Assembly: GCA_009773635.1 (NCBI GenBank) | Contig: WSYC01000020.1 | Coordinates: forward strand, 1-64,000 | Direction: 5' to 3' | DNA from: Beijerinckiaceae bacterium | Lineage (GTDB): Bacteria; Pseudomonadota; Alphaproteobacteria; Rhizobiales; Beijerinckiaceae | DNA length: 64,000 nucleotides | Part shown: positions 1 to 64,000 of the stretch, in pieces | How positions within the stretch are numbered: position 1 is the first letter of the stretch | Layout: every line of letters starts with the position of its first letter | Notes under the pieces: model-generated | Seen by the model: the letters and a program-made list of their open reading frames with translations, nothing else | What the model was told of the DNA's origin: nothing | Databases searched by the model: none | Made by a program: the position numbers and the translations under genes

Positions 1-1182
1 CCATTGAAGCAGGGGGCGCGAAGGCTGCCAGCCCTGCATCCCGCCCAAGGGTTGGGCGGTCGCGAGGTCAAGCCTGAGCAGGCTGCCGCCATTCTCCGCG
101 AAAGCCCGCATCAGGAGGGTTTCGGTTTCCAGCGTCACCGCATTCGCGACCAGCCGCCCGCCCGGACGAAGCGCGGCAAGCGCGATTTCCAGCAAGGCGG
201 CATCCGCCCCGCCACCGATGAAAATCGCATCCGGCAGAGCAAGCCCCGCCAGAGCCTCCGGCGCGCGTCCCTCGACAACGCCGAGGCGATGCGCCAGCCC
301 GAAGCGCGCCGCATTGGCGCGGATATTTCCCGCCCTGTCCGCCCGCGTCTCGATCGCGATGGCCACGCCCCCCGCAAGGCACCACTCGACCGAAATCGAC
401 CCCGATCCCGCGCCGATATCCCACAGCCGTTCGCCGATGCACGGGGCCAGCGCAGCAATCGTCAGGGCACGGATGGGGGATTTCGTGATCTGCCCGTCAT
501 GCGTGAAGAGAGCATCCGGTAGGCCGGGAGTGCGCGGCAGGGCGGGCCCGCCCTCTGCCTGAAATGCGACCATCACCGGCACCGCGATATCCTCGATCGC
601 AAAAGCATCAGCTCGCGCTGTCCTGATCCGCTCATGCGGTCCGCCGAGCGCTTCAAGCACGATCACACGGCTGTCGCCAAAACCGGTATCGGAGAGATAG
701 GCGGCGAGGCGTGCCGGAGCGGCGGCATCGGCCACAAGGCACAGGAGCCGCGAGCCGGGCTGAAGGTGGGGCCGCAGGGTCTCGAAAGGCGCGGCGTGCA
801 GCCCGAGGCAGGTCGCCTCCTCCAGCGGCCAGCCGAGGCGGGACGCCGCCAGCGAAAAGCAGGAGGGCGCGGGAAAGGCACGCCATTCCTCGCGCGCGAG
901 CTGTTTCGCGAGGCTGCTGCCCGCGCCGAACCAGAACGGATCGCCCGAGACCAGCGCCGCGACGCGCTTGCCACGCAGCGCCAGAAGCGGTTCTGTCGAA
1001 AACGGGATCGGCCATGCCGAGCCTCGCGCCTCAACTTTTCCAAGCTTCAGGTGACGATCGCCGCCAAACACGATATCGGCTTCATCGAGTGCTGCACGGG
1101 CGCCGGACGTGAGGCCATCCAGCCCATCCTCGCCGATGCCGACGATGGAAAGCCAGGGACGGGGAGGGACGGGATCAGCCAT
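1..1182 (-). CDS. cobL: Precorrin-6Y C5,15-methyltransferase (decarboxylating), partial, runs off left edge
   Basis: Open minus-strand frame from ATG at 1182 (MADPVPPRPWLSIVGIGEDGLDGL...LVSGDPFWFGAGSSLAKQL...LWDIGAGSGSISVEW...) with CbiE- and CbiT-type motifs; missing from the ORF track because there is no stop inside the window. Confidence 0.88.
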   Translation of the reverse strand, partial: MADPVPPRPWLSIVGIGEDGLDGLTSGARAALDEADIVFGGDRHLKLGKVEARGSAWPIPFSTEPLLALRGKRVAALVSGDPFWFGAGSSLAKQLAREEWRAFPAPSCFSLAASRLGWPLEEATCLGLHAAPFETLRPHLQPGSRLLCLVADAAAPARLAAYLSDTGFGDSRVIVLEALGGPHERIRTARADAFAIEDIAVPVMVAFQAEGGPALPRTPGLPDALFTHDGQITKSPIRALTIAALAPCIGERLWDIGAGSGSISVEWCLAGGVAIAIETRADRAGNIRANAARFGLAHRLGVVEGRAPEALAGLALPDAIFIGGGADAALLEIALAALRPGGRLVANAVTLETETLLMRAFAENGGSLLRLDLATAQPLGGMQGWQPSRPLLQW

Positions 1183-1957
1183 GACACGCACCCCGTTGTC
1201 CGGAATCCTGCATCCGAAAATCCTGCTGCTTGGCGGCACGGCGGACGCCACCCGCCTCGCGCAATTGCTGGCGGAGGCCGGCTGCGACGCCATTTTCTCC
1301 TACGCAGGACGCACGCAAACGCCAACGCCCCAGCCCTTGCCGACGCGCATTGGCGGGTTCGGCGGGGTGGAAGGCCTGGCGGATTATCTTCGCGCCGAGA
1401 AGATCACGCATCTCATCGATGCCACGCATCCTTTCGCGGCGGGCATGAGCCGCAACGCCGTGGCGGCTGCGGCGCGCAGCAGCACCCGCCTCATCGCGCT
1501 CGAACGGGCGCCCTGGCAGGCCCGGCCCGGCGACCGCTGGCACGAGGTCGCGGATACCGCCGGGGCTGTGGCGGCCTTGCCGGCGCTGCCCGCACGGATT
1601 TTTCTGGCCATCGGACGGCAGACGGTCGATGCTTTCGCCGCGCGCCCCGAGCACTTCTATCTGCTGCGCTTCATCGAGGCTCCCGAGAGCATTCCCCTGC
1701 CGGATCACGTCGCGCTCGCGATGCGCGGCCCCTTCACCGAAGCCGGGGATCGCGCGCTGCTGGCGCATCATGGCATTACCCATATCGTCGCCAAGAACTC
1801 TGGCGGCGAGGCGACCCGCGCCAAGATCGACGCCGCGCGGGCGCTTTCCCTGCCAGTTATCCTGATCAACCGGCCCGCGGTTCCCGACCAGCTCTGCTTC
1901 GAAACGGCGGATGCCGTGATGGCCCATCTCGCTCATGAGGCCGACCTCGGCGTATAG
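1181..1957 (+). CDS. cobK: Precorrin-6A reductase
   Basis: MTRTPLSGILHPKILLLGGTADATRLAQLL...HLIDATHPFAAGMSRNA...FLAIGRQTVDAF...IVAKNSGGEATRAKIDAA; CobK/CbiJ motifs. Confidence 0.92.
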   Translation: MTRTPLSGILHPKILLLGGTADATRLAQLLAEAGCDAIFSYAGRTQTPTPQPLPTRIGGFGGVEGLADYLRAEKITHLIDATHPFAAGMSRNAVAAAARSSTRLIALERAPWQARPGDRWHEVADTAGAVAALPALPARIFLAIGRQTVDAFAARPEHFYLLRFIEAPESIPLPDHVALAMRGPFTEAGDRALLAHHGITHIVAKNSGGEATRAKIDAARALSLPVILINRPAVPDQLCFETADAVMAHLAHEADLGV

Positions 1958-2667
1958 ACGAAGCGCCCGACGCGCCGCGTCGCGGCATTGCCGACCAGCA
2001 CCAGCGTTCGCATATCCGCCATTTCCGGCCGGGCTTCCCCGAGGGGCAGGGTTTCGAGCCGTTCTTCCGGCGTCGAGACGGCCCGCGCAAAGCTGATGAG
2101 CCGCTCCGGCCCGCAGGCCTCCAGAAGGATATCCAGCACGCGCGCGAATTGATCCGGGCGGGACATCGAGCGCGGATTATAGAAGGCCATGGCGAAATCC
2201 GCCTCCGCCGCCAGCCGGACACGGCGCTCCACCAGCGCAAAGGGCTTCAGGTTATCCGAGAGGTTGATGGCACAGAAATCATGCCCCAGCGGCGCGCCGA
2301 GTCGTCCGCTCGCCGCCAGCATCGCCGTGATTCCCGGCAGCACGCGAATATCGAGTTCGTGATGTCCGGGCATGCCTTCCAGCGCCTCGAAAACAGCCGC
2401 CGCCATCGCGAAAACACCGGGATCACCCGAGGATACCACCACGACACGGCGGCCGCTGGCCGCCATGGCGAGGGCGTGGCGTGCCCGCTCCAGCTCCTGC
2501 CGGTTATCGGTCGCGTGCAGCGTCAACCCCTCACGAGCGGGGATGCGGGCAACATAAGGCCCGTAGCCTACGATATCCGTCGCCTCGGCAAGCGCGGCGG
2601 AAACCTCCGGCGTCACGAGGCTTTCCGCGCCCGGCCCCAGACCGGCGATGACAAGCGAGCCGCTCAT
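1933..2667 (-). CDS. cobJ: Precorrin-3B C17-methyltransferase
   Basis: MSGSLVIAGLGPGAESLVTPEV...DIVGYGPYVARIP...VVVVSSGDPGVFAMA...FAMAFYNPRS; CobJ/CbiH motifs. Confidence 0.92.
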   Translation of the reverse strand: MSGSLVIAGLGPGAESLVTPEVSAALAEATDIVGYGPYVARIPAREGLTLHATDNRQELERARHALAMAASGRRVVVVSSGDPGVFAMAAAVFEALEGMPGHHELDIRVLPGITAMLAASGRLGAPLGHDFCAINLSDNLKPFALVERRVRLAAEADFAMAFYNPRSMSRPDQFARVLDILLEACGPERLISFARAVSTPEERLETLPLGEARPEMADMRTLVLVGNAATRRVGRFVYTPRSAS

Positions 2668-3440
2668 GCCTCGCTCCGCTCGGGGCGCCGGCCCTGCCCA
2701 TGCACCAGCAGGATCGAGAAATACGGCAGCTCGATCGCGCCGGCCTCGCTGAGTTTCACGATTTTCTCGCCCGGCATCGTGCCGCGTTCGACCAGCCAGG
2801 CGGCATCGCTGCGCCCGGCCAGTTCCAGCGCGCGGCGCACTCTGGGGAGGTTGCGGCCGAGCTTCATCACCACGAAGCCATCCGCAGCCTTCATGTGCCG
2901 GGCCAGCACCTCCTCCGGCATCGTGCCGGAGAGCACGCTCATCACGTCGTCGCCCCAGGTCATGGGAATGCCCGTCGCGGTCCAGCAGCCGGACATGCCG
3001 GTGATGCCGGGAATGACCTCCAGCACCGCGCGCCCCTGAAGCCGGACAAAGAGATGCATGAACGAGCCGTAGAAGAACGGATCGCCTTCGCAGAGCACCA
3101 CGATCTCCTCGGTTTGCGCGAGGGTGGCGAGTTTTTCGGTCCATTCGTCATAGAAGGCTGCGAGCGCCGCGTTATATTCGGCGCTGTCGAATGCGATCTC
3201 GGTGGTAACGGGGTATTCCATGGCGTATTCGACGGCGCCCGGAGCCAGCATGCCCTCGACGATGCGTCGGGCCTGACCAGCGCGGCCTTTCTTGCGGAAA
3301 TAGGCGATATGCCCGGCAGAACGGATCGCGCGATCAGCCTTCACGCTCATCAGGTCCGGATCGCCCGGACCAAGACCGGCGCAGATGATTTTCCCTGCGC
3401 CAATCGTTTTTTGACTCGCCCGCGTGTCCGTCATCGTCAT
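2664..3440 (-). CDS. cobI: Precorrin-2 C20-methyltransferase
   Basis: IICAGLGPGDPDLMSVKA...VVLCEGDPFFYGSFMHLF...VIPGITGMSGCWTATGIPMTWGDD; CobI motifs. Confidence 0.92.
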   Translation of the reverse strand: MTMTDTRASQKTIGAGKIICAGLGPGDPDLMSVKADRAIRSAGHIAYFRKKGRAGQARRIVEGMLAPGAVEYAMEYPVTTEIAFDSAEYNAALAAFYDEWTEKLATLAQTEEIVVLCEGDPFFYGSFMHLFVRLQGRAVLEVIPGITGMSGCWTATGIPMTWGDDVMSVLSGTMPEEVLARHMKAADGFVVMKLGRNLPRVRRALELAGRSDAAWLVERGTMPGEKIVKLSEAGAIELPYFSILLVHGQGRRPERSEA

Positions 3441-4066
3441 TCCTTCGCCGAGGCAAGCGCGTTGATCGCCGCCACCGTGACCGCCGAGCCGCCGAGCCGG
3501 CCCATCACGCTCATCGCGGGGACGGGCGGGGCGGCCATCAGGGCTTCCTTCGATTCCGCCGCGCCGACAAAGCCGATTGGGCAGCCTATGATCGCCGCCG
3601 GACGCGGGCAATCGGGGTCTTCCAGCATGTTCAGCAGGTGGAAAAGCGCCGTCGGAGCATTGCCGATAGCGACGAGCGCTCCAGCCAGATGCGGCCGCCA
3701 CAATTCCAGCGCCGCGGCGGAACGGGTGTTGCCCATGCGAAGCGCCATTTCCGGCACGGCGGGGTCCTGCAGCGTGCACAGGATCGGGTTGTTCGCCGGC
3801 AGGCGGGGCCGCGTGATGCCCTCGCTGACCATGCGTGCATCGCACAGGATCGGCGCACCCGCTTCGAGCGCCGCGCGGGCCACGCGGGCCATGCCGGGGG
3901 TGAAGCGGACATGCGCGGTCAGCCCCACCATCCCGGAGGCATGGATCATGCGCACCACGACCGGCTCCTCCTCCGCCGAAAAACCCGCGAGGTTTGCCTC
4001 GGCCCGGATGATGCCGAAGGATTGGCGGTAGATCGTCGCGCCGTCTTTTTCATAAGGATGCGGCAT
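3437..4066 (-). CDS. cobH: Precorrin-8X methylmutase
   Basis: YEKDGATIYRQSFGIIRAEANL...RMIHASGMVGL...ILCDARMVSEGI...IGCPIGFVGAAESKEAL; CobH/CbiC motifs. Confidence 0.93.
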   Translation of the reverse strand: MPHPYEKDGATIYRQSFGIIRAEANLAGFSAEEEPVVVRMIHASGMVGLTAHVRFTPGMARVARAALEAGAPILCDARMVSEGITRPRLPANNPILCTLQDPAVPEMALRMGNTRSAAALELWRPHLAGALVAIGNAPTALFHLLNMLEDPDCPRPAAIIGCPIGFVGAAESKEALMAAPPVPAMSVMGRLGGSAVTVAAINALASAKE

Positions 4067-5214
4067 CAGAACAATCCGGCAAGCGAGGCCGCTTCGGCCC
4101 GAAGGCCGGTCACGACAGGGAATGCGGCGGCGTTGCCGTCGCGGATGAAACCAAATCCTGCCGCCGTTCCCACGAGGGTGAATGGCGCGGCAGCGGGGTG
4201 CGCACAGCCTTTGACGCAGCCAGCGACATGAAGCAAGCCGGCTTCCGGGATATGCGGTGCCAGCATGCGCGCGAGATCGCGCGTCGGCTGAAGCGCCTGA
4301 AGGCATCCCGGTGCGCCCGTGCAGGCAATGACCCGCAGCAGGGGATCATCACCCCGCGTGATCAGGCCGGGGATTTCGGGGAGCGTTGCCGCCCCTTCGA
4401 TCATCATCATCCGCCAGGGCGTCATGCGCAGCGGGCCGAGTTCCGCGAGAGAGGCAAGGGTTTCAGCGCGCAATTGCCCGAAGGCAAAGCCGACCAGTGC
4501 GCCTTGGTCGAAAAGCCCCGGCTTCGGCGTGCCGGATGCGGCCTTGCGGGCTTGCGTCGCCAGAAAGGCAGGCGGGAGGCTGGCCCCGGAAGCCAGATGT
4601 CGCTTCATTCGCCCCCGGCCTTCCGGTGCGCCGCCCGAGCCAAGAAACCAGCGCGCGAGATCCAGCATGGCGGGAATGGCATCGTCTTCCGCCACGATCA
4701 TGCCGGTCTCCGCGCCGTCCGCGCGGCAGAGGAGGGCGCCCCCAAGGCCCTGCTCCAGACGGATATCGGCTGAAATCGCGCTCAGAACCGGCGCCGGGCC
4801 GCAATCAATCGCGAAGCCGAATTTCGCCGGCAGGGCCGGTGCATCCGGCGTTCCAAGCGCGGTTTCCAACGCTGAGGCGAGGCGCGGAATGGCCTCGCCC
4901 ATCCGCCAGAAAGGCGTGAGAACGAGATTGCGGCGCGCTTCGAGCACGGGATCGGTATCGACAAGCCCGAGTGCATCGAGATCTTCGATCAACGCCGGAT
5001 GAGCCTCCTCCCGGATGCCCCGCAACTGGATATTCCCGCGCGCGGTGAGGTCGATCAGGCCATTGCCATGCCTCAAGGCCAGCACGGCGATTCCTCGAAC
5101 CTGATCGGGGGTGAGTCGCCCGAGCCATGGACGAAGCCGCACCACGAGGCCATCGCCCGAGAGCATTGGCTTGAGCGCGCCGGGGCACCAGCCTTTCACC
5201 CGCCCGCCCGTCAT
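4066..5214 (-). CDS. cobG: Precorrin-3B synthase
   Basis: Nitrite/sulfite-reductase-like: LIDLTARGNIQLRGI, CTGAPGC, VAGCVKGCAHPAAAPFTLVG; sits in the cob operon. Confidence 0.9.
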   Translation of the reverse strand: MTGGRVKGWCPGALKPMLSGDGLVVRLRPWLGRLTPDQVRGIAVLALRHGNGLIDLTARGNIQLRGIREEAHPALIEDLDALGLVDTDPVLEARRNLVLTPFWRMGEAIPRLASALETALGTPDAPALPAKFGFAIDCGPAPVLSAISADIRLEQGLGGALLCRADGAETGMIVAEDDAIPAMLDLARWFLGSGGAPEGRGRMKRHLASGASLPPAFLATQARKAASGTPKPGLFDQGALVGFAFGQLRAETLASLAELGPLRMTPWRMMMIEGAATLPEIPGLITRGDDPLLRVIACTGAPGCLQALQPTRDLARMLAPHIPEAGLLHVAGCVKGCAHPAAAPFTLVGTAAGFGFIRDGNAAAFPVVTGLRAEAASLAGLF

Positions 5215-8200
5215 GCTCCGCCCTCCAGCGCCGCACGAATGGTGTTGCGCCGCGTCTGCCACAGGCCCGATGCCGCCAGCGCCGCAAAAGTGCCGCGCAT
5301 CGCGGCGAGAGCACCGGGATTTTCGCGCGTCATGAAGGCCACGATGTCCTCGCGGCCAAGTGTCGCCTCGAAATAGAGATCGAGGAGATGGTCCGGCACG
5401 GCATGTGTGAGGTGGGCGAAGGCCGCAAGATGATCGAGCGTGCCGGCGATTTCCGCCGCGCCACGAAATCCGTGCCGCATCATGCCGTCGAGCCATTCCG
5501 GCGCGGTGGCGCGCGCGCGGGTCACGCGGGCGATTTCCTCGGTGAGATCGCGCGCCCGAGGCGTTTCCGGGCGGGTGGAATCGAGGTGGTAAAGCGTGGG
5601 AGCGGCTCCCCCCAGCCGCGCCACGGCTGCGGCGAACCCACCTTCATGCGCGGCATAATCCATGGCAAGCAGGAGGTCCGTCTCCGGCAGGTCCTGCACA
5701 TGCACGAAGACATCCGAGCCGAGCACCCGCGCTTCCAGTGCCGCGCGCGCCGGGCTGCTGCGCCCCTCTGCGTCGATCGCGAAGCTCGATGCCCTGAGCC
5801 AGGCCTCGCCGGCGGCATGCCGGGCCGCCGCGCTGAAATCGCCGGAAAGATCGCCCATATCGAGGCCATATCGCCCCGGTTCCGGGCCAAAAACGCGCGG
5901 GCCGCGTGTGATATAGGGGTTCTCCGCGCCTTCCTCCTGACGTCTGGCCAGAGCCACGCTCGCCGCCTCGAACATCCGGGCCAGATCCGGAAAGACATCG
6001 CGGAACAGGCCGGAAACCCGCAGGGTGACATCAATGCGCGGCCGGTCGAGCAGGGCCGGCGGCAGGATTTCAAACCCGGAAACCCGCGCTGAGCCGGAAT
6101 CCCACAGCGGCGCGAGACCCGCCAGATGCAGCGCCATCGCGAATTCCTCGCCGGCGCTGCGCATGGTTGCCGAACCCCAGAGATCCACGACCAGCGCGCG
6201 GGGCCAATCGCCGTGATCCTGCAAATGCCGGCGCAGGAGTTCTTCGGCCAGCTTCACGCCTTGCGCATGGGCCGCATGCGAGGGGACGGCGCGCGGATCA
6301 ACGGAGAAGAGGTTGCGCCCGGTCGGCAGGATGTCCTCGCGCACACGATTCGGCGAACCCGAGGGACCAGCCGGCACGCGCCGGCCTGCCAGCGCGAGGT
6401 TGAGGCCCGCCTGTTCCTCTGCTCCGCAAGCACCACGCCCGAAGATATGCAGCCCGTCACCGAAGCGGCTTTCCTTGATGTCGCAGACGAAGCGGTCGAT
6501 GCGCACCAGCGCTTCCGCCGCACTTGCACCCGGCGGAATTCCGAGATCCGCCTCGACGCCGCGTGCGCTGGCTTCGCTACGGATATCCGCGACAAGCCGG
6601 TCACGGCGTGCGGGAGAAAGCCCATCGGCGGTGGAATATTCGTCCAGGAGGATTTCGAGCCGGGACAGCGCTTCCGGCACGCTGGCGTCGATAAGCGGCG
6701 GCGGCAGGTGGCCAAGCGTGACCGCGCCGATGCGCCGCTTCGCCTGCGCCGCCTCACCGGGATCGTTGACGATAAAGGGGTAGAGAACCGGCATCGCCCC
6801 CGTCAATGCTTCCGGCCAGCAGGTGCCGGAAAGCGCGACCGCCTTGCCCGGCAGCCATTCGAGCGTGCCATGCGCGCCGATATGCACGAGGGCGTCGATC
6901 TCCAGCGTATTCAGCCACAGGTAGAAGGCGACATAGGCGTGGCGGGGCACGCGGGCGGTATCGTGGTAATCATCCTCCCGAAGCGCCCGCTCGCCCCGCT
7001 CCGGTTGAAGCGCGACCAATGCGTTCCCCTGCCAGAGCGCGGGAAAACGGAAAGCCCCTGCCACGACCTGCGGGTCCGCCTCGGCTTCACCCCAGGATTT
7101 GCCGAGCTTTTCGCGGAGATCGACGGGCAGGGTGGCCAAAGCAGCGTGATAGGCTTCCAGCGGAAAATCGAGGGTTTCGTACTGGAGAGCGGCCGCGAAC
7201 CCCTGTTCGGGCGGCCGAGGTTCCACAGCATGGCCGGTTGCCGCGAGATCCGCCAGCATCGCTTCCAGTGAGGCGAGCGGGTCCAGCCCCACCGCATGTG
7301 CCATCTGATGATTCTTGCCCGGGTAGGTGGAAAGAACCATCACGATCCGTTTCGCTTCTGGCGAACGTTGCGCAAGCTTGCGCCACGCGCTCACACGGTC
7401 GGCAATCGCGGCGATGCGCTCCGGCTCGGCCTGATGCGAGAACAGCGCGCACTGAAGATCGGGATCGCGCGGCTGCATCGTCTTGAAGCTGGCGACCCCG
7501 GCGAAGATCCGGCCATCGACCTCGGGCAATACCACATGCATCGCGAGATCCGTCGGCGGCAACCCACGCTCGTCGCCGCTCCAGTCGTCACGCCGGATGG
7601 TAGCCAGCGCCACCTGAAACACCGGACATCCCGCCGCATCGAGCGGCGAGACGCCCTCCGGTCCCTTCGCGGAAAAGGCGGTCGCGTTAATGAGTGCGAC
7701 AGGCTCTAGCCGCGCCAGCTCCCGCATGATGGTCGCGGCGCTTTCGCCCTTCAGTGACGGCGCGAACAGGCCGAGAGCTGTAAATCCACGAGCGCGCAAT
7801 GCCGTGATCAGGGCATCGACCGGGCCGGTATCGGCCGCCGTGAGATAGCTGCGGTAGAAGACGACGACAGCCAGTTCCGCGCAAGGAGCGGGCGGCGGAA
7901 TGACACCGGCCTCCGGCGAATACCAACCGCAGGCCGGGATCTGCGTCGCAAAGCCTGTGGGGGCCGGGCCTATTCCGGCGGCATGAGCGAGTTCGGCCAG
8001 CGCGATTTCCGCCGCGCGCGCACCTCCGGCATCGCAGAGCATGGACAGCCGGGAGAGGACCGCCTCCGGCAGGGTAGAAAACGCCGAGAGCCTTGCATCC
8101 GGCCGGCCGTCGGCGGGCAGCACGGCCAGCGCGATGCCTTTAGCTTGTGCCAAAGCATGCACCTCGGCGAGGCCATAGGGCCAGTAACTCTCGCCACCGA

Positions 8201-8459
8201 TGAGGCGGATCAGCACGCCTTTCGCACGGGAAAGCGTCTGTTCGAGGTAGGTATCGACCGAAAGCGGATGCCTGAGTGCGATGAGATTGGCGAGGCGCAG
8301 CGAAGGAAGGTGCGCCCGCCCGCTCCTCCAGCCAGCGGCGAAAGCGGAAAGATCGCTGTCCGAGAAAGACAGCACGACGAGATCGGCCGGGTCCTGACCC
8401 AGATCGACCGGTGTTTCCGCCTCGTCTAGCCCATGCTTTTCCCGGAAAACGACGTGCAT
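5211..8459 (-). CDS. cobN: Cobaltochelatase subunit CobN
   Basis: 1082 aa; VLSTYPGKNHQMAHAVGLDPLAS, HIGAHGTLEWLPGKAVALS, YPFIVNDPGEAAQAKRR; CobN motifs. Confidence 0.94.
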   Translation of the reverse strand: MHVVFREKHGLDEAETPVDLGQDPADLVVLSFSDSDLSAFAAGWRSGRAHLPSLRLANLIALRHPLSVDTYLEQTLSRAKGVLIRLIGGESYWPYGLAEVHALAQAKGIALAVLPADGRPDARLSAFSTLPEAVLSRLSMLCDAGGARAAEIALAELAHAAGIGPAPTGFATQIPACGWYSPEAGVIPPPAPCAELAVVVFYRSYLTAADTGPVDALITALRARGFTALGLFAPSLKGESAATIMRELARLEPVALINATAFSAKGPEGVSPLDAAGCPVFQVALATIRRDDWSGDERGLPPTDLAMHVVLPEVDGRIFAGVASFKTMQPRDPDLQCALFSHQAEPERIAAIADRVSAWRKLAQRSPEAKRIVMVLSTYPGKNHQMAHAVGLDPLASLEAMLADLAATGHAVEPRPPEQGFAAALQYETLDFPLEAYHAALATLPVDLREKLGKSWGEAEADPQVVAGAFRFPALWQGNALVALQPERGERALREDDYHDTARVPRHAYVAFYLWLNTLEIDALVHIGAHGTLEWLPGKAVALSGTCWPEALTGAMPVLYPFIVNDPGEAAQAKRRIGAVTLGHLPPPLIDASVPEALSRLEILLDEYSTADGLSPARRDRLVADIRSEASARGVEADLGIPPGASAAEALVRIDRFVCDIKESRFGDGLHIFGRGACGAEEQAGLNLALAGRRVPAGPSGSPNRVREDILPTGRNLFSVDPRAVPSHAAHAQGVKLAEELLRRHLQDHGDWPRALVVDLWGSATMRSAGEEFAMALHLAGLAPLWDSGSARVSGFEILPPALLDRPRIDVTLRVSGLFRDVFPDLARMFEAASVALARRQEEGAENPYITRGPRVFGPEPGRYGLDMGDLSGDFSAAARHAAGEAWLRASSFAIDAEGRSSPARAALEARVLGSDVFVHVQDLPETDLLLAMDYAAHEGGFAAAVARLGGAAPTLYHLDSTRPETPRARDLTEEIARVTRARATAPEWLDGMMRHGFRGAAEIAGTLDHLAAFAHLTHAVPDHLLDLYFEATLGREDIVAFMTRENPGALAAMRGTFAALAASGLWQTRRNTIRAALEGGA

Positions 8460-9484
8460 CAGCCCTCCAGCACGGCCCGGATGGCGGCTTCGTCGATGTG
8501 ATCATGCTCCGCGATCACCACAAGACGGGAGAGGCGGGGCGCGCTGCCCCAGGGGCTGTCGAACTGCGTCGAGACGCGCGCGCCAACCGCCTGCACCAGA
8601 AGCCGCATCGGCTTGCCGGCAACCGCGACATAGCCCTTGACCCGCAGGATCTTCTGCTCGTGCGCAAGGCGGATGATCGCGGCTTTCAGCGCCTCGGGAT
8701 CGGTGATTTCCGGCAGGGCAATGGTCGCGGAGTCGAAATCCTCATGCTCATGCTCCTCCTCACCATCGTGGTGGGAAGGGCGGGCATCAAGACCATCCTC
8801 GGCGGCGGCATTCAGCCCGAGGATGACGCGAGGGTCGATGACGCCGCCGGTGATCTCCAGGATCGGCAGCGCGCGCGGCAGTTCCGGCACGATGGCGGCG
8901 CGGGCGGCGGCTAGCCCTTCCGGCCCGGCGAGATCGGCCTTGGTCAGCAGCACGATATCGGCGCAGGAAATCTGGTCCTCGAACACTTCCGAAAGCGGCG
9001 TTTCATGCTCGTGTGCGCTGGCATTCAACGATGCCGGGTGATCTTCGGGCGCGAAGGTGCCGGCGGCCACCGCCTCGGCATCCGCCAGCGTGATGACGCC
9101 GTCCACCGTGATCTTCGAGCGGATCGCCGGCCAGTCGAAAGCTTTGAGCAGCGGCTTGGGCAAGGCAAGGCCCGAGGTTTCGATCAGGATGTGATCGGGC
9201 TTCGTCGGCAGGGCGAGCAGAGCCTCGATGGTGGGGATGAAATCCTCAGCCACCGTGCAGCAGATGCAGCCATTGGCCAGTTCGACGATGTTTTCCGCCG
9301 GGCAATTCGCGTCGGCGCAGGATTTGAGGATCGCGCCATCGACGCCGAGCGTGCCGAATTCATTGACGAGAACCGCGAGGCGCTTGCCCTGCGGATTGGC
9401 CATCAGATGGCGGATGAGCGTCGTTTTTCCCGCACCGAGAAAGCCGGTGACGATGGTGACGGGAATTTTGGCAAGCTGGGACAT
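8459..9484 (-). CDS. cobW: CobW GTPase (COG0523 metallochaperone)
   Basis: [18 protein letters not shown]-type P-loop, NGCICCTV, His/Glu-rich SHHDGEEEHEHEDFD; next to cobN. Confidence 0.92.
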   Translation of the reverse strand: MSQLAKIPVTIVTGFLGAGKTTLIRHLMANPQGKRLAVLVNEFGTLGVDGAILKSCADANCPAENIVELANGCICCTVAEDFIPTIEALLALPTKPDHILIETSGLALPKPLLKAFDWPAIRSKITVDGVITLADAEAVAAGTFAPEDHPASLNASAHEHETPLSEVFEDQISCADIVLLTKADLAGPEGLAAARAAIVPELPRALPILEITGGVIDPRVILGLNAAAEDGLDARPSHHDGEEEHEHEDFDSATIALPEITDPEALKAAIIRLAHEQKILRVKGYVAVAGKPMRLLVQAVGARVSTQFDSPWGSAPRLSRLVVIAEHDHIDEAAIRAVLEG

Positions 9485-9488
9485 CAGA

Positions 9489-9917
9489 TCAATCCTGAAC
9501 CGGTGATTTCAAAGGCGGGGTGAGGGCAGAGGCCGCGGGCAATTCCGAAATGGGCGAGCTGGATGCTGGCATGGGCGGAATCCGGGCAATCGATTGCTTG
9601 CGGAAGATTTCAGGCCGCTGCCGCCACGGCACGATGCCGTCCTCGCTCTGGGCATAGAGCGCCGCGCCCTCGATGATCGCCAGGGCATGCAGAACGGGGT
9701 CGAGATTGCCGTAAACATACGACCATTTGCCCGGCGCGGCCAGCGCCACGGAGCAGCCATTGTTGCACGCCGAGAGGCACTCGGCGCCGATGATCGTGAC
9801 ACCCGCCGGGGTCTCCTGCGCCTCGATCAGCCGCAACAGTTCAGCGCCGGGGCGTGGTGCATCAGGCGCATCGGCCCGGCGGCAGGTGGTGCAGACGTAA
9901 AGCGTGGCCGTGGCCAT
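9489..9917 (-). CDS. DUF1636-type metal-binding / thioredoxin-fold [2Fe-2S]-like protein
   Basis: MATATLYVCTTCRRADAP...GAECLSACNNGCSVALAAPGKWSYVYG; first gene after the riboswitch. Confidence 0.75.
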   Translation of the reverse strand: MATATLYVCTTCRRADAPDAPRPGAELLRLIEAQETPAGVTIIGAECLSACNNGCSVALAAPGKWSYVYGNLDPVLHALAIIEGAALYAQSEDGIVPWRQRPEIFRKQSIARIPPMPASSSPISELPAASALTPPLKSPVQD

Positions 9918-10014
9918 GAAACCCCTTTCACCAGCAGGCAAAGGGTGTCCCAGAGGGGCTGCGCAAAGCAGACCCTGCCGGCTACGGAACACCCCGTCCG
10001 TCCGAAAATCGCGT

Positions 10015-10195
10015 GTGCTGGCAGGTCTCCCGGCTTGCGGATCACGGGTCGGGGGAAAACCCCAAACCCAGCGGCTCACTACCTTCCCAGCCCGAAAGCC
10101 AGTGGATTAGTGCGCCTTTCCGGTCACGGTCGCGGGGGCGGCTGCGCTTCGGGTCTCCCCTATCGCATTCCCTCTTCGCCTGTCATAGACAGGAA
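10015..10195 (-). promoter_or_regulatory. Cobalamin (AdoCbl) riboswitch leading DUF1636-cobW-cobN-cobGHIJ
   Basis: Minus strand carries B12 box AAGCCGGGAGACCTGCC (10020-10036) plus upstream GCCGCCCCCGCGACCGTGACCGG, CCACTGGC and GGGAAGGTAGTG conserved blocks in canonical order. Confidence 0.92.
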
Positions 10196-10263
10196 CCAAC
10201 ACAGAGCAACCGAAGCGGCAAGCCCGCCGCTTTGTCAAGCCGGACCCGGAGCTGATCTCCACA

Positions 10264-10887
10264 ATGCTGCCCAGCGATCAAGACGCCGACAACAGCCGCC
10301 ATGCCGAGAAAATGGCCAAGAAAAAAGCCGCGCGCGACCGGATCATGGCGCGGAAGGTGGATGGCAAGGGGCTGGTCATCGTCCATACGGGCGCCGGCAA
10401 GGGCAAGTCCTCCTCTGGCTTCGGGATGGTGCTGCGCTGCATTGCCCATGAGATGCCTTGCGCCGTCGTGCAGTTCATCAAGGGCGCCTGGGATACCGGC
10501 GAGCGCCGGCTGATCGAGCAGAATTTCAGCCATCTGTGCCAGTTTCATGCGATGGGCGAGGGGTTTACCTGGGAAACGCAGGACAAGACCCGCGATATCG
10601 CCGCCGCCGCGGCTGGCTGGGAGAAGGCCAAGGCGCTGATCAGGGACCCTGCGATCCAGTTCGTCCTGCTCGATGAGATCAACATCGCGCTGCGCTACGA
10701 GTATCTCGATATCGCCGAGGTCGTCGCCTTCCTGCGCGACGAGAAGCCGCCGCTGACTCATGTCGTGCTCACGGGGCGCAACGCCAAGGAGGAGCTGATC
10801 GAACTGGCGGATCTCGTCACCGAGATGACCCTAGTGAAGCATCCGTTCCGTTCAGGCATCAAGGCCCAGAAGGGTGTGGAGTTCTGA
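10264..10887 (+). CDS. cobO: Cob(I)yrinic acid a,c-diamide adenosyltransferase
   Basis: [29 protein letters not shown]...[12 protein letters not shown]...[22 protein letters not shown]; CobO motifs. Confidence 0.95.
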
Positions 10888-12332
10888 TGAAGGCCTTGAT
10901 GATTCAGGGCACCGGGTCGAATGTGGGCAAGTCCTTACTCGTGGCCGGATTGTGCCGCGCGGCACGGGCCCGAGGCATAAAGGTCCTTCCCTTCAAACCT
11001 CAAAATATGTCCAACAACGCTTTCGCAACCAGAGACGGCGGTGAGATTGGCCGGGCACAGGCGCTTCAGGCGCTGGCATGTGGTGTCGAAGCGCGAACGG
11101 ATATGAACCCGGTGCTGCTCAAACCGGAGACCGAAACTGGTGCGCAGGTGATTGTGCAAGGCCGTCGCATCGCCACGGTGAAGGCACGCGATTATGCGGC
11201 GATGAAACCTTCGCTGTTGGCGCCAGTGCTGGAAAGTTTTCGTAAACTGAAGGCTGAAGCTGACCTGGTGATTGTCGAAGGGGCGGGTAGTCCGGCTGAA
11301 GTCAATCTGCGCAGTGGCGACATTGCCAATATGGGCTTCGCTCACGCCGCCGATGTGCCAGTGGTGCTGGTCGGCGATATCGATCGCGGCGGAGTGATCG
11401 CCCAGATTGTCGGAACGCGAACCGTCATGGAGGCTGAGGATGTGGCGCAGGTCGCCGGCTTCATCATCAACAAGTTTCGGGGCGACCTGACCCTTTTCGA
11501 CGATGGTTACCGGCTTATCGAGGATCGAACCGGCTGGCGCGGGTATGGCACTCTGCCCTATTTTTCTGACGCTTCTCGTCTGCCGGCGGAAGATGCCTTG
11601 GACTTGCCGCACTCAAGCGGTGATGGTCCTTTGCATATCGCCTGCCTTGCCTTCTCGCGCATAGCCAATTTCGATGATCTTGATCCTCTAGTGCAGACGC
11701 CGGGCGTGCGCTTCACAATGGTTCGCGCTGGAGAAACCATTCCCGGCGATTGCACATTGGTGATCCTGCCGGGCAGCAAATCGACGCGAGGCGACCTTGC
11801 CTTTCTCAGGAAGCAGGGGTGGGATATCGACCTTGCCACCCATATCCGTCGCGGTGGGCATGTCCTGGGGATATGCGGCGGCTATCAGATGCTTGGGCGT
11901 GTCATTGCCGATCCGAACGGGCTGGAAGGCCCTGCAGGCGTCACACCCGGGCTTGGCCATCTTGATGTCGAGACGCAAATGAGCGCCGACAAGCGACTGA
12001 CGCGGCAGGTTGGCACCCATTGCGCCACTGGCCAGCACTTCGAGGGGTACGAAATCCATATCGGACGAACCACAGGTGCTGATTGCATTCGTCCCTTTGC
12101 CCGGATGGAAGATGGACCAGATGGAGCTGTGGCGTCAGGTGGCCGGATTGCCGGGAGCTATCTTCATGGCATGTTCACGAATGACGCTTTTCGCGACGCT
12201 TATCTTGGCGGTTTTGGCGCACAAACCCGAACACTGTTCTACGCAGCAGGGGTGGAAGCGACGCTAGATGCGCTCGCTGCGCACATTGAGCATCATCTCG
12301 ATGTGACCGCGCTACTGGCGCTCGCCAGATAA
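10887..12332 (+). CDS. cobQ: Cobyric acid synthase
   Basis: [24 protein letters not shown]...[14 protein letters not shown]...[12 protein letters not shown]...; CobQ motifs. Confidence 0.95.
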
Positions 12333-12333
12333 T

Positions 12334-13011
12334 TTATCGCTCTTCCCACACCGTCGGGGTGTTCTCCTGCCAGCCTGTCCGGTGCAGAAGCGGCGTATCG
12401 TCGTGGGTTTCTGGCCAGCCTAGGCAAAGGTAGGCCGAGAAGCGCCAGCCTTCCGGCACCTGGAGAAGGTGTTCCATGTGGCGCGGATCGAGAATCGAGA
12501 CCATCCCGAGGCCGAGGTTTTCTGCCCGTGCCGCAAGCCAGAGCGTATGGATCGCCATCGCGGTGGATTGATGCAGGGTTTCCGGCATGGTGCATCGCCC
12601 AAGCCGATGGCCAGCTTCAGGATCTTCCAGCATGAAAATGGCGAGTTGCTCCGGTGCGCGGTCCAGCCCCGCAAGTTTGAGGCGGGCATAGACCTCAGCA
12701 TGTTCTGGATCATATCCAGCGGCTGCGACCCGGTTTTCCTGTTCGAAAAGCGCGCGGACCGCTGCGCGCAGAGTGGCGGATTTCACCGAGAGAACGCGCC
12801 ATGGCCGGGCATTGCCGACCGAAGGCGCAAGGGCCATCATGGTCCGCAATCGCACCAGAAGGGCCTCGGGTACTGGATCAGGGCGGAAATGACGGACATC
12901 CCGCCGCCAGCGCAGCAGGGTTTCAAGTCGCGCGGCATCCTCCGGGGAAAAATTCACGATTCCCCCCGCGGCGGTGAAACCGGTTTCAATGCCTCCGCCA
13001 GGCGTGTCCAT
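12334..13011 (-). CDS. bluB: 5,6-dimethylbenzimidazole synthase
   Basis: LLRWRRDVRHFRPDPVPE...APSVGNARPWRVLSV...GLGMVSILDP; BluB nitroreductase-like motifs. Confidence 0.92.
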   Translation of the reverse strand: MDTPGGGIETGFTAAGGIVNFSPEDAARLETLLRWRRDVRHFRPDPVPEALLVRLRTMMALAPSVGNARPWRVLSVKSATLRAAVRALFEQENRVAAAGYDPEHAEVYARLKLAGLDRAPEQLAIFMLEDPEAGHRLGRCTMPETLHQSTAMAIHTLWLAARAENLGLGMVSILDPRHMEHLLQVPEGWRFSAYLCLGWPETHDDTPLLHRTGWQENTPTVWEER

Positions 13012-13940
13012 TCAGGTGCGCAGCCAGGTATTCCAAGGCGTATCCAGTGCCGGGAAAAGGGGAAAATCCGGCTCCAGATATGATGTCGGGCCAGCGCCTC
13101 CTGCGCGGTGATCGCATCGGGCACGGCAAAAAGCCTGAACAAGGATGTCCCGCCGACGCATTGCCAGCCTGCTGCTAGGGCCAGTGCATCGAGCAGATCC
13201 GCTTCCAGTGCAAGGCGCGCGCGGGTGGCTTCCTGCCAGTTGGTATCGCTGAGGGCCGCGGTCCCGATCTCGATCGCCGGCCCGGACACTGGCCAGGGGC
13301 CAGCAAGCTCGCGGAGCGAAGCGATGATCTCCGGCGAGCCGAGCGCGAAGCCAAGTCGAAGCCCGGCCAGACCATAGAATTTGCCGAAAGATCGCAGGAT
13401 GATCAGGTTCTTCCGCCCGGCCTGCGGGGCGAGCGACACCTCCGGCGTTGCATCCGCGAAGCTTTCATCCACGATCAGCAGGCCGACATCATGGCTGAGA
13501 TCAAGCAACGTCGGGAGCGAAAGGGTCCGGCCATCGGGATTGTTGGGATTGACGACAACCGCGAGATCAGCCCCGCGCAGTGCTTCAGGCGTTGCGACCG
13601 GTTCAACAGTCCAGCCCGCTGCAGCGAGGCTTGCAGCATGTTCATTGTAGGTCGGCGAGAGAACCCTTGCACATCCCGGCAGAATAAGGCGTGGCAGGAG
13701 CTGGATGGCGGCCTGCGCTCCCGGCAAGGGCGCGATATCCGCTTCGCTTGCATAGCAGCGCAAGGCAGCAGCCATGAGCCTGCCGATCTCGGTTTGTGTG
13801 GGAAGTCCCGTCCAAGTAGTCGAGGAAATCGCTGGCACGGGATAGGGGATTGGGTTGATCCCGGTCGAAAGATCGATCCAGGAACCGGCACCAAATCGCG
13901 CAACGGCCATGTCGAGGTTTCCGCCATGATCGCGCATCAT
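12954..13940 (-). CDS. cobC: Threonine-phosphate decarboxylase / cobalamin aminotransferase-fold protein CobC
   Basis: DLSTGINPIPYPVP...VVNPNNPDGRTL...LLIVDESFADATPE...ILRSFGKFYGLAGLRLGFA; class I/II PLP fold. Confidence 0.9.
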   Translation of the reverse strand: MMRDHGGNLDMAVARFGAGSWIDLSTGINPIPYPVPAISSTTWTGLPTQTEIGRLMAAALRCYASEADIAPLPGAQAAIQLLPRLILPGCARVLSPTYNEHAASLAAAGWTVEPVATPEALRGADLAVVVNPNNPDGRTLSLPTLLDLSHDVGLLIVDESFADATPEVSLAPQAGRKNLIILRSFGKFYGLAGLRLGFALGSPEIIASLRELAGPWPVSGPAIEIGTAALSDTNWQEATRARLALEADLLDALALAAGWQCVGGTSLFRLFAVPDAITAQEALARHHIWSRIFPFSRHWIRLGIPGCAPEWTRLAEALKPVSPPRGES

Positions 13941-14884
13941 TGCACCGCGAACGCCAAAGTGCCGAGGGCGACCGCGAGGAGCAGGATCACCCGGCGATAG
14001 AGGGCAAGACCGGCAAGGATATCAGCGGCTGCCGGGTCGCGCTTGCAGGCATTGACCCACGGCTCGTCCGACACCGCACCCTCGTAGGCGCGCGGGCCGG
14101 AAAGCCGCACCCCTAGAGCGCCTGCCATCGCCGCTTCCGGCCAGCCAGCATTCGGGGAGCGATGATGGTCGGCATCGCGCCAAGCCGTTGCGATTGCCGC
14201 GACCGGGCGCGAAGAGGCGAGGGCGAAGAGAAGAGCAGTCAATCGCGCTGGAACGAGGTTGACGAGATCATCGAACCGGGCCGAGGCCCAGCCGAACGCC
14301 GAGAATCGCTCCGTGCGATGGCCGATCATGGAATCGAGCGTGTTGATCGCCTTGTAGGCGGCCAGCCCCGGCAACCCGAGCAGCGCGCCCCAGAACAGCG
14401 GGGCGACGATCCCGTCCGAGGTGTTTTCCGCGAGGCTCTCGATGGCTGCGCGGCTCACGCCTGCTGCATCCAGAAGATCCGGATCGCGCCCGACGATCTT
14501 GGAAACCTCGATCCGTGCACCGGCCAGATCACCCGCGTCCAGCGGCACCGCGATCGCCCTGACATGCTGATGCAGGGATCGCGCGGCAATGAGCGGCCAG
14601 CCCGTGATCCCTGCGATGAGCATCGCGGGAGTGCCGGCCGGAAGGCTCCGCTCCAGCATGAGTGCGAGGAGGGCGGCAGTGCCCGCCACGAGGACCAGCA
14701 CGAGAACCCCGGCGAGGCGACGCTTGAGCGCCGGCCATGTACCCCGGTTGAGTTTTCCCTCCAGAAACAGGATCTGGCGCCCGATCCACGTCACGGGGTG
14801 CCCGATGCGCCGGAACAGGCCGTCCGGCCAGCCGACAGCAAGATCAATTCCCAGAGCGACGAGCATGACAACCGGCAAATTCAT
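13937..14884 (-). CDS. cobD: Adenosylcobinamide-phosphate synthase CobD/CbiB
   Basis: DLAVGWPDGLFRRIGHPVTWIGR...SLAENTSDGIVAPLFWGALLGLPGLAAYKAINTLDSMIGHR; CbiB motifs. Confidence 0.93.
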   Translation of the reverse strand: MNLPVVMLVALGIDLAVGWPDGLFRRIGHPVTWIGRQILFLEGKLNRGTWPALKRRLAGVLVLVLVAGTAALLALMLERSLPAGTPAMLIAGITGWPLIAARSLHQHVRAIAVPLDAGDLAGARIEVSKIVGRDPDLLDAAGVSRAAIESLAENTSDGIVAPLFWGALLGLPGLAAYKAINTLDSMIGHRTERFSAFGWASARFDDLVNLVPARLTALLFALASSRPVAAIATAWRDADHHRSPNAGWPEAAMAGALGVRLSGPRAYEGAVSDEPWVNACKRDPAAADILAGLALYRRVILLLAVALGTLAFAVQ

Positions 14885-15012
14885 GGCACCCCTATGCCCC
14901 AGTAGAACTGCGAGGGAAAGGAGGGAAAGAGCCTGACTTAATGTTGATGCGCTTCAGGTCGGATGTTTCTTCCTCTCACAAGTCCGCGCATCTTCGGGGT
15001 TCATGCTGTCAA

Positions 15013-16230
15013 TCAGGATGGCGCATGGACATGGCATGTCATGGGCATGCTTCCGGCGTGCCGGAATGTCAGCACCAGATCGACCGTGCTTCCGGGATCG
15101 GGCACATCGGGGATATCGAGCAGCATCAGATGCAGACGGCCGGGCTGGAGGCGAATGGTGCTTCCCGCCGCGAGAGGCAGGGGCAGGCCCTCGCCTGCAA
15201 GAATATCGTCATGGCCTCCGGCGGCGTGGATGGCGATGCGCGCCGAGAAGCAGCACTCGATCGCCAACAGCATGTCGTCGAACGTGCCAAGATTAGTAAT
15301 CTCCATGAACCCGGCCAGTGCATTGTCTTCCACCATCGCCTTGCGGACGAAAGCCTGCCGGATGCGGATCGCGCCGGCTTCCGCCGCTGCTAACGGCAGA
15401 TCGGGCTCGACAAGCGCACCATCTGTCTTCTTCAGCCGCTCGCCGGGCTGGAAAGCCCAGGGCGAGACGGGTTCTCCGCCCTGTGCGAGATGCCTGTCAG
15501 CGATGCCTTCGAGGGCTTCCGGCGTCAGGTTTCCATACCAGATGTTATCGGGCTGGATGCCGACGAGCGGCGCGAAATTGCACGGTCCCTGACAGTTGGT
15601 GGTGAGACAGAGAACCTCGTTCTCTTGGAGATCATCGGGTTTATGCGGGCCGAAACGCCGGCGGAGCTGGTCATAGATCACGGCAGCGCCGGCTTGCGCG
15701 CAGCGCGGCCCGAGGCAGACCAGCGCCACACGCGAGACATCGGGAATGCGCGAGGCGCCGGCCTTTATCTTCAGCGGCTTGATCGCCTCGCGGACATCGG
15801 TGCCAAGCCGGGCGCGCTCGATCACGGCACGCACCGGGGAAAGCTGGTCTGCTATCCCGTCGAGCGGATCGGCGAGAACGACACGCATTGCGCCAGCTTC
15901 CTCCGCGCTCCAGCGGCTGAGCCAGCGCCCGATCCAGCCCTTGAGATTACGGTCGAACGGAATGATCACGGGGACGACGACAACAGAGCGCACGCCCTCA
16001 TCGCGCAGGTGGAGCAGCACCACTGAAAGCGCGGGATCGGAGAGTTCCGCGAAGGCGATTTCACTCCGTTCCGCGAGGCCCTCATTGACAAGCGCTACCC
16101 CAATCTCGTCAAGCGTCCGCCGCTGTTCGCCGAGCGGCATGCCCCGCCCCAGCAGGACGGCAACCTCGAAAGCGGGCGATGGCGGCGCGGTATTAGCCAT
16201 TTCTCCCGGAGTGATCTCGTTCATGCTCAT
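15013..16230 (-). CDS. Three-domain fusion: CbiX/SirB-like (catalytic His not conserved) + thioredoxin-fold [2Fe-2S] ferredoxin + PCuAC-like domain
   Basis: One 405-aa ORF. N-term VAVLLGRGMPLGEQRRTLDEIG...VVVVPVIIPFDRNLKGWIGRW resembles CbiX; middle LVCLGPRCAQAGA...LCLTTNCQGPCNFAPLVG; C-term LAGFMEITNLG...IAIHAAGG...LAAGSTIRLQPGRLHLMLLDI resembles PCuAC. Confidence 0.72.
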   Translation of the reverse strand: MSMNEITPGEMANTAPPSPAFEVAVLLGRGMPLGEQRRTLDEIGVALVNEGLAERSEIAFAELSDPALSVVLLHLRDEGVRSVVVVPVIIPFDRNLKGWIGRWLSRWSAEEAGAMRVVLADPLDGIADQLSPVRAVIERARLGTDVREAIKPLKIKAGASRIPDVSRVALVCLGPRCAQAGAAVIYDQLRRRFGPHKPDDLQENEVLCLTTNCQGPCNFAPLVGIQPDNIWYGNLTPEALEGIADRHLAQGGEPVSPWAFQPGERLKKTDGALVEPDLPLAAAEAGAIRIRQAFVRKAMVEDNALAGFMEITNLGTFDDMLLAIECCFSARIAIHAAGGHDDILAGEGLPLPLAAGSTIRLQPGRLHLMLLDIPDVPDPGSTVDLVLTFRHAGSMPMTCHVHAPS

Positions 16231-17009
16231 CGCTTCTCTCCGGAGTGTCGGGCATGCATCGGCACGATGACCGGCATCGCCTGTCCCTGTTGATCGGGAA
16301 TCGCGAACTGGCGCATCGCAACCCCGTAGAGCCGCGTGAGGTTCGCCTCGCTCATGATGGTGTCGACCGGACCGGAAAGCGCCGCCTCGTTCTTCATCAT
16401 CAGCAACGCATCATCGGCGGCGGCCAGCGCGTGATTGGGGTCGTGCGTGGTGAAGAGGATCGTCATTTCGCGCGCCTGCCGGAGATCATTCAGGAGGTAG
16501 AGGAGCCGGCCCTGATTGCCAAGATCAAGCGCCGAGGCCGGCTCATCGAGCACCAGCACGTCCGATCCGGTTGCGAGCGCACGGGCGATCAACCCCATCT
16601 GCCGCTCGCCGCCCGAAAGCCGCGCAAAGGGTTCACCGGCCAGATGGCGGATCCCGACGCGCTCGATCGCGGCATCGGCGGCGCGGTAATCCTCCGGTGA
16701 GGGCTGGCCGAAAAGGCCGACCCGGGCGCAGCGCCCCATCACCACCATCTCGCGCAGGGCGTGGGGCGCGGGGATCGTGAGGAGTTGCGGCACGTATCCG
16801 AGTCGGTTCGGGGCTGTCCGCTCTCCCTCAGTGAGGGGAAGAAATCCGAGGATCGCATGGAGGGCTGTCGTCTTGCCGCGCCCGTTCGGGCCGAGAATGG
16901 CAAGCGTCGCGCCATGCTCGACCGCAAGGTCCAATCCGCGGAAAATCCAGCGGGAGCCGAAGCGCATGCCGGCGCGGTTAAGGGCGATCTTCATGGGGGT
17001 GATCTTCAT
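16227..17009 (-). CDS. FepC/BtuD-type ABC transporter ATPase
   Basis: AILGPNGRGKTTALHAILG, ARLSGGERQMGLIARAL, DVLVLDEPASALD. Confidence 0.92.
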   Translation of the reverse strand: MKITPMKIALNRAGMRFGSRWIFRGLDLAVEHGATLAILGPNGRGKTTALHAILGFLPLTEGERTAPNRLGYVPQLLTIPAPHALREMVVMGRCARVGLFGQPSPEDYRAADAAIERVGIRHLAGEPFARLSGGERQMGLIARALATGSDVLVLDEPASALDLGNQGRLLYLLNDLRQAREMTILFTTHDPNHALAAADDALLMMKNEAALSGPVDTIMSEANLTRLYGVAMRQFAIPDQQGQAMPVIVPMHARHSGEKR

Positions 17010-18052
17010 GCCTCGCGCTCCCGGAAATGCCGGCGCAGCAACAGCGCAAAGATCGGTGCGCCGACAATCGCCGTCAGCACGCCGAGCGGGATTTCCGCCG
17101 TTGTCGCGGTGCGAGCGATGGTGTCGGTCACCACCAGGAAGCTCGCGCCGATAAGTGCGGTGACGGGCAGCGCGACGCGCTGGTCCGGTCCGACGATGAG
17201 GCGGCTGATATGCGGGATGATCAGCCCGACCCAGCCGATGATGCCGCTGACCGCGACACTCGACGCCACCACGATTGCTACGAGGCCGAAGACGAGCCAG
17301 CGTTCCCGTTCGGGGTGCGCGCCAAGGCTGCGGGCCTCGTTCTCGTCAAGCGAGAGGATATTGAGGCGAAAGCGCAGGGCCAGCAGCACCGACGAGCCGG
17401 TGACAAGGCCCGGCGCGGCAAGCCCTGCCTGCTCCCAGGTGGCGCTGGCGAAACTGCCCATCAGCCAGTAGACGATCGCGGGCAGCGAGCCGTTGGGATC
17501 AGCAACGAACTGGATCAGCGAGACCAGCGCGGAAAACAGCGACCCGACAACAAGCCCGCCGAGCAGGACGGTGACGGTCTCCGTCCGGCCGTCAATCCGC
17601 GCAATCCAGCCGACCAGCACGAGCGCACCAAGACCGCAGGCGAAGGAAAGGCCGAGTAGCCCCACGCCTGATATCCCGAGGAAAATCGCCAGCGCCCCGC
17701 CAAAGGCGGCGCCGGGAGAAATCCCGAGAATCTGCGGCGCCACGAGCGGATTACGGAATACGCATTGCAGCGCCCCGCCACAAATCGCCAGCCCCGCGCC
17801 CGCAAGGATCGCCAGCACAAGGCGCGGCAGACGTACCAGCAGCAGGATACGCGCATCCACAGCCAGCGGCGCGGCGGGATCGGTGATGGCCTGGCCGAGA
17901 ATGGCGATCACGCGCGAGGGAGCAATCGGGAATTGCCCGACGCCGAGCCCGACAAGGCTCGCGGCCACCAGGAAGGCGACGAGAAGCGTGGTCGTCGCGA
18001 CACGCCGGGATTGCCGGCTTCCTGCCGCGACGAGGGCATCAGCGAGAGCCAT
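17006..18052 (-). CDS. FecCD/BtuC-type ABC transporter permease
   Basis: RLPRLVLAILAGAGLAICGGALQCVFRNPLVAPQILGISPGAAFGGALAI; GIIGWVGLIIPHISRLIVGPDQR. Confidence 0.93.
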   Translation of the reverse strand: MALADALVAAGSRQSRRVATTTLLVAFLVAASLVGLGVGQFPIAPSRVIAILGQAITDPAAPLAVDARILLLVRLPRLVLAILAGAGLAICGGALQCVFRNPLVAPQILGISPGAAFGGALAIFLGISGVGLLGLSFACGLGALVLVGWIARIDGRTETVTVLLGGLVVGSLFSALVSLIQFVADPNGSLPAIVYWLMGSFASATWEQAGLAAPGLVTGSSVLLALRFRLNILSLDENEARSLGAHPERERWLVFGLVAIVVASSVAVSGIIGWVGLIIPHISRLIVGPDQRVALPVTALIGASFLVVTDTIARTATTAEIPLGVLTAIVGAPIFALLLRRHFREREA

Positions 18053-18053
18053 C

Positions 18054-19166
18054 CTAGCGGCTCCGCAGCGCGTCGTATCCGGCAGCGGAAGCGTGGATCG
18101 GCAAGCGCAGGATGCCATCGATCTCCGTGTCCTTCAGCTCATAGGCGTAAAGTTCCCGGAATCGCATCCGGATCTCCCCGCGCAGGTCGAAGGCGAAAAC
18201 CTTCGGATGAAGCAGGTTCGCGAGCCACATCCAGGTCAGCGGTGATTCCTGGTTGGGCGGGTCCCAGCGATAGCCGCCAAGCGGATATTTGTAGACGCGT
18301 TTCGTGCGCGCCGCCGCCGTCTGCGACAGGATGGGGTCCTTGTAGATAAACTCCGGGGTCAATTCCTCCTCAAAACCGTTGAGGAAAATCACCTCCGGGT
18401 CCCAGGCCGCGATCCGCTCGCGGTTCACCGGCATGACATCGTTGAGCGCGGCGGCGACATTCTCGCCACCGGCCAGCGTGATCGAGGCATCCTCATAGCT
18501 GCCGCGCCCGGAGGCCGCCATCGCCGTCATCGCGCGCGAAAGATGCAGCACGCGCGGTTTTTGCGCGGGTGGAATGGCCCGCACCTTGGCACCGATCTCG
18601 GCCTCGACGCTTCTGCGCCACGCGATATTGGCAGCCGCGCGTTCGGGTTTGCCGATGGCGGTCGCGGCCAGCGTGATGTAGCGGCGCGCGTAATCCTCGG
18701 TACCATAGAGGATCAGCATGGTGTTCAACCCGGCATTGGTCAGCGGCTTGACGATATCGTCGCCGCGCCCGCCCCACTGGATGACGAGATCGGGCCGCGC
18801 GGCAGCCAGCGCCTCGACATTCGGCATGAAGTTCTGGCCCGCGATATCCGCGCGGATATCGGCGGTTTCGGGGAAGATCTTGCCCAGAATGCCCTCAAGC
18901 ATCGCGGTCTTGGCGATCCTGTTCATGCCGGCGAGGCTCTTCGTGCCCTGACCCATCGCAATGAGGATCGAGGCCATCGGGATCGGGATGGCGGCAACGC
19001 GTTCGGCCGGCTTTTCGAGGGTGACGGTGCGCCCTTCAAGGTCGGTCATCACGATCGGCTCGGCCCGCACTAAGGCAAGCGGCACGGTGAGGAGGGCGGC
19101 AAAGGCGAGAAGCGCGGCGCAAGGCCGGATCGCAGGACGGCGAAATATATGGCAACGAAATATCAT
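18054..19166 (-). CDS. FecB/BtuF-type ABC transporter substrate-binding protein
   Basis: Signal peptide; VTLEKPAERVAAIPIPMASILIAMGQGTKSLAGM...YKYPLGGYRWDPPNQESPLTWMWLANLLHP. Confidence 0.88.
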   Translation of the reverse strand: MIFRCHIFRRPAIRPCAALLAFAALLTVPLALVRAEPIVMTDLEGRTVTLEKPAERVAAIPIPMASILIAMGQGTKSLAGMNRIAKTAMLEGILGKIFPETADIRADIAGQNFMPNVEALAAARPDLVIQWGGRGDDIVKPLTNAGLNTMLILYGTEDYARRYITLAATAIGKPERAAANIAWRRSVEAEIGAKVRAIPPAQKPRVLHLSRAMTAMAASGRGSYEDASITLAGGENVAAALNDVMPVNRERIAAWDPEVIFLNGFEEELTPEFIYKDPILSQTAAARTKRVYKYPLGGYRWDPPNQESPLTWMWLANLLHPKVFAFDLRGEIRMRFRELYAYELKDTEIDGILRLPIHASAAGYDALRSR

Positions 19167-19299
19167 GGGGTTCTCCCGTGGCGGCGCGGTGCGCGATGAC
19201 AATCAACCCCCGGACGCCCCGGTTTCCCGATGCGCCGACGATCATGACAATCACCTCTGCGGACAGCCGCCCCATGACGCGCCCCGCGCCTCGGGTGGG

Positions 19300-19464
19300 T
19301 GACAGACCACGGCAGGTCTCCTGGCTTGCGGGTCGTGGCCTGTGCTCCGCCTTCCCAACACCGGAATAACGGCATCAGTGGCTTGATGGAGGAGGCTCGC
19401 CGCTTACAGTTGCGGGGGCAGCCACAGCATTCACCCGGAACCAGGTGGCACTGCGTTCCCTTTT
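19300..19464 (-). promoter_or_regulatory. Cobalamin (AdoCbl) riboswitch leading the ABC importer / fusion-protein operon
   Basis: Minus strand: GGCTGCCCCCGCAACTGTAAGCGG, GCCACTGATGCCG, TGGGAAGGCGGAGC, then B12 box AAGCCAGGAGACCTGCC (19311-19327). Confidence 0.95.
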
Positions 19465-19639
19465 AAGTTCATTCGGCCTTGCGACCTCCGGGACACCGTC
19501 GTCGGGGCGATGCTAGGCACTGCCGTGGGGAAAGGCAACGTAGTTCTTTCCCGGTCGGTGAGGGGGATACTGCACTGATGCAGGATCCGGAAGTGAGCAG
19601 CAGCAACCGGGCGGCTCGACGAGCGTTGCCGACGCATGG

Positions 19640-19850
19640 CGAGGAATCTCGTGATTTTGGTCGAAGCGCTCGCTGTTTTCGTTCGCTTTTGGCCGACCAC
19701 GAGCCTGCAATCGTCGGAGCCTGCCCCGATCATGAGCGAGACATCACCCCGCCCACAGTCGAGATCAAGCACGCGCATCCCCTCGGTGATATCCATTGAG
19801 CGCGGGGCAAATTCCGACGCCATCACGCCGCTTCGGCCCTGCGCCAGACC
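19640..19850 (-). pseudogene. Decayed class I SAM-methyltransferase fragment
   Basis: ASEFAPRSMDITEGMRVLDLDCGRGDVSLMIGAGSDDCRLVVG matches MTase motif I (VLDLGCGxGDVSL) but the ORF loses homology after ~45 residues. Confidence 0.5.
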
Positions 19851-21052
19851 GGAAACGGGTCGGCCAGGGTGCGGTACTTCTCGGGGTTGAATTTCAACGG
19901 CATGGACTCGCCCAGAAGGCACTGATCAAGCGCCGAGCGGATCGCCATTTCATCCAGCCCAATGCCGATGAAGACCAACTCCTGCCGCCGGTCCCCCCAG
20001 ACGGAATGCCAGTGGCGATTGAGAATCTGCCGCCATTCCTCGGATTTCGGCCAGCGATCACGCGGCACATTTGCCCACCAGAACCCCATGGCTTCCGTGC
20101 GGCAGACAGCGCCGGCAATCGAGAGTTCGCCCACCCACTCCGGCCGTGTCGCCAGCCAGAAATGCCCCTTTGCACGCACGAGACCGGGACAGGACTGCTT
20201 GAGAAAAGCCGAGAATTTCTCCGGGTGGAAGGGGCGGCGTGCCCGGTAAACGAAGGAAGAAATGCCGTATTCCACGGTCTCCGACACATGGTCCGCGAAA
20301 CCGTAAAGTTCCTTTGCCCAGAGCGGATGCCCTTGCGCCTTCTCGTAGTCGAAGAGGCCGGTATCCATGATCGCATCAAGCGGAGCCTTGCCGAAATCAG
20401 TTTCAACAAGGCGGGCATCGGGATTAAGGGAGCGCACCACCTTGCGCACGAGTTCGCGCTGCTCGGCTGAGACGTCCGAGATCTTGTTGATCACCACGAC
20501 ATCGGCAAACTCAATCTGGTCAGTCAAGAGATCAACAAGGCTGCGCTCATCGGCAGCTCCTGCCGTTTCACCGCGATCCCTGAGGAAATCGGTCGAGCCG
20601 AAATCCTTCATGAGATTAACGGCGTCGACCACCGTAACCATCGTATCAAGCCGCGCGACGTCGGAGAGCGAGAGGTCATTCTCGTCGCGAAAATCGAAGG
20701 TCGCGGCAATCGGCAGCGGCTCGGCAATCCCGGTGCCCTCGATCAACAGATAGTCAAAGCGCCCGTCCGCAGCGAGCCTTCGCACCTCGGCGAGAAGATC
20801 ATCCCGCAGGGTGCAGCAGATGCAGCCATTAGACATTTCAACGAGTTTTTCTTCGGTGCGGGACAAGCCGCCGCCCTCGCGTACCAGATCGGCGTCAATG
20901 TTCACCTCGCTCATATCGTTGACGATCACAGCGACGCGCTTACCCTCACGGTTGTTCAGGATATGATTGAGCAGCGTCGTCTTGCCCGCGCCAAGGAAGC
21001 CGGAGAGGACAGTAACGGGCAGGCGGGCATCGGCATTTGACGGTTCAGGCAT
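19823..21052 (-). CDS. COG0523 (CobW-like) GTPase, putative zinc metallochaperone (ZigA/YeiR type)
   Basis: [43 protein letters not shown], CobW C-terminal domain; divergent from zur with a Zur-like box between. Confidence 0.88.
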
Positions 21053-21082
21053 CGGTAAAATTCTCTCGTTGCGAAAATTCAA

Positions 21083-21105
21083 GATATGTAACAATATAAC
21101 ATACC
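21083..21105. promoter_or_regulatory. Putative Zur box between COG0523 gene and zur
   Basis: GATATGTAACAATATAACATACC: 11-bp arms around a central A, 8/11 symmetric matches; resembles ATGTTATAnTATAACAT-type Zur sites. Confidence 0.65.
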
Positions 21106-21135
21106 ATCTTAAGTCAAGAGTGATGGGAGATTTTC

Positions 21136-21621
21136 TTGGCGATCACACTTCAGGACAAACCCACGGGTGAGGAAATCGATATCCCGATTGTTGGGCCCGC
21201 TATTCGCCCTGCGCATGAGCGCGGCGAGAGCGCGACAAAGCTGCGCCAGAAAGTTCTGGAAACTCTCTGCGGATCAGCCATCCCGCTCTCGGCCTACGAT
21301 ATTCTTAGCCAGATCCAGGGCGAGAAGCGCATCGCACCTACACAGGTTTATCGTGCACTCGATAGCCTTCAGGAAGCGGGCGCCATTTACAAATTGGCCT
21401 CCCGCCCAGCCTTCGTGTTGCGTGCTTCCGCGCCGGATACCGGTCGGAGCGTCGTGTTCATGGTGTGCAGAGAATGCGACCGCGTGCAGGAAAGCGCGGT
21501 TTCGAGCTCGGTTCAGCACCTGCAGGTAACTGCCGCCAAAGCAGGTTTCCGCGCCAGCAATCCGATCGTGGAAATCGTAGGTGAATGCGCGGATTGTGGG
21601 AGTGAAGGGCGCACCATCTGA
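21136..21621 (+). CDS. zur: Zur, zinc uptake regulator (Fur family)
   Basis: Fur-family [25 protein letters not shown]; structural Cys pairs VCREC and CADC; TTG start. Confidence 0.82.
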
Positions 21622-21678
21622 TATCTGTGCAGAATGCCGAGAGTTCTTACATGGCCTTGAGCCCGGAATGGTCGCGCT

Positions 21679-22104
21679 TTAACAGCGCTTGCGGCAATAG
21701 AGTTCGAGCTTGTGGCGCACGATGTCGTAGCCCAGCCTGGCGGCGATTTCGGTCTGCAATTTTTCGATCTCCTCTGATCTGAACTCGATCACCATGCTGG
21801 TATCAAGGTCGATCAGATGATCGTGGTGCTCGGCATCGGTATTTTCAAAACGGGCACGCCCTTCGTCGAAAGCGTGCCGCTGGATGGCGCCTTTCTCCTC
21901 CAGCAGCCGCAGGGTGCGATACACCGTCGAGAGCGAGACGGTACCGTCGATGGCATAGGCACGATGATAAAGCTCGTTCGCATCCGGATGATCGCTCGCC
22001 TCCGCGAGGACCCGCAGGATGACCTTGCGTTGCTCTGTCATGCGCAGTCCGACAGTCTTGATATCGGCGCAGAATCGTTCGTAGCGATCATCCGATTTTG
22101 TCAT
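21679..22104 (-). CDS. Fur-family regulator, Mur/Fur type
   Basis: MTEQRKVILRVLAEASDHPDANELYHRAYAIDGTVSLSTVYRTLRLLEEKGAIQRHAF...HHDHLIDLD; divergent from the sit operon. Confidence 0.85.
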   Translation of the reverse strand: MTKSDDRYERFCADIKTVGLRMTEQRKVILRVLAEASDHPDANELYHRAYAIDGTVSLSTVYRTLRLLEEKGAIQRHAFDEGRARFENTDAEHHDHLIDLDTSMVIEFRSEEIEKLQTEIAARLGYDIVRHKLELYCRKRC

Positions 22105-22134
22105 AATGAGAATCTACCCCTTTTGCGAAGCAAG

Positions 22135-22192
22135 TGCAAAAACAATTTGCAAATAATTCCTAATTGCCGTTGACAGATGCAAATCGTTCGCA
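22135..22192. promoter_or_regulatory. Two Mur/Fur-like palindromes in the mur / OMP-sitABCD intergenic region
   Basis: TGCAAA-AACAA-TTTGCA (22135-22151, perfect 6-bp arms) and TGCAAATCGTTCGCA (22178-22192), the second placed just after a TTGACA -35 (22170-22175). Confidence 0.65.
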
Positions 22193-22226
22193 TTAGCGTT
22201 TCTACTGATCAACAAGGAGATGTGGC

Positions 22227-23219
22227 GTGACAACAGACGGACGACGGCAGCGACGAGCGGGCCCTATTTCTGTGATGACATCGGCCTTGGCCGCACTGGC
22301 GGTGAACGTGTCTGCGCAGGCGGCGGATCTTCGCAAAAAGCCGACAGAGTCACCAGCGCCGGCGGCACAAGCGTGCAAGGAAACGGCCGGGCTTTCGCCC
22401 GATATTTTCGGTTTCGCGGCGGGATCGGATGTCGCCGATCTCGGATCGTGGAGTGCCGGAGCGGAATATGGCGGTGCTTTCGGAACGCGATTTGGCAGCC
22501 TTCAAAGCCATGGCCTGAAGCTCCAAGCATCGACGTCACCTTTTCCCTGTCTTGAGGTTGGTCCATCGCTCACGTTTGGCGCCGGGCGCAGCAACGAGCG
22601 AATCGGCCAGACCTCCACAATCAGCAATGCAATCGGCGGCGGTATCGAATTCAAATACAAGCTCCTCGGGCGCTCGATCCATGGCATCGGGCTGACCTTG
22701 GTTGTGGAGCCGACCCTGGCGCGCGGTTATTCCCGCCTCAACGATCCCTTTGCGTCGCCGGCCATCTCGGGTACCGGCCTGCTGGCGGGCAATACGCTCA
22801 AGATTCTTATCGATTCTGAGTTGGTGGAGGATCGGCTCTATGGTGCATTCAACGTCGAGCACGGCTTGGGCTTGACCCGGAGTGACGTCAACGGTTGTAC
22901 GACAAACAGCGGCTCGGGCTATTGCCGGGCCTCCAATCTGAACCTGCGCGCGGCGCTCTCCCTCAAGGTGGCCGATAATTTCTATTTCGGCGGTGAGGTC
23001 TCGCATCAGCGAGCCTATGACGGGGCATTCCTGAACCGCGGACTTGGCCATGCCTGGTTCGCCGGCCCCAACTTCCTCTGGCAGATCAACGAGAAACTCT
23101 CGATGAATGGGGCCTGGGCGTCCCAGATCGCCGGCAAGTCGAACGGCCAGACCAATTCCCTCAACCTCGAGCAGTTCAATCGCCATCTGGCGAAGGTGAA
23201 GCTCGGCTATGCTTTTTGA
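22227..23219 (+). CDS. Outer-membrane beta-barrel protein, candidate metal channel
   Basis: Signal-peptide-like N-terminus, alternating beta pattern, C-terminal ...LAKVKLGYAF; first gene before sitABCD; GTG start. Confidence 0.6.
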   Translation: MTTDGRRQRRAGPISVMTSALAALAVNVSAQAADLRKKPTESPAPAAQACKETAGLSPDIFGFAAGSDVADLGSWSAGAEYGGAFGTRFGSLQSHGLKLQASTSPFPCLEVGPSLTFGAGRSNERIGQTSTISNAIGGGIEFKYKLLGRSIHGIGLTLVVEPTLARGYSRLNDPFASPAISGTGLLAGNTLKILIDSELVEDRLYGAFNVEHGLGLTRSDVNGCTTNSGSGYCRASNLNLRAALSLKVADNFYFGGEVSHQRAYDGAFLNRGLGHAWFAGPNFLWQINEKLSMNGAWASQIAGKSNGQTNSLNLEQFNRHLAKVKLGYAF

Positions 23220-23238
23220 ACAACAAGGAACCGATCTC

Positions 23239-24186
23239 ATGTCGCATCGTGCTTTTTCACCGTTCCGGCGGCGACTTTTCAGCCTGGCATCCTTTTCGAT
23301 CGCGGTTGCAATCACCGCCTTTGCCTTCGGCGGGGCGTCCCAGGCCCAGACCCCGAGGGCGCCTGGAAAGCCGTTGCGGGTGGTGACCACCTTCACCATC
23401 CTTCAGGACATCGCGCAGAATGTCGCGGGAACGGCAGCCATCGTCGAATCCATCACCAAGCCCGGCGCCGAGATTCACGATTATCAACCGACGCCGCTGG
23501 ACGTGGTGAAAGCGCAATCCGCCGATCTCGTGCTGTGGAACGGGATGAACCTGGAACGCTGGTTCGAGAAGTTCTTCGAGAACGTCCGAAACGTGCCGAG
23601 CGCCGTTCTGACCGATGGCATCGAGCCGATGGGCATCAAGGAAGGGCCCTACGAGGGCAAGCCAAACCCCCATGCCTGGATGTCCACCCAGAGCGCGCTG
23701 ATCTATGTCGAGAACGTCAGGAAGGCGCTCGCCAAGGCCGATCCGGCCAATGCGGCTGTTTATGCGCAGAATGCAGCGGCGTATTCCGCCGAAATCAAGG
23801 CTATGGATGCGCCGCTCCGTGAGCGGCTGGCGAAAGTGCCGGAAAAGCAGCGCACCCTCGTCAGCAGCGAGGGCGCCTTCAGCTACCTCACTCGCGATTT
23901 CGGCTGGAAGGAAGCCTATCTCTGGCCCATCAACGCGGATGAGCAGGGCACCCCGCAGCAGGTGCGGCGCCTGATCGATCTCGTCCGCAAGAACAAGATT
24001 CCCGTCGTCTTCAGCGAAAGCACGGTTGCCGACAAGGCCGCAAAGCAGGTCGCGCGCGAAACCGGCGCAAAATACGGCGGCGTGCTGTATGTCGACAGTC
24101 TGAGTGCGGCGAATGGACCGGTGCCGACCTATCTGAAACTGCTAGAAGTAACAGTCGAAACCATCGTCAAGGGGTTCGGAAAATGA
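23239..24186 (+). CDS. sitA: Mn/Fe ABC transporter substrate-binding protein
   Basis: [17 protein letters not shown]...[31 protein letters not shown]...NPHAWMS; ZnuA/SitA family. Confidence 0.88.
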
Positions 24187-24217
24187 CGGGCGGCGAGGCA
24201 ACGAGAGGCCGGACGAC

Positions 24218-25156
24218 ATGAAAAGTCGCGTGCTTGAAATCCATTCAGAAACACCGGCGCGGAGCTTATCCGCGCCGTCTGGCCGCTTGATGCCCTCCAT
24301 CCAGGTCAACAACATTACCGTCAGCTATACCAATGGCGTGGCGGCGGTGCGCAACGCCTCCTTCAAGCTCGGCGCATCCACGATCTGCGCGCTGGTCGGC
24401 GTCAACGGTTCGGGCAAATCGACGCTCTTCAAGACGCTGATGGGGTTCCTGACGCCTTCGAGCGGCGACGTCCGGATTGCGGGGTTGCCCGTCAATACGG
24501 CTCTCAAGCGAGGGCTCGTGGCCTATGTGCCGCAAAGCGAGGATGTCGACTGGAACTTCCCCGTTCTCGTCGAGGATGTGGTGATGATGGGGCGCTATGG
24601 CCACATGAGTTTCCTGCGCATGCCCGCCAAATCGGACCGGCAGGCGGTTGATGAGGCGTTGGAGCGCGTCGGGATGAGCGATTATCGCAAGCGCCAGATC
24701 GGCGAGCTTTCAGGCGGCCAGAAAAAGCGCGTCTTTCTGGCCCGCGCCCTCGCGCAAGGCAGCGAGATCATTCTACTCGACGAACCCTTTACCGGCGTTG
24801 ACGTGAAGACCGAATCCGCGATCATCGATCTCCTGCGCGCCATGCGCGATGACGGGCGGCTGATGTTCGTTTCGACGCATAACCTCGGCAGCGTGCCCGA
24901 CTTCTGCGATCAGGTGGTGCTCTTCAACAAGACTGTTTTGGCCTATGGACCTACGGCAACCACCTTCACAGAGGCCAATCTGGCGGAAGCCTTCGGCGGG
25001 CTGCTCCGCCACGTGCGCCTTGGCGGCTCCGATCTCCACGATGACGCCGACCAGCGGCGCGTGACGGTGCTGACCGACGACGAGCGCCCGCTGGTTCTCT
25101 ATGGCGAGCGCGATCAGGAAAAACACATCAAGCCCGATCGTGGCGGGGCATCATGA
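24218..25156 (+). CDS. sitB: Mn/Fe ABC transporter ATPase (start may be 24290)
   Basis: [45 protein letters not shown]. Confidence 0.9.
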
Positions 25157-26091
25157 TGTTGTTCTCCGCAGTGATCGACCTCCTTCTTGAACCCTTCGCC
25201 TATCAGTACATGACCAAGGCGATCTGGGTCAGCGCGCTGGTGGGCGCGGTCTGTGCCTTCCTGTCCTGCTATCTGATCCTGAAAGGCTGGGCCTTGATGG
25301 GCGATGCGCTCGCGCATTCGGTCGTGCCCGGCGTGGCGCTGGCATACCTTATGGGGCTGCCCTATGCGCTGGGGGCCTTCACTTCGGGCATCATCGCCGC
25401 GCTCGGCATCTCGTTTGTCCGGCGGCTCACGATGCTCCGGGAGGATGCCGTCATCGGTCTGGTGTTCACGACCTTCTTCGCCATCGGGCTGCTGATTGTC
25501 TCGATCAACCCGACTTCGGTGAATGTGCAATCCATCGTGCTGGGGAATATTCTCGCGATTTCGGATGAGGATGTCGTGCAGGTCATCATCATCGCTGCGA
25601 TCTCGCTCGCGATCCTCGGGCTCAAGTGGAAAGACCTGATGCTGGCCTTCTTCGACGACAGCCATGCCCGCAGCGTCGGGCTTAACCCCTGGCGTCTGCG
25701 CGTCCTGTTTTTCGTGCTGCTGAGCGCCTGCACGGTTGCTGCGCTCCAAACCGTTGGAGCGGTGCTGGTGATCGCAATGGTCGTGACCCCCGGCGCGACG
25801 GCCTACCTGCTGACGGATCGCTTCGGTGTCATGATCGGTCTGGCCATGATCATCGGCGCCACGACAAGCGCGCTGGGCGCCTACCTCAGCTTTTTCATGG
25901 ATGGCGCGACCGGCGGGCTGATCGTCGTCTTCCAGACGCTGGTGTTTCTCGCAGCCTTTGTCTTCGCCCCCAAACATGGGCGGCTGGCGGCGCGGCGGGC
26001 AGCAAGAGCATTTTCGAGCGAAGTAGATGCCGGTTCGCGTGAAGAAAATGCGGTAAAGCGCTCTGGGCTGGAAGAGGAGACCACAGCATGA
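25153..26091 (+). CDS. sitC: Mn/Fe ABC transporter permease
   Basis: ABC-3 family: [39 protein letters not shown]. Confidence 0.9.
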
Positions 26092-26963
26092 TCCCGCTCG
26101 ATTTCTCCTCTCTCTTTTCCTGGATCATCGATCCCCTGGCGCACGGTTTCATGCAGCGCGGTCTTGTTGTTGCTGTTCTTGTGGGGGCGATCTGCGCGCT
26201 TTTGTCCTGCTATCTCGTGCTCAAGGGCTGGTCGCTGATGGGGGATGCGGTTTCCCATGCGGTTCTGCCCGGAATCGTTCTGGCGCATGTCATCCAGATA
26301 CCGCTGGCGATCGGGGCATTCGTGGCCGGGCTCGGCTGTGCATTGGCAACGGGATATCTCAAGGCGAACAGCCGGATCAAGGAAGACGCGGTGATGGGCA
26401 TTGTCTTCTCCGGCATGTTCGCGCTCGGGCTGGTGATGTTCGTCAAGGTGGATACCGACCTTCATCTCACCCATATCCTGTTCGGCAACATGCTGGGCGT
26501 GCAATGGCCCGATGTCGTGGAAGCCGCGCTGATTTCGGTCCCCGCGATCCTCATCGTTCTCGCCAAGCGCAAGGACCTGCTGCTCTATTGCTTTGATCCG
26601 GCGCACGCCCGCGCCATCGGGCTGCCCGTCGGCTTGCTGCATTTCGGGCTGCTGACCCTACTGGCCCTGACAATTGTCGCCTCGCTCAAGGCGGTGGGGA
26701 TCATTCTGGTCATTGCCATGCTGATCGCGCCCGGCGCCATCGGATATCTTATGACCAAGCGGTTTGATGTCATGCTGGCCATTGCAGCGGCGGCAGCGAT
26801 CGGGTCGAGCGTGATCGGCACGATCCTGAGCTTCCATATCGACGGGGCGACAGGCCCGACCATTGTCGTGGTGCAATCCGTTGTGTTCGTGCTGGCGCTA
26901 GCGTGGACAAAGCGGCCAGGAAAATCTGGTCTTGCTGAGACAGGGGCTAAATCAAGCGCTTGA
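26088..26963 (+). CDS. sitD: Mn/Fe ABC transporter permease
   Basis: ABC-3 family: SCYLVLKGWSLMGDAVSHAVLPGIVLAHVIQIPLAIGAF; overlaps sitC by ATGA. Confidence 0.9.
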   Translation: MIPLDFSSLFSWIIDPLAHGFMQRGLVVAVLVGAICALLSCYLVLKGWSLMGDAVSHAVLPGIVLAHVIQIPLAIGAFVAGLGCALATGYLKANSRIKEDAVMGIVFSGMFALGLVMFVKVDTDLHLTHILFGNMLGVQWPDVVEAALISVPAILIVLAKRKDLLLYCFDPAHARAIGLPVGLLHFGLLTLLALTIVASLKAVGIILVIAMLIAPGAIGYLMTKRFDVMLAIAAAAAIGSSVIGTILSFHIDGATGPTIVVVQSVVFVLALAWTKRPGKSGLAETGAKSSA

Positions 26964-27085
26964 CCGGGCTCCGCTGCGAAATTCGGGCGATTATGTCTTT
27001 AAGTGAGCAGGATCGCCAACATCTTGTTGCAAAGTGAACCGCTCCGGGTTTGCCGGAGGCTCCAACTTCCAAATAGGATGGAGCC

Positions 27086-27415
27086 ATGACGAGCAAAACG
27101 ACGAACAAGTTTTCACCCGAGGTCCGCGCCCGAGCCGTGCGGATGGTTATGGATCACGAAGGCGAGCACGCCTCGCGCTGGGCGGCGGTCGCGTCGATAG
27201 CGGCCAAGATAGGCTGTTCGGCGCACACGCTGCTTGACTGGGTGAAGAAGGCCGAGGTCGACAGTGGCAAGCGTGCCGGTGTCCCGACCGATGTTGCCGA
27301 GAAGCTGAAGGCGCTGGAACGCGAGGTGCGCGAACTCCGGCAAGCCAACGAGATTCTTCGGAAGGCGAGCGCTTATTTTGCACAGGCGGAGCTCGACCGC
27401 CCGTTCAAGCGATGA
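27086..27415 (+). CDS. IS3-family transposase OrfA (HTH)
   Basis: [51 protein letters not shown]. Confidence 0.93.
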
Positions 27416-28317
27416 TCACGTTCATCGACGATCACAAGAGTACGCATGGGGTCGAGCCGATCTGCAAGGTGTTGCCGATTGCCCCGTCGACGTATTTCGA
27501 TCACGTCGCCAAGCGTGCCGATCCCGGGAAGCGATCCTTCCGGGCAAAGCGGGATGCCGTTTTGCAGCCGGAGATCAATCGCGTCTTCAAGGAGAACTTC
27601 CGGGTTTATGGCGTGCGCAAGATCTGGCGGCAACTGCGACGGGAACGTTTCGACGTTGCCCGTTGCACCGTTGCTCGCCTGATGCGGGTGATGGGGCTTG
27701 AGGGCGTCATTCGCGGCAAACCGGTTCGCACCACGTTCAGTGACAAGGCTGCGCCTTGCCCGCTGGATCACGTCAACCGGCAGTTCCACGCGCCAAGGCC
27801 CAACGTGCTCTGGGTCTCGGATTATACCTACGTCAGCACCTGGGCGGGCTTCGTCTACGTGGCCTTCGTCATCGATACCTATGCCCGCAGGATTGTTGGC
27901 TGGCGGGTCAGTCGGACGGCTCATACGGGCTTCGTGCTCGATGCGCTGGAGCAGGCACTCCATGATCGGCGGCCACTTCATCGCGGCGGACTGGTGCATC
28001 ACTCTGACAGGGGATCTCAATACGTCAGCATTCGATACAGCGAGAGGCTGGCGGAGGCCGGGATCGAGCCATCAGTCGGCAGCGTTGGCGACAGCTACGA
28101 CAACGCTCTCGCCGAGACGATCAACGGGCTTTACAAGGCCGAGGTGATCCATCGGCGCGGGCCGTGGCGATCCTTCGAGGCCGTAGAGTTCGCAACCCTC
28201 GAATGGGTGGACTGGTTCAACCATCGACGGCTGCTGGAGCCAATCGGCAACATCCCGCCCGCCGAGGCCGAGGAACGCTACTATGCCATGCTGGACGAGC
28301 CAGCCATGGCCGCATAA
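27412..28317 (+). CDS. IS3-family transposase OrfB (DDE)
   Basis: [36 protein letters not shown]...[11 protein letters not shown]...[21 protein letters not shown]. Confidence 0.95.
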
Positions 28318-28633
28318 CTTAAACCAAATTGCCTCCGGCAAACCCGGAGCGGTTCACCACCGTTAGATACAGCCTACCTTAGACCGATCTCTACGTCCGC
28401 CCCTGAAGTACCAATTCCTCCAGTGCATCACTGGCAAGGTCTTTCGGGACGCAGCGATGTCGATCTCTACGGCCGACATCAGGCGCTCAATTGCCCCCTA
28501 ATCCTAGAATTCCGGAATGGCGAGAACGGGGAAGCATGTTGCTGACAAGACGTATATGAGAAAAGCTTGCACAGAGGACGGCCATCCCATTCGCGAAAGA
28601 CCAACTTTCATTTTCCGGGTGAAGCCGAATTCA

Positions 28634-29041
28634 TCAGCTGTCGGCCCCGCGCTGCTGCGTCAAAGTCATGGCAAATACACCGTTTCCAACCGACCAATCA
28701 GAATAATCATTCTCATGGAGGAGGATAAAGACGTCTTTCGGTGAAACCTCCGCTCGTGAAGCAAGGTTCGCTGTGATTGCCGCGTAGAGCGCCTTCTTCA
28801 TCGCATCGCTACGTCCGCGGCGCATCGTAATTTCGACAGCGATCAGGAATTCAGATCGTGCAATGCCATTGAAAGTACGGCTGTAAAAGAAATCAGCAGG
28901 ATCATATTCGCTGACGATATTGAAAAGCTCGTCCTCCGGCATGCTGATCGCGGAAACGAGCGCATCATGGATGCATTCAACGATCTCTTTCTTTTTGATG
29001 CCGTCGGTCCCCTGGCGGACTGCGGTTCTGACGAAAGGCAT
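28634..29041 (-). CDS. Tautomerase-superfamily protein
   Basis: MPFVRTAVRQGTDGIKKKEIVECIHDALVSAISMPEDELFNIV...KKALYAAITANLA; Pro-1 tautomerase-like. Confidence 0.72.
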   Translation of the reverse strand: MPFVRTAVRQGTDGIKKKEIVECIHDALVSAISMPEDELFNIVSEYDPADFFYSRTFNGIARSEFLIAVEITMRRGRSDAMKKALYAAITANLASRAEVSPKDVFILLHENDYSDWSVGNGVFAMTLTQQRGADS

Positions 29042-29129
29042 AGTTTCTCCCGATGGTTGGCAACACGTTTCGAAGCCCTTTCTACGGCGGGACAAATCGC
29101 CCAGATAACGATGTTTCCGGAGATTAATT

Positions 29130-29144
29130 GTGATAAAATATCAC
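29130..29144. promoter_or_regulatory. Perfect palindrome immediately upstream of the LysR start codon
   Basis: GTGATA-AAA-TATCAC; ATG of the LysR gene at 29147. Confidence 0.45.
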
Positions 29145-29146
29145 AT

Positions 29147-30040
29147 ATGAAACGAAAGAATGTTCCTCTGAACGCCTTACGCGCCTTCGAGGCAGCGGCA
29201 CGCCTTGGTCGTCAGCTCAATGCTGCGGAAGAGTTGGGTGTCACTCATGGTGCGATCAGCCGGCAGGTTCGGCAGCTTGAAGACTATCTGGGTGTCCCTC
29301 TTTTTCAGGGTACCCGGCACAGCCCGGTCCTTACCGAAGCAGGCAAGTCACTCGCTCCCGCATTGAGTGATGCCTTCAATGAGATCGAGGCAGCAGTCCG
29401 GGCCATTACCGAAACGGAGGCTAGCGTTCTGGATGTTGCGTGTCTTAGTACCTTCGCCATGCGATGGCTCATTCCTCGGTTGCACCATTTTTATGCGGCA
29501 AATCCCGATACCGATGTTCGGCTGAGTACCAAAGATCCGAAAATCAATGTCCCGCGAGGGCGTCTCGATCTATCGATCCTCGTCATCGATAGTGCAACCA
29601 GACCAAACGCCGAGGATGTCGTTCTGTTTTCTGAACAATTGGGCGTCGTGCTGGCACCCAGACTCATTCAGGAAAAGGGCATTGCCGAAATTGCTGATCT
29701 TGGTCAGGTGAACCAACTGATGACAAGAACCCGCCCGAATGCATGGTCGAATTGGCTTGAAGGAATTGGCATTGTTCCGTCGGCAGGCGACATGGGAAAT
29801 GCGAGCGAATACGATCACTATTATTTTGCGATTGAAGCCGCCGCCAGCGGTCTCGGCGCCTGTGCAGTACCCTATCATCTTGTTCTCGATGATCTTGCAA
29901 CAGGACGCCTTATTGCGCCGTTCGGATTCGTCGAGACAGGCTATCGTTACATTGCTCGCCGGCATCGCCGTGACAATAAGCTGGCGATCCAGTTTTGTGC
30001 TTGGTTGAAAAACGAGGCGCGAGGTTTGCAGTACCCCTAG
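29147..30040 (+). CDS. LysR-family regulator (GcvA-like)
   Basis: VPLNALRAFEAAARLGRQLNAAEELGVTHGAISRQVRQLEDYLGVPLFQ. Confidence 0.9.
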   Translation: MKRKNVPLNALRAFEAAARLGRQLNAAEELGVTHGAISRQVRQLEDYLGVPLFQGTRHSPVLTEAGKSLAPALSDAFNEIEAAVRAITETEASVLDVACLSTFAMRWLIPRLHHFYAANPDTDVRLSTKDPKINVPRGRLDLSILVIDSATRPNAEDVVLFSEQLGVVLAPRLIQEKGIAEIADLGQVNQLMTRTRPNAWSNWLEGIGIVPSAGDMGNASEYDHYYFAIEAAASGLGACAVPYHLVLDDLATGRLIAPFGFVETGYRYIARRHRRDNKLAIQFCAWLKNEARGLQYP

Positions 30041-30168
30041 CTGTTTAGAGGCATTGGCATGTCTGGTTGCGGGCTTACGCAACAAAGCACTAATGACCGC
30101 AATGGGGCGCAGAGCTGTAAGGCTGGATCCGATATCCGGTTCATTTTTTCTGGCTTGGCCAATCTCCA

Positions 30169-32421
30169 ATGAAATTTAAGCACTTTCTGCTAGCAAGCCG
30201 GAAATGCTTTGAGGATATTTCCATGATGACAGCTGTCAGGTCGCTTTCACTCCGCGCAACGATGTTGCTCCTTGGGTTCGTTTCTGGCGGCATCGCTCTG
30301 ATGGCGGCACTGAGCTATGAGGATCTGAAGAAGTACACGGTCGAAAATTCACTGATGCGAATCGAGCGGGCGGCAAAGGCTGCCGCAAGCCTCACGGAAG
30401 CTCATTTCCCGGAAAGCTTCCTTGTTGAACGCAAGGAAAAGGACCTGCCAACACTCATTCGTCTCAAAGGTGCTGAATCGCTGGTGTCTCGCGCCGAACC
30501 TTCGGCCCTTGATAGGCTCGTCAAAGAGATCGGCCGGATCAACAACGGTGCGGCGAATGTCTTTGCTTGGAACGCAGCGACCCAGGCGTTCGACCGTTTT
30601 GCAACCACCTTCCGCCGGCCTGACGGATCGATGCCTCCTGCCTTTTCAATCGGAGCCGGGCATCCCGCCTATGAATCGATCCGCGACTCCAAGGTCTTCA
30701 TGGGCGATGTCCCCGTCATGGGACGGATGCGATATGCTTATCTGACCCCAATCGTGTTTTCCGGGGGTGAGCTAGCGGGCGTACTTGCCATTGACGTGGG
30801 GTGGAGTGATGACCTTGTCACTGGTCAGGAACGACTGAAAGAGCGAATCTTCTTGGCCAGTCTGCTGATCGTTGCCATCACAATAACAATCGGCGGCTTG
30901 CTCCATTGGCGCATGCTCGCACCGATCCCAGCACTGGCGCGGGTTGCCCATCGTATAGGTGCTGGCGAACAGGGTGTCTCTGTCCCGGGCCGCGGGCGGG
31001 GGGATGAAGTCGGGCATCTTGCAGAGGGTCTAGAGCGCACGAACCAGCTTTATCAGGAACTTGAGATCCTCGCTTTTTCGGATCCGCTGACCGGACTGGG
31101 CAATCGTGCGCATTTACGCCGCGAGCTGAAGCGCACCTTTGCACGAGAATCGTGGACACAAGTGAGCGCTCTGATCCTCATCAACATCGATCAATTTCGG
31201 GGCATTAATGAAGGTTTTGGTGCCTCCATCGGGGACCGTCTCCTGATCGAGATCGGCGATCGGCTGAAGGCGTTTTCCGGCTCATACAATCCGCCCCCCG
31301 CCCGGACCGGGAGTGATGAATTCGCACTGATACTACGAGATTGCCCGCCGGAGCGGCTCAATTATGCACTCGATGGCCTATGGGATATGCTGTCTCGCCC
31401 GTTGGCCTTCGACGGTACCATTGTCGAGTTCACGGTCGGCCTCGGCGTGGTTTCACTCCCCGTACATGCCTCTAGTGCCGACGATGCCGAGAGAAACGTA
31501 CAGCTTGCGCTGAAGGCCGCTAAGGCTAAAGGCAAAGGGAACATTGCGGTTTTCGACCCAGCGCTGGACGCGCGGGCAAGGCGTGAACACGATCTTTCGA
31601 TTGCCCTTCGCGAAGCCCTTCAACGGAACGAACTGGCCGTTCATTTCCAGCTTCAGGCATCAACAAAGACGCGCGACATCTTTGGTCTCGAAGCGTTGGT
31701 CCGCTGGCCCCAAGGGAATGGTCCGATGATCTCACCCGGAGAGTTCATCCCCATCGCAGAAGCCAACGGCCTTATTGTCGAACTCGGCTCGTGGGTTCTC
31801 GATGAGACCTGCCGTATCATGCGCCAATGGCTCGATGCGGCGATCCTCGTTCCCCATGTCTCGATCAATGTATCTCCAGCCCAACTCTGGCAGCCGGACT
31901 TCGTCGAGACTGTCCAGGAAACGCTCGAACGGCATCGGATTCCGCCACGAATGATCTATCTCGAAGTGACGGAAGGCCTGTTTGTGAATTTCTCCGAAGA
32001 CCGGATTCAATCAATTTTTGCCGGTCTGCGTGCTGTTGGTGTCAAGATTGCCCTTGACGATTTCGGGACCGGCTATTCATCCCTCGGCTATCTTCACAGG
32101 GTTCATCTCGACCAGATCAAGATCGACCGGACCTTTGCTGTAGACATTGATAGGGATCGAAGCAAGCAACGGCTTCTGAAGGGGATCACGGCTCTTGCCG
32201 CAGGCCTCAAGCTGGAAGTGATCGTCGAGGGCGCAGAGACCGAGGCGGAAACACGCTTTCTGATGCGGACAGGCTGCGATGCCATTCAGGGCTATTTCTT
32301 CGCGCGCCCCTGTTCCGCGCTATTGGTGCCTCAGGAGATTGAGAATGTTCGCCGGATGCTCAGCTTGCTGAATCCCGAGGTTGAAGCTCCGATAACCAAA
32401 GCAAAGCGATCCTCAGGCTGA
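30169..32421 (+). CDS. Membrane GGDEF/EAL protein with periplasmic sensor and HAMP; GGDEF degenerate (GSDEF), EAL intact
   Basis: DPLTGLGNRAHL...RTGSDEFALIL; EALVRW, INVSPAQLWQPDF, LEVTEG, DDFGTGYSSL, IKIDRTF, EGAETE. Confidence 0.92.
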   Translation: MKFKHFLLASRKCFEDISMMTAVRSLSLRATMLLLGFVSGGIALMAALSYEDLKKYTVENSLMRIERAAKAAASLTEAHFPESFLVERKEKDLPTLIRLKGAESLVSRAEPSALDRLVKEIGRINNGAANVFAWNAATQAFDRFATTFRRPDGSMPPAFSIGAGHPAYESIRDSKVFMGDVPVMGRMRYAYLTPIVFSGGELAGVLAIDVGWSDDLVTGQERLKERIFLASLLIVAITITIGGLLHWRMLAPIPALARVAHRIGAGEQGVSVPGRGRGDEVGHLAEGLERTNQLYQELEILAFSDPLTGLGNRAHLRRELKRTFARESWTQVSALILINIDQFRGINEGFGASIGDRLLIEIGDRLKAFSGSYNPPPARTGSDEFALILRDCPPERLNYALDGLWDMLSRPLAFDGTIVEFTVGLGVVSLPVHASSADDAERNVQLALKAAKAKGKGNIAVFDPALDARARREHDLSIALREALQRNELAVHFQLQASTKTRDIFGLEALVRWPQGNGPMISPGEFIPIAEANGLIVELGSWVLDETCRIMRQWLDAAILVPHVSINVSPAQLWQPDFVETVQETLERHRIPPRMIYLEVTEGLFVNFSEDRIQSIFAGLRAVGVKIALDDFGTGYSSLGYLHRVHLDQIKIDRTFAVDIDRDRSKQRLLKGITALAAGLKLEVIVEGAETEAETRFLMRTGCDAIQGYFFARPCSALLVPQEIENVRRMLSLLNPEVEAPITKAKRSSG

Positions 32422-32657
32422 AGACTGCCTGCGTCTCAGCATTGACAGTGATCCTGAGTGGCGCCTCGGCTTCGGGGCAATAAACAAATGACCGCTTTTG
32501 AGGAAAGACACCATTGATCTGAACGGCCGAAATGGGGCGCGAAGCGGATCATCCGTTTTCGCTTCCAGAATCTGTAAGTCCGAGCGGGCAGGGAAGTGGA
32601 TCGCCATACTGAAGCGCCCCGCTTCAAAAGCCGGGTAATTCCGTGTATCGACGTAGG

Positions 32658-32954
32658 ATGAAACGGGATGCTGCGATCAACGAGCTGGTTCGACATGCTG
32701 ACGCCATGCGGGCGCGCGGCGTTGCATCGGCTTATCTGTTCGGCTCGACCACGCGCAATGAGGCACGGCAGGACAGCGATCTCGACGTTTTCATCGACGT
32801 GGTGCCTGATCGAAAGTTCTCGCTCATCGATCTCATCGGCGTTCGCCGCTTTCTGGAATCCGAGCTTGGAATTTCTGTCGATCTGACGACGCGAGGTTCG
32901 CTCCATCCGAAGTTGCGCAGTAGCATCGAGCGAGAAGCGATCCAGGCTTTCTGA
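32658..32954 (+). CDS. MntA-type minimal nucleotidyltransferase antitoxin
   Basis: GSTTRNEARQDSDLD fits GSx10DxD; overlaps a HEPN/DUF86 gene. Confidence 0.82.
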   Translation: MKRDAAINELVRHADAMRARGVASAYLFGSTTRNEARQDSDLDVFIDVVPDRKFSLIDLIGVRRFLESELGISVDLTTRGSLHPKLRSSIEREAIQAF

Positions 32955-33307
32955 TGGCCCGTCGCGTCGACGTTGTTCTCGAGGAAATTCTCGAAACCAT
33001 TTCGGGAATAGAGAATGCCGTCGGCATCCGGTCCTTCGAGGCGTTCCGTCAGGATTGGCTGTTACAGCGCGGCATTGAGCGTGCACTTGAAATTGTGTCC
33101 GAAACTGTACGTCATGTCCCGGACGATATGCTCGGCACGCGGCCGGAGATTCCCTGGTCAGAGATCAAGGCCATCGGCAATGTGATCCGCCACGAATATC
33201 ATCGAGTTGAGCCTGCGATCATCTGGTCTGTGGCGGCGGATGATTTCCCGTCACTGAAGGCGGCAATCTTGGCGATTGTTTCCAATCAAGAATCTAAAAA
33301 TAATTAA
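32954..33307 (+). CDS. HepT-like (DUF86/HEPN) toxin
   Basis: LEIVSETVRHVPDDM...PWSEIKAIGNVIRHEYHRVEPAIIWSV; DUF86 C-terminal motif. Confidence 0.8.
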   Translation: MARRVDVVLEEILETISGIENAVGIRSFEAFRQDWLLQRGIERALEIVSETVRHVPDDMLGTRPEIPWSEIKAIGNVIRHEYHRVEPAIIWSVAADDFPSLKAAILAIVSNQESKNN

Positions 33308-33477
33308 CAATATCAAATACTTAGTTCCATAATGTTCGTTATGCGAATCATATCTGTAGCCACAAAGTTGAGATTGTGCGCTTCTCACGTCACGGCGAGA
33401 GCTCAGCCGTCTGGAACGATTCCCACGTCTTGTCGGCTTTGGTGCCTAACCCGCCGTTGAAATAAGACAGATCGATT

Positions 33478-33813
33478 TTATCCGGCGAGGCGATCGGGCT
33501 CGACCTTGAAATGGATTGCCTCCCTGCGGCTGAGCTCTCGCAGGACGGTCGACAGGTTCGTCAGTCGTGGATTGCCGCGCGGCCCGAACATGCGCATCAG
33601 GTTTTTTGGATCGATGTCTACTGCCTCGCCGAGTTGCTCGAACCCGACGGTCGCATTGATGTAGTCGCGCATCAGCGCCTTGCCAATGGGCGCGTCGCCC
33701 GCGGCGAATGCCTCGACTGCCTCACCGAGAAGCGCAACGCGGTATTCAGGATCGCGCTCTGCACGAGCCTTCACTGTTTCCTTGAAGCTTCGGGACAATG
33801 CCATCGTTTTCAT
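33478..33813 (-). CDS. Addiction-module antidote protein (HTH, HigA2-like)
   Basis: AFAAGDAPIGKALMRDYINATVGFEQLGEAVDIDPKNLMRMFGPRGNPRLTNLSTVLREL. Confidence 0.75.
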   Translation of the reverse strand: MKTMALSRSFKETVKARAERDPEYRVALLGEAVEAFAAGDAPIGKALMRDYINATVGFEQLGEAVDIDPKNLMRMFGPRGNPRLTNLSTVLRELSRREAIHFKVEPDRLAG

Positions 33814-34142
33814 TCTTTCTCGGCTTTGCGGCGCTTGTAGTCGTTCCAGCGCAATTGTGCTTCCGCGATATCATTCTGCTGCCGGGTCTTTGTTCCTCCG
33901 CCGAGCAGGATCACAAGTCTGGTCCCGTCGAAGGCTGGGTAGAGTCGCATTCCCGGGCCCCAGTCGATATTCCATTCCGAAACCCCTGCCCCGACGGATT
34001 TCAGGCCAGAGCGCGCCCCGGTTCCAATGCGCACCAAAGCCGTCGTGACCTTTGCAGCATGGGTCGCTGGGAGATCATCGAACTACTTCTCGAATGGCCG
34101 AATTCCCGATGCGTCTTCGTAGACGTCAATTTCAATACTCAT
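33810..34142 (-). pseudogene. RelE/ParE-family addiction-module killer protein with in-frame amber codon
   Basis: MSIEIDVYEDASGIRPFEK*FDDLPATHAAKVTTALVRIGTGARSGLKSVGAGVSEWNIDWGPGMRLYPAFDGTRLVILLGGGTKTRQQNDI; TAG at 34085-34083 where the family usually has Trp. Confidence 0.8.
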
Positions 34143-34215
34143 AGTGTCATATACGATACAATCATGATTGAAGCAATCTGATGTACCTCGATCTCACGAT
34201 GGAGCCTTGGATTCA

Positions 34216-34809
34216 TCAACGCAGCGCAGCCGCCTGAAGTAGCTTCCCTGCCGCCGGTGAGGTCCAGTCCACCAGTCCGGTAAAATATCCGAGATTGCGC
34301 ATGTCGCGAGACAGGACATAGCTCATCGGCAGTCCGAACAATCGGAAAGGATCGTCGGGGCGGGCCTCGTCCGCCCGGCGTCCCATCCTGAAGGTGGGGT
34401 CGAGAAACACCGGCAGGTGTTTCACGTTCAGCGAAGCCAGGAATGGTGAGGCTGTCCTTGCTCCTTCGGCGTCAATCGCCACCGCGATCGCGCGGGCTGG
34501 CATGTCGCCTCCCATGCCGGCAAGCTTCTCCAGAAGCGGGATCTCCGTACGACATGGCGGGCACCAGGACGCCCAGAAATTGACGATCAGGACCTTACCG
34601 CGGAATTCGTGGAGCGACTGTCTCTTCCCGTCGAGCCGCGTGAGCCGAAAATCCGGCACTGGCATCGCTGGCTCGAACTCGACGAATTGCGAGCGCCCGG
34701 ATCGCAAGGTGGGCAAAGCCTCCCTGCCCTGGCTCCGGCCCGGCACCGTGGCTGCCATCAACGCCATGCCGGAAACGATGTTGCGTCGGGTGAATGGGCT
34801 GAACTGCAT
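34216..34809 (-). CDS. TlpA/ResA-like thioredoxin-family protein with Tat-like signal
   Basis: FTRRNIVSGMALMAATV; GKVLIVNFWASWCPPCRTEIPLLEKL. Confidence 0.88.
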   Translation of the reverse strand: MQFSPFTRRNIVSGMALMAATVPGRSQGREALPTLRSGRSQFVEFEPAMPVPDFRLTRLDGKRQSLHEFRGKVLIVNFWASWCPPCRTEIPLLEKLAGMGGDMPARAIAVAIDAEGARTASPFLASLNVKHLPVFLDPTFRMGRRADEARPDDPFRLFGLPMSYVLSRDMRNLGYFTGLVDWTSPAAGKLLQAAALR

Positions 34810-34929
34810 CGGCGAAAGGTATCGCGATGCGGCCTCTAAGGGGCAAGAGCGAATGCTGCCGTCTCTGTTCACCTTCCCGTGCATCTGCGTCGCGCCGACA
34901 CCAACCCGCACAACCGAAGCCTGGCACGA

Positions 34930-35505
34930 TCAGCCGGCAAGCTTGGATATCGTAGCCATAACGCCTTCCGCGATTGCTTCCCCGGTGGCAGGGTCGGACA
35001 TGCTGCGCGCGAGGGTGACGCCGCCAGATAGCATCGCGAGAATGGCCCAGGCGCGCCGCTCGCGATCTGCGGGTTCTGTGCCTTCCAGCCCCTCCGCAAC
35101 CGCCTGCACCACCTCCCTCACCTCAGCAGCGAAGGTGCCGCGGATCTCCGGACTTGCCCGCTGGACATCCGGCGTAAGGCTTTGGAGAGCGCAGCTCTCG
35201 GCGAGATCACACGTGCGGCGATCGGTCATGTAGAGACGAGCGTAAACCGATAGCCAGTCCGCGCCATGTTCAGCCCGATGCGCCAGAATGCTGTCCCGCA
35301 GCTTGCGGATGCCCACCTGGATCACGGCCTCAAACGCAGCATCCTTTGATTTGAAATGGCCGTAGAAGGCACCCGAGGTGACGGAGGCCTCTTTTGCGAG
35401 GCCATCCACCCCGATGCCACCGAAGCCTTGACGGCGGAAGCCCCGCCCTGCCGCCTCGATAATGCGCGCCCGTGCTTCCTCCTTGTGTCCCGGTCCGTAA
35501 CGCAT
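34930..35505 (-). CDS. TetR-family regulator
   Basis: ARIIEAAGRGFRRQGFGGIGVDGLAKEASVTSGAFYGHFKSKDAAFEAVI. Confidence 0.92.
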   Translation of the reverse strand: MRYGPGHKEEARARIIEAAGRGFRRQGFGGIGVDGLAKEASVTSGAFYGHFKSKDAAFEAVIQVGIRKLRDSILAHRAEHGADWLSVYARLYMTDRRTCDLAESCALQSLTPDVQRASPEIRGTFAAEVREVVQAVAEGLEGTEPADRERRAWAILAMLSGGVTLARSMSDPATGEAIAEGVMATISKLAG

Positions 35506-35520
35506 CTCGACTCCATAGAA

Positions 35521-35588
35521 TATCGGTCGTTATTTTATGATTGACAGCTGCTGACGCTTCGTCATATCCATCAATGTAACGATCGTTA
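35521..35588. promoter_or_regulatory. Two putative TetR operators flanking a promoter
   Basis: TAACGATCGTTA (35577-35588, perfect 12-bp palindrome) and TATCGGTCGTTA (35521-35532, 10/12 identical), with TTGACA at 35541-35546 between them. Confidence 0.65.
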
Positions 35589-35646
35589 TTTCATTGCGGC
35601 ACGACTTGCAAGCGTGCCCAGGCAAACTCGCACTCAAGGAGCTACA

Positions 35647-36063
35647 ATGCCGCTCACGCTCACCCTTACCGAAGGCGTCCTGCCAAAGGGGCAGGAAAAA
35701 CTCGCCTTTTCGCGCCTCTCCGAGGCCATGCTGAAATGGCATGGCCTCACCGGCAACAAGGCGATAACGCCCAATATCACCGGCACGCTGCATGTCCTGC
35801 CCAAAGGCGCGACCTTCTCTGGCATGCAGGAGATCGATGCCGTCTTCATCGAATGGAAGGTGCCGTCCTTTGCTTTCACCAAGCGCGAGGTTCAGGTCGG
35901 CTATTTCGATGAAGCGACCACCATCATCCACGAAATGTCCGGGCGAAAGCAGCCGAAGGACCGCATTTTTATCAATGTCGTCCATGCGGTCGACGGTGCC
36001 TGGAATTTCGGTGGCAAGGCACTCACCAATGCCGAAATCGGCGCCACTGTCGCGAAGGGGTAA
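35647..36063 (+). CDS. Tautomerase-like protein
   Basis: MPLTLTLTEGVLPKGQEKLAFSRLSEAMLKWHGLTGN...VQVGYFDEATTIIHEMSGRKQPKDRIFINVVHAVDGAWNFGG. Confidence 0.68.
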   Translation: MPLTLTLTEGVLPKGQEKLAFSRLSEAMLKWHGLTGNKAITPNITGTLHVLPKGATFSGMQEIDAVFIEWKVPSFAFTKREVQVGYFDEATTIIHEMSGRKQPKDRIFINVVHAVDGAWNFGGKALTNAEIGATVAKG

Positions 36064-36067
36064 GGCC

Positions 36068-36247
36068 ATGTCCGGCCAACCTGCTTCTTCCTTGCCAGGG
36101 CGCGAACTCCAGCGTCGCGAGACCCTCGCTATGCTGGCGGTCATGGCGATTTCCTGTGGTGCTCCGGTTTCGGCGATTGCCCTCCCCACAACTCCGGTGA
36201 TCGCCGCGCCAGAAGTCGTTCCCGCACCGCTTCTGCTTTCGCTTTGA
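36068..36247 (+). CDS. Small protein of unknown function (59 aa, signal-anchor-like)
   Basis: MSGQPASSLPGRELQRRETLAMLAVMAISCGAPVSAIALPTTPVIAAPEVVPAPLLLSL; between two tautomerase genes on the same strand. Confidence 0.4.
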   Translation: MSGQPASSLPGRELQRRETLAMLAVMAISCGAPVSAIALPTTPVIAAPEVVPAPLLLSL

Positions 36248-36304
36248 CCTTCCGGCCGCGCGGGATCCTTCGCGCGGCCTTTCATCATGAAAGGAACAGA
36301 GTCC

Positions 36305-36691
36305 ATGCCTCTCGTCAGGATTTCCCATCTCTCGGCCAAGCCGGCCGGGTTCTCGAAGACCGTGTCGCAGGCTGTGCACACGGCTCTCATCGCAGCCTTT
36401 GGCATCCCAGCCGACGATCTCTTCCAGATCATTACCGAGCACGTCGCCGGTGACGGACTCATCGGTCCCGAGTCCTTCCTCGGAATCGATCACAGCAAGG
36501 ATCTCGTCTTCGTGCAGATCACCTGCGCGGAGGGACGTTCCGTCGAGCAGAAGAAGGCGCTCTATGCCGCAATTGTCGAGAACATTGCCCGCGAAACACC
36601 GATCCGCCGGGAGGATGTGATCATCAACCTCATCGAGACGAAGCGCGAGAACTGGTCCTTCGGTAATGGGATCGCCCCGTTTGCTGCGTGA
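36305..36691 (+). CDS. Tautomerase-superfamily protein
   Basis: MPLVRISHLSAKPAGFSKTVSQAVHTALIAAFGIPADDLFQIITEH...EQKKALYAAIVENIA; homologous to the 28634-29041 product. Confidence 0.75.
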   Translation: MPLVRISHLSAKPAGFSKTVSQAVHTALIAAFGIPADDLFQIITEHVAGDGLIGPESFLGIDHSKDLVFVQITCAEGRSVEQKKALYAAIVENIARETPIRREDVIINLIETKRENWSFGNGIAPFAA

Positions 36692-37006
36692 GAATATCGG
36701 GCGAGATTCACCTCAAAGCTGACGGTGCCAAGAAACTCAGGGCTCTTCATGCAAGGCAGCCTAGCTCTTATCAAGGCGCAGTCCGTAACGTTCCTTATGC
36801 GAACGGTGTTTGAGCAAGCCGCGCACAACGAGCGGCTGCCATGATATGCCCTTTCAATTAGTTGATCCGAACTGTCCCCGAGTTCGACCGTCTCGACGTG
36901 TGGGCACGGCACCGATGAGAGCAACGGTGCATCTGACCATTCGTTGCACCGCTCCTGGTAATTCCCTTTAGGATTTTGTCTCCAATCAGGCTGGTCTGCC
37001 ACTGCC

Positions 37007-37897
37007 TCAACTGAAGCTGCTTGCCCCAGAAATTCCAGCCCAACTCGCGGATGCCGCGAGCAGAGTCATGGCCGGAGCGGATGCAGGCAAAGCTTCGGGG
37101 ACGATCAGTTTGATTTCCTTGGCCAGATCGATGCCCTCGATTTGAAGCGCGACTAAGTGGCCGGATTCAACCTCGTCGGCAACCGACGATTCCATGACAA
37201 TCGATGCGCCGCGACCGGCTCGGACGGCGCGCTTGACCGCCTCTGTGCTGCCAAAGCCGTCAAGGATGACGAGAGAATCTGCGAGGGGTCCAAGCTTCTG
37301 GCGCAGGAGATATCCAGTCCCGGTGCCGGCTTCGCCGCCGAGCAGCGGCTCGGTTTGCAACTCAGCCACCGATATGACGCCAAGCCTCGCCCAACGGTGC
37401 GATGGCCGGACAATGACGACGAGACGCTCACGCATCCAGGTCTGCGCGATGAAGCCCGGCCTGGCGTCCCACCATTCCATTGCCGCAAGGTCCGCCTCGC
37501 CCTGCTCTAGCCGGGCGATTACTTCCGGGTTCGAACCGATCCATTGTTCCACCTGCAAGCCGGATTTGAGCTGAAAATCCGCGAGGTAGGGTTGCAGCAG
37601 ATAGGTGCCGACATTGTTAGATGCGGCGATTCGCAACCCCGGGAGGTGGACAAGATTGCGCACCCGCCCGGCCGTATTGATAAGCGCGCGCGCCAGCGGC
37701 AGGAAGCGCCCACCCTGGTCAGTCAGTCTGGCGCCGCCCAGCCGCCGCACGAACAGAGGCGCCGCGAGATGCTCCTCAAGCTGCCGGAGATGATCCGCGA
37801 CGGTGGATGGCGAGAGTTCGAGCTGTCGCGCCGCTGCCCGCACCCCTTGGGTCGTGGTCACAGTCAGAAACGTTCGAACGTGGATGAGATTCAACAT
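37007..37897 (-). CDS. ptxE: LysR-family regulator at the PtxE position of the ptx operon
   Basis: IHVRTFLTVTTTQGVRAAARQLELSPSTVADHLRQLEEHLAAPLFVRR; last gene of ptxABCDE-like order. Confidence 0.72.
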   Translation of the reverse strand: MLNLIHVRTFLTVTTTQGVRAAARQLELSPSTVADHLRQLEEHLAAPLFVRRLGGARLTDQGGRFLPLARALINTAGRVRNLVHLPGLRIAASNNVGTYLLQPYLADFQLKSGLQVEQWIGSNPEVIARLEQGEADLAAMEWWDARPGFIAQTWMRERLVVIVRPSHRWARLGVISVAELQTEPLLGGEAGTGTGYLLRQKLGPLADSLVILDGFGSTEAVKRAVRAGRGASIVMESSVADEVESGHLVALQIEGIDLAKEIKLIVPEALPASAPAMTLLAASASWAGISGASSFS

Positions 37898-37902
37898 TGT
37901 AT

Positions 37903-38916
37903 TCAGGCGCTGCCGGCGTTTCTGGGGGTATGGGACGGGGTGTTGACGGCTCCGGCGGGCTCTTTACCTGCCAGAGCATCGAGGATGCTGGTCGCAGCGG
38001 ATAATTCGATCTGCCGTCGCACCGATCCCACGGCCGATCCGATATGGGGGGTCAGCACCGTTCGAGCGCCCGGGGCAGTCAATCTGGCATCAATCGTCTT
38101 CGCCCGGTGGGGCAGCGCCCAATCCTCGAACTCGAAAACATCGGCGGCGTATCCCGCGAGATGGCCGCTTTCAAGCGCATCGGCCACCGCGGCCTCATCG
38201 ACAAGCGAGCCGCGCGCCGGGTTGATGAGTAAGGCTCCACGCCGCATCCGGCCAATCGCTTCGGCGTTGATCAGGCCGGCTGTAGCGCTGGTCAGGGGCA
38301 CACCCAGCACCACGATATCGGCGCGTTCCAGCACGTCCCCGAAGGCCATCGCCTCGACATCGGCGCAGGCGTCGAATGGCCTGGGGTCAAAGGCGACGAT
38401 CCGGCAATTGAAGCCGGACAGGCGCCGCGCGATGGCCCGACCAACCTGGCCAAACCCGATGATCCCGACCGTCGAGCCGCTGAGCCCGGTTCCGTACAGG
38501 CGAGGTCGCCATCCCTGGAACCCGGACGTGCGGATTCCGGTATCGCCGAGAAGAATATTGCGACTAAGCGCGATCATCAGACCGATCGCCAGCTCTGCCG
38601 TCGGCTCGGTGAGGAGGTCCGGCACGATCGTCACCTGGATGCCGCGTTTGCTGGCGGCCTCGACATCGATATTGTCATAGCCCTTCAGCGCGGCGCCGAT
38701 GACCTTCAGATTGGGACAACGCTCGAGAAAGGCATGATCGATGCGATCGGTCATGAACGCCATAAGTCCGGCAGCATCTCGGCAGCGCTCGGCGACCTCG
38801 TCATAGCTCCAGGGCTCTGAGCGCTCGTTTGAAACGATACGGGCGATGCCGTCGAACGCGGCCTGCGTTTCGGGGAAAACCCGGTTCGTCAGAATAATAA
38901 GCGGCAATTCTGCCAT
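37903..38916 (-). CDS. ptxD: Phosphonate (phosphite) dehydrogenase
   Basis: GAALKGYDNIDVEAASKRG...VPDLLTEPTAELAIGLMIAL...FQGWRPRLYGTGLSGSTVGIIGFG...NPARGSLVDEAAVADALE...YAADVFEFEDWA...LTPHIGSAVGSVRRQIE; PtxD-specific blocks. Confidence 0.9.
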   Translation of the reverse strand: MAELPLIILTNRVFPETQAAFDGIARIVSNERSEPWSYDEVAERCRDAAGLMAFMTDRIDHAFLERCPNLKVIGAALKGYDNIDVEAASKRGIQVTIVPDLLTEPTAELAIGLMIALSRNILLGDTGIRTSGFQGWRPRLYGTGLSGSTVGIIGFGQVGRAIARRLSGFNCRIVAFDPRPFDACADVEAMAFGDVLERADIVVLGVPLTSATAGLINAEAIGRMRRGALLINPARGSLVDEAAVADALESGHLAGYAADVFEFEDWALPHRAKTIDARLTAPGARTVLTPHIGSAVGSVRRQIELSAATSILDALAGKEPAGAVNTPSHTPRNAGSA

Positions 38917-38926
38917 TGGGGTACCG

Positions 38927-39742
38927 TTACTTGAGTGATTTCCGCAGATAAGCGCCGACACTATCAACCATCACGACACAGGCGAGGATTGAGAGCAGGA
39001 TAGCGGATACCTGATCGTAGTTCAGGAGCCGGAGCGCCGCGATCAGCTCGAAACCGATGCCGCCCGCGCCGACGATGCCGAGCACGGCCGAAGCCCTGAA
39101 ATGATATTCCCACCGATAGATCGTGACATCGGTGAGTTGCGGCAGCACCTGCGGCAACACGGCATGCACGATAACCTGGATCGGTGTGGCGCCGGCGGCA
39201 CGCGCCGCTTCGAGCGGCTTGGGATCGACGTGCTCGATGGCCTCGGCATAGAATTTTCCGACCATGCCGATGGAATGCAGCGCCAGCGCAAGAACGCCCG
39301 GCAATGCGCCAAAACCGACCGCCGCGACAAACAGAACGCCGAGAATGATCTCCGGCACCGACCGCAGGAAGGCGAGCAGGGTTCGCACCATCCAATATAC
39401 GCCTGGATGCGGGCTGGTGTTGGGGGCAGCCAGCAGGGCAAGCGGCAAGGAAAAGATCACGGCGAGCGCGGTCCCCGCGATCGACATGGCCAGCGTATCC
39501 AGAAGCGGCCGCAGCCATGTCCGCCAGCGCGTGAAATCGGGCGGCACCATTTCGGAGGCCAGCGTGCTGATCGCGGGCCCGCTCTCCAGAAACCGTTTTG
39601 CATCGAAGAAGCCGGTGGCCGCCAGGGCGGCAACACACACCAAGACGATCAGGCCGACAAGTCCCGCCCCACGCAAGGCGGAACGGCTCTGGGCGGCAAG
39701 AATGGCGTCGTATGATCGAGTTCCGGCCATTTTTTCTCTCAC
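38927..39742 (-). CDS. ptxC: Phosphite/phosphonate ABC transporter permease (PhnE family)
   Basis: PhnE-type permease; RSVPEIILGVLFVAAVGFGALPGVLALALHSIGMVGKFYAEAIEHVDPKPLEAARAAGATPIQVI. Confidence 0.88.
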   Translation of the reverse strand: MREKMAGTRSYDAILAAQSRSALRGAGLVGLIVLVCVAALAATGFFDAKRFLESGPAISTLASEMVPPDFTRWRTWLRPLLDTLAMSIAGTALAVIFSLPLALLAAPNTSPHPGVYWMVRTLLAFLRSVPEIILGVLFVAAVGFGALPGVLALALHSIGMVGKFYAEAIEHVDPKPLEAARAAGATPIQVIVHAVLPQVLPQLTDVTIYRWEYHFRASAVLGIVGAGGIGFELIAALRLLNYDQVSAILLSILACVVMVDSVGAYLRKSLK

Positions 39743-40611
39743 AGTTTGGCGATGTCGAGGTCGAGGACCTTCGCCATGTCACGCAGCACGTCATAGTCCT
39801 TGTCCGTGGCCGCCACGATGCCTTCAACACGGAAAAGCTTGAGGATGACCGGATCCTTCAACTCCAGGAACGCCCGCTTGATCGCATCCTTGAGCTCGGG
39901 CTTCAGGTAGCCCTGCATCGTCATCGGGTAGTTCGGGATGGGTTCGGATAGCGCGAGCTGCCGGAGTTTCGTCGGATCGATTCTCTTGGTCTCAACCAGA
40001 ACGCGATAGATGGATTCGGACAGCGCGCCGGCAGGCACCTGCCCAGCGGCGACGGCGCGGGCCACCGCATCGTGCTGGCCAAGATGAACTACCTTGTAAT
40101 CGGTATCGCCGATAAGGCCCCGGTTGGCGAGCAAGGCGCGCGGCGCCAGGTGGCTCGAGGTCGAGGCCCGGTCGCCGAAGGCGAACGGCTTGCCTTTGAC
40201 GTCCATCAGCTCCTTCACCGGGCCGTCAGCGGTAGCGATGAGGATCGACTGGTAGTTAGGTTTGCCTTTTTCGACACCCACACCGAACGGTTCGATCTGC
40301 GGCGCTTTCGACTTGGCCAGCACGTAGGAGAACGGCCCGAAATACCCGACCTCGATCCGTCCGAAGCGCATCGCCTCGATCATCGAGGAATAATCGGTGG
40401 TGACGATGACTTCGACCGGCTTCTTGAGCACCCCCTCAAGATACACTCGGAGCGGCTGGGCGTTCTGAATGATCGTCGCGGCATTCTCATCCGGAAGCAG
40501 TGCGATACGCAGCTTCTCAGGGTCCGTCTTATCGGCGCCAAGCACCGGAGCGGCGAAGGTGTAGAGACCGGTCGCGACCGACGCGACGAGGAAATTGCGA
40601 CGTTGCATCAT
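39739..40611 (-). CDS. ptxB: Phosphite/phosphonate ABC transporter substrate-binding protein (PhnD family)
   Basis: LRIALLPDENAATIIQNAQPLRVYLEGVLKKPVEVIVTTDYSSMIEAMRFGRIEVGYFGPFSYVLA. Confidence 0.88.
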   Translation of the reverse strand: MMQRRNFLVASVATGLYTFAAPVLGADKTDPEKLRIALLPDENAATIIQNAQPLRVYLEGVLKKPVEVIVTTDYSSMIEAMRFGRIEVGYFGPFSYVLAKSKAPQIEPFGVGVEKGKPNYQSILIATADGPVKELMDVKGKPFAFGDRASTSSHLAPRALLANRGLIGDTDYKVVHLGQHDAVARAVAAGQVPAGALSESIYRVLVETKRIDPTKLRQLALSEPIPNYPMTMQGYLKPELKDAIKRAFLELKDPVILKLFRVEGIVAATDKDYDVLRDMAKVLDLDIAKL

Positions 40612-40654
40612 TCATTTTCTCCAACTTGACTGGAATTTGCCGGAAGAATCCGGA

Positions 40655-41413
40655 TCAGGCGGCCTTCGCCAAACTCTGGCGTTCCACTGCGTAAATCTGA
40701 TCGAGCGTGACCGACGCGAGCCGATCCGGCGTGCCTTCGAAGACAATGCGTCCTTGCGAAAGGCCGATGATGTGATCGGCGAATTGTCGCGCGAGATCGA
40801 CTTGATGCAGGCTGACAATTGCAGTGATCCCGTCCTCGCGGCAAATCCGGTGCAGATCTTCAAGAACCTTGATCGACGTCGCAGGATCGAGGCTGGCGAC
40901 CGGCTCATCGGCGAGCATGATCTCCGGCTTCTGGGCCATGGCCCGCGCGATGCCAACGCGTTGCTGTTGACCGCCTGAAAGCTGGTCGGCACGATCGAGC
41001 GCCCTGTCGGCAAGACCCACCCGGTCGAGCGCCTCAAGCGCGAGCAGACGGTCGGCACGCGGCAGCGGCAGCAGGGTGCGCAATGTGCTATGCGCGGCAA
41101 GCCGTCCAGTCAGCACATTGTCGAGCGCAGTGAGGCGGCCGATCAGGTGATGTTGCTGAAAGACCATGCCAGTGCTGCGGCGATGCGCCCTCAACTGCGC
41201 GCGGTCGGCAAAAATCGATCCGCGACCCTCTACGGCAATATCGCCTGATGTCGGCCGCACAAGCCCGTTGATACTGCGCAGCAAAGTCGACTTTCCCGCG
41301 CCGGATGTCCCCAGCAGTACGATGAACTTCCCGCGCTGGAAGGAGGCGCTCGTCGGATGCAACGCGATGACGCCATTGGGATAGGTTACGGTCACATCAT
41401 GGAGCGATATCAT
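40655..41413 (-). CDS. ptxA: Phosphite/phosphonate ABC transporter ATPase (PhnC family)
   Basis: MISLHDVTVTYPNGVIALHPTSASFQRGKFIVLLGTSGAGKSTLLRSINGL; LSGGQQQRVGIARAMAQKP. Confidence 0.88.
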   Translation of the reverse strand: MISLHDVTVTYPNGVIALHPTSASFQRGKFIVLLGTSGAGKSTLLRSINGLVRPTSGDIAVEGRGSIFADRAQLRAHRRSTGMVFQQHHLIGRLTALDNVLTGRLAAHSTLRTLLPLPRADRLLALEALDRVGLADRALDRADQLSGGQQQRVGIARAMAQKPEIMLADEPVASLDPATSIKVLEDLHRICREDGITAIVSLHQVDLARQFADHIIGLSQGRIVFEGTPDRLASVTLDQIYAVERQSLAKAA

Positions 41414-41545
41414 GCCGCGCCTCCAGTCGAACGATGTTCGGATTATCCAAACGATCACATTGATTGTTCGATTTTCGATACGAGGGGACTTTCGAACGAC
41501 CTCGGCAGCCTGCTCTACGGAAGTCACTAGCCGATGCGATGGGGC

Positions 41546-42250
41546 TCAGGCCTGCCCGACCTCAACCCCCATCCCCGCCGCCCGCCATTCGGGGAAACCG
41601 TCTTCCAGCCGGCGAACGGGCAATCCGCGCGCTCGGAGCAGTGCCACAGCCTCGAACGAGAGGACGCAATACGGCCCGCGGCAATAGGCGATGACCTCGT
41701 GCCCTTCCGGCAGATCCGCGAGGCGGGCCTCGAGCTGGTCGAGCGGAATGTTGAGCGCGCCGGGGAGATGCCCGAGCACGAACTCATCCTCGGGGCGAAG
41801 GTCGAGCAAAGTCACACTTTCCGTCCGGAGACGCGCGGCGAGTTCCTCCCGACGGATGGGCTCCATGCTGTCCTTGCCGGCAAAATATGCCCCCACGACT
41901 TCACGCACCTCCGCGAGATTGGCCTCGGCCAATTTCTGCAAGCCCGCGACGGCTTCGAGCACCGGCCCGTCGGCCAGCCGATAGATCACCCGCTTGCCAT
42001 CTCGCCGCGTCGCCACCAGCCCGGCGCGCCGCATCTGCTGGAGGTGCTGCGAGGTGTTGGCGACGCTCTGCCCGATCTTGCCCGCCAGCGCTTCGACTGA
42101 GCGCTCGCCTTGTGCAAGCTGCTCGATCAGCTCCAGCCGATGCGCATGGCCCAGCGCGCGGGCGAGATCGGCGAACTGCTCGAACAGTTGGCGCTTGGGG
42201 CCAGGGCCAGGGATGGGGGCAGGACCCAGCGTGGGAGAAAGGCTTGACAT
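41546..42250 (-). CDS. ArsR-family HTH fused to rhodanese domain
   Basis: ALGHAHRLELIEQLAQGERSVEALAGKIGQSVANTSQHLQQMRRAGLV + LLDLRPEDEFVLGHLPGALNIPLDQL...VIAYCRGPYCVLS. Confidence 0.92.
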   Translation of the reverse strand: MSSLSPTLGPAPIPGPGPKRQLFEQFADLARALGHAHRLELIEQLAQGERSVEALAGKIGQSVANTSQHLQQMRRAGLVATRRDGKRVIYRLADGPVLEAVAGLQKLAEANLAEVREVVGAYFAGKDSMEPIRREELAARLRTESVTLLDLRPEDEFVLGHLPGALNIPLDQLEARLADLPEGHEVIAYCRGPYCVLSFEAVALLRARGLPVRRLEDGFPEWRAAGMGVEVGQA

Positions 42251-42276
42251 CGGCGGCTCTATGTCTTCATTCAATA

Positions 42277-42288
42277 ATTCATTTGAAT
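42277..42288. promoter_or_regulatory. Putative ArsR-type operator in the ArsR-rhodanese / DsrE divergent promoter
   Basis: ATTCATTTGAAT palindrome with further ATTC/GAAT half-sites around it. Confidence 0.5.
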
Positions 42289-42327
42289 AATAACATATCA
42301 TGTTCCGGGATCAAGCGGGAGGCCAAA

Positions 42328-42681
42328 ATGCAGTTCGTGCTGATTTTCAATGATCCGCCCTATGGCTCCGAGCGCGTCTACAACGGGTTGCGCCTCGCCC
42401 ATGCCTTGGCACGCAAAAACCCCGAGACGAAAATCACGGTATTCCTGATGGCAGATGCCGTGCTCGCCGCGCGCGCCCGACAGCAGACCCCGGAAGGGTT
42501 CTACAACATCGAACTCATGCTCAAGCGCGTGGTTTCCGCCGGTGGCACGGTGCTGCTGTGCGGCACTTGCATGGATGCCCGCGGCTTGCCGGAAAGCGGC
42601 ATGATCAAGGGTGCGGCGGGCAGCACCATGGAGGCGCTCGCCGAAGCGACGCTTGCCGCGACCCATATTCTCACCTTCTGA
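42328..42681 (+). CDS. DsrE-family protein
   Basis: QFVLIFNDPPYGSERVYNGLRLAHALARKNPETKITVFLMADAVLAA...VLLCGTCMDARGL. Confidence 0.88.
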   Translation: MQFVLIFNDPPYGSERVYNGLRLAHALARKNPETKITVFLMADAVLAARARQQTPEGFYNIELMLKRVVSAGGTVLLCGTCMDARGLPESGMIKGAAGSTMEALAEATLAATHILTF

Positions 42682-42692
42682 TCGGACCTGAC

Positions 42693-43883
42693 ATGGCTTT
42701 CTTTCCCGTGGTTTTCTCGCCCATGCATCGGCAGGTCGTCCTGCTGTCCGCCGCTCAGGCGCTGTTCCAGACCGTCTCGGTGCTGGTGATGACCGTGGGT
42801 GGGCTTGCAGGCGGGCTGGTCTCATCCGATCCACGGCTTGCGACCGCGCCGATCGCGGCGATGTTCCTTGGCACGGCGCTCGGTACCATGCCCGCCTCGA
42901 ACTGGATGGCGCGCGTCGGGCGGCGAACGGGGTTTCTCGCCGGTGCGGGGCTGGGAGTAATGGGCGGCCTCATCGGCGCAGCAGGGCTTTATCTCGGCTC
43001 CCTGACGATCCTCTGCCTCGGCACGCTGCTGGTTGGCGTCTATCAGGGCTTCGCACAGTTCTATCGTTTCGCAGCCTCGGAAGTGGCGAATGATGCCTTC
43101 CGCCCGCGCGCGATCTCGCTGGTACTCGCCGGCGGCATCGTCGCAGCGCTGATGGGACCGCTGCTCGGGCGCTTGGGCGGCGGACTTCTCCCCGCGCAAT
43201 ATGCCGGCTCGTTCTTGCTGCTGGCCGTGGTTTCCGTGCTCGCCTTTGCCGTGCTGCTCGGCGTGAAGGTGCCGCAGCCAGCCGCTTCGGTTGTCGGCGA
43301 AGGCCGGTCTCTCCGCGCGATCCTCGCGCAGACGCCCTATCTCGTCGCGCTCTTCGGCGCTGCGACCGGCTACGGCGTGATGATCCTGGCGATGACCGCT
43401 ACCCCGCTTGCGATGACGCACCACCACCATGCGCTGGAGGATGCCGCCACGGTCATCCAGCTTCACGTGCTCGGCATGTTTCTGCCGTCCTTCTTCACCG
43501 GCAGCCTGATCGCCCGGTTCGGCGTTCTCAAGGTCATGCTGGCGGGTGTAGCCCTGCTCTCGGTCCATGTGCTGACCACCCTCACCGGGCATGGGTTCTC
43601 GAATTTCGCGACCGCGCTCGTCTTTCTCGGCGTGGGCTGGAACTTCCTCTATGTCGGCGGCACCGCGCTACTGACCACCACCTACACCCCCGCCGAGCGC
43701 GGCCGGGCGCAGGCCTTCAATGACATGATGATTTTCGTGACCGGCCTCGCCGCTTCGCTCGGCGCAGGGCTGATGTTGCGCGCGCTTGGCTGGCAGAGCC
43801 TCAACCTCGTGCTCCTGCCATGGCTCGCGCTCGCGGGGGTGGCGATCGTGTGGCTCGCGATCCGGCGGCATCGGAAAAGCTGA
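42693..43883 (+). CDS. MFS transporter
   Basis: Twelve-TM-like; MARVGRRTGFLAGAGLGVMGGLIGAAGL; follows the DsrE gene. Confidence 0.88.
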   Translation: MAFFPVVFSPMHRQVVLLSAAQALFQTVSVLVMTVGGLAGGLVSSDPRLATAPIAAMFLGTALGTMPASNWMARVGRRTGFLAGAGLGVMGGLIGAAGLYLGSLTILCLGTLLVGVYQGFAQFYRFAASEVANDAFRPRAISLVLAGGIVAALMGPLLGRLGGGLLPAQYAGSFLLLAVVSVLAFAVLLGVKVPQPAASVVGEGRSLRAILAQTPYLVALFGAATGYGVMILAMTATPLAMTHHHHALEDAATVIQLHVLGMFLPSFFTGSLIARFGVLKVMLAGVALLSVHVLTTLTGHGFSNFATALVFLGVGWNFLYVGGTALLTTTYTPAERGRAQAFNDMMIFVTGLAASLGAGLMLRALGWQSLNLVLLPWLALAGVAIVWLAIRRHRKS

Positions 43884-44015
43884 TCGACCACTACCGTGAA
43901 TGAAGGCCGCGCGGGATCCTCACAAACGCGTGAGCGCTGACGAAAGGGGATGCAACTTCCTCCGACACAGTTTAAACATTCAAGAAATAGAATATATTGG
44001 AGAGAGACATTCAAA

Positions 44016-44309
44016 ATGCATGCTGAAGCCCAGCAGGCCGGAAAATCAATCCTTGTCGATATTCGTGCAAGCTGGTGCTCCACCTGCAAGACGCAAGCCC
44101 ACATCATTGACAAGATTTTCGCTGAACCAAAATACAAGGATATCGTGATCTTCGATGTCGATTTCGACAGCCAGAAGGACGTGGTTCGGTCACTGCGCGC
44201 GCAAACCCAGAGCACATTGATCGGCTTCAAGGGCGCGACGGAAACAGGGCGCTCAGTTGGTGACACCGACCCGCTCGCAATTGAAGACCTGATTGAAAAA
44301 GCCCTTTAA
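44016..44309 (+). CDS. Thioredoxin-fold protein (DsbD gamma-like)
   Basis: SILVDIRASWCSTCKTQAHIIDKIF...VIFDVDFDSQKDVVRSL. Confidence 0.83.
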   Translation: MHAEAQQAGKSILVDIRASWCSTCKTQAHIIDKIFAEPKYKDIVIFDVDFDSQKDVVRSLRAQTQSTLIGFKGATETGRSVGDTDPLAIEDLIEKAL

Positions 44310-44326
44310 CCCACGAGCCTGACACA

Positions 44327-45049
44327 ATGGATTTCGGCACGTTGAGTCTTGCTTTTGGCGCTGGTGTTCTCTCGATCCTCTCGCCATGCGTCCTGCCCTT
44401 GCTCCCGATCGTGTTGGGAACGGCATCGGCAGAGCATCGCGCCGGTCCACTTGTTCTGGCTGCGGGCTTGGCGGCCTCGTTCGTAGCAATCGGCGTTTTT
44501 GTGGCCACCATCGGCTTTTCGATCGGTCTTGATACCGACGTGTTTCGTTTGATCGCCGCGATCCTGCTGATTGGCTTTAGCTTCATGCTAGCCATTCCCA
44601 GCCTTCAGCAGCGGTTCGCGCTGGCTGCCGGGCCAATCGGAAGCTGGGTAGAGACCCGGTTCGGCGGCTTCTCAATATCCGGACTGAAGGGGCAATTTGG
44701 TGTTGGGCTGTTGCTGGGTGCCGTCTGGACACCGTGCGTCGGCCCAACCCTTGGTGCCGCGATGGTCCTGGCCTCGCAAGGCAAGAGCCTTTGCGCTGTC
44801 ACACTGACCATGATTGCCTTCGGGATAGGCTCAGCTCTTCCTCTTATCCTGCTGGGCATGCTCTCGCGCAGCGCGCTCCAGACGTGGCGCGGCCGCCTGA
44901 TGGGTGCCGGTTCTGGCATCAAGCTCGCCTTTGCTGCCCTGCTGTTCATCGTCGGCATGTTGATCCTCACCGGTTATGACAAGCGGATCGAGACCACGCT
45001 GATCCAGGCATCGCCGGATTGGCTGACAAACCTCACGACCCGTTTTTGA
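44327..45049 (+). CDS. CcdA/DsbD-family membrane thiol transporter
   Basis: FGAGVLSILSPCVLPLLPIVLG...GAVWTPCVGPTLGAAMVLAS. Confidence 0.9.
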   Translation: MDFGTLSLAFGAGVLSILSPCVLPLLPIVLGTASAEHRAGPLVLAAGLAASFVAIGVFVATIGFSIGLDTDVFRLIAAILLIGFSFMLAIPSLQQRFALAAGPIGSWVETRFGGFSISGLKGQFGVGLLLGAVWTPCVGPTLGAAMVLASQGKSLCAVTLTMIAFGIGSALPLILLGMLSRSALQTWRGRLMGAGSGIKLAFAALLFIVGMLILTGYDKRIETTLIQASPDWLTNLTTRF

Positions 45050-45173
45050 TCGACGAGCCACTTCATTGATCTGGCTGCACGTTGTTGCTCGAGATAAGGG
45101 CCTGTGAAGAATGCTCGTCTAAAAGGACTTGGCAGAAGAACTCTGAACCACGCCAATCCAGGAGTGATAGCCA

Positions 45174-46313
45174 ATGCAGGAGCCCATTCCCCACCGCTTT
45201 GTTGCACTCGATGCATGGCGCGGTGTCGCGGCCCTGCTCGTCGCTCTCTACCGGCTGGAGGCTGACGGATGGCTGCATGGTCTGCCGTTCATCCAGAATG
45301 CATGGCTTTTCGTCGATTTCTTCTTCGTTTTGTCCGGATTCGTGATTGCCTACGCCTATCTCGGAAGGCTGGGGACATCGCGCGAGACGTTTGTTTTCGT
45401 CATGCGGCGCGTTGGTCGTGTCTGGCCGCTGCATGTGGTCCTGCTCGGCATTTTCGTGGCCTTCGAGCTTGTGCGCGGTCTAGCTGGTTTCGTCAAATCG
45501 TCGCCGGCCAGCGTTTTTGTTGATCAGCGGGCACCAATTACCATCCTGTGGGATTTTCTTCTGGTTCAGGCGCTCGGCTTTACCGGTCTCACGCTCTGGA
45601 ACACGCCGGCATGGTCGATCTCGACCGAGTTCTGGACCTATATCGTCTTCGCCCTGCTGTGTTTTGGCGGGCGGCGCTTTGTCGCTTTTGCCGCCGCGAC
45701 ACTGATCCTGGGTGGACTTGTGGTGGTAGGCGCCTTCTCGCCGAAGGGGATGGATACGACATTCGATTTCGGCTTCGCACGATGTCTGGCGGGTTTCTTC
45801 TCCGGCGTTCTCGCTTATTTGGTCTGGCAGACTTGGCTCAGAACCAGAACCATCCCCTTGAAATTCGCGACATTGCTGGAAACCGGAGCCATCGTGGCAG
45901 CTCTCCTGTTCGTCTCATGGGCCGGGCGAACGCAGGCCTCGCTTGCTGCGCCGTTCGTTTTCGCGGGCCTTATTCTCGTTTTCGCATTCCAGAGCGGCCG
46001 GATATCTGCCGTCCTTTCCGGCAAGGCGGGGCACGTACTGGGAGACCTCTCCTACTCCATCTACATGACGGCTCTGCTTGTCAGCTTGCCCTTCAATCGT
46101 GCGCCGGTGCTTGCCGCGAACAGAGCCGGCGTCGAGATCACCCGTGAGCACATCGGGGCTGGCAATCCGCATATGAACTATGATTTCGGGCATTTTCTGC
46201 TGAACGATCTCTACACTCTCCTCTATCTGCTGGCGGTTGTTGCGGTTTCATGGGTGACCTTCCGGTTCATCGAAAAGCCCGGCCGGGCCTGGTTCAACGG
46301 AAAGGTCAGATAG
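45174..46313 (+). CDS. Acyltransferase 3 (OafA/YrhL-like) membrane protein
   Basis: HRFVALDAWRGVAALLVALYR...FFFVLSGFVIAYAY...SISTEFWTYIVFALL. Confidence 0.87.
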   Translation: MQEPIPHRFVALDAWRGVAALLVALYRLEADGWLHGLPFIQNAWLFVDFFFVLSGFVIAYAYLGRLGTSRETFVFVMRRVGRVWPLHVVLLGIFVAFELVRGLAGFVKSSPASVFVDQRAPITILWDFLLVQALGFTGLTLWNTPAWSISTEFWTYIVFALLCFGGRRFVAFAAATLILGGLVVVGAFSPKGMDTTFDFGFARCLAGFFSGVLAYLVWQTWLRTRTIPLKFATLLETGAIVAALLFVSWAGRTQASLAAPFVFAGLILVFAFQSGRISAVLSGKAGHVLGDLSYSIYMTALLVSLPFNRAPVLAANRAGVEITREHIGAGNPHMNYDFGHFLLNDLYTLLYLLAVVAVSWVTFRFIEKPGRAWFNGKVR

Positions 46314-46359
46314 GTCACATCAAGTGTCTGGCTGGCGAGCAGACAGCGGCACACCAACC

Positions 46360-46614
46360 TCACGGCGAAATGCGCGATGACTCACCGTCGAGCAAGCACG
46401 TAGCAGGCTTGTTCCTGTGCCTCAGCCAGAGCAACAGACCGGTCGCGGCGGCGGCAATTCCCGCGATGCAGAGGATTTCGGCGAGGTTCCGGCTCAGGAA
46501 CGTGCCTAACCCTGCGCCACCAAGCCCTGCACCGACGATGAACGGCCAGATGAGTGGCGCGCAGCAGGCCGCGCAGGCGAAGCCGCCGGTAAGGATGATT
46601 GAACGATTCTTCAC
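46360..46614 (-). CDS. Small MerT/MerF-like membrane protein (GTG start)
   Basis: VKNRSIILTGGFACAACCAPLIWPFIVGAGLGGAGLGTFLSRNLAEILCIAGIAAAATGLLLWL; vicinal Cys in TM1; divergent from MerR. Confidence 0.6.
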   Translation of the reverse strand: MKNRSIILTGGFACAACCAPLIWPFIVGAGLGGAGLGTFLSRNLAEILCIAGIAAAATGLLLWLRHRNKPATCLLDGESSRISP

Positions 46615-46646
46615 GGATTGTCTCCTTGATCGTGATCTGGAGACAG

Positions 46647-46677
46647 GCTCTACATCCTCAAGCAACTTGAGGAGCAA
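46647..46677 (-). promoter_or_regulatory. MerR-type promoter/operator, 19-bp spacer
   Basis: Minus strand TTGCTC-N19-TAGAGC with perfect dyad CCTCAAG-TTG-CTTGAGG (46656-46672) in the spacer. Confidence 0.72.
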
Positions 46678-46699
46678 GCGGTGTGATGGGCATGAACGC

Positions 46700-47107
46700 A
46701 TGAGCATGACGATCGGCTTTGTTGCGGAGAAAACCTGCTGTTCGGTCGCGACCATCCGCTATTATGAGGAAAAAGGTCTTCTTGGCCGGATCGGCAGGGC
46801 CGCGAATGGCCGCCGGGCCTATGGTTGGCCGGATATCGGCAGGCTGCGGCTGATCCGCCGTCTGCGCGATCTCGGCTTCGGGATCGATGCCGTCCGGACG
46901 TTGATCGAGGCGATGCATTCGCCTGACAGCGCTGCCTGCCTTGACGTCCGCGATCTCGCTTTGAGCCATATCGATGTCATCCGCGCGAAGCGGGCCGAAC
47001 TTGATGCGCTGGAAGCGATCCTCACCGATCTTGCGGCAAGCTGTTCGGATGCCTGTCGAAACGGCCACTCGCCGGATTGCACGATCATCGAGGCGATCCG
47101 TGCCTGA
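46700..47107 (+). CDS. MerR-family metal-responsive regulator
   Basis: IGFVAEKTCCSVATIRYYEEKGLLG...CSDACRNGHSPDCTII Cys-rich C-terminus. Confidence 0.87.
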   Translation: MSMTIGFVAEKTCCSVATIRYYEEKGLLGRIGRAANGRRAYGWPDIGRLRLIRRLRDLGFGIDAVRTLIEAMHSPDSAACLDVRDLALSHIDVIRAKRAELDALEAILTDLAASCSDACRNGHSPDCTIIEAIRA

Positions 47108-47110
47108 ACG

Positions 47111-47437
47111 CTAAGCCGCACGTGGCCCGAGCAGGATCACCGCTGCCCCAAGGATGCAGATCGCCGCGCCGCTTAGGTCCCAGCGATCCGGCACCACGCC
47201 CTCGACGAAGCGGAGCCAGAGCAGCGACGCCGCGACATAGATGCCGCCATACGCCGCATAGGCGCGCCCGGCGGCCTCGATCGGCACCAATGTCAGCAGC
47301 CAGGCGAAGGTGACAAGGGCCAACACGCCCGGTGTAACCCAGAGCATGGATCGGCCGTTGCGCAGCCAGACCCAGAACGCGAAACACCCGGCAAGTTCGG
47401 TAAAGGCTGCTGCGACGTAGATGATCCAGATTCTCAT
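47111..47437 (-). CDS. YnfA/UPF0060 family membrane protein
   Basis: [44 protein letters not shown]...[24 protein letters not shown]. Confidence 0.9.
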
Positions 47438-47531
47438 GCCCTGAGCATGGCAGGGAAGGCGTAAGGTTCCAAGTATGGTACGCCCATCAGGGTGCGGGCG
47501 AGGCACATAGCCCCGCCCTCCCCGAACTTCC

Positions 47532-48191
47532 TCAGACCATCCGCTTGATCTCGGAATAGTCGCCATTGGTTTTCAGGATGATGGTGACGGTGCCCGGCGA
47601 GCGGTTGCGCCAGAACCAGCCGTGGCTGCCGTCGAAGGCAGCTTCGAGAACGCCTTCTTCAGTCGCGACGCCGCGGCCCTTGTTGTAGCTGGTTTCCTTG
47701 GCTCCGGTGCCTGGCGTGCCATGCATGTCGTAGTTCACAGTGCCGCCTTCAGCACGCCAGACAAACTTGACCTTGGCGCCCTTTTTCATCGTCAGCTTGT
47801 ATTCGACGCCTTCGCCTGGCTTCACCGTGATGACGGTCTCGTCGGTGCGGGAGGCTTGCGCAATTTCGCGCCTCTCCTGCGCCGCTGCCGGGCCGATCAG
47901 GAGATTGCCGAGCATAGTGCCAAGGCTTGACCGCTTTTCAGCCGGCGTGGACTCGCCCGCCTTGGTCTTCTGCCGGTCGGCTTCCGCCTCGGCCGCGAGC
48001 TGCTTCTTGATCTCACCCATTTCGGTGAGCTTGAGCACCCGGCCGATCCCGGTGGGGTCGATGGCGTATTCTGCCGGCAGCACCACGGCGACGAGGATGA
48101 AAGCTGCGGCAATCAGCGCCAGGATCGTCGATTTGAGGAGTTGGGCCGATGTCGGAAGTTCGGCGCGGGTCGGCGTGTCGGAATTGTACAT
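47532..48191 (-). CDS. Transmembrane-anchor protein with C-terminal beta-sandwich-like domain
   Basis: N-terminal TM, ...[31 protein letters not shown]...[29 protein letters not shown]; adjacent to HupE. Confidence 0.65.
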
Positions 48192-48201
48192 GGGGTGATC
48201 C

Positions 48202-48951
48202 TTATTTCGATGTCACAAAATAGCCGGTGAGCTGCATGCCGATCAGAACGAAGCCGGCGCTCATCATCACGACATTGGCGGTGTAGGCATGACGCCAGAA
48301 ACTGTCTGTGCGACGCCAGTAGCTGATGGCGATGAGAATGGCGGCAAGCGCGAGCAACTGCCCGATCTCGACCCCGACATTGAAAGCCAGAAGGTTTGCT
48401 AGCAGACCATCCGGCGCGATCTGGTATTCCTGAAGCTTGGTAGCCAACCCGAAGCCGTGGAACAGCCCGAAGATCAGGGTGGCAGCTCTGGTGTCCGGCT
48501 GAAATCCGAACCAGCGCTGGAAGGCGCCGAGATTGTCCAGTGCCTTGTAGACGATGGAAAACCCGATGATCGCATCGATCAGATAGGCACTGACGCCAAT
48601 ATTGAAATAGACCCCGAGGATCATCGTTGTCGAATGACCGAGCGCAAACAACGAGACATACAGCGCGATATGCTTCAGCCGGTAGAGAAAGAATATCACG
48701 CCCGCAAGAAACAGCAGGTGATCATAGCCGGTGACCATGTGTTTCGCCCCGAGATAGGCGAAGGGCAGCAAATTGATGCCGGTGATCTCCTGGATATAGC
48801 CCTTGTCACCCTCGGCGACGGCATGGGCAAAAACAGGCGAGGCCAGTAGGGCCGACGCGGCAAAGGCAGCAAACGCCGCGATAGCCGGAAGAACCGGGGA
48901 GATCGACGCAAAACCGCATCGCTTTCGTTCCCGTTTGGACAGTGGATGCAT
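48202..48951 (-). CDS. HupE/UreJ-family Ni/Co permease-like protein
   Basis: YLGAKHMVTGYDHLLFLAGVIFFLYRLKHIALYVSLFALGHSTTMILGV...FGLFHGFGLATKLQEY. Confidence 0.87.
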   Translation of the reverse strand: MHPLSKRERKRCGFASISPVLPAIAAFAAFAASALLASPVFAHAVAEGDKGYIQEITGINLLPFAYLGAKHMVTGYDHLLFLAGVIFFLYRLKHIALYVSLFALGHSTTMILGVYFNIGVSAYLIDAIIGFSIVYKALDNLGAFQRWFGFQPDTRAATLIFGLFHGFGLATKLQEYQIAPDGLLANLLAFNVGVEIGQLLALAAILIAISYWRRTDSFWRHAYTANVVMMSAGFVLIGMQLTGYFVTSK

Positions 48952-49008
48952 GGAAAACTCCTGATTAATCGTTGAAAAGCGCAGCTGGAAGCCACGCGGT
49001 TTCTCGCA

Positions 49009-49431
49009 TCAGGAGTGGCGAGGTGGCCTTTCAGGTGGCCAAAGCCGCTCTGGAAGTTTCACCCAAACCGATCCGATAACCGTCCTTTGTGTGAGCCTCA
49101 CAGGGGACGGCGGGTGGAAGAATGTCAGAATGCCGGCTTCATGCGTGTGATCTACCGCACTGTGCCCGAGATGCCTTTCATGCCGATCCGGCCCGCTAAC
49201 GGCATTGCGGGCGTCAAAATCATCATGGGAATGCTTGTGGGCGCTCTTCGCCGAGTGCATGTCTGCGTGTCGTTCGATGCCGGCCTCAGCCGTGTGAACC
49301 GGACTATGCGCGAGGATATTCATCGGTTGATCGAGAATGAGAACCATCGCTAGGGCCACTGCGATGATAACACGAATGGCCGCGATTATTTTCCATATGA
49401 GCACGATAAACAGACCGAACGTGAGAGTCAT
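49009..49431 (-). CDS. Histidine-rich membrane-anchored protein of unknown function
   Basis: TM followed by HSPVHTAEAGIERHADMHSAKSAHKHSHDDFDARNAVSGPDRHERHLGHSAVDHTHEAG. Confidence 0.6.
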   Translation of the reverse strand: MTLTFGLFIVLIWKIIAAIRVIIAVALAMVLILDQPMNILAHSPVHTAEAGIERHADMHSAKSAHKHSHDDFDARNAVSGPDRHERHLGHSAVDHTHEAGILTFFHPPSPVRLTQRTVIGSVWVKLPERLWPPERPPRHS

Positions 49432-49471
49432 ACCGGGGATTTAGCTTGTTCGAATCAAGCCGGAATACTTG

Positions 49472-49496
49472 ACTATATCCTCTCCAGGGGGATAGT
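49472..49496. promoter_or_regulatory. Putative RcnR/DmeR-type operator
   Basis: ACTATATCCTCTCCAGGGGGATAGT, imperfect dyad with G/C tract between ACTAT/ATAGT ends; immediately upstream of the CsoR/RcnR-family gene. Confidence 0.6.
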
Positions 49497-49503
49497 AAAA
49501 TCC

Positions 49504-49782
49504 ATGAGCGAGCCACATCAGCATACGACCCATCCGGAAATCATCCTGCGTCTCAAGCGCGCCGATGGTCACCTGCGCGGTATTGTCGAAATGATAGAGG
49601 CCGGGCGCTCTTGCCTCGATATTGCGCAGCAGCTTCACGCCGTTGAGAAGGCGATCAGTGAGGCCAAGAAAACGCTGATCCGTGACCATCTTGATCATTG
49701 TCTTGAAGACGCTGTTGGCCCCCTCGCCCGTGAGCAACGCAGCGTCATCGACGAATTCAAGACCATCACCAAATATCTGTGA
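49504..49782 (+). CDS. CsoR/RcnR-family metal-sensing repressor (DmeR/RcnR-like)
   Basis: HPEIILRLKRADGHLRGIVEMIEAGRSCLDIAQQLHAVEKAISEAKKTLIRDHLDHCL. Confidence 0.9.
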   Translation: MSEPHQHTTHPEIILRLKRADGHLRGIVEMIEAGRSCLDIAQQLHAVEKAISEAKKTLIRDHLDHCLEDAVGPLAREQRSVIDEFKTITKYL

Positions 49783-49788
49783 TTCCCA

Positions 49789-51108
49789 ATGCTGGATGTT
49801 CTCTCTCATCGCACCTATCGGCACCTGTTTCTGGCACAGGTGATCGCGCTCATCGGCACAGGACTGGCCACGGTGGCACTCGGCCTGCTCGCCTATGAGC
49901 TGGCCGTCGAACAGGCCGGTGCAGTTCTGGGCACGGCGCTCGCCATCAAGATGATCGCTTATGTCGGGATTGCGCCAATCGCAGCGGCCTTTGCCGAGCG
50001 TATGCCGCGCCGGGCCATGCTGGTGTCGCTGGATCTGGTGCGGGCGGCGGTCGCGCTGTGTCTGCCTTTCGTGAGCGAGATCTGGCAGGTATATGTCCTG
50101 ATCTTCGTCCTGCAATCAGCTTCTGCGGCTTTCACGCCGACGTTTCAGGCGACCATTCCCGATGTTCTGCCGGATGAGAAGGATTACACCCGGGCGCTCT
50201 CGCTCTCGCGCCTCGCCTATGATCTCGAAAGCCTGCTCAGCCCGATGCTGGCGGCACTCCTCCTGACCGTGATCAGTTTTCACAACCTCTTCGGCGGCAC
50301 GGTTATCGGGTTTCTGGCCTCTGCGGTGCTTGTTCTTTCGGTGAGCGTGCCCAGCCCTAAGCCGACGGCACCGCGCGGCATCTACGACCGCACGACGCGC
50401 GGGCTTCGCATCTATCTGGCAACGCCGAGGCTGCGCGGGCTTCTTGCAATCAGCCTGGCTGTGGCGGCCGGCGGGGCATTGGTGATCGTGAACACGGTAG
50501 TCTTCGTTCAAGGGCGGTTCGGGCTTGCTCAACCGGATACGGCTTTGGCGCTTGCCGCCTTCGGTGCGGGATCGATGGTGGTCGCGCTTATTTTGCCGCG
50601 TCTGCTGGAGCGCCTGTCCGATCGCCCGGTGATGCTCGTCGGGGCTGGCGTGCTGATCGCGGGAACTTTCTTATCCGCGCTGATCGACGCCTACCTCTGG
50701 CTTCTGCCGCTGTGGTTCATGATGGGTGCGGGGTATTCCCTTGCCCAGACGCCTTCCGGCCGGCTGCTGCGGCGGTCCGCCTCGCCCGAGGATCGCCCCG
50801 CCCTGTTTGCCGCGCAATTTGCGCTGTCCCATGCCTGCTGGCTTCTGACCTATCCGCTGGCGGGTTGGGCAAGTGCCACCTTCGGCTTGCCGGTGGCATC
50901 CCTGCTTCTGGCGGTTATTGCGGGAGGTGGCGTGCTGGTTGCCCTCCAAGTCTGGCCGGCTATTGACCCGGAAGCAATCGCGCATCGCCATTCAGATTTG
51001 CCGGAGGACCATCCGCATCAGATTGCGCATCGTGCCAGCCCGGCTGGTCAACACACGCATGCCTACATCGTCGACGACCTCCACCCAACTTGGCCATCGC
51101 CCCGATAA
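49789..51108 (+). CDS. MFS metal exporter, NreB-like, His-rich C-terminus
   Basis: MFS fold; C-terminal AHRHSDLPEDHPHQIAHRASPAGQHTHAYIVDDLHP; directly after RcnR-type regulator. Confidence 0.82.
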   Translation: MLDVLSHRTYRHLFLAQVIALIGTGLATVALGLLAYELAVEQAGAVLGTALAIKMIAYVGIAPIAAAFAERMPRRAMLVSLDLVRAAVALCLPFVSEIWQVYVLIFVLQSASAAFTPTFQATIPDVLPDEKDYTRALSLSRLAYDLESLLSPMLAALLLTVISFHNLFGGTVIGFLASAVLVLSVSVPSPKPTAPRGIYDRTTRGLRIYLATPRLRGLLAISLAVAAGGALVIVNTVVFVQGRFGLAQPDTALALAAFGAGSMVVALILPRLLERLSDRPVMLVGAGVLIAGTFLSALIDAYLWLLPLWFMMGAGYSLAQTPSGRLLRRSASPEDRPALFAAQFALSHACWLLTYPLAGWASATFGLPVASLLLAVIAGGGVLVALQVWPAIDPEAIAHRHSDLPEDHPHQIAHRASPAGQHTHAYIVDDLHPTWPSPR

Positions 51109-51180
51109 AATGGCGAATACACGGATAATCCGAAGCATAAGGCCGGGTATCTCTCTGGCAGAGTTCACCAAGCGCCCGTG

Positions 51181-51618
51181 ATGGTTGATTTCCTTGCCTA
51201 TGCTGGTTTGTTTCTCACTGCCTTCCTCGCAGCCACTATTTTGCCGGCACAATCAGAAGCCGTGCTCGGTGGAATGATCGTCGCGGGATCGCGACCAATC
51301 TGGCTGCTGGTCACGGTTGCCAGCCTTGGAAATATCCTGGGATCGTTGTTGAACTGGATGCTTGGTCGGGGGATCGAGCAGTTTCGGCACCATCGCTGGT
51401 TCCCAGCCTCCGAACGTGATCTCGACAAGGCGCAGGCGTTCTATCGGAAATGGGGGTGCTGGTCGCTGCTGCTGAGCTGGGTCCCAATCATCGGCGATCC
51501 GCTGACCATTGTCGCGGGCATCATGCGCGAGCCATTGATACGTTTTCTTGTGCTGGTCGCCATCGCCAAGATCGGGCGTTATCTGGCTCTGACGGCGCTC
51601 GTTCTTCACTGGCTTTAG
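51181..51618 (+). CDS. YqaA/DedA-like membrane protein
   Basis: LTAFLAATILPAQSEAVLGGMIVAG...SLGNILGSLLNWMLGRGIEQF...YRKWGCWSLLLSWVPIIGDPLTIVAGIMRE. Confidence 0.85.
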   Translation: MVDFLAYAGLFLTAFLAATILPAQSEAVLGGMIVAGSRPIWLLVTVASLGNILGSLLNWMLGRGIEQFRHHRWFPASERDLDKAQAFYRKWGCWSLLLSWVPIIGDPLTIVAGIMREPLIRFLVLVAIAKIGRYLALTALVLHWL

Positions 51619-51699
51619 ACCAGAAAACGGCAAGATGAGCGCGGTCGGGGAGACGCAAAATTGCCTTTCCCGACCGCCGATCTTATGTGAACGGCCGGA

Positions 51700-52329
51700 T
51701 CATGGGGCGAGCAGCCGACGCATTTTAGCCAGAGCCGGCGCTTCCTGCTCGTGATAATCGATCAACCCGGAAAATCGGCCATTCCGGTCCATCAGGAAGA
51801 CGGAGGCGGTATGATCCATCGTATAGCCGCCATCCTCGGTCGGACTCTTTTTGGCAAAAGCCTTGTAGGCGAGGATCGCTGCATCGACCTGCTCCCGCGT
51901 GCCTGAAAGTCCGATAATCCTCGGGTCGAAGGATTGGAGATAAAGCGCCATCTGCTCGGGTGTATCGCGTTCAGGATCGGCGGTAATGAAGAGCACCTGA
52001 AGGCGGTCCGCGTCGGCCCCAAGCTTCTGGAACCGGGTCGTGATCTCGAACAGCGTCGTCGGGCACACTTCCGGGCAATGCGTAAAGCCAAAGAACACCA
52101 GCGTCGGCTTGCCAAGAAAATCCTTTTCCGTGACGGTTTTCCCGCGATGGTCAACGAGCGTGAAGGGGCCACCGATCTGCGGCAGCCCCTTGATCTCGAT
52201 GCCGCCACTCGTTTGGGCTCGTCCGGGGCCATCGACCTGCCACCAGCCAAGCGTGAGTGCGGCAGCAACAAAGACGATGACCGCAATAACGGCCCATGCG
52301 CCGTATCGAATGAATTTGAGCGTGTTCAT
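51700..52329 (-). CDS. SCO1/SenC copper chaperone
   Basis: GPFTLVDHRGKTVTEKDFLGKPTLVFFGFTHCPEVCPTTL...FITADPERDTPEQM. Confidence 0.93.
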   Translation of the reverse strand: MNTLKFIRYGAWAVIAVIVFVAAALTLGWWQVDGPGRAQTSGGIEIKGLPQIGGPFTLVDHRGKTVTEKDFLGKPTLVFFGFTHCPEVCPTTLFEITTRFQKLGADADRLQVLFITADPERDTPEQMALYLQSFDPRIIGLSGTREQVDAAILAYKAFAKKSPTEDGGYTMDHTASVFLMDRNGRFSGLIDYHEQEAPALAKMRRLLAP

Positions 52330-52339
52330 ATGGCGCTCC

Positions 52340-52927
52340 TCAATGCGGATGGCCATCGGGCGCGCCGGGTGAGCCCATGGCATTAACCTGGAATTCGACT
52401 TTTACGGTTCCGGCGCCCTCGAACACCAGCGTGCCCGCGACTTTCTCACCCTGTTTCAACGGGCGCTGCAGATCAAAAAACATGATGTGATAGCCGCCGG
52501 GCTTCATCTCGACGCGCCCTCCGGCGGGTACGACAACCCCGGCCGGCAATTCACGCATCCGCATGATACCGTCGGTCACGGACATTTCATGCAGTTCGAC
52601 TTTGCCGGAAGCTTCCAGGGTTCCGCCGATCAGGCGATCAGGTTTGGCACCGGTGTTCTCGATCGTGATGTACCCACCAGCGACTTTCGCGCCGCCGGGC
52701 GGTGCCCGTGTCCAGGGATGGCCGATTTTGATGTCCCCGATCTTGAAATCGTGGGCGCTGCCCGGGTCGGCGAAAGTGACAATCGTCAACATGGCGAATA
52801 ACGACAAGCTGGCTCGTCTGTTGCGGGACGCGTGTGTCCCCGATGTTGGAGCCGCGACAGAAAACGTCGGGATGCGAGCGTGAAGGCGCAAGGCCAACTG
52901 GCCCGCCTCAAGGGATAGTCTGGTCAT
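52340..52927 (-). CDS. PCu(A)C copper chaperone
   Basis: HPWTRAPPGGAKVAGGYITIENTGAKPDRLIGG...VELHEMSVTDGIMRMRELPAG...MKPGGYHIMFFDL. Confidence 0.92.
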   Translation of the reverse strand: MTRLSLEAGQLALRLHARIPTFSVAAPTSGTHASRNRRASLSLFAMLTIVTFADPGSAHDFKIGDIKIGHPWTRAPPGGAKVAGGYITIENTGAKPDRLIGGTLEASGKVELHEMSVTDGIMRMRELPAGVVVPAGGRVEMKPGGYHIMFFDLQRPLKQGEKVAGTLVFEGAGTVKVEFQVNAMGSPGAPDGHPH

Positions 52928-53027
52928 GGGGATATCCTGATCTGGAAATTGCGTTCCGATCCGCGCGCAGCAAATCGCGCGGAACTGGGACCTTTGCGGC
53001 CATGGACCGCGCAGGTATTCTGCTTGT

Positions 53028-53444
53028 TCAGATCAGGGCTGGCGGGGCACGCGGTGCTTGTCGTCGTAGAGCAAGCGGCGTTGGGTGTTCGACTATATCA
53101 TTCCGAGCAAAAGCGATGCTTCGAGCGGGGGCATCATAGGCGCCAGTAAAGGCCGCAACCGGCTGCAACAAATGACAGGCACATTGCGCATCCCTGCCGC
53201 CCCAAGGGCAACATCCGGAGCCGTCCTTGGTATGATGGACTTCTTCAGGAGTCGTTCTATCAGGCGTGCCGCGCCCTTCGGACGCAGAACAGAGAATCCT
53301 GAGCCTGTCGAGGCCTTGAGCCTTATTTGCCGCGTGCGCGGCGCTCGCAGCAGTTCCGAGCACGAGTTGGAACAGCAAGCAAAAGGCAAGTACGGCACCG
53401 ATGAGTGCGCGGCTTGCCTGCCTGACGATTTGCGTGGTGATCAT
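53028..53444 (-). CDS. DUF2946-like protein
   Basis: N-terminal hydrophobic segment, LRILCSASEG...HHTKDGSGCCPWGGRDAQCACHL; upstream of PCuAC and SCO1. Confidence 0.6.
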   Translation of the reverse strand: MITTQIVRQASRALIGAVLAFCLLFQLVLGTAASAAHAANKAQGLDRLRILCSASEGRGTPDRTTPEEVHHTKDGSGCCPWGGRDAQCACHLLQPVAAFTGAYDAPARSIAFARNDIVEHPTPLALRRQAPRAPPALI

Positions 53445-53498
53445 GGACACATCTCTAGCCGGGATGATGGCTGCGGCCAAGCGGCTCCAAGTTCCCGA

Positions 53499-54515
53499 TC
53501 ACTCAAGCGCGTTAAAGGGGTCGAGCAAGGCGGCATCGGGCCGACTGACCTCGACACGCCCCGATGTCATAGCCTGCAGCCGCTCCGGCCCCACCGTCTT
53601 GAGAAGGGAGCGGAAACTCGGGTGCATCCCGCCATCGACATGCGCGAAGCTCATGGCCGGCGCGCCTTTGGCAACAAGATCGGCAAGGCGCTTTTCGTCT
53701 TCGGCCTTCTTGTCCGCGACCGCAGCGACAATCGCTGGATCTTCCTCATAGGCTGGGCACGGTGCGCCGGGCGTGAAGGGCCCCGCCCCTTCCTTGGGAT
53801 CGAAGACATAGCGACGCCCGCACGAGGCAACGCGCGGTGGTTGTCTTGTTGCCTCGAAATGGTCCGAACCTTCCTTGAGGTTGCGCCAGAAGGCGACGTT
53901 CGGATTGTTTCGATGTTTTGCCATGTTCTCCGGTGTCATCCGGAATGGCAGGGCCTGAACTTGGAAATTCTTCTGGCCGCCTGAGAAGGCTTCGCGCGCC
54001 AGCGCGTAGATTTCAGCAACGCCGCCGTCGGTCATCGCAAAACAGCCCGCCGATGTGCAGGCACCATGCACCATGAGCGCCGAGCCGGAATAGCCGAGCG
54101 AGCGCTCCAATGAGTTTGGATAGCCCAGATTGAAGGAGAGGTAGAATTGCGAGCGCGGGTTCATCAGTTCCGGTGCAACGGAATAGAAGCCCTCGGGCGC
54201 CTGCCGGTCGCCCTCGCGTTTTTTTGGCCCGAGTTGCCCGGACCAACGGCACATCGGATAGGTTTTCAGAAGCGCGTATTTGCCGGAATGGTCGCGTTTC
54301 CAGACCTCCAGTTCACTCTCCTTCTTGAAAATGCGAACAAGAATCGGATCGGAGGCGTTCATACCTTTTGCGGACATTTCCGACAGAAGCTGCGGAGGAA
54401 TCGGCTGCAAATGCTTGTTGTCGGTTTCGGTGGTCACGCAACCGGCAAGCAGTAATGCGCCAGCGATGAGAGCCGCGGCAAGACTTTTCCGGCGCTTTAA
54501 AAAACTGAAATTCAT
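53499..54515 (-). CDS. L,D-transpeptidase-family (YafK-like) lipoprotein
   Basis: Lipobox LLLAGC; VRIFKKESELEVWKRD...YPMCRWSGQLGPKKREGDRQAPEGFYSV...LMVHGACTSAGCFAMTD. Confidence 0.88.
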   Translation of the reverse strand: MNFSFLKRRKSLAAALIAGALLLAGCVTTETDNKHLQPIPPQLLSEMSAKGMNASDPILVRIFKKESELEVWKRDHSGKYALLKTYPMCRWSGQLGPKKREGDRQAPEGFYSVAPELMNPRSQFYLSFNLGYPNSLERSLGYSGSALMVHGACTSAGCFAMTDGGVAEIYALAREAFSGGQKNFQVQALPFRMTPENMAKHRNNPNVAFWRNLKEGSDHFEATRQPPRVASCGRRYVFDPKEGAGPFTPGAPCPAYEEDPAIVAAVADKKAEDEKRLADLVAKGAPAMSFAHVDGGMHPSFRSLLKTVGPERLQAMTSGRVEVSRPDAALLDPFNALE

Positions 54516-54718
54516 CGTGGATTCGTAGCTCAACTATGCCTGACAGGCCATGAAGAAAGATACTGAACGAATTTCTAAGACGTGAAGTGACTTCAGGTTC
54601 AAGCCTGAAATCGCCAACTCGCGCTATTTTGATCGCTTGGCAGGAAAGACGCGCAAGCTCCTCTTGAACCTCATGTGGCTACAGCATTTACAAGAGGGTG
54701 AAATGGGAGGGAGAATCC

Positions 54719-55357
54719 ATGAACCGCCGACTTCTTTTGCCGCTGCTTGCGACGGTTTCGTTGCTTGCCTTGCCATCCCTTGCATTTGCTCAGGCAAAGC
54801 CATCCATCGCGGCACGCCTTCTGGAACCGGGCGATCTTCCGGACAAGGTTTTCGGCAATGCCGATGCTCCTGTGACGATCATCGAATACGCCTCGATCAC
54901 ATGCCATCATTGCATGCGATTTCATACCGAGACCTGGCCGACGTTGAAGCAGAAATACGTCGACACCGGCAAGGTTCGTTTCATAATCCGCGAATTCCCG
55001 CTCGATCAACTCGCGACAGCTGGGTTCATGCTGGCGCGGTGTGCGGGCGAACAGCGCTGGTATCCCACGCTTGACCTGCTCTACCGCACCAAGGAAACTT
55101 GGGGGCACTCGGAGAAACCCGCCGAAGCACTGCTCGACGCCGTTCGTTTCGCAGGATTTACCAAAGAGACGTTTGAGGCCTGCCTCAGCGATGAGAAGCT
55201 CTACAAGGGCATTACATCGACGGCTCAGCGCGCCACGAAGGAATTCGGGGTCAATTCGACCCCGACCTTCTTCATCAACGGGGAAAAGCAGACCGGCGCC
55301 CTGACTCTGGAGCAGTTCGACAAGATCCTGGCGCCGCTTCTTGCCCCCAAGCCGTGA
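54719..55357 (+). CDS. DsbA-family thiol oxidoreductase
   Basis: Signal peptide; APVTIIEYASITCHHCMRFHTETWPTLKQKYVDTGKVRFIIREFPLD...FGVNSTPTFFINGE. Confidence 0.92.
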   Translation: MNRRLLLPLLATVSLLALPSLAFAQAKPSIAARLLEPGDLPDKVFGNADAPVTIIEYASITCHHCMRFHTETWPTLKQKYVDTGKVRFIIREFPLDQLATAGFMLARCAGEQRWYPTLDLLYRTKETWGHSEKPAEALLDAVRFAGFTKETFEACLSDEKLYKGITSTAQRATKEFGVNSTPTFFINGEKQTGALTLEQFDKILAPLLAPKP

Positions 55358-55363
55358 GCGGCG

Positions 55364-55993
55364 TCAGCGAAGTCCGGCGGTCACAATATCCGATCGACCG
55401 AGCTTGCGGCCGAGTTCGACCCAGGTATTCGGATCCGACGGTGACTGCCGTTTGATGAAGGTCAGTTCGCTCTGGGACCACGGCAGAATGAGGTTGGTCT
55501 GGTTGTCGAGGATGAATTCACCGCGATCCGTGATGACGGTCAGGACGGCGTGTCCACCACCTTCCTTGTCGAGCACGACCGTAATCAGCAGCGATGAGAG
55601 CGGCCAACCACGGCGGGCAAGCTCGCGGCGCTTTTCAAGGACATAATCCTCGCAATCCCCCTTCCCCGATTTTGCGTAGGTCCAGTATTCCGGTGTTCCA
55701 TACTGAACCTGATCCGTCACAGGCTCCACCGACTGATTGAAGTGGTGGTTGATCTTCAGCAATTCGCGCCAGAGCTTTTCATTCAGGACGACGGAAGTTG
55801 CGGCTGAGGTGCCCGGCCGGCATTCTGTTTGGTTTTCAGCGCAAAACTGTGTCCATCCCAGTGGCGGTGATGTCCGTTGACCGGAATGCAGGTGTGCCAG
55901 GTCCGTTCGCCCACCGGCTGAGGCTGTTTCGCTGATCGTAGCGAAACCGAAAAAACTTGCAGCGATGAGGATGCTCTTGAAAGAGATACGCAT
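55364..55993 (-). CDS. BTLCP-type transglutaminase-like cysteine peptidase
   Basis: YWTYAKSGKGDCEDYVLEKRRELARRGWPLSSLLITVVLDKEGGGHAVLTVITDRGEFILDNQT. Confidence 0.88.
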   Translation of the reverse strand: MRISFKSILIAASFFGFATISETASAGGRTDLAHLHSGQRTSPPLGWTQFCAENQTECRPGTSAATSVVLNEKLWRELLKINHHFNQSVEPVTDQVQYGTPEYWTYAKSGKGDCEDYVLEKRRELARRGWPLSSLLITVVLDKEGGGHAVLTVITDRGEFILDNQTNLILPWSQSELTFIKRQSPSDPNTWVELGRKLGRSDIVTAGLR

Positions 55994-56154
55994 TGTTTTG
56001 ACGCTCTGTTATTGTCCTGTTGTAAGAGCAACCTACAGGAGACGCGTTCAATTCACGGAAAATCCAACACATTGTTTCTCATGAACAAATCAATGCTTCA
56101 TTTACCTTGAGGTGATCCTGATCATGTGATCGGGATTGAGCTGAGGATTTCTCG

Positions 56155-56394
56155 TTACGGAGGCGTGGCTGGCGGAGTATCGCTTTTCAGATACCCGGCT
56201 GCGGCCAAAAGCCCCGTTGCCGTCGTGATGACGTGAGGAGCCCAGAACGCGGCGTTTTGCACGAATTCGGGCCAGAAACTGATCATCAGGAACGGGCGAA
56301 CAAAGAAATATCCAAACAGAAAACCGAGGATAGCGCCGATCATCGCATAGACGCAGGCCGTTCCAAACCTGCCGACCCATTGCCATTTTGTCAT
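56155..56394 (-). CDS. Small membrane protein of unknown function
   Basis: MTKWQWVGRFGTACVYAMIGAILGFLFGYFFVRPFLMISFWPEFVQNAAFWAPHVITTATGLLAAAGYL; overlaps lspA by 4 bp. Confidence 0.55.
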   Translation of the reverse strand: MTKWQWVGRFGTACVYAMIGAILGFLFGYFFVRPFLMISFWPEFVQNAAFWAPHVITTATGLLAAAGYLKSDTPPATPP

Positions 56395-56927
56395 GGGTCT
56401 CTCGATGGTTGAGGGGCAAGTTTGCCCTGGGTTGTTGATAATCCCTGTGAAGGGATAAAAGCACAAAGCATCATCAGTGCAGCACCAACGACAATCGCGA
56501 CATCAGCCATGTTGAAGGTCGGCCAGTGCCAGTTGGCCCAGTGAAAATCGAGAAAGTCGGTCACGGCTCCCTGCCGCCAGCGATCAATCGCATTCCCGAG
56601 CGCACCACCGGCGATCATTGCTAGACCGATGCGTTCGATCCTGTTGGTGGTCAGCGCGGCCCAGACCACCAGCCCGACAACGATAAGCCCTTTCGCAGCG
56701 GTCATCACGCCGGGCCAATCCGCTAGCGTTTCCTTGAAAAAACCAAAACTGACGCCCGTATTGAAGTTCAGGGTCAGATTAAAAAACGGCGTCACATTGA
56801 TCATGCGCGGCGGCTGCATGACCTGCTCAAGGATGATCCATTTGCTGATTTGGTCGATCAGAAACCAGCTTGCCATGACGGCTGCAATCGACGGGAGCCT
56901 CGCGAATAGTTTTGATCTTGCCGACAT
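56391..56927 (-). CDS. lspA: Lipoprotein signal peptidase (signal peptidase II)
   Basis: FLIDQISKWIILEQV...FFNLTLNFNTGVSFGFF...IAGGALGNAIDRWRQGAVTDFLDFHW...FNMADVAI. Confidence 0.93.
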   Translation of the reverse strand: MSARSKLFARLPSIAAVMASWFLIDQISKWIILEQVMQPPRMINVTPFFNLTLNFNTGVSFGFFKETLADWPGVMTAAKGLIVVGLVVWAALTTNRIERIGLAMIAGGALGNAIDRWRQGAVTDFLDFHWANWHWPTFNMADVAIVVGAALMMLCAFIPSQGLSTTQGKLAPQPSRDP

Positions 56928-56928
56928 A

Positions 56929-57510
56929 TCAGACGCTCTCCTTCGGGGCAGCGCTGCGCAGCAGGCGACGCCATGCGAGCAAGGTTGCCGCGACGAACAG
57001 GGCCAGCGCCAGAAAGCTGTAAAAGCCCCAATCAGCCTTGATCGTCTGTTCGATCGTGCTCCCGAAAAGATATCCCGCCCCAACAATCAGCAGGGTCCAC
57101 AAACCAGCCGATGCTGCGTTGAGCACTGTAAAATATCGCCAGCGGATGGTTGTGAAACCCAGCGGCAATGCGCCAATCGTCCGCATGCCTTTCGGGTAGC
57201 GGTAGAGAAAAACATACGCAGTGCCGTATTTATCGAGCAGTGCCTTTCCGGTTTCGACGAGGCTTGCGAGGCGTGGCCGCCCTTCGACAAGACCGTTGCC
57301 ATAGCGCCTGGCAAACCAGAACCGAACTTCGTCCCCGAGATAGCCGCCCATGAACGTGACAATGCCGACAGCGCCGAGATCGAGGCTGCCACTCTGGGCA
57401 GCATAGCCGGCGAAAAGAGGCAAGGTGCCGCTTTTCAGCGCGCAATAGGCGAAGAGAAGTGCATAAATTGCCACGCCGTAATCGCGCAGGAAGGATTGCA
57501 CAATATCCAT
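56929..57510 (-). CDS. DedA-family membrane protein
   Basis: SGSLDLGAVGIVTFMGGYLGDEVRFWFARRYG...LYRYPKGMRTIGALPLGFTTIRWRYF. Confidence 0.87.
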   Translation of the reverse strand: MDIVQSFLRDYGVAIYALLFAYCALKSGTLPLFAGYAAQSGSLDLGAVGIVTFMGGYLGDEVRFWFARRYGNGLVEGRPRLASLVETGKALLDKYGTAYVFLYRYPKGMRTIGALPLGFTTIRWRYFTVLNAASAGLWTLLIVGAGYLFGSTIEQTIKADWGFYSFLALALFVAATLLAWRRLLRSAAPKESV

Positions 57511-58121
57511 CAGACTTTTCTCGCCCCGAACCAGCGGCCCACCCTGCGGGTATAGGCAAGGTATGGCTCGCCCAGCGAGACGGCGAGGACACGCTCCTCG
57601 ATCTTAACCTGAAGGCGGATCGCGATGACGAGCGCGAGGGTCAGCGCCGCCTGAAGGAGATCGGGGAAGACGAGAAACAACCCGGCGAACAGGATTATCT
57701 GCCCGACGAAGACCGGATTGCGCGAGAGCGCGAACGGCCCGGTGTCGACGATCGAGCCTATCTCGCCTTCGGCAGCACCAATCCGCCATGACGCCCCCAT
57801 ATGCATCTGCGAGGCGGCGGCGATCAGGGCGCCGACAGCCACCAGCAGGTGGCCGATGATATCGCCGGCTGTTCCATCAAGCTCCGCGAAAACCGGGTCA
57901 CGCAGGACGGGGCCACCAAAAACCGCCCGAATGAGCGGCAGGATAGCAGCACCCGCGAAGGCCATCCGGAACAGCCAGGCCGGAAGGGCTTGCGGCTCCG
58001 TGCCCTTGCTGAACAGCCAGACCGAGCGGCCCGCCTCGCGCGCGGCCAAAGCGCTCAGGCCGAAAAAGCTCACGAGATACACGCAGAACAGTAGATAGCT
58101 GACAGCTTCCATCGCGATCAT
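57510..58121 (-). CDS. Isoprenylcysteine/phospholipid methyltransferase (ICMT/PEMT) family membrane protein
   Basis: GSIVDTGPFALSRNPVFVGQIILFAGLFLVFPDLLQAAL...KIEERVLAVSLGEPYLAYTRRVGRWF. Confidence 0.87.
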   Translation of the reverse strand: MIAMEAVSYLLFCVYLVSFFGLSALAAREAGRSVWLFSKGTEPQALPAWLFRMAFAGAAILPLIRAVFGGPVLRDPVFAELDGTAGDIIGHLLVAVGALIAAASQMHMGASWRIGAAEGEIGSIVDTGPFALSRNPVFVGQIILFAGLFLVFPDLLQAALTLALVIAIRLQVKIEERVLAVSLGEPYLAYTRRVGRWFGARKV

Positions 58122-58142
58122 GGTTTAGGCTCCCTCTGACGA

Positions 58143-60479
58143 TCAGCTGCGTGCATCGGGATTGAAGGACAGTAGCCGCAGCGCGTTCAGCGTCACGATC
58201 ACCGTCGCCCCGGTATCGGCGAGGATCGCGATCCACAGGCCGGTGAGGCCAAGCACGCTGGTGACGAGGAACACCGCCTTCAGCCCTAATGCGATGGTAA
58301 TGTTCACGCGGATATTTGCCATCGTGGCCCGCGCCAGCCGGATCAGGCGCGGCACGTCGCTCACGCGGCTGCGCAGCAGCGCCGCATCGGCGGTTTCGAG
58401 CGCGACATCGGTGCCCGAACCCATCGCAACGCCCACCGATGCAGCCGCAAGCGCGGGCGCATCGTTGATGCCGTCGCCGACCATCATCACACCATCCTCT
58501 GCGGCCAGCGATTTGATCGCTTTTACCTTTTCGTCCGGCATGAGTTCGGCCTTGTGTTCCATGCCGAGACTGCCGGCAATAGCCGCGCCGGTGCGCGTAT
58601 TATCGCCGGTCAGCATCACCGAACCGATGCCGAGCGCTTTGAGCTCAGTGATGGCAGTTCGTGCATCCTCGCGCGGCTCATCGCGCAAGGCCATCAGTCC
58701 GATGACGTCACCTGCCCTGAACACGGCGGCGACCGTTTTGCCTTCGGCTTCAAGCGCTTCCGCTGCTGCCTTGACCTCGGCGGACAGGGAGCCGATCTCG
58801 GCTGCAAAACGCGGCGAGCCGACAAAGACGGATTGCCCGTCGATCTTGGCCTCGACGCCTCTTCCGACAATCGCCTTGGCCTCCGTTGCCGGGCGGGCTT
58901 TTACGCCACGCGACTCGGCTATACCCAGAATGGCTTCCGCCAACGGGTGGCTTGATCCGGTCTCGACCCCGGCGGCGAGCGCGAGCAATTCGCTCTCCTC
59001 GACCCCGAAGGCGCGGATATCGGTCACGACAGGCTTGCCGATGGTCAGCGTGCCGGTCTTGTCGAAGGCCACGGTCTTCACGCGGGCAAGATTTTCAATG
59101 ACAACTCCGCCCTTCATCAGAAGGCCGCGCCGGGCACCGGTCGAGAGCGCCGAGGCAATGGAGGCCGGCACCGAGATCACCAGCGCGCAGGGGCAGCCAA
59201 TCAGCAGCAGCGCCAGCGCGCGATAGATCCAGGTGTTCCAGTCCCCGCCGAGCGCGAGTGGTGGCACCAGGGCGACGAGGATCGCGAGGCCGACAATGGC
59301 CGGCATGTAGATGCGGCTGAACCGATCGATGAAGCGCTCGGTTGGCGCGCGGGCCTCCTGCGCCTCCTCGACCAGCCGGATGATGCGGGCGATGGTGTTG
59401 TCCTCCGCCGCCTTGGTCACCTTCACCCGCAGCACTGCCTCGCGGTTGATCGAGCCGGCGAAGACCGGTTCGCCGACGGTCTTCGTTTTTGGCACGGATT
59501 CGCCGGTGACCGGGGATTCGTCGATGCCGGAGGTGCCGTCCGTTATCTCGCCATCGGCGGGGATGCGGTCGCCGGGGCGCACGAGCAGCACCTGCCCAAT
59601 GGCGAGCGTCGCGGCATCGACCTGACGCGTCACCCCGTCCTCCTCGATGATTGCCGTTTTTGGAACGAGATCACCGAGCGCCTTGATGCTGGCCCGGGCG
59701 CGGTTGGCCGCCACGCCTTCGAGCACTTCGCCTACCGCGAACAGGAACACCACCAGCGCCGCTTCCTCCGCCGCGCCAATGACCAGCGCGCCGGCGGCCG
59801 CGATGCTCATCAGCATCTCGATGGTGAAAGGCATCCCTGCGCGCAGGGCGGCGAAAGCCCGCCGCGCAACCGGCGCGACACCGATCAGGCATGCGGCAAT
59901 GAAGGCCCAGTTGGCGATGGCGGGCACGACAAGGTTGGCCCCCCAGGCGGCGGCGAGCAGTGCGCCGGTGCCGAGCACCAGCCTGCCCTTGCCGGTCTGA
60001 TACCAGCTCACGCCAGCCGGCGTGACCTCGTGGATATGGCCGGGCAGGCCATGACCAGTATCTGCTTTTGGGCCTGATGCGGATTTTGCTTCCGTCTTCT
60101 TGCCCTCGCCATGCGCAGGAGCGTGGGTGTGTTTATGAGCATTCCCACCGTCCTTGCCCTCATGCTTGTGACCATCGTCGTGATCGTGGCCACACCCGCA
60201 TGAATCTGGCTTGGCTTCCAGTGAAGGAGCAGCAGGCTTCGCGATGGCCTGCATGGAATAGCCGAGGCTAGAGACCTGCTTCTCGATCGACGCCCGCGAT
60301 GTCCGGCTTTCGTCGAGCAACAGCGTGAGGGTTTCGGTCATCACCGATAGACGAACATCGGAGACGCCAGGCATTCGCCCGACCGCGCTGCGGATTTTCG
60401 CCGCGCAGCCCGCGCAATCCATGCCGCCAACTTTCCAGGATAGCGGGCCGGTGGCGGATTCGGGCGTTGCGACGGACAT
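58143..60479 (-). CDS. zntA: P1B-type heavy-metal ATPase (Zn/Cd/Pb/Co, ZntA-like)
   Basis: HMA GMDCAGCAAKI, His-rich CGCGHDHDDGHKHEGKDGGNAHKHTHAPAHG, GCPCALVIS, DKTGTLTIGKP, VGDGINDAPALA. Confidence 0.93.
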   Translation of the reverse strand: MSVATPESATGPLSWKVGGMDCAGCAAKIRSAVGRMPGVSDVRLSVMTETLTLLLDESRTSRASIEKQVSSLGYSMQAIAKPAAPSLEAKPDSCGCGHDHDDGHKHEGKDGGNAHKHTHAPAHGEGKKTEAKSASGPKADTGHGLPGHIHEVTPAGVSWYQTGKGRLVLGTGALLAAAWGANLVVPAIANWAFIAACLIGVAPVARRAFAALRAGMPFTIEMLMSIAAAGALVIGAAEEAALVVFLFAVGEVLEGVAANRARASIKALGDLVPKTAIIEEDGVTRQVDAATLAIGQVLLVRPGDRIPADGEITDGTSGIDESPVTGESVPKTKTVGEPVFAGSINREAVLRVKVTKAAEDNTIARIIRLVEEAQEARAPTERFIDRFSRIYMPAIVGLAILVALVPPLALGGDWNTWIYRALALLLIGCPCALVISVPASIASALSTGARRGLLMKGGVVIENLARVKTVAFDKTGTLTIGKPVVTDIRAFGVEESELLALAAGVETGSSHPLAEAILGIAESRGVKARPATEAKAIVGRGVEAKIDGQSVFVGSPRFAAEIGSLSAEVKAAAEALEAEGKTVAAVFRAGDVIGLMALRDEPREDARTAITELKALGIGSVMLTGDNTRTGAAIAGSLGMEHKAELMPDEKVKAIKSLAAEDGVMMVGDGINDAPALAAASVGVAMGSGTDVALETADAALLRSRVSDVPRLIRLARATMANIRVNITIALGLKAVFLVTSVLGLTGLWIAILADTGATVIVTLNALRLLSFNPDARS

Positions 60480-60511
60480 GGATTTTCCCTTGATAAAGTT
60501 CTCAAGCTCTC

Positions 60512-60542
60512 TATCTACAAGCTCTAGCAACTACAGCTTCAA
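60512..60542 (-). promoter_or_regulatory. MerR-type promoter/operator for zntA, 19-bp spacer
   Basis: Minus strand TTGAAG-CTGTAGTTGCTAGAGCTTG-TAGATA. Confidence 0.75.
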
Positions 60543-60552
60543 GAGAAAAATC

Positions 60553-61023
60553 ATGCCTGATGCAGGAAAAATCCGAATGCCTGTTGCGGAGCGGGTGATG
60601 CCGATTGGCGCACTCGCGGAGCAAACCGGCGTCAAGGTCGAGACGATCCGGTACTATGAGCAGGTCGGTCTTTTGCCGGAACCGGAGCGATCGGAAGGCA
60701 ATCAGCGGCGCTATGGCCGCCGTCATCGAGAACGACTGGCCTTCATAAAGCATGCGCGCGATCTCGGTTTTACCGTCGAGAGCATCCGGGCGCTCCTCAG
60801 GCTTTCCGACAAGCCGGACATGGCCTGCGACGATGCCCATGCCATCGCCAGCGCGCATCTCGGCGATGTCCGCGACAAGATCGCCCGGTTACGCCTACTC
60901 GAAGGGGAACTCCAGAGGATCGCGACATCCTGCGCCGGCGGTGTCAGCGCCTGCGATTGCGCCATCATCGAGGCCCTCGCCGATCACGGGCAATGTCATC
61001 ACGAGCATGGGCGCGCTGGATAG
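60553..61023 (+). CDS. MerR-family heavy-metal regulator (ZntR/CadR/PbrR-like)
   Basis: IGALAEQTGVKVETIRYYEQVGLLPEPERSEGNQRRYGRRH...CDCAIIEALADHGQCHHEHG. Confidence 0.9.
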   Translation: MPDAGKIRMPVAERVMPIGALAEQTGVKVETIRYYEQVGLLPEPERSEGNQRRYGRRHRERLAFIKHARDLGFTVESIRALLRLSDKPDMACDDAHAIASAHLGDVRDKIARLRLLEGELQRIATSCAGGVSACDCAIIEALADHGQCHHEHGRAG

Positions 61024-61044
61024 GGATGCCCATCTGCACCCGGG

Positions 61045-64000
61045 CTATTCCAAAGGCTTGCCTGCACCAACCCCAATCCCTTTCACAATCCCATAGATCG
61101 CCGGAATGACGATAAGCGTGAGCAGTGTCGATGAGATCATGCCGCCGATCATCGGCACCGCGATGCGCTGCATGATCTCCGAGCCCGCGCCGGTGCTCCA
61201 GAGGATCGGGATCAGCCCGGCCATGATGGCGATGACCGTCATCATCTTGGGCCGGACGCGCTCAACCGCGCCGATCATGATCGCACGGTGAAGGTCAACG
61301 TGAATGAAAGGTCGACCTTCAGCGATACAAGCCGCCTTTGCCTCCTTCATCGCGTGATCGAGATAGATCAGCATGATGACGCCGGTTTCTGCTGCTACCC
61401 CCGCAAGCGCGATGAAGCCGACAGCCACAGCAACCGACATGTTGAACCCCATCCACCACATCAGCCACAACCCGCCGATGAGTGCGAAGGGCAGCGACAA
61501 CATGACGATGAGGGTTTCGGTGAGTGCCCGGAAATTGAGATAGAGCAGCAGGAAGATGATCATCAGCGTGAACGGCACGACGATCTTGAGCCGCGCCTCC
61601 GCGCGTTCGAGATATTCGAATTGTCCGCTCCATTGCACATAGGTTCCGGGCGAAAACTTCACTTTCCTGGCCACCGCAGCCCGCGCCTCCTCGACATAGC
61701 CACCGAGATCGCGCCCGGCCATATCAACGAAAATATAGACTGCAAGCTGGCCGTTTTCGGTGCGGATTGCGGTCGCTCCGCGTGTGAGCTTCACCTCCGC
61801 CACAGCGCCGAGCGGCACGAAGCCGCCTTTCGGCAGGGGAACCTGAACCTCGGTCGCAATCGCCTGCGGGCTTGAACGCAGATCGCGTGGGTAGCGAATA
61901 TTGATGCTGTAACGCTCGCGACCCTCGATCGTGCTGGTGACACTCTCGCCGCCGAGCGCGGAGGCGATGACATCCTGAACATCGCCGATCGTCAGCCCGT
62001 AGCGCCCGAGCTCGGCGCGATCGGGTACGATATCGAGGTAATAGCCGCCGATGACGCGCTCGGCATAGGCGCTCGATGTGCCGGGAACCGCCTTCACGAC
62101 AGCCTCGACCTGCCGCGAGAGCGCTTCGATCTCCGCAAGATCGGGGCCGAAGACCTTGATGCCGACGGGGGTGCGGATGCCGGTCGCCAGCATGTCGATG
62201 CGGGCGCGGATCGGCATCGTCCAGGCATTGGAAACGCCGGGGAATTGCAATGCCTTGTCCATCTCGGCCCGGAGGCGTTCCGTGGTGAGGCCCGGCCTCC
62301 ATTCGGATTTCGGCTTGAGGTTGATGATCGTTTCGAACATCTCCATCGGTGCAGGATCGGTCGCGGTCAGCGCCCTCCCGGCCTTGCCGAAGACCGATGC
62401 GACCTCGGGGAAGGATTTGATGATCCGGTCCTGCATCTGAAGGAGTTCCGCCGCTTTCGTTACGGAAAGGCCGGGCAAGGTCGTCGGCATATACATCAAG
62501 GTGCCCTCATCGAGGCTGGGCATGAATTCCGAGCCGATCTGCCGGGCCGGCCAAAGGCTGGCACCGAGAATGAGGAGTGCGATGAGGATCGTCAGTGTCT
62601 TGGCCTTGAGCACGCCCGCGATCACCGGGCGGTAAATCCAGATCAGGAAGCGGTTGATCGGGTTCTTGTGCTCGGGGATGATTTTCCCGCGCACGAAGAT
62701 CACCATCAGAGCCGGCACCAGCGTCAACGAAAGGAACGCCGCCGCCGCCATCGCGAAGGTTTTCGTGAAGGCGAGCGGGCTGAAGAGCCGCCCTTCCTGC
62801 GCCTCCAGCGTGAAGATTGGCAGGAAGGAGACGGTGATGATCAGGAGGCTGAAAAAGAGGGCTGGCCCGACTTCGCTCGCGGCTTCGATAAGAATCTCGA
62901 CACGCGATTTGCCCTCTGGCGCGCGCTCAAGGTGCTTGTGCGCATTCTCGATCATCACGATCGCCGCGTCGATCATCGCGCCGATTGCGATGGCGATCCC
63001 GCCAAGGCTCATGATGTTTGAACCAAGACCGATGAACTTCATCGCCGCGAAACTGATGAGGATGCCGACGGGCAGCATCAGGATCGCAACCAGGGCGCTT
63101 CTGAGATGGAGAAGGAACACGACACAAACCAGCGCGACGATGGCCATTTCCTCGATGAGTGTTGTTTTCAGGGTTTCGATGGCGCGGTTGATCAGTTCGG
63201 AGCGATCATAGACAGGGACGATCTCCACGCCCTTCGGCAGGCTCGGCAGGATTTCAGAGAGCCGCGCCTTGGCACTGGCAATCACCGAAAGCGCATTGGC
63301 ACCGAACCGCTGGATGACAATGCCGCTCGCGACCTCGCCCTCGCCGTTGAGTTCGGCAATGCCGCGCCGCTCGTCCGGCCCGAGTTCCACACGGGCGACA
63401 TCGCCAAGGCGCAGCGGCACCCCGGCTTCGCTTTTGAGGGTGATGCTCTCGATATCCGCGATGCTCCGTAGATACCCGCGCCCGCGTACCATGAACTCGA
63501 ATTCGGAGAGTTCGAGGCTACGCCCGCCGATATCGGCATTGCTGGCCCTGAGCACCTCTCGGATGCGGGAAACGGGGATGCCGAGCGCACGAAGCCGGTT
63601 CGGATCGACCACCACATTATACTGTTTCACAAAGCCGCCGACCGCAGCCACTTCGGCAACGCCTTCGGCTTTCGCTGCGGCAAAGCGGAGTTTCCAGTCC
63701 TGCAAGCTGCGGGTTTCGGCAAGGTTCATATCTTTGGCGATAACCGCGTATTGATAGACCCAACCCACGCCGGTCGCATCCGGACCGAGGGTCGGCGTCA
63801 CGCCGGTGGGAAGCCGCCGGGACGCGGCATTGAGGTATTCGAGCACGCGGCTTCGCGCCCAATACGGGTCCGTGCCGTCCTCGAAGATCACATAGACGAA
63901 GGAAACGCCGAAGAACGAGAACCCCCGCACCACCTTCGATTTTGGCACGGTGAGCATGGCGGTGGTGAGCGGATAGGTTACCTGATCCTCAACCACCTGC
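61045..64000 (-). CDS. CusA/CzcA-family heavy-metal RND efflux pump, partial (runs off right edge)
   Basis: VEDQVTYPLTTAMLTVPKSKVVRGFSFFGVSFVYVIFEDGTDPYWARSRVLEYLN...GPDATGVGWVYQY...DEGTLMYMPTTLPG; CusA-like. Confidence 0.93.
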   Translation of the reverse strand, partial: QVVEDQVTYPLTTAMLTVPKSKVVRGFSFFGVSFVYVIFEDGTDPYWARSRVLEYLNAASRRLPTGVTPTLGPDATGVGWVYQYAVIAKDMNLAETRSLQDWKLRFAAAKAEGVAEVAAVGGFVKQYNVVVDPNRLRALGIPVSRIREVLRASNADIGGRSLELSEFEFMVRGRGYLRSIADIESITLKSEAGVPLRLGDVARVELGPDERRGIAELNGEGEVASGIVIQRFGANALSVIASAKARLSEILPSLPKGVEIVPVYDRSELINRAIETLKTTLIEEMAIVALVCVVFLLHLRSALVAILMLPVGILISFAAMKFIGLGSNIMSLGGIAIAIGAMIDAAIVMIENAHKHLERAPEGKSRVEILIEAASEVGPALFFSLLIITVSFLPIFTLEAQEGRLFSPLAFTKTFAMAAAAFLSLTLVPALMVIFVRGKIIPEHKNPINRFLIWIYRPVIAGVLKAKTLTILIALLILGASLWPARQIGSEFMPSLDEGTLMYMPTTLPGLSVTKAAELLQMQDRIIKSFPEVASVFGKAGRALTATDPAPMEMFETIINLKPKSEWRPGLTTERLRAEMDKALQFPGVSNAWTMPIRARIDMLATGIRTPVGIKVFGPDLAEIEALSRQVEAVVKAVPGTSSAYAERVIGGYYLDIVPDRAELGRYGLTIGDVQDVIASALGGESVTSTIEGRERYSINIRYPRDLRSSPQAIATEVQVPLPKGGFVPLGAVAEVKLTRGATAIRTENGQLAVYIFVDMAGRDLGGYVEEARAAVARKVKFSPGTYVQWSGQFEYLERAEARLKIVVPFTLMIIFLLLYLNFRALTETLIVMLSLPFALIGGLWLMWWMGFNMSVAVAVGFIALAGVAAETGVIMLIYLDHAMKEAKAACIAEGRPFIHVDLHRAIMIGAVERVRPKMMTVIAIMAGLIPILWSTGAGSEIMQRIAVPMIGGMISSTLLTLIVIPAIYGIVKGIGVGAGKPLE

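Follow-up and report, generated by a model that had tools for sequence, protein, structure and literature searches.

A cobalamin-riboswitch importer operon of a Beijerinckiaceae bacterium encoding a three-domain half-chelatase/[2Fe-2S] ferredoxin/PCuAC protein, and its two-domain relatives

To our knowledge, the release, reduction and hand-on of cobalt, or of the cobalt of a corrinoid, between the importer and CobW in aerobic B12 producers are largely undescribed. The class II chelatases of the CbiX-S/CfbA type (PF01903) keep two metal-binding catalytic His residues, and tetrapyrroles are ligands of the CbiX/SirB fold. The PCuAC proteins known so far reside in the periplasm. Among the described importers, CbtJKL of Sinorhizobium meliloti is headed by a riboswitch, like the ABC importer analyzed here, and CbtJ is encoded in the operon of this demonstrated Co(II) importer (PMC7689651). 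FhuF is a cytoplasmic [2Fe-2S] ferric-siderophore reductase (PMC8068687), and PmoF carries PCuAC domains with altered copper sites, a PCuAC-DUF1775 fusion being also known (PMC8424229). Here we compare with these systems a 405-aa protein, P0001, encoded in a window of 64,000 nucleotides (positions 1 to 64,000 of contig WSYC01000020.1).

The three-domain protein and its folds

P0001 is encoded on the minus strand (16230-15013; the preliminary description had given no strand), and its ATG start shares nucleotides with the stop codon of the preceding ATPase gene. Pfam matches were obtained with PCuAC (residues 290-395, E 1.8e-15; the PF04314 profile scores 57.2 bits, above its cut-off of 29.4) and with 2Fe-2S_thioredx (residues 170-244, E 2.3e-6), while the CbiX match lies just below the cut-off when the whole protein is searched (residues 30-123, E 2.7e-4) and above it with the N-terminal domain alone (E 2.5e-5). 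An AlphaFold model derived from an alignment of 13 sequences (mean pLDDT 66.6, the N-terminal domain being the best part and the PCuAC part being of low confidence) matched PDB structures of CfbA/CbiX, of PCuAC and of the Aquifex [2Fe-2S] ferredoxin. The open reading frame, the Pfam matches and the model matches thus bear out the single 405-aa frame with three metal-linked modules that had been proposed, with the same folds as those named at that time. The possibility that the fusion is an artefact was rejected, since the frame is open, the codon-position G+C is uniform across the three domains, and the same fusion and operon order occur in a second genome. Neither the N-terminus nor the stretch preceding the PCuAC part was found to contain a signal peptide or a hydrophobic stretch upon inspection of the sequence.

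The second genome (G1313), which belongs to another genus of the same family, carries the one further three-domain copy found. The two proteins are 65% identical over residues 19-403, and the substrate-binding protein, permease and ATPase, encoded in the same order, are 77, 78, and 66% identical to those of the window; the whole operon reads riboswitch-nrdA-nrdB-substrate-binding protein-permease-ATPase-three-domain protein. The dN/dS values between the two copies (Nei-Gojobori) were 0.19, 0.16, and 0.22 for the three domains in order, and although these values are rough because dS is about 1.4 and thus near saturation, they indicate purifying selection on all three domains.

The half-chelatase domain (residues about 20-150; 15781..16173, minus strand) is identified by its fold, profile and Pfam match: it resembles the CbiX-S/CfbA chelatases and the SirB lobes (TM-score to target up to 0.69), with a profile match over 108 positions. 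It differs from these enzymes in that neither of the two metal-binding catalytic His residues is present: the profile alignment with 3LYH and CfbA places Arg29 and Asn95 there, which confirms the loss of the chelatase His reported previously. A His was found at either catalytic position in none of the 41 aligned homologues, nor was any conserved His detected near these positions that might act as a shifted ligand, whereas, two divergent members apart, position 29 is always an Arg or a Lys. Since the His residues are missing from all 41 sequences, the degenerate chelatase is a stable trait of the family and not the decay of one gene. This conserved His-less state, together with the absence from the genome of any other CbiX-family or SirB protein, P0001 being the sole one, supports the previous idea that the chelatase part has been repurposed. 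In Bacillus subtilis SirB, the residue aligned with Arg29 is Arg134, the GRG Arg of the second lobe, which is non-catalytic; a contact of Arg134 with the tetrapyrrole has been predicted by docking (PMC11301274), and in this respect P0001 resembles the non-catalytic lobe.

The thioredoxin-like [2Fe-2S] ferredoxin domain (residues about 165-262; 15445..15738, minus strand), recognized by its Pfam match, its fold and its Cys residues, contains five Cys (172, 177, 208, 213, and 217) and not four as stated initially. The four presumed cluster ligands, Cys172, 177, 213, and 217, are indeed invariant in the 41 aligned sequences, and Cys208 is an extra residue specific to the subfamily. These four Cys and the fold (TM-score to target 0.73) are common to the thioredoxin-like ferredoxins (Aquifex ferredoxin 1F37; NuoE, PF01257), from which P0001 differs by its fusion to a half-chelatase and by Cys208. 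The presence of a [2Fe-2S] cluster is therefore predicted from the fold and the four Cys.

The PCuAC-derived domain (residues about 285-405; 15016..15378, minus strand) was compared with the canonical PCuAC protein of the window (52927-52340, minus strand). The copper motif of the PCuAC proteins is HXnMX21/22HXM (PMC13006917), and the full motif is not present in P0001: His335 and the His367-x-Met369 pair are retained, but the internal Met is missing, the MxM pair being lost. The preliminary description was therefore right about the altered copper site, but not in stating that only one His stays, since His335, His367 and Met369 are all kept. Both three-domain copies have the first His and the HxM pair without the internal Met, and both show a loop His (His340, followed by two Asp in P0001) preceding His or acidic residues, as well as Cys399 and His402 at the C-terminal end. 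Inspection of the two copies showed no signal peptide. P0001 consequently resembles the PCuAC copper metallochaperones (PF04314) in scoring above the family cut-off and in keeping His335 and the HxM pair, and differs from them by the lack of a signal peptide, the loss of the internal Met, the gain of a His/Asp loop and the fusion to cytoplasmic domains. Unlike PmoF and the PCuAC-DUF1775 proteins, which are extracytoplasmic, it thus appears to carry a copper-chaperone domain that has moved into the cytoplasm and altered its set of ligands.

PCuAC-SCO-PepSY copper clusters also lie near a riboswitch/Nik-type operon at two other loci (L097, 12574-15220, minus strand; L099, 1217-3957). These loci belong to two genomes of one genus, in which the copper cluster is arranged differently. 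On closer reading, these copper clusters proved to be separate units.

The riboswitch operon and the two-domain family

The operon is headed by a cobalamin riboswitch (RF00174, 112.8 bits; 19294..19515) and continues on the same, minus strand with the genes for a periplasmic substrate-binding protein (Peripla_BP_2; 18054..19202), a BtuC/FecCD-type ABC permease (17006..18118) and an ABC ATPase (16227..17009), P0001 being the fourth gene. It is followed by genes for the cobalamin biosynthesis protein CbiB/CobD (13937..14884; assigned by sequence and homologues), a CobC-like aminotransferase/decarboxylase (12954..13940; assigned by sequence, a homologue adjoining cbiB in L063 and L117) and a BluB-like nitroreductase (12334..13011; by sequence). 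No terminator-like site was predicted between P0001 and cbiB. The B12-riboswitch operon described previously is therefore real, and the P0001 gene is probably switched on at low vitamin B12. The permease gave its best score against BtuC.

A second cobalamin riboswitch heads a DUF1636-CobW-CobN set, and a third one on the same contig is followed by the gene for a CbiM-like protein and by other cob genes. The DUF1636 protein (9489-10079 of the window, minus strand), located after the second riboswitch and before CobW and CobN, shows a CxxC...CxxxCxxxC pattern and is another small Cys-rich protein without assigned function in a B12 operon. Since CobG, H, I, and J as well as CobN are present in this genome, B12 appears to be made by the cobalt-late route. 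The cobalt-late CobN route needs no CbiX.

The relatives of P0001 consist of the half-chelatase and the ferredoxin without PCuAC. None were found in viral contigs, nor in a first scan of genome contigs with P0001, and a tighter alignment used to query the genome contigs gave 11 named loci. Where the two-domain proteins are annotated at all, they are mostly called "(2Fe-2S) ferredoxin domain-containing protein," which is also the PLSDB/NCBI name of the plasmid relatives; this name covers only the ferredoxin half and conveys no function. The conserved unit is therefore the two-domain protein, and not the three-domain fusion on which the preliminary description focused, PCuAC being a rarer, lineage-specific addition. 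A description of the two- or three-domain family, or of a cobalamin-riboswitch importer with a ferredoxin, was not found in open-access papers (a prior mention in the subscription literature, which lies outside this search, is possible). Neither form is thus described in the open papers searched, in line with its earlier designation as a candidate undescribed system, and the family joins known folds in a conserved way that appears to be new, within a clear physiological setting.

The context of the family genes was surveyed at 30 loci outside the window, over about 20 kb where available (L045-L050, L055-L065, L096-L104, L114, L117, L119, and L120), among which the Azospirillum loci are closely related and do not count as independent. 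At 24 of the 30 loci, the gene is preceded on its own strand, at a distance of no more than about 9 kb, by a cobalamin riboswitch (all but L049, L055, L063, L100, L101, and L117). Since each genome has only one to six cobalamin riboswitches, this linkage is far beyond chance. At 26 of the 30 loci, an ABC importer adjoins the gene or lies a few kilobases from it. The link with cobalt or corrinoid import proposed at the outset is thus strongly supported by the context in many genomes, while the sensing role suggested along with it received no support.

The importers belong to two classes: FecCD/BtuFCD-type importers, often accompanied by a TonB receptor, and Nik/Dpp-type importers, in which the family gene is the first one after the riboswitch. 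Many of the relatives have a NikA-like importer, and this family is better known in connection with metals and peptides. Other contexts consist of cob clusters (L063 and L117) and riboswitch-nrdA-nrdB operons (L114, L119, and L120); induction under B12 shortage is expected for the genes of both. In L102, a BtuB-like receptor, as read from the sequence, precedes the family gene. The members associated with Nik-type and FecCD-type importers are broadly separate in the tree, with some exceptions and several long branches. The family accompanies riboswitch-controlled importers in several proteobacterial orders, and one actinobacterium has a family gene with an importer.

Possible functions

The reading that we prefer, which we consider plausible but short of probable, is that P0001 works in the cytoplasm as a post-import factor of an importer under cobalamin-riboswitch control, where it accepts and reduces an imported cobalt chelate or corrinoid and uses its PCuAC domain as the metal acceptor. 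A tetrapyrrole- or chelate-binding fold without the metal-binding His, a one-electron [2Fe-2S] centre, an importer and induction upon B12 shortage are most simply explained together by a protein reducing and releasing an imported cobalt compound. Co(II) is labile, in contrast to the inert Co(III) complexes. The half-chelatase domain, probably dimeric, would bind the imported cobalt complex (chelate or corrinoid) without any metal chemistry of its own, an Arg or Lys replacing the His, and the [2Fe-2S] domain would provide one electron and thereby turn the inert Co(III) into the labile Co(II) form, in the manner of FhuF with Fe(III)-siderophores. The cytoplasmic PCuAC-derived domain, where a His/Asp loop stands for part of the Met ligation, would hold the released Co(II), for which its larger number of N/O ligands may be better suited than for Cu(I), and would hand it to CobW/CobNST. 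The likeness to FhuF is restricted to this proposed role, that of a cytoplasmic [2Fe-2S] protein reducing an imported metal chelate; the fold and the cluster motif are unrelated, and the metal proposed here is cobalt. The folds, the absence of the His in the 41 homologues, the four conserved Cys and the linkage to importers and riboswitches all speak for a post-import factor, as do the alignment of Arg29 with Arg134 of SirB, the riboswitch-headed operon of the second three-domain copy and the purifying selection on the three domains. Against it, the S. meliloti cbtJKL importer works without such a gene nearby, no relative of P0001 being present in the stretch read around it; no reductase partner for P0001 was identified. 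The nearest plasmid relatives of the window substrate-binding protein, moreover, belong to operons with neither an assigned substrate nor a riboswitch, and the PCuAC part of the model is of low confidence. As a conserved candidate, the half-chelatase/[2Fe-2S] family might fill the step between the importer and CobW.

The evidence on the substrate points in two directions. In the Azospirillum group, the substrate-binding protein is homologous to S. meliloti CbtJ over its whole length (25%, 1e-25), and the TonB outer-membrane receptor scores 286 bits as a siderophore-type receptor vs. 82 bits as a B12-type one; both of these features favor a cobalt chelate. The substrate-binding protein of the window is only marginally similar to CbtJ (113 residues, 26%, E 2e-4) and is not its ortholog, which speaks against a cobalt chelate, and the presence of cbiB, cobC, and bluB in the operon fits corrinoid salvage. 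These three genes and the cob clusters elsewhere are equally compatible with corrinoid handling, which counts against the preferred reading.

It is possible, although we regard it as doubtful, that the protein is dedicated to corrinoids: the fold would serve as a tetrapyrrole cradle, and the [2Fe-2S] centre would reduce or dealkylate the corrinoid cobalt for CobO, CobQ, and CbiB, in a role like that of the salvage chaperone MMACHC/CblC. Besides the operon mates, the tetrapyrrole-binding ability of the CbiX/SirB fold, the family genes inside the L063 and L117 cob clusters, the BtuB-like receptor of L102 and the best score of the window permease against BtuC are in line with this idea, whereas the siderophore-type receptor of the Azospirillum group, the CbtJ-like substrate-binding proteins and the NikA-like importers of many relatives are not, and the added PCuAC domain is left unexplained. 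The presence or absence of CobH was also tried as a means of separating cobalt supply for synthesis from corrinoid salvage, but it did not separate the two. Among 29 genomes, six carrying the two-domain protein gave no CobH/CbiC match (G193, G276, G351, G423, G1142, and G1174; L150-L155); in the stretches read, CobN was present in all six and CobW or later cob genes in five of them, most having CobW, CobO, CobQ, or CbiB nearby. These genomes possibly have a partial B12 pathway starting from cobalt insertion, or their CobH may have been missed.

A more specific version of the post-import reading, which we consider rather unlikely as a whole, is that the two-domain His-less protein is dedicated to releasing cobalt from imported Co(III) chelates by reduction, on behalf of importers of two unrelated classes, and that two genera of one alphaproteobacterial family have recruited a periplasmic copper chaperone domain as a cytoplasmic Co(II) acceptor.

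That P0001 might be a redox or Fe-S accessory or a regulator of the importer itself, acting for instance by ATPase gating or metal/redox signalling without any substrate chemistry, is unlikely. The translational coupling with the ATPase gene via the overlapping ATG and stop, the consistently cytoplasmic sequences, and the invariant cluster Cys in a protein without any known catalytic residue would fit such a role. However, the family pairs with two unrelated importer classes and also occurs without an importer in cob and nrd contexts, which makes a fixed contact with one transporter improbable.

It is very unlikely that Cu(I) binding persists in the PCuAC domain and that the protein shields cobalt/B12 metabolism from copper. 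Although His335 and His367-x-Met369 of the copper motif are intact (PMC13006917) and PCuAC-SCO clusters lie near the riboswitch operon in the two related genomes of L097 and L099, the internal Met has been lost and the loop His gained in both three-domain copies, the signal peptide of the periplasmic PCuAC proteins is missing, the riboswitch points to B12 and not to copper, and those clusters are separate units. That P0001 is an active chelatase, for sirohydrochlorin or otherwise, whose ligands have moved to other positions can practically be dismissed in spite of the CbiX fold and the lack of any other CbiX-family protein in the genome, given that none of the 41 sequences has a conserved His at or near either position and that the CobN route used here has no need of CbiX.

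Other gene sets near the importers

The importers L122 (9823-11635), L125 (9826-11638), and L123 (9839-11599) are close homologues of the window importer without a cobalamin riboswitch. At these loci, P0001 is replaced by an unrelated set of uncharacterised downstream proteins (of about 436 and 170 aa, or split in Methylosinus). The nearest plasmid relatives of the window substrate-binding protein were rejected as a clue to function, since they have unrelated proteins in the place of P0001 and no cobalamin riboswitch.

In two Azospirillum loci (L045, 1945-6676; L061, 1927-6640), genes encoding CobN-like, MotA/ExbB and DUF2149 proteins directly precede the riboswitch importer operon; this set resembles those proposed for the removal of metal from tetrapyrroles.

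Directly beside the B12 operon of the window, positions 19823-26963 harbor a zinc-starvation cluster, in which a ZnuABC-like importer and regulators resembling Zur and Fur are found together with a ZigA-type COG0523 GTPase whose score exceeds the NCBIfam cut-off.
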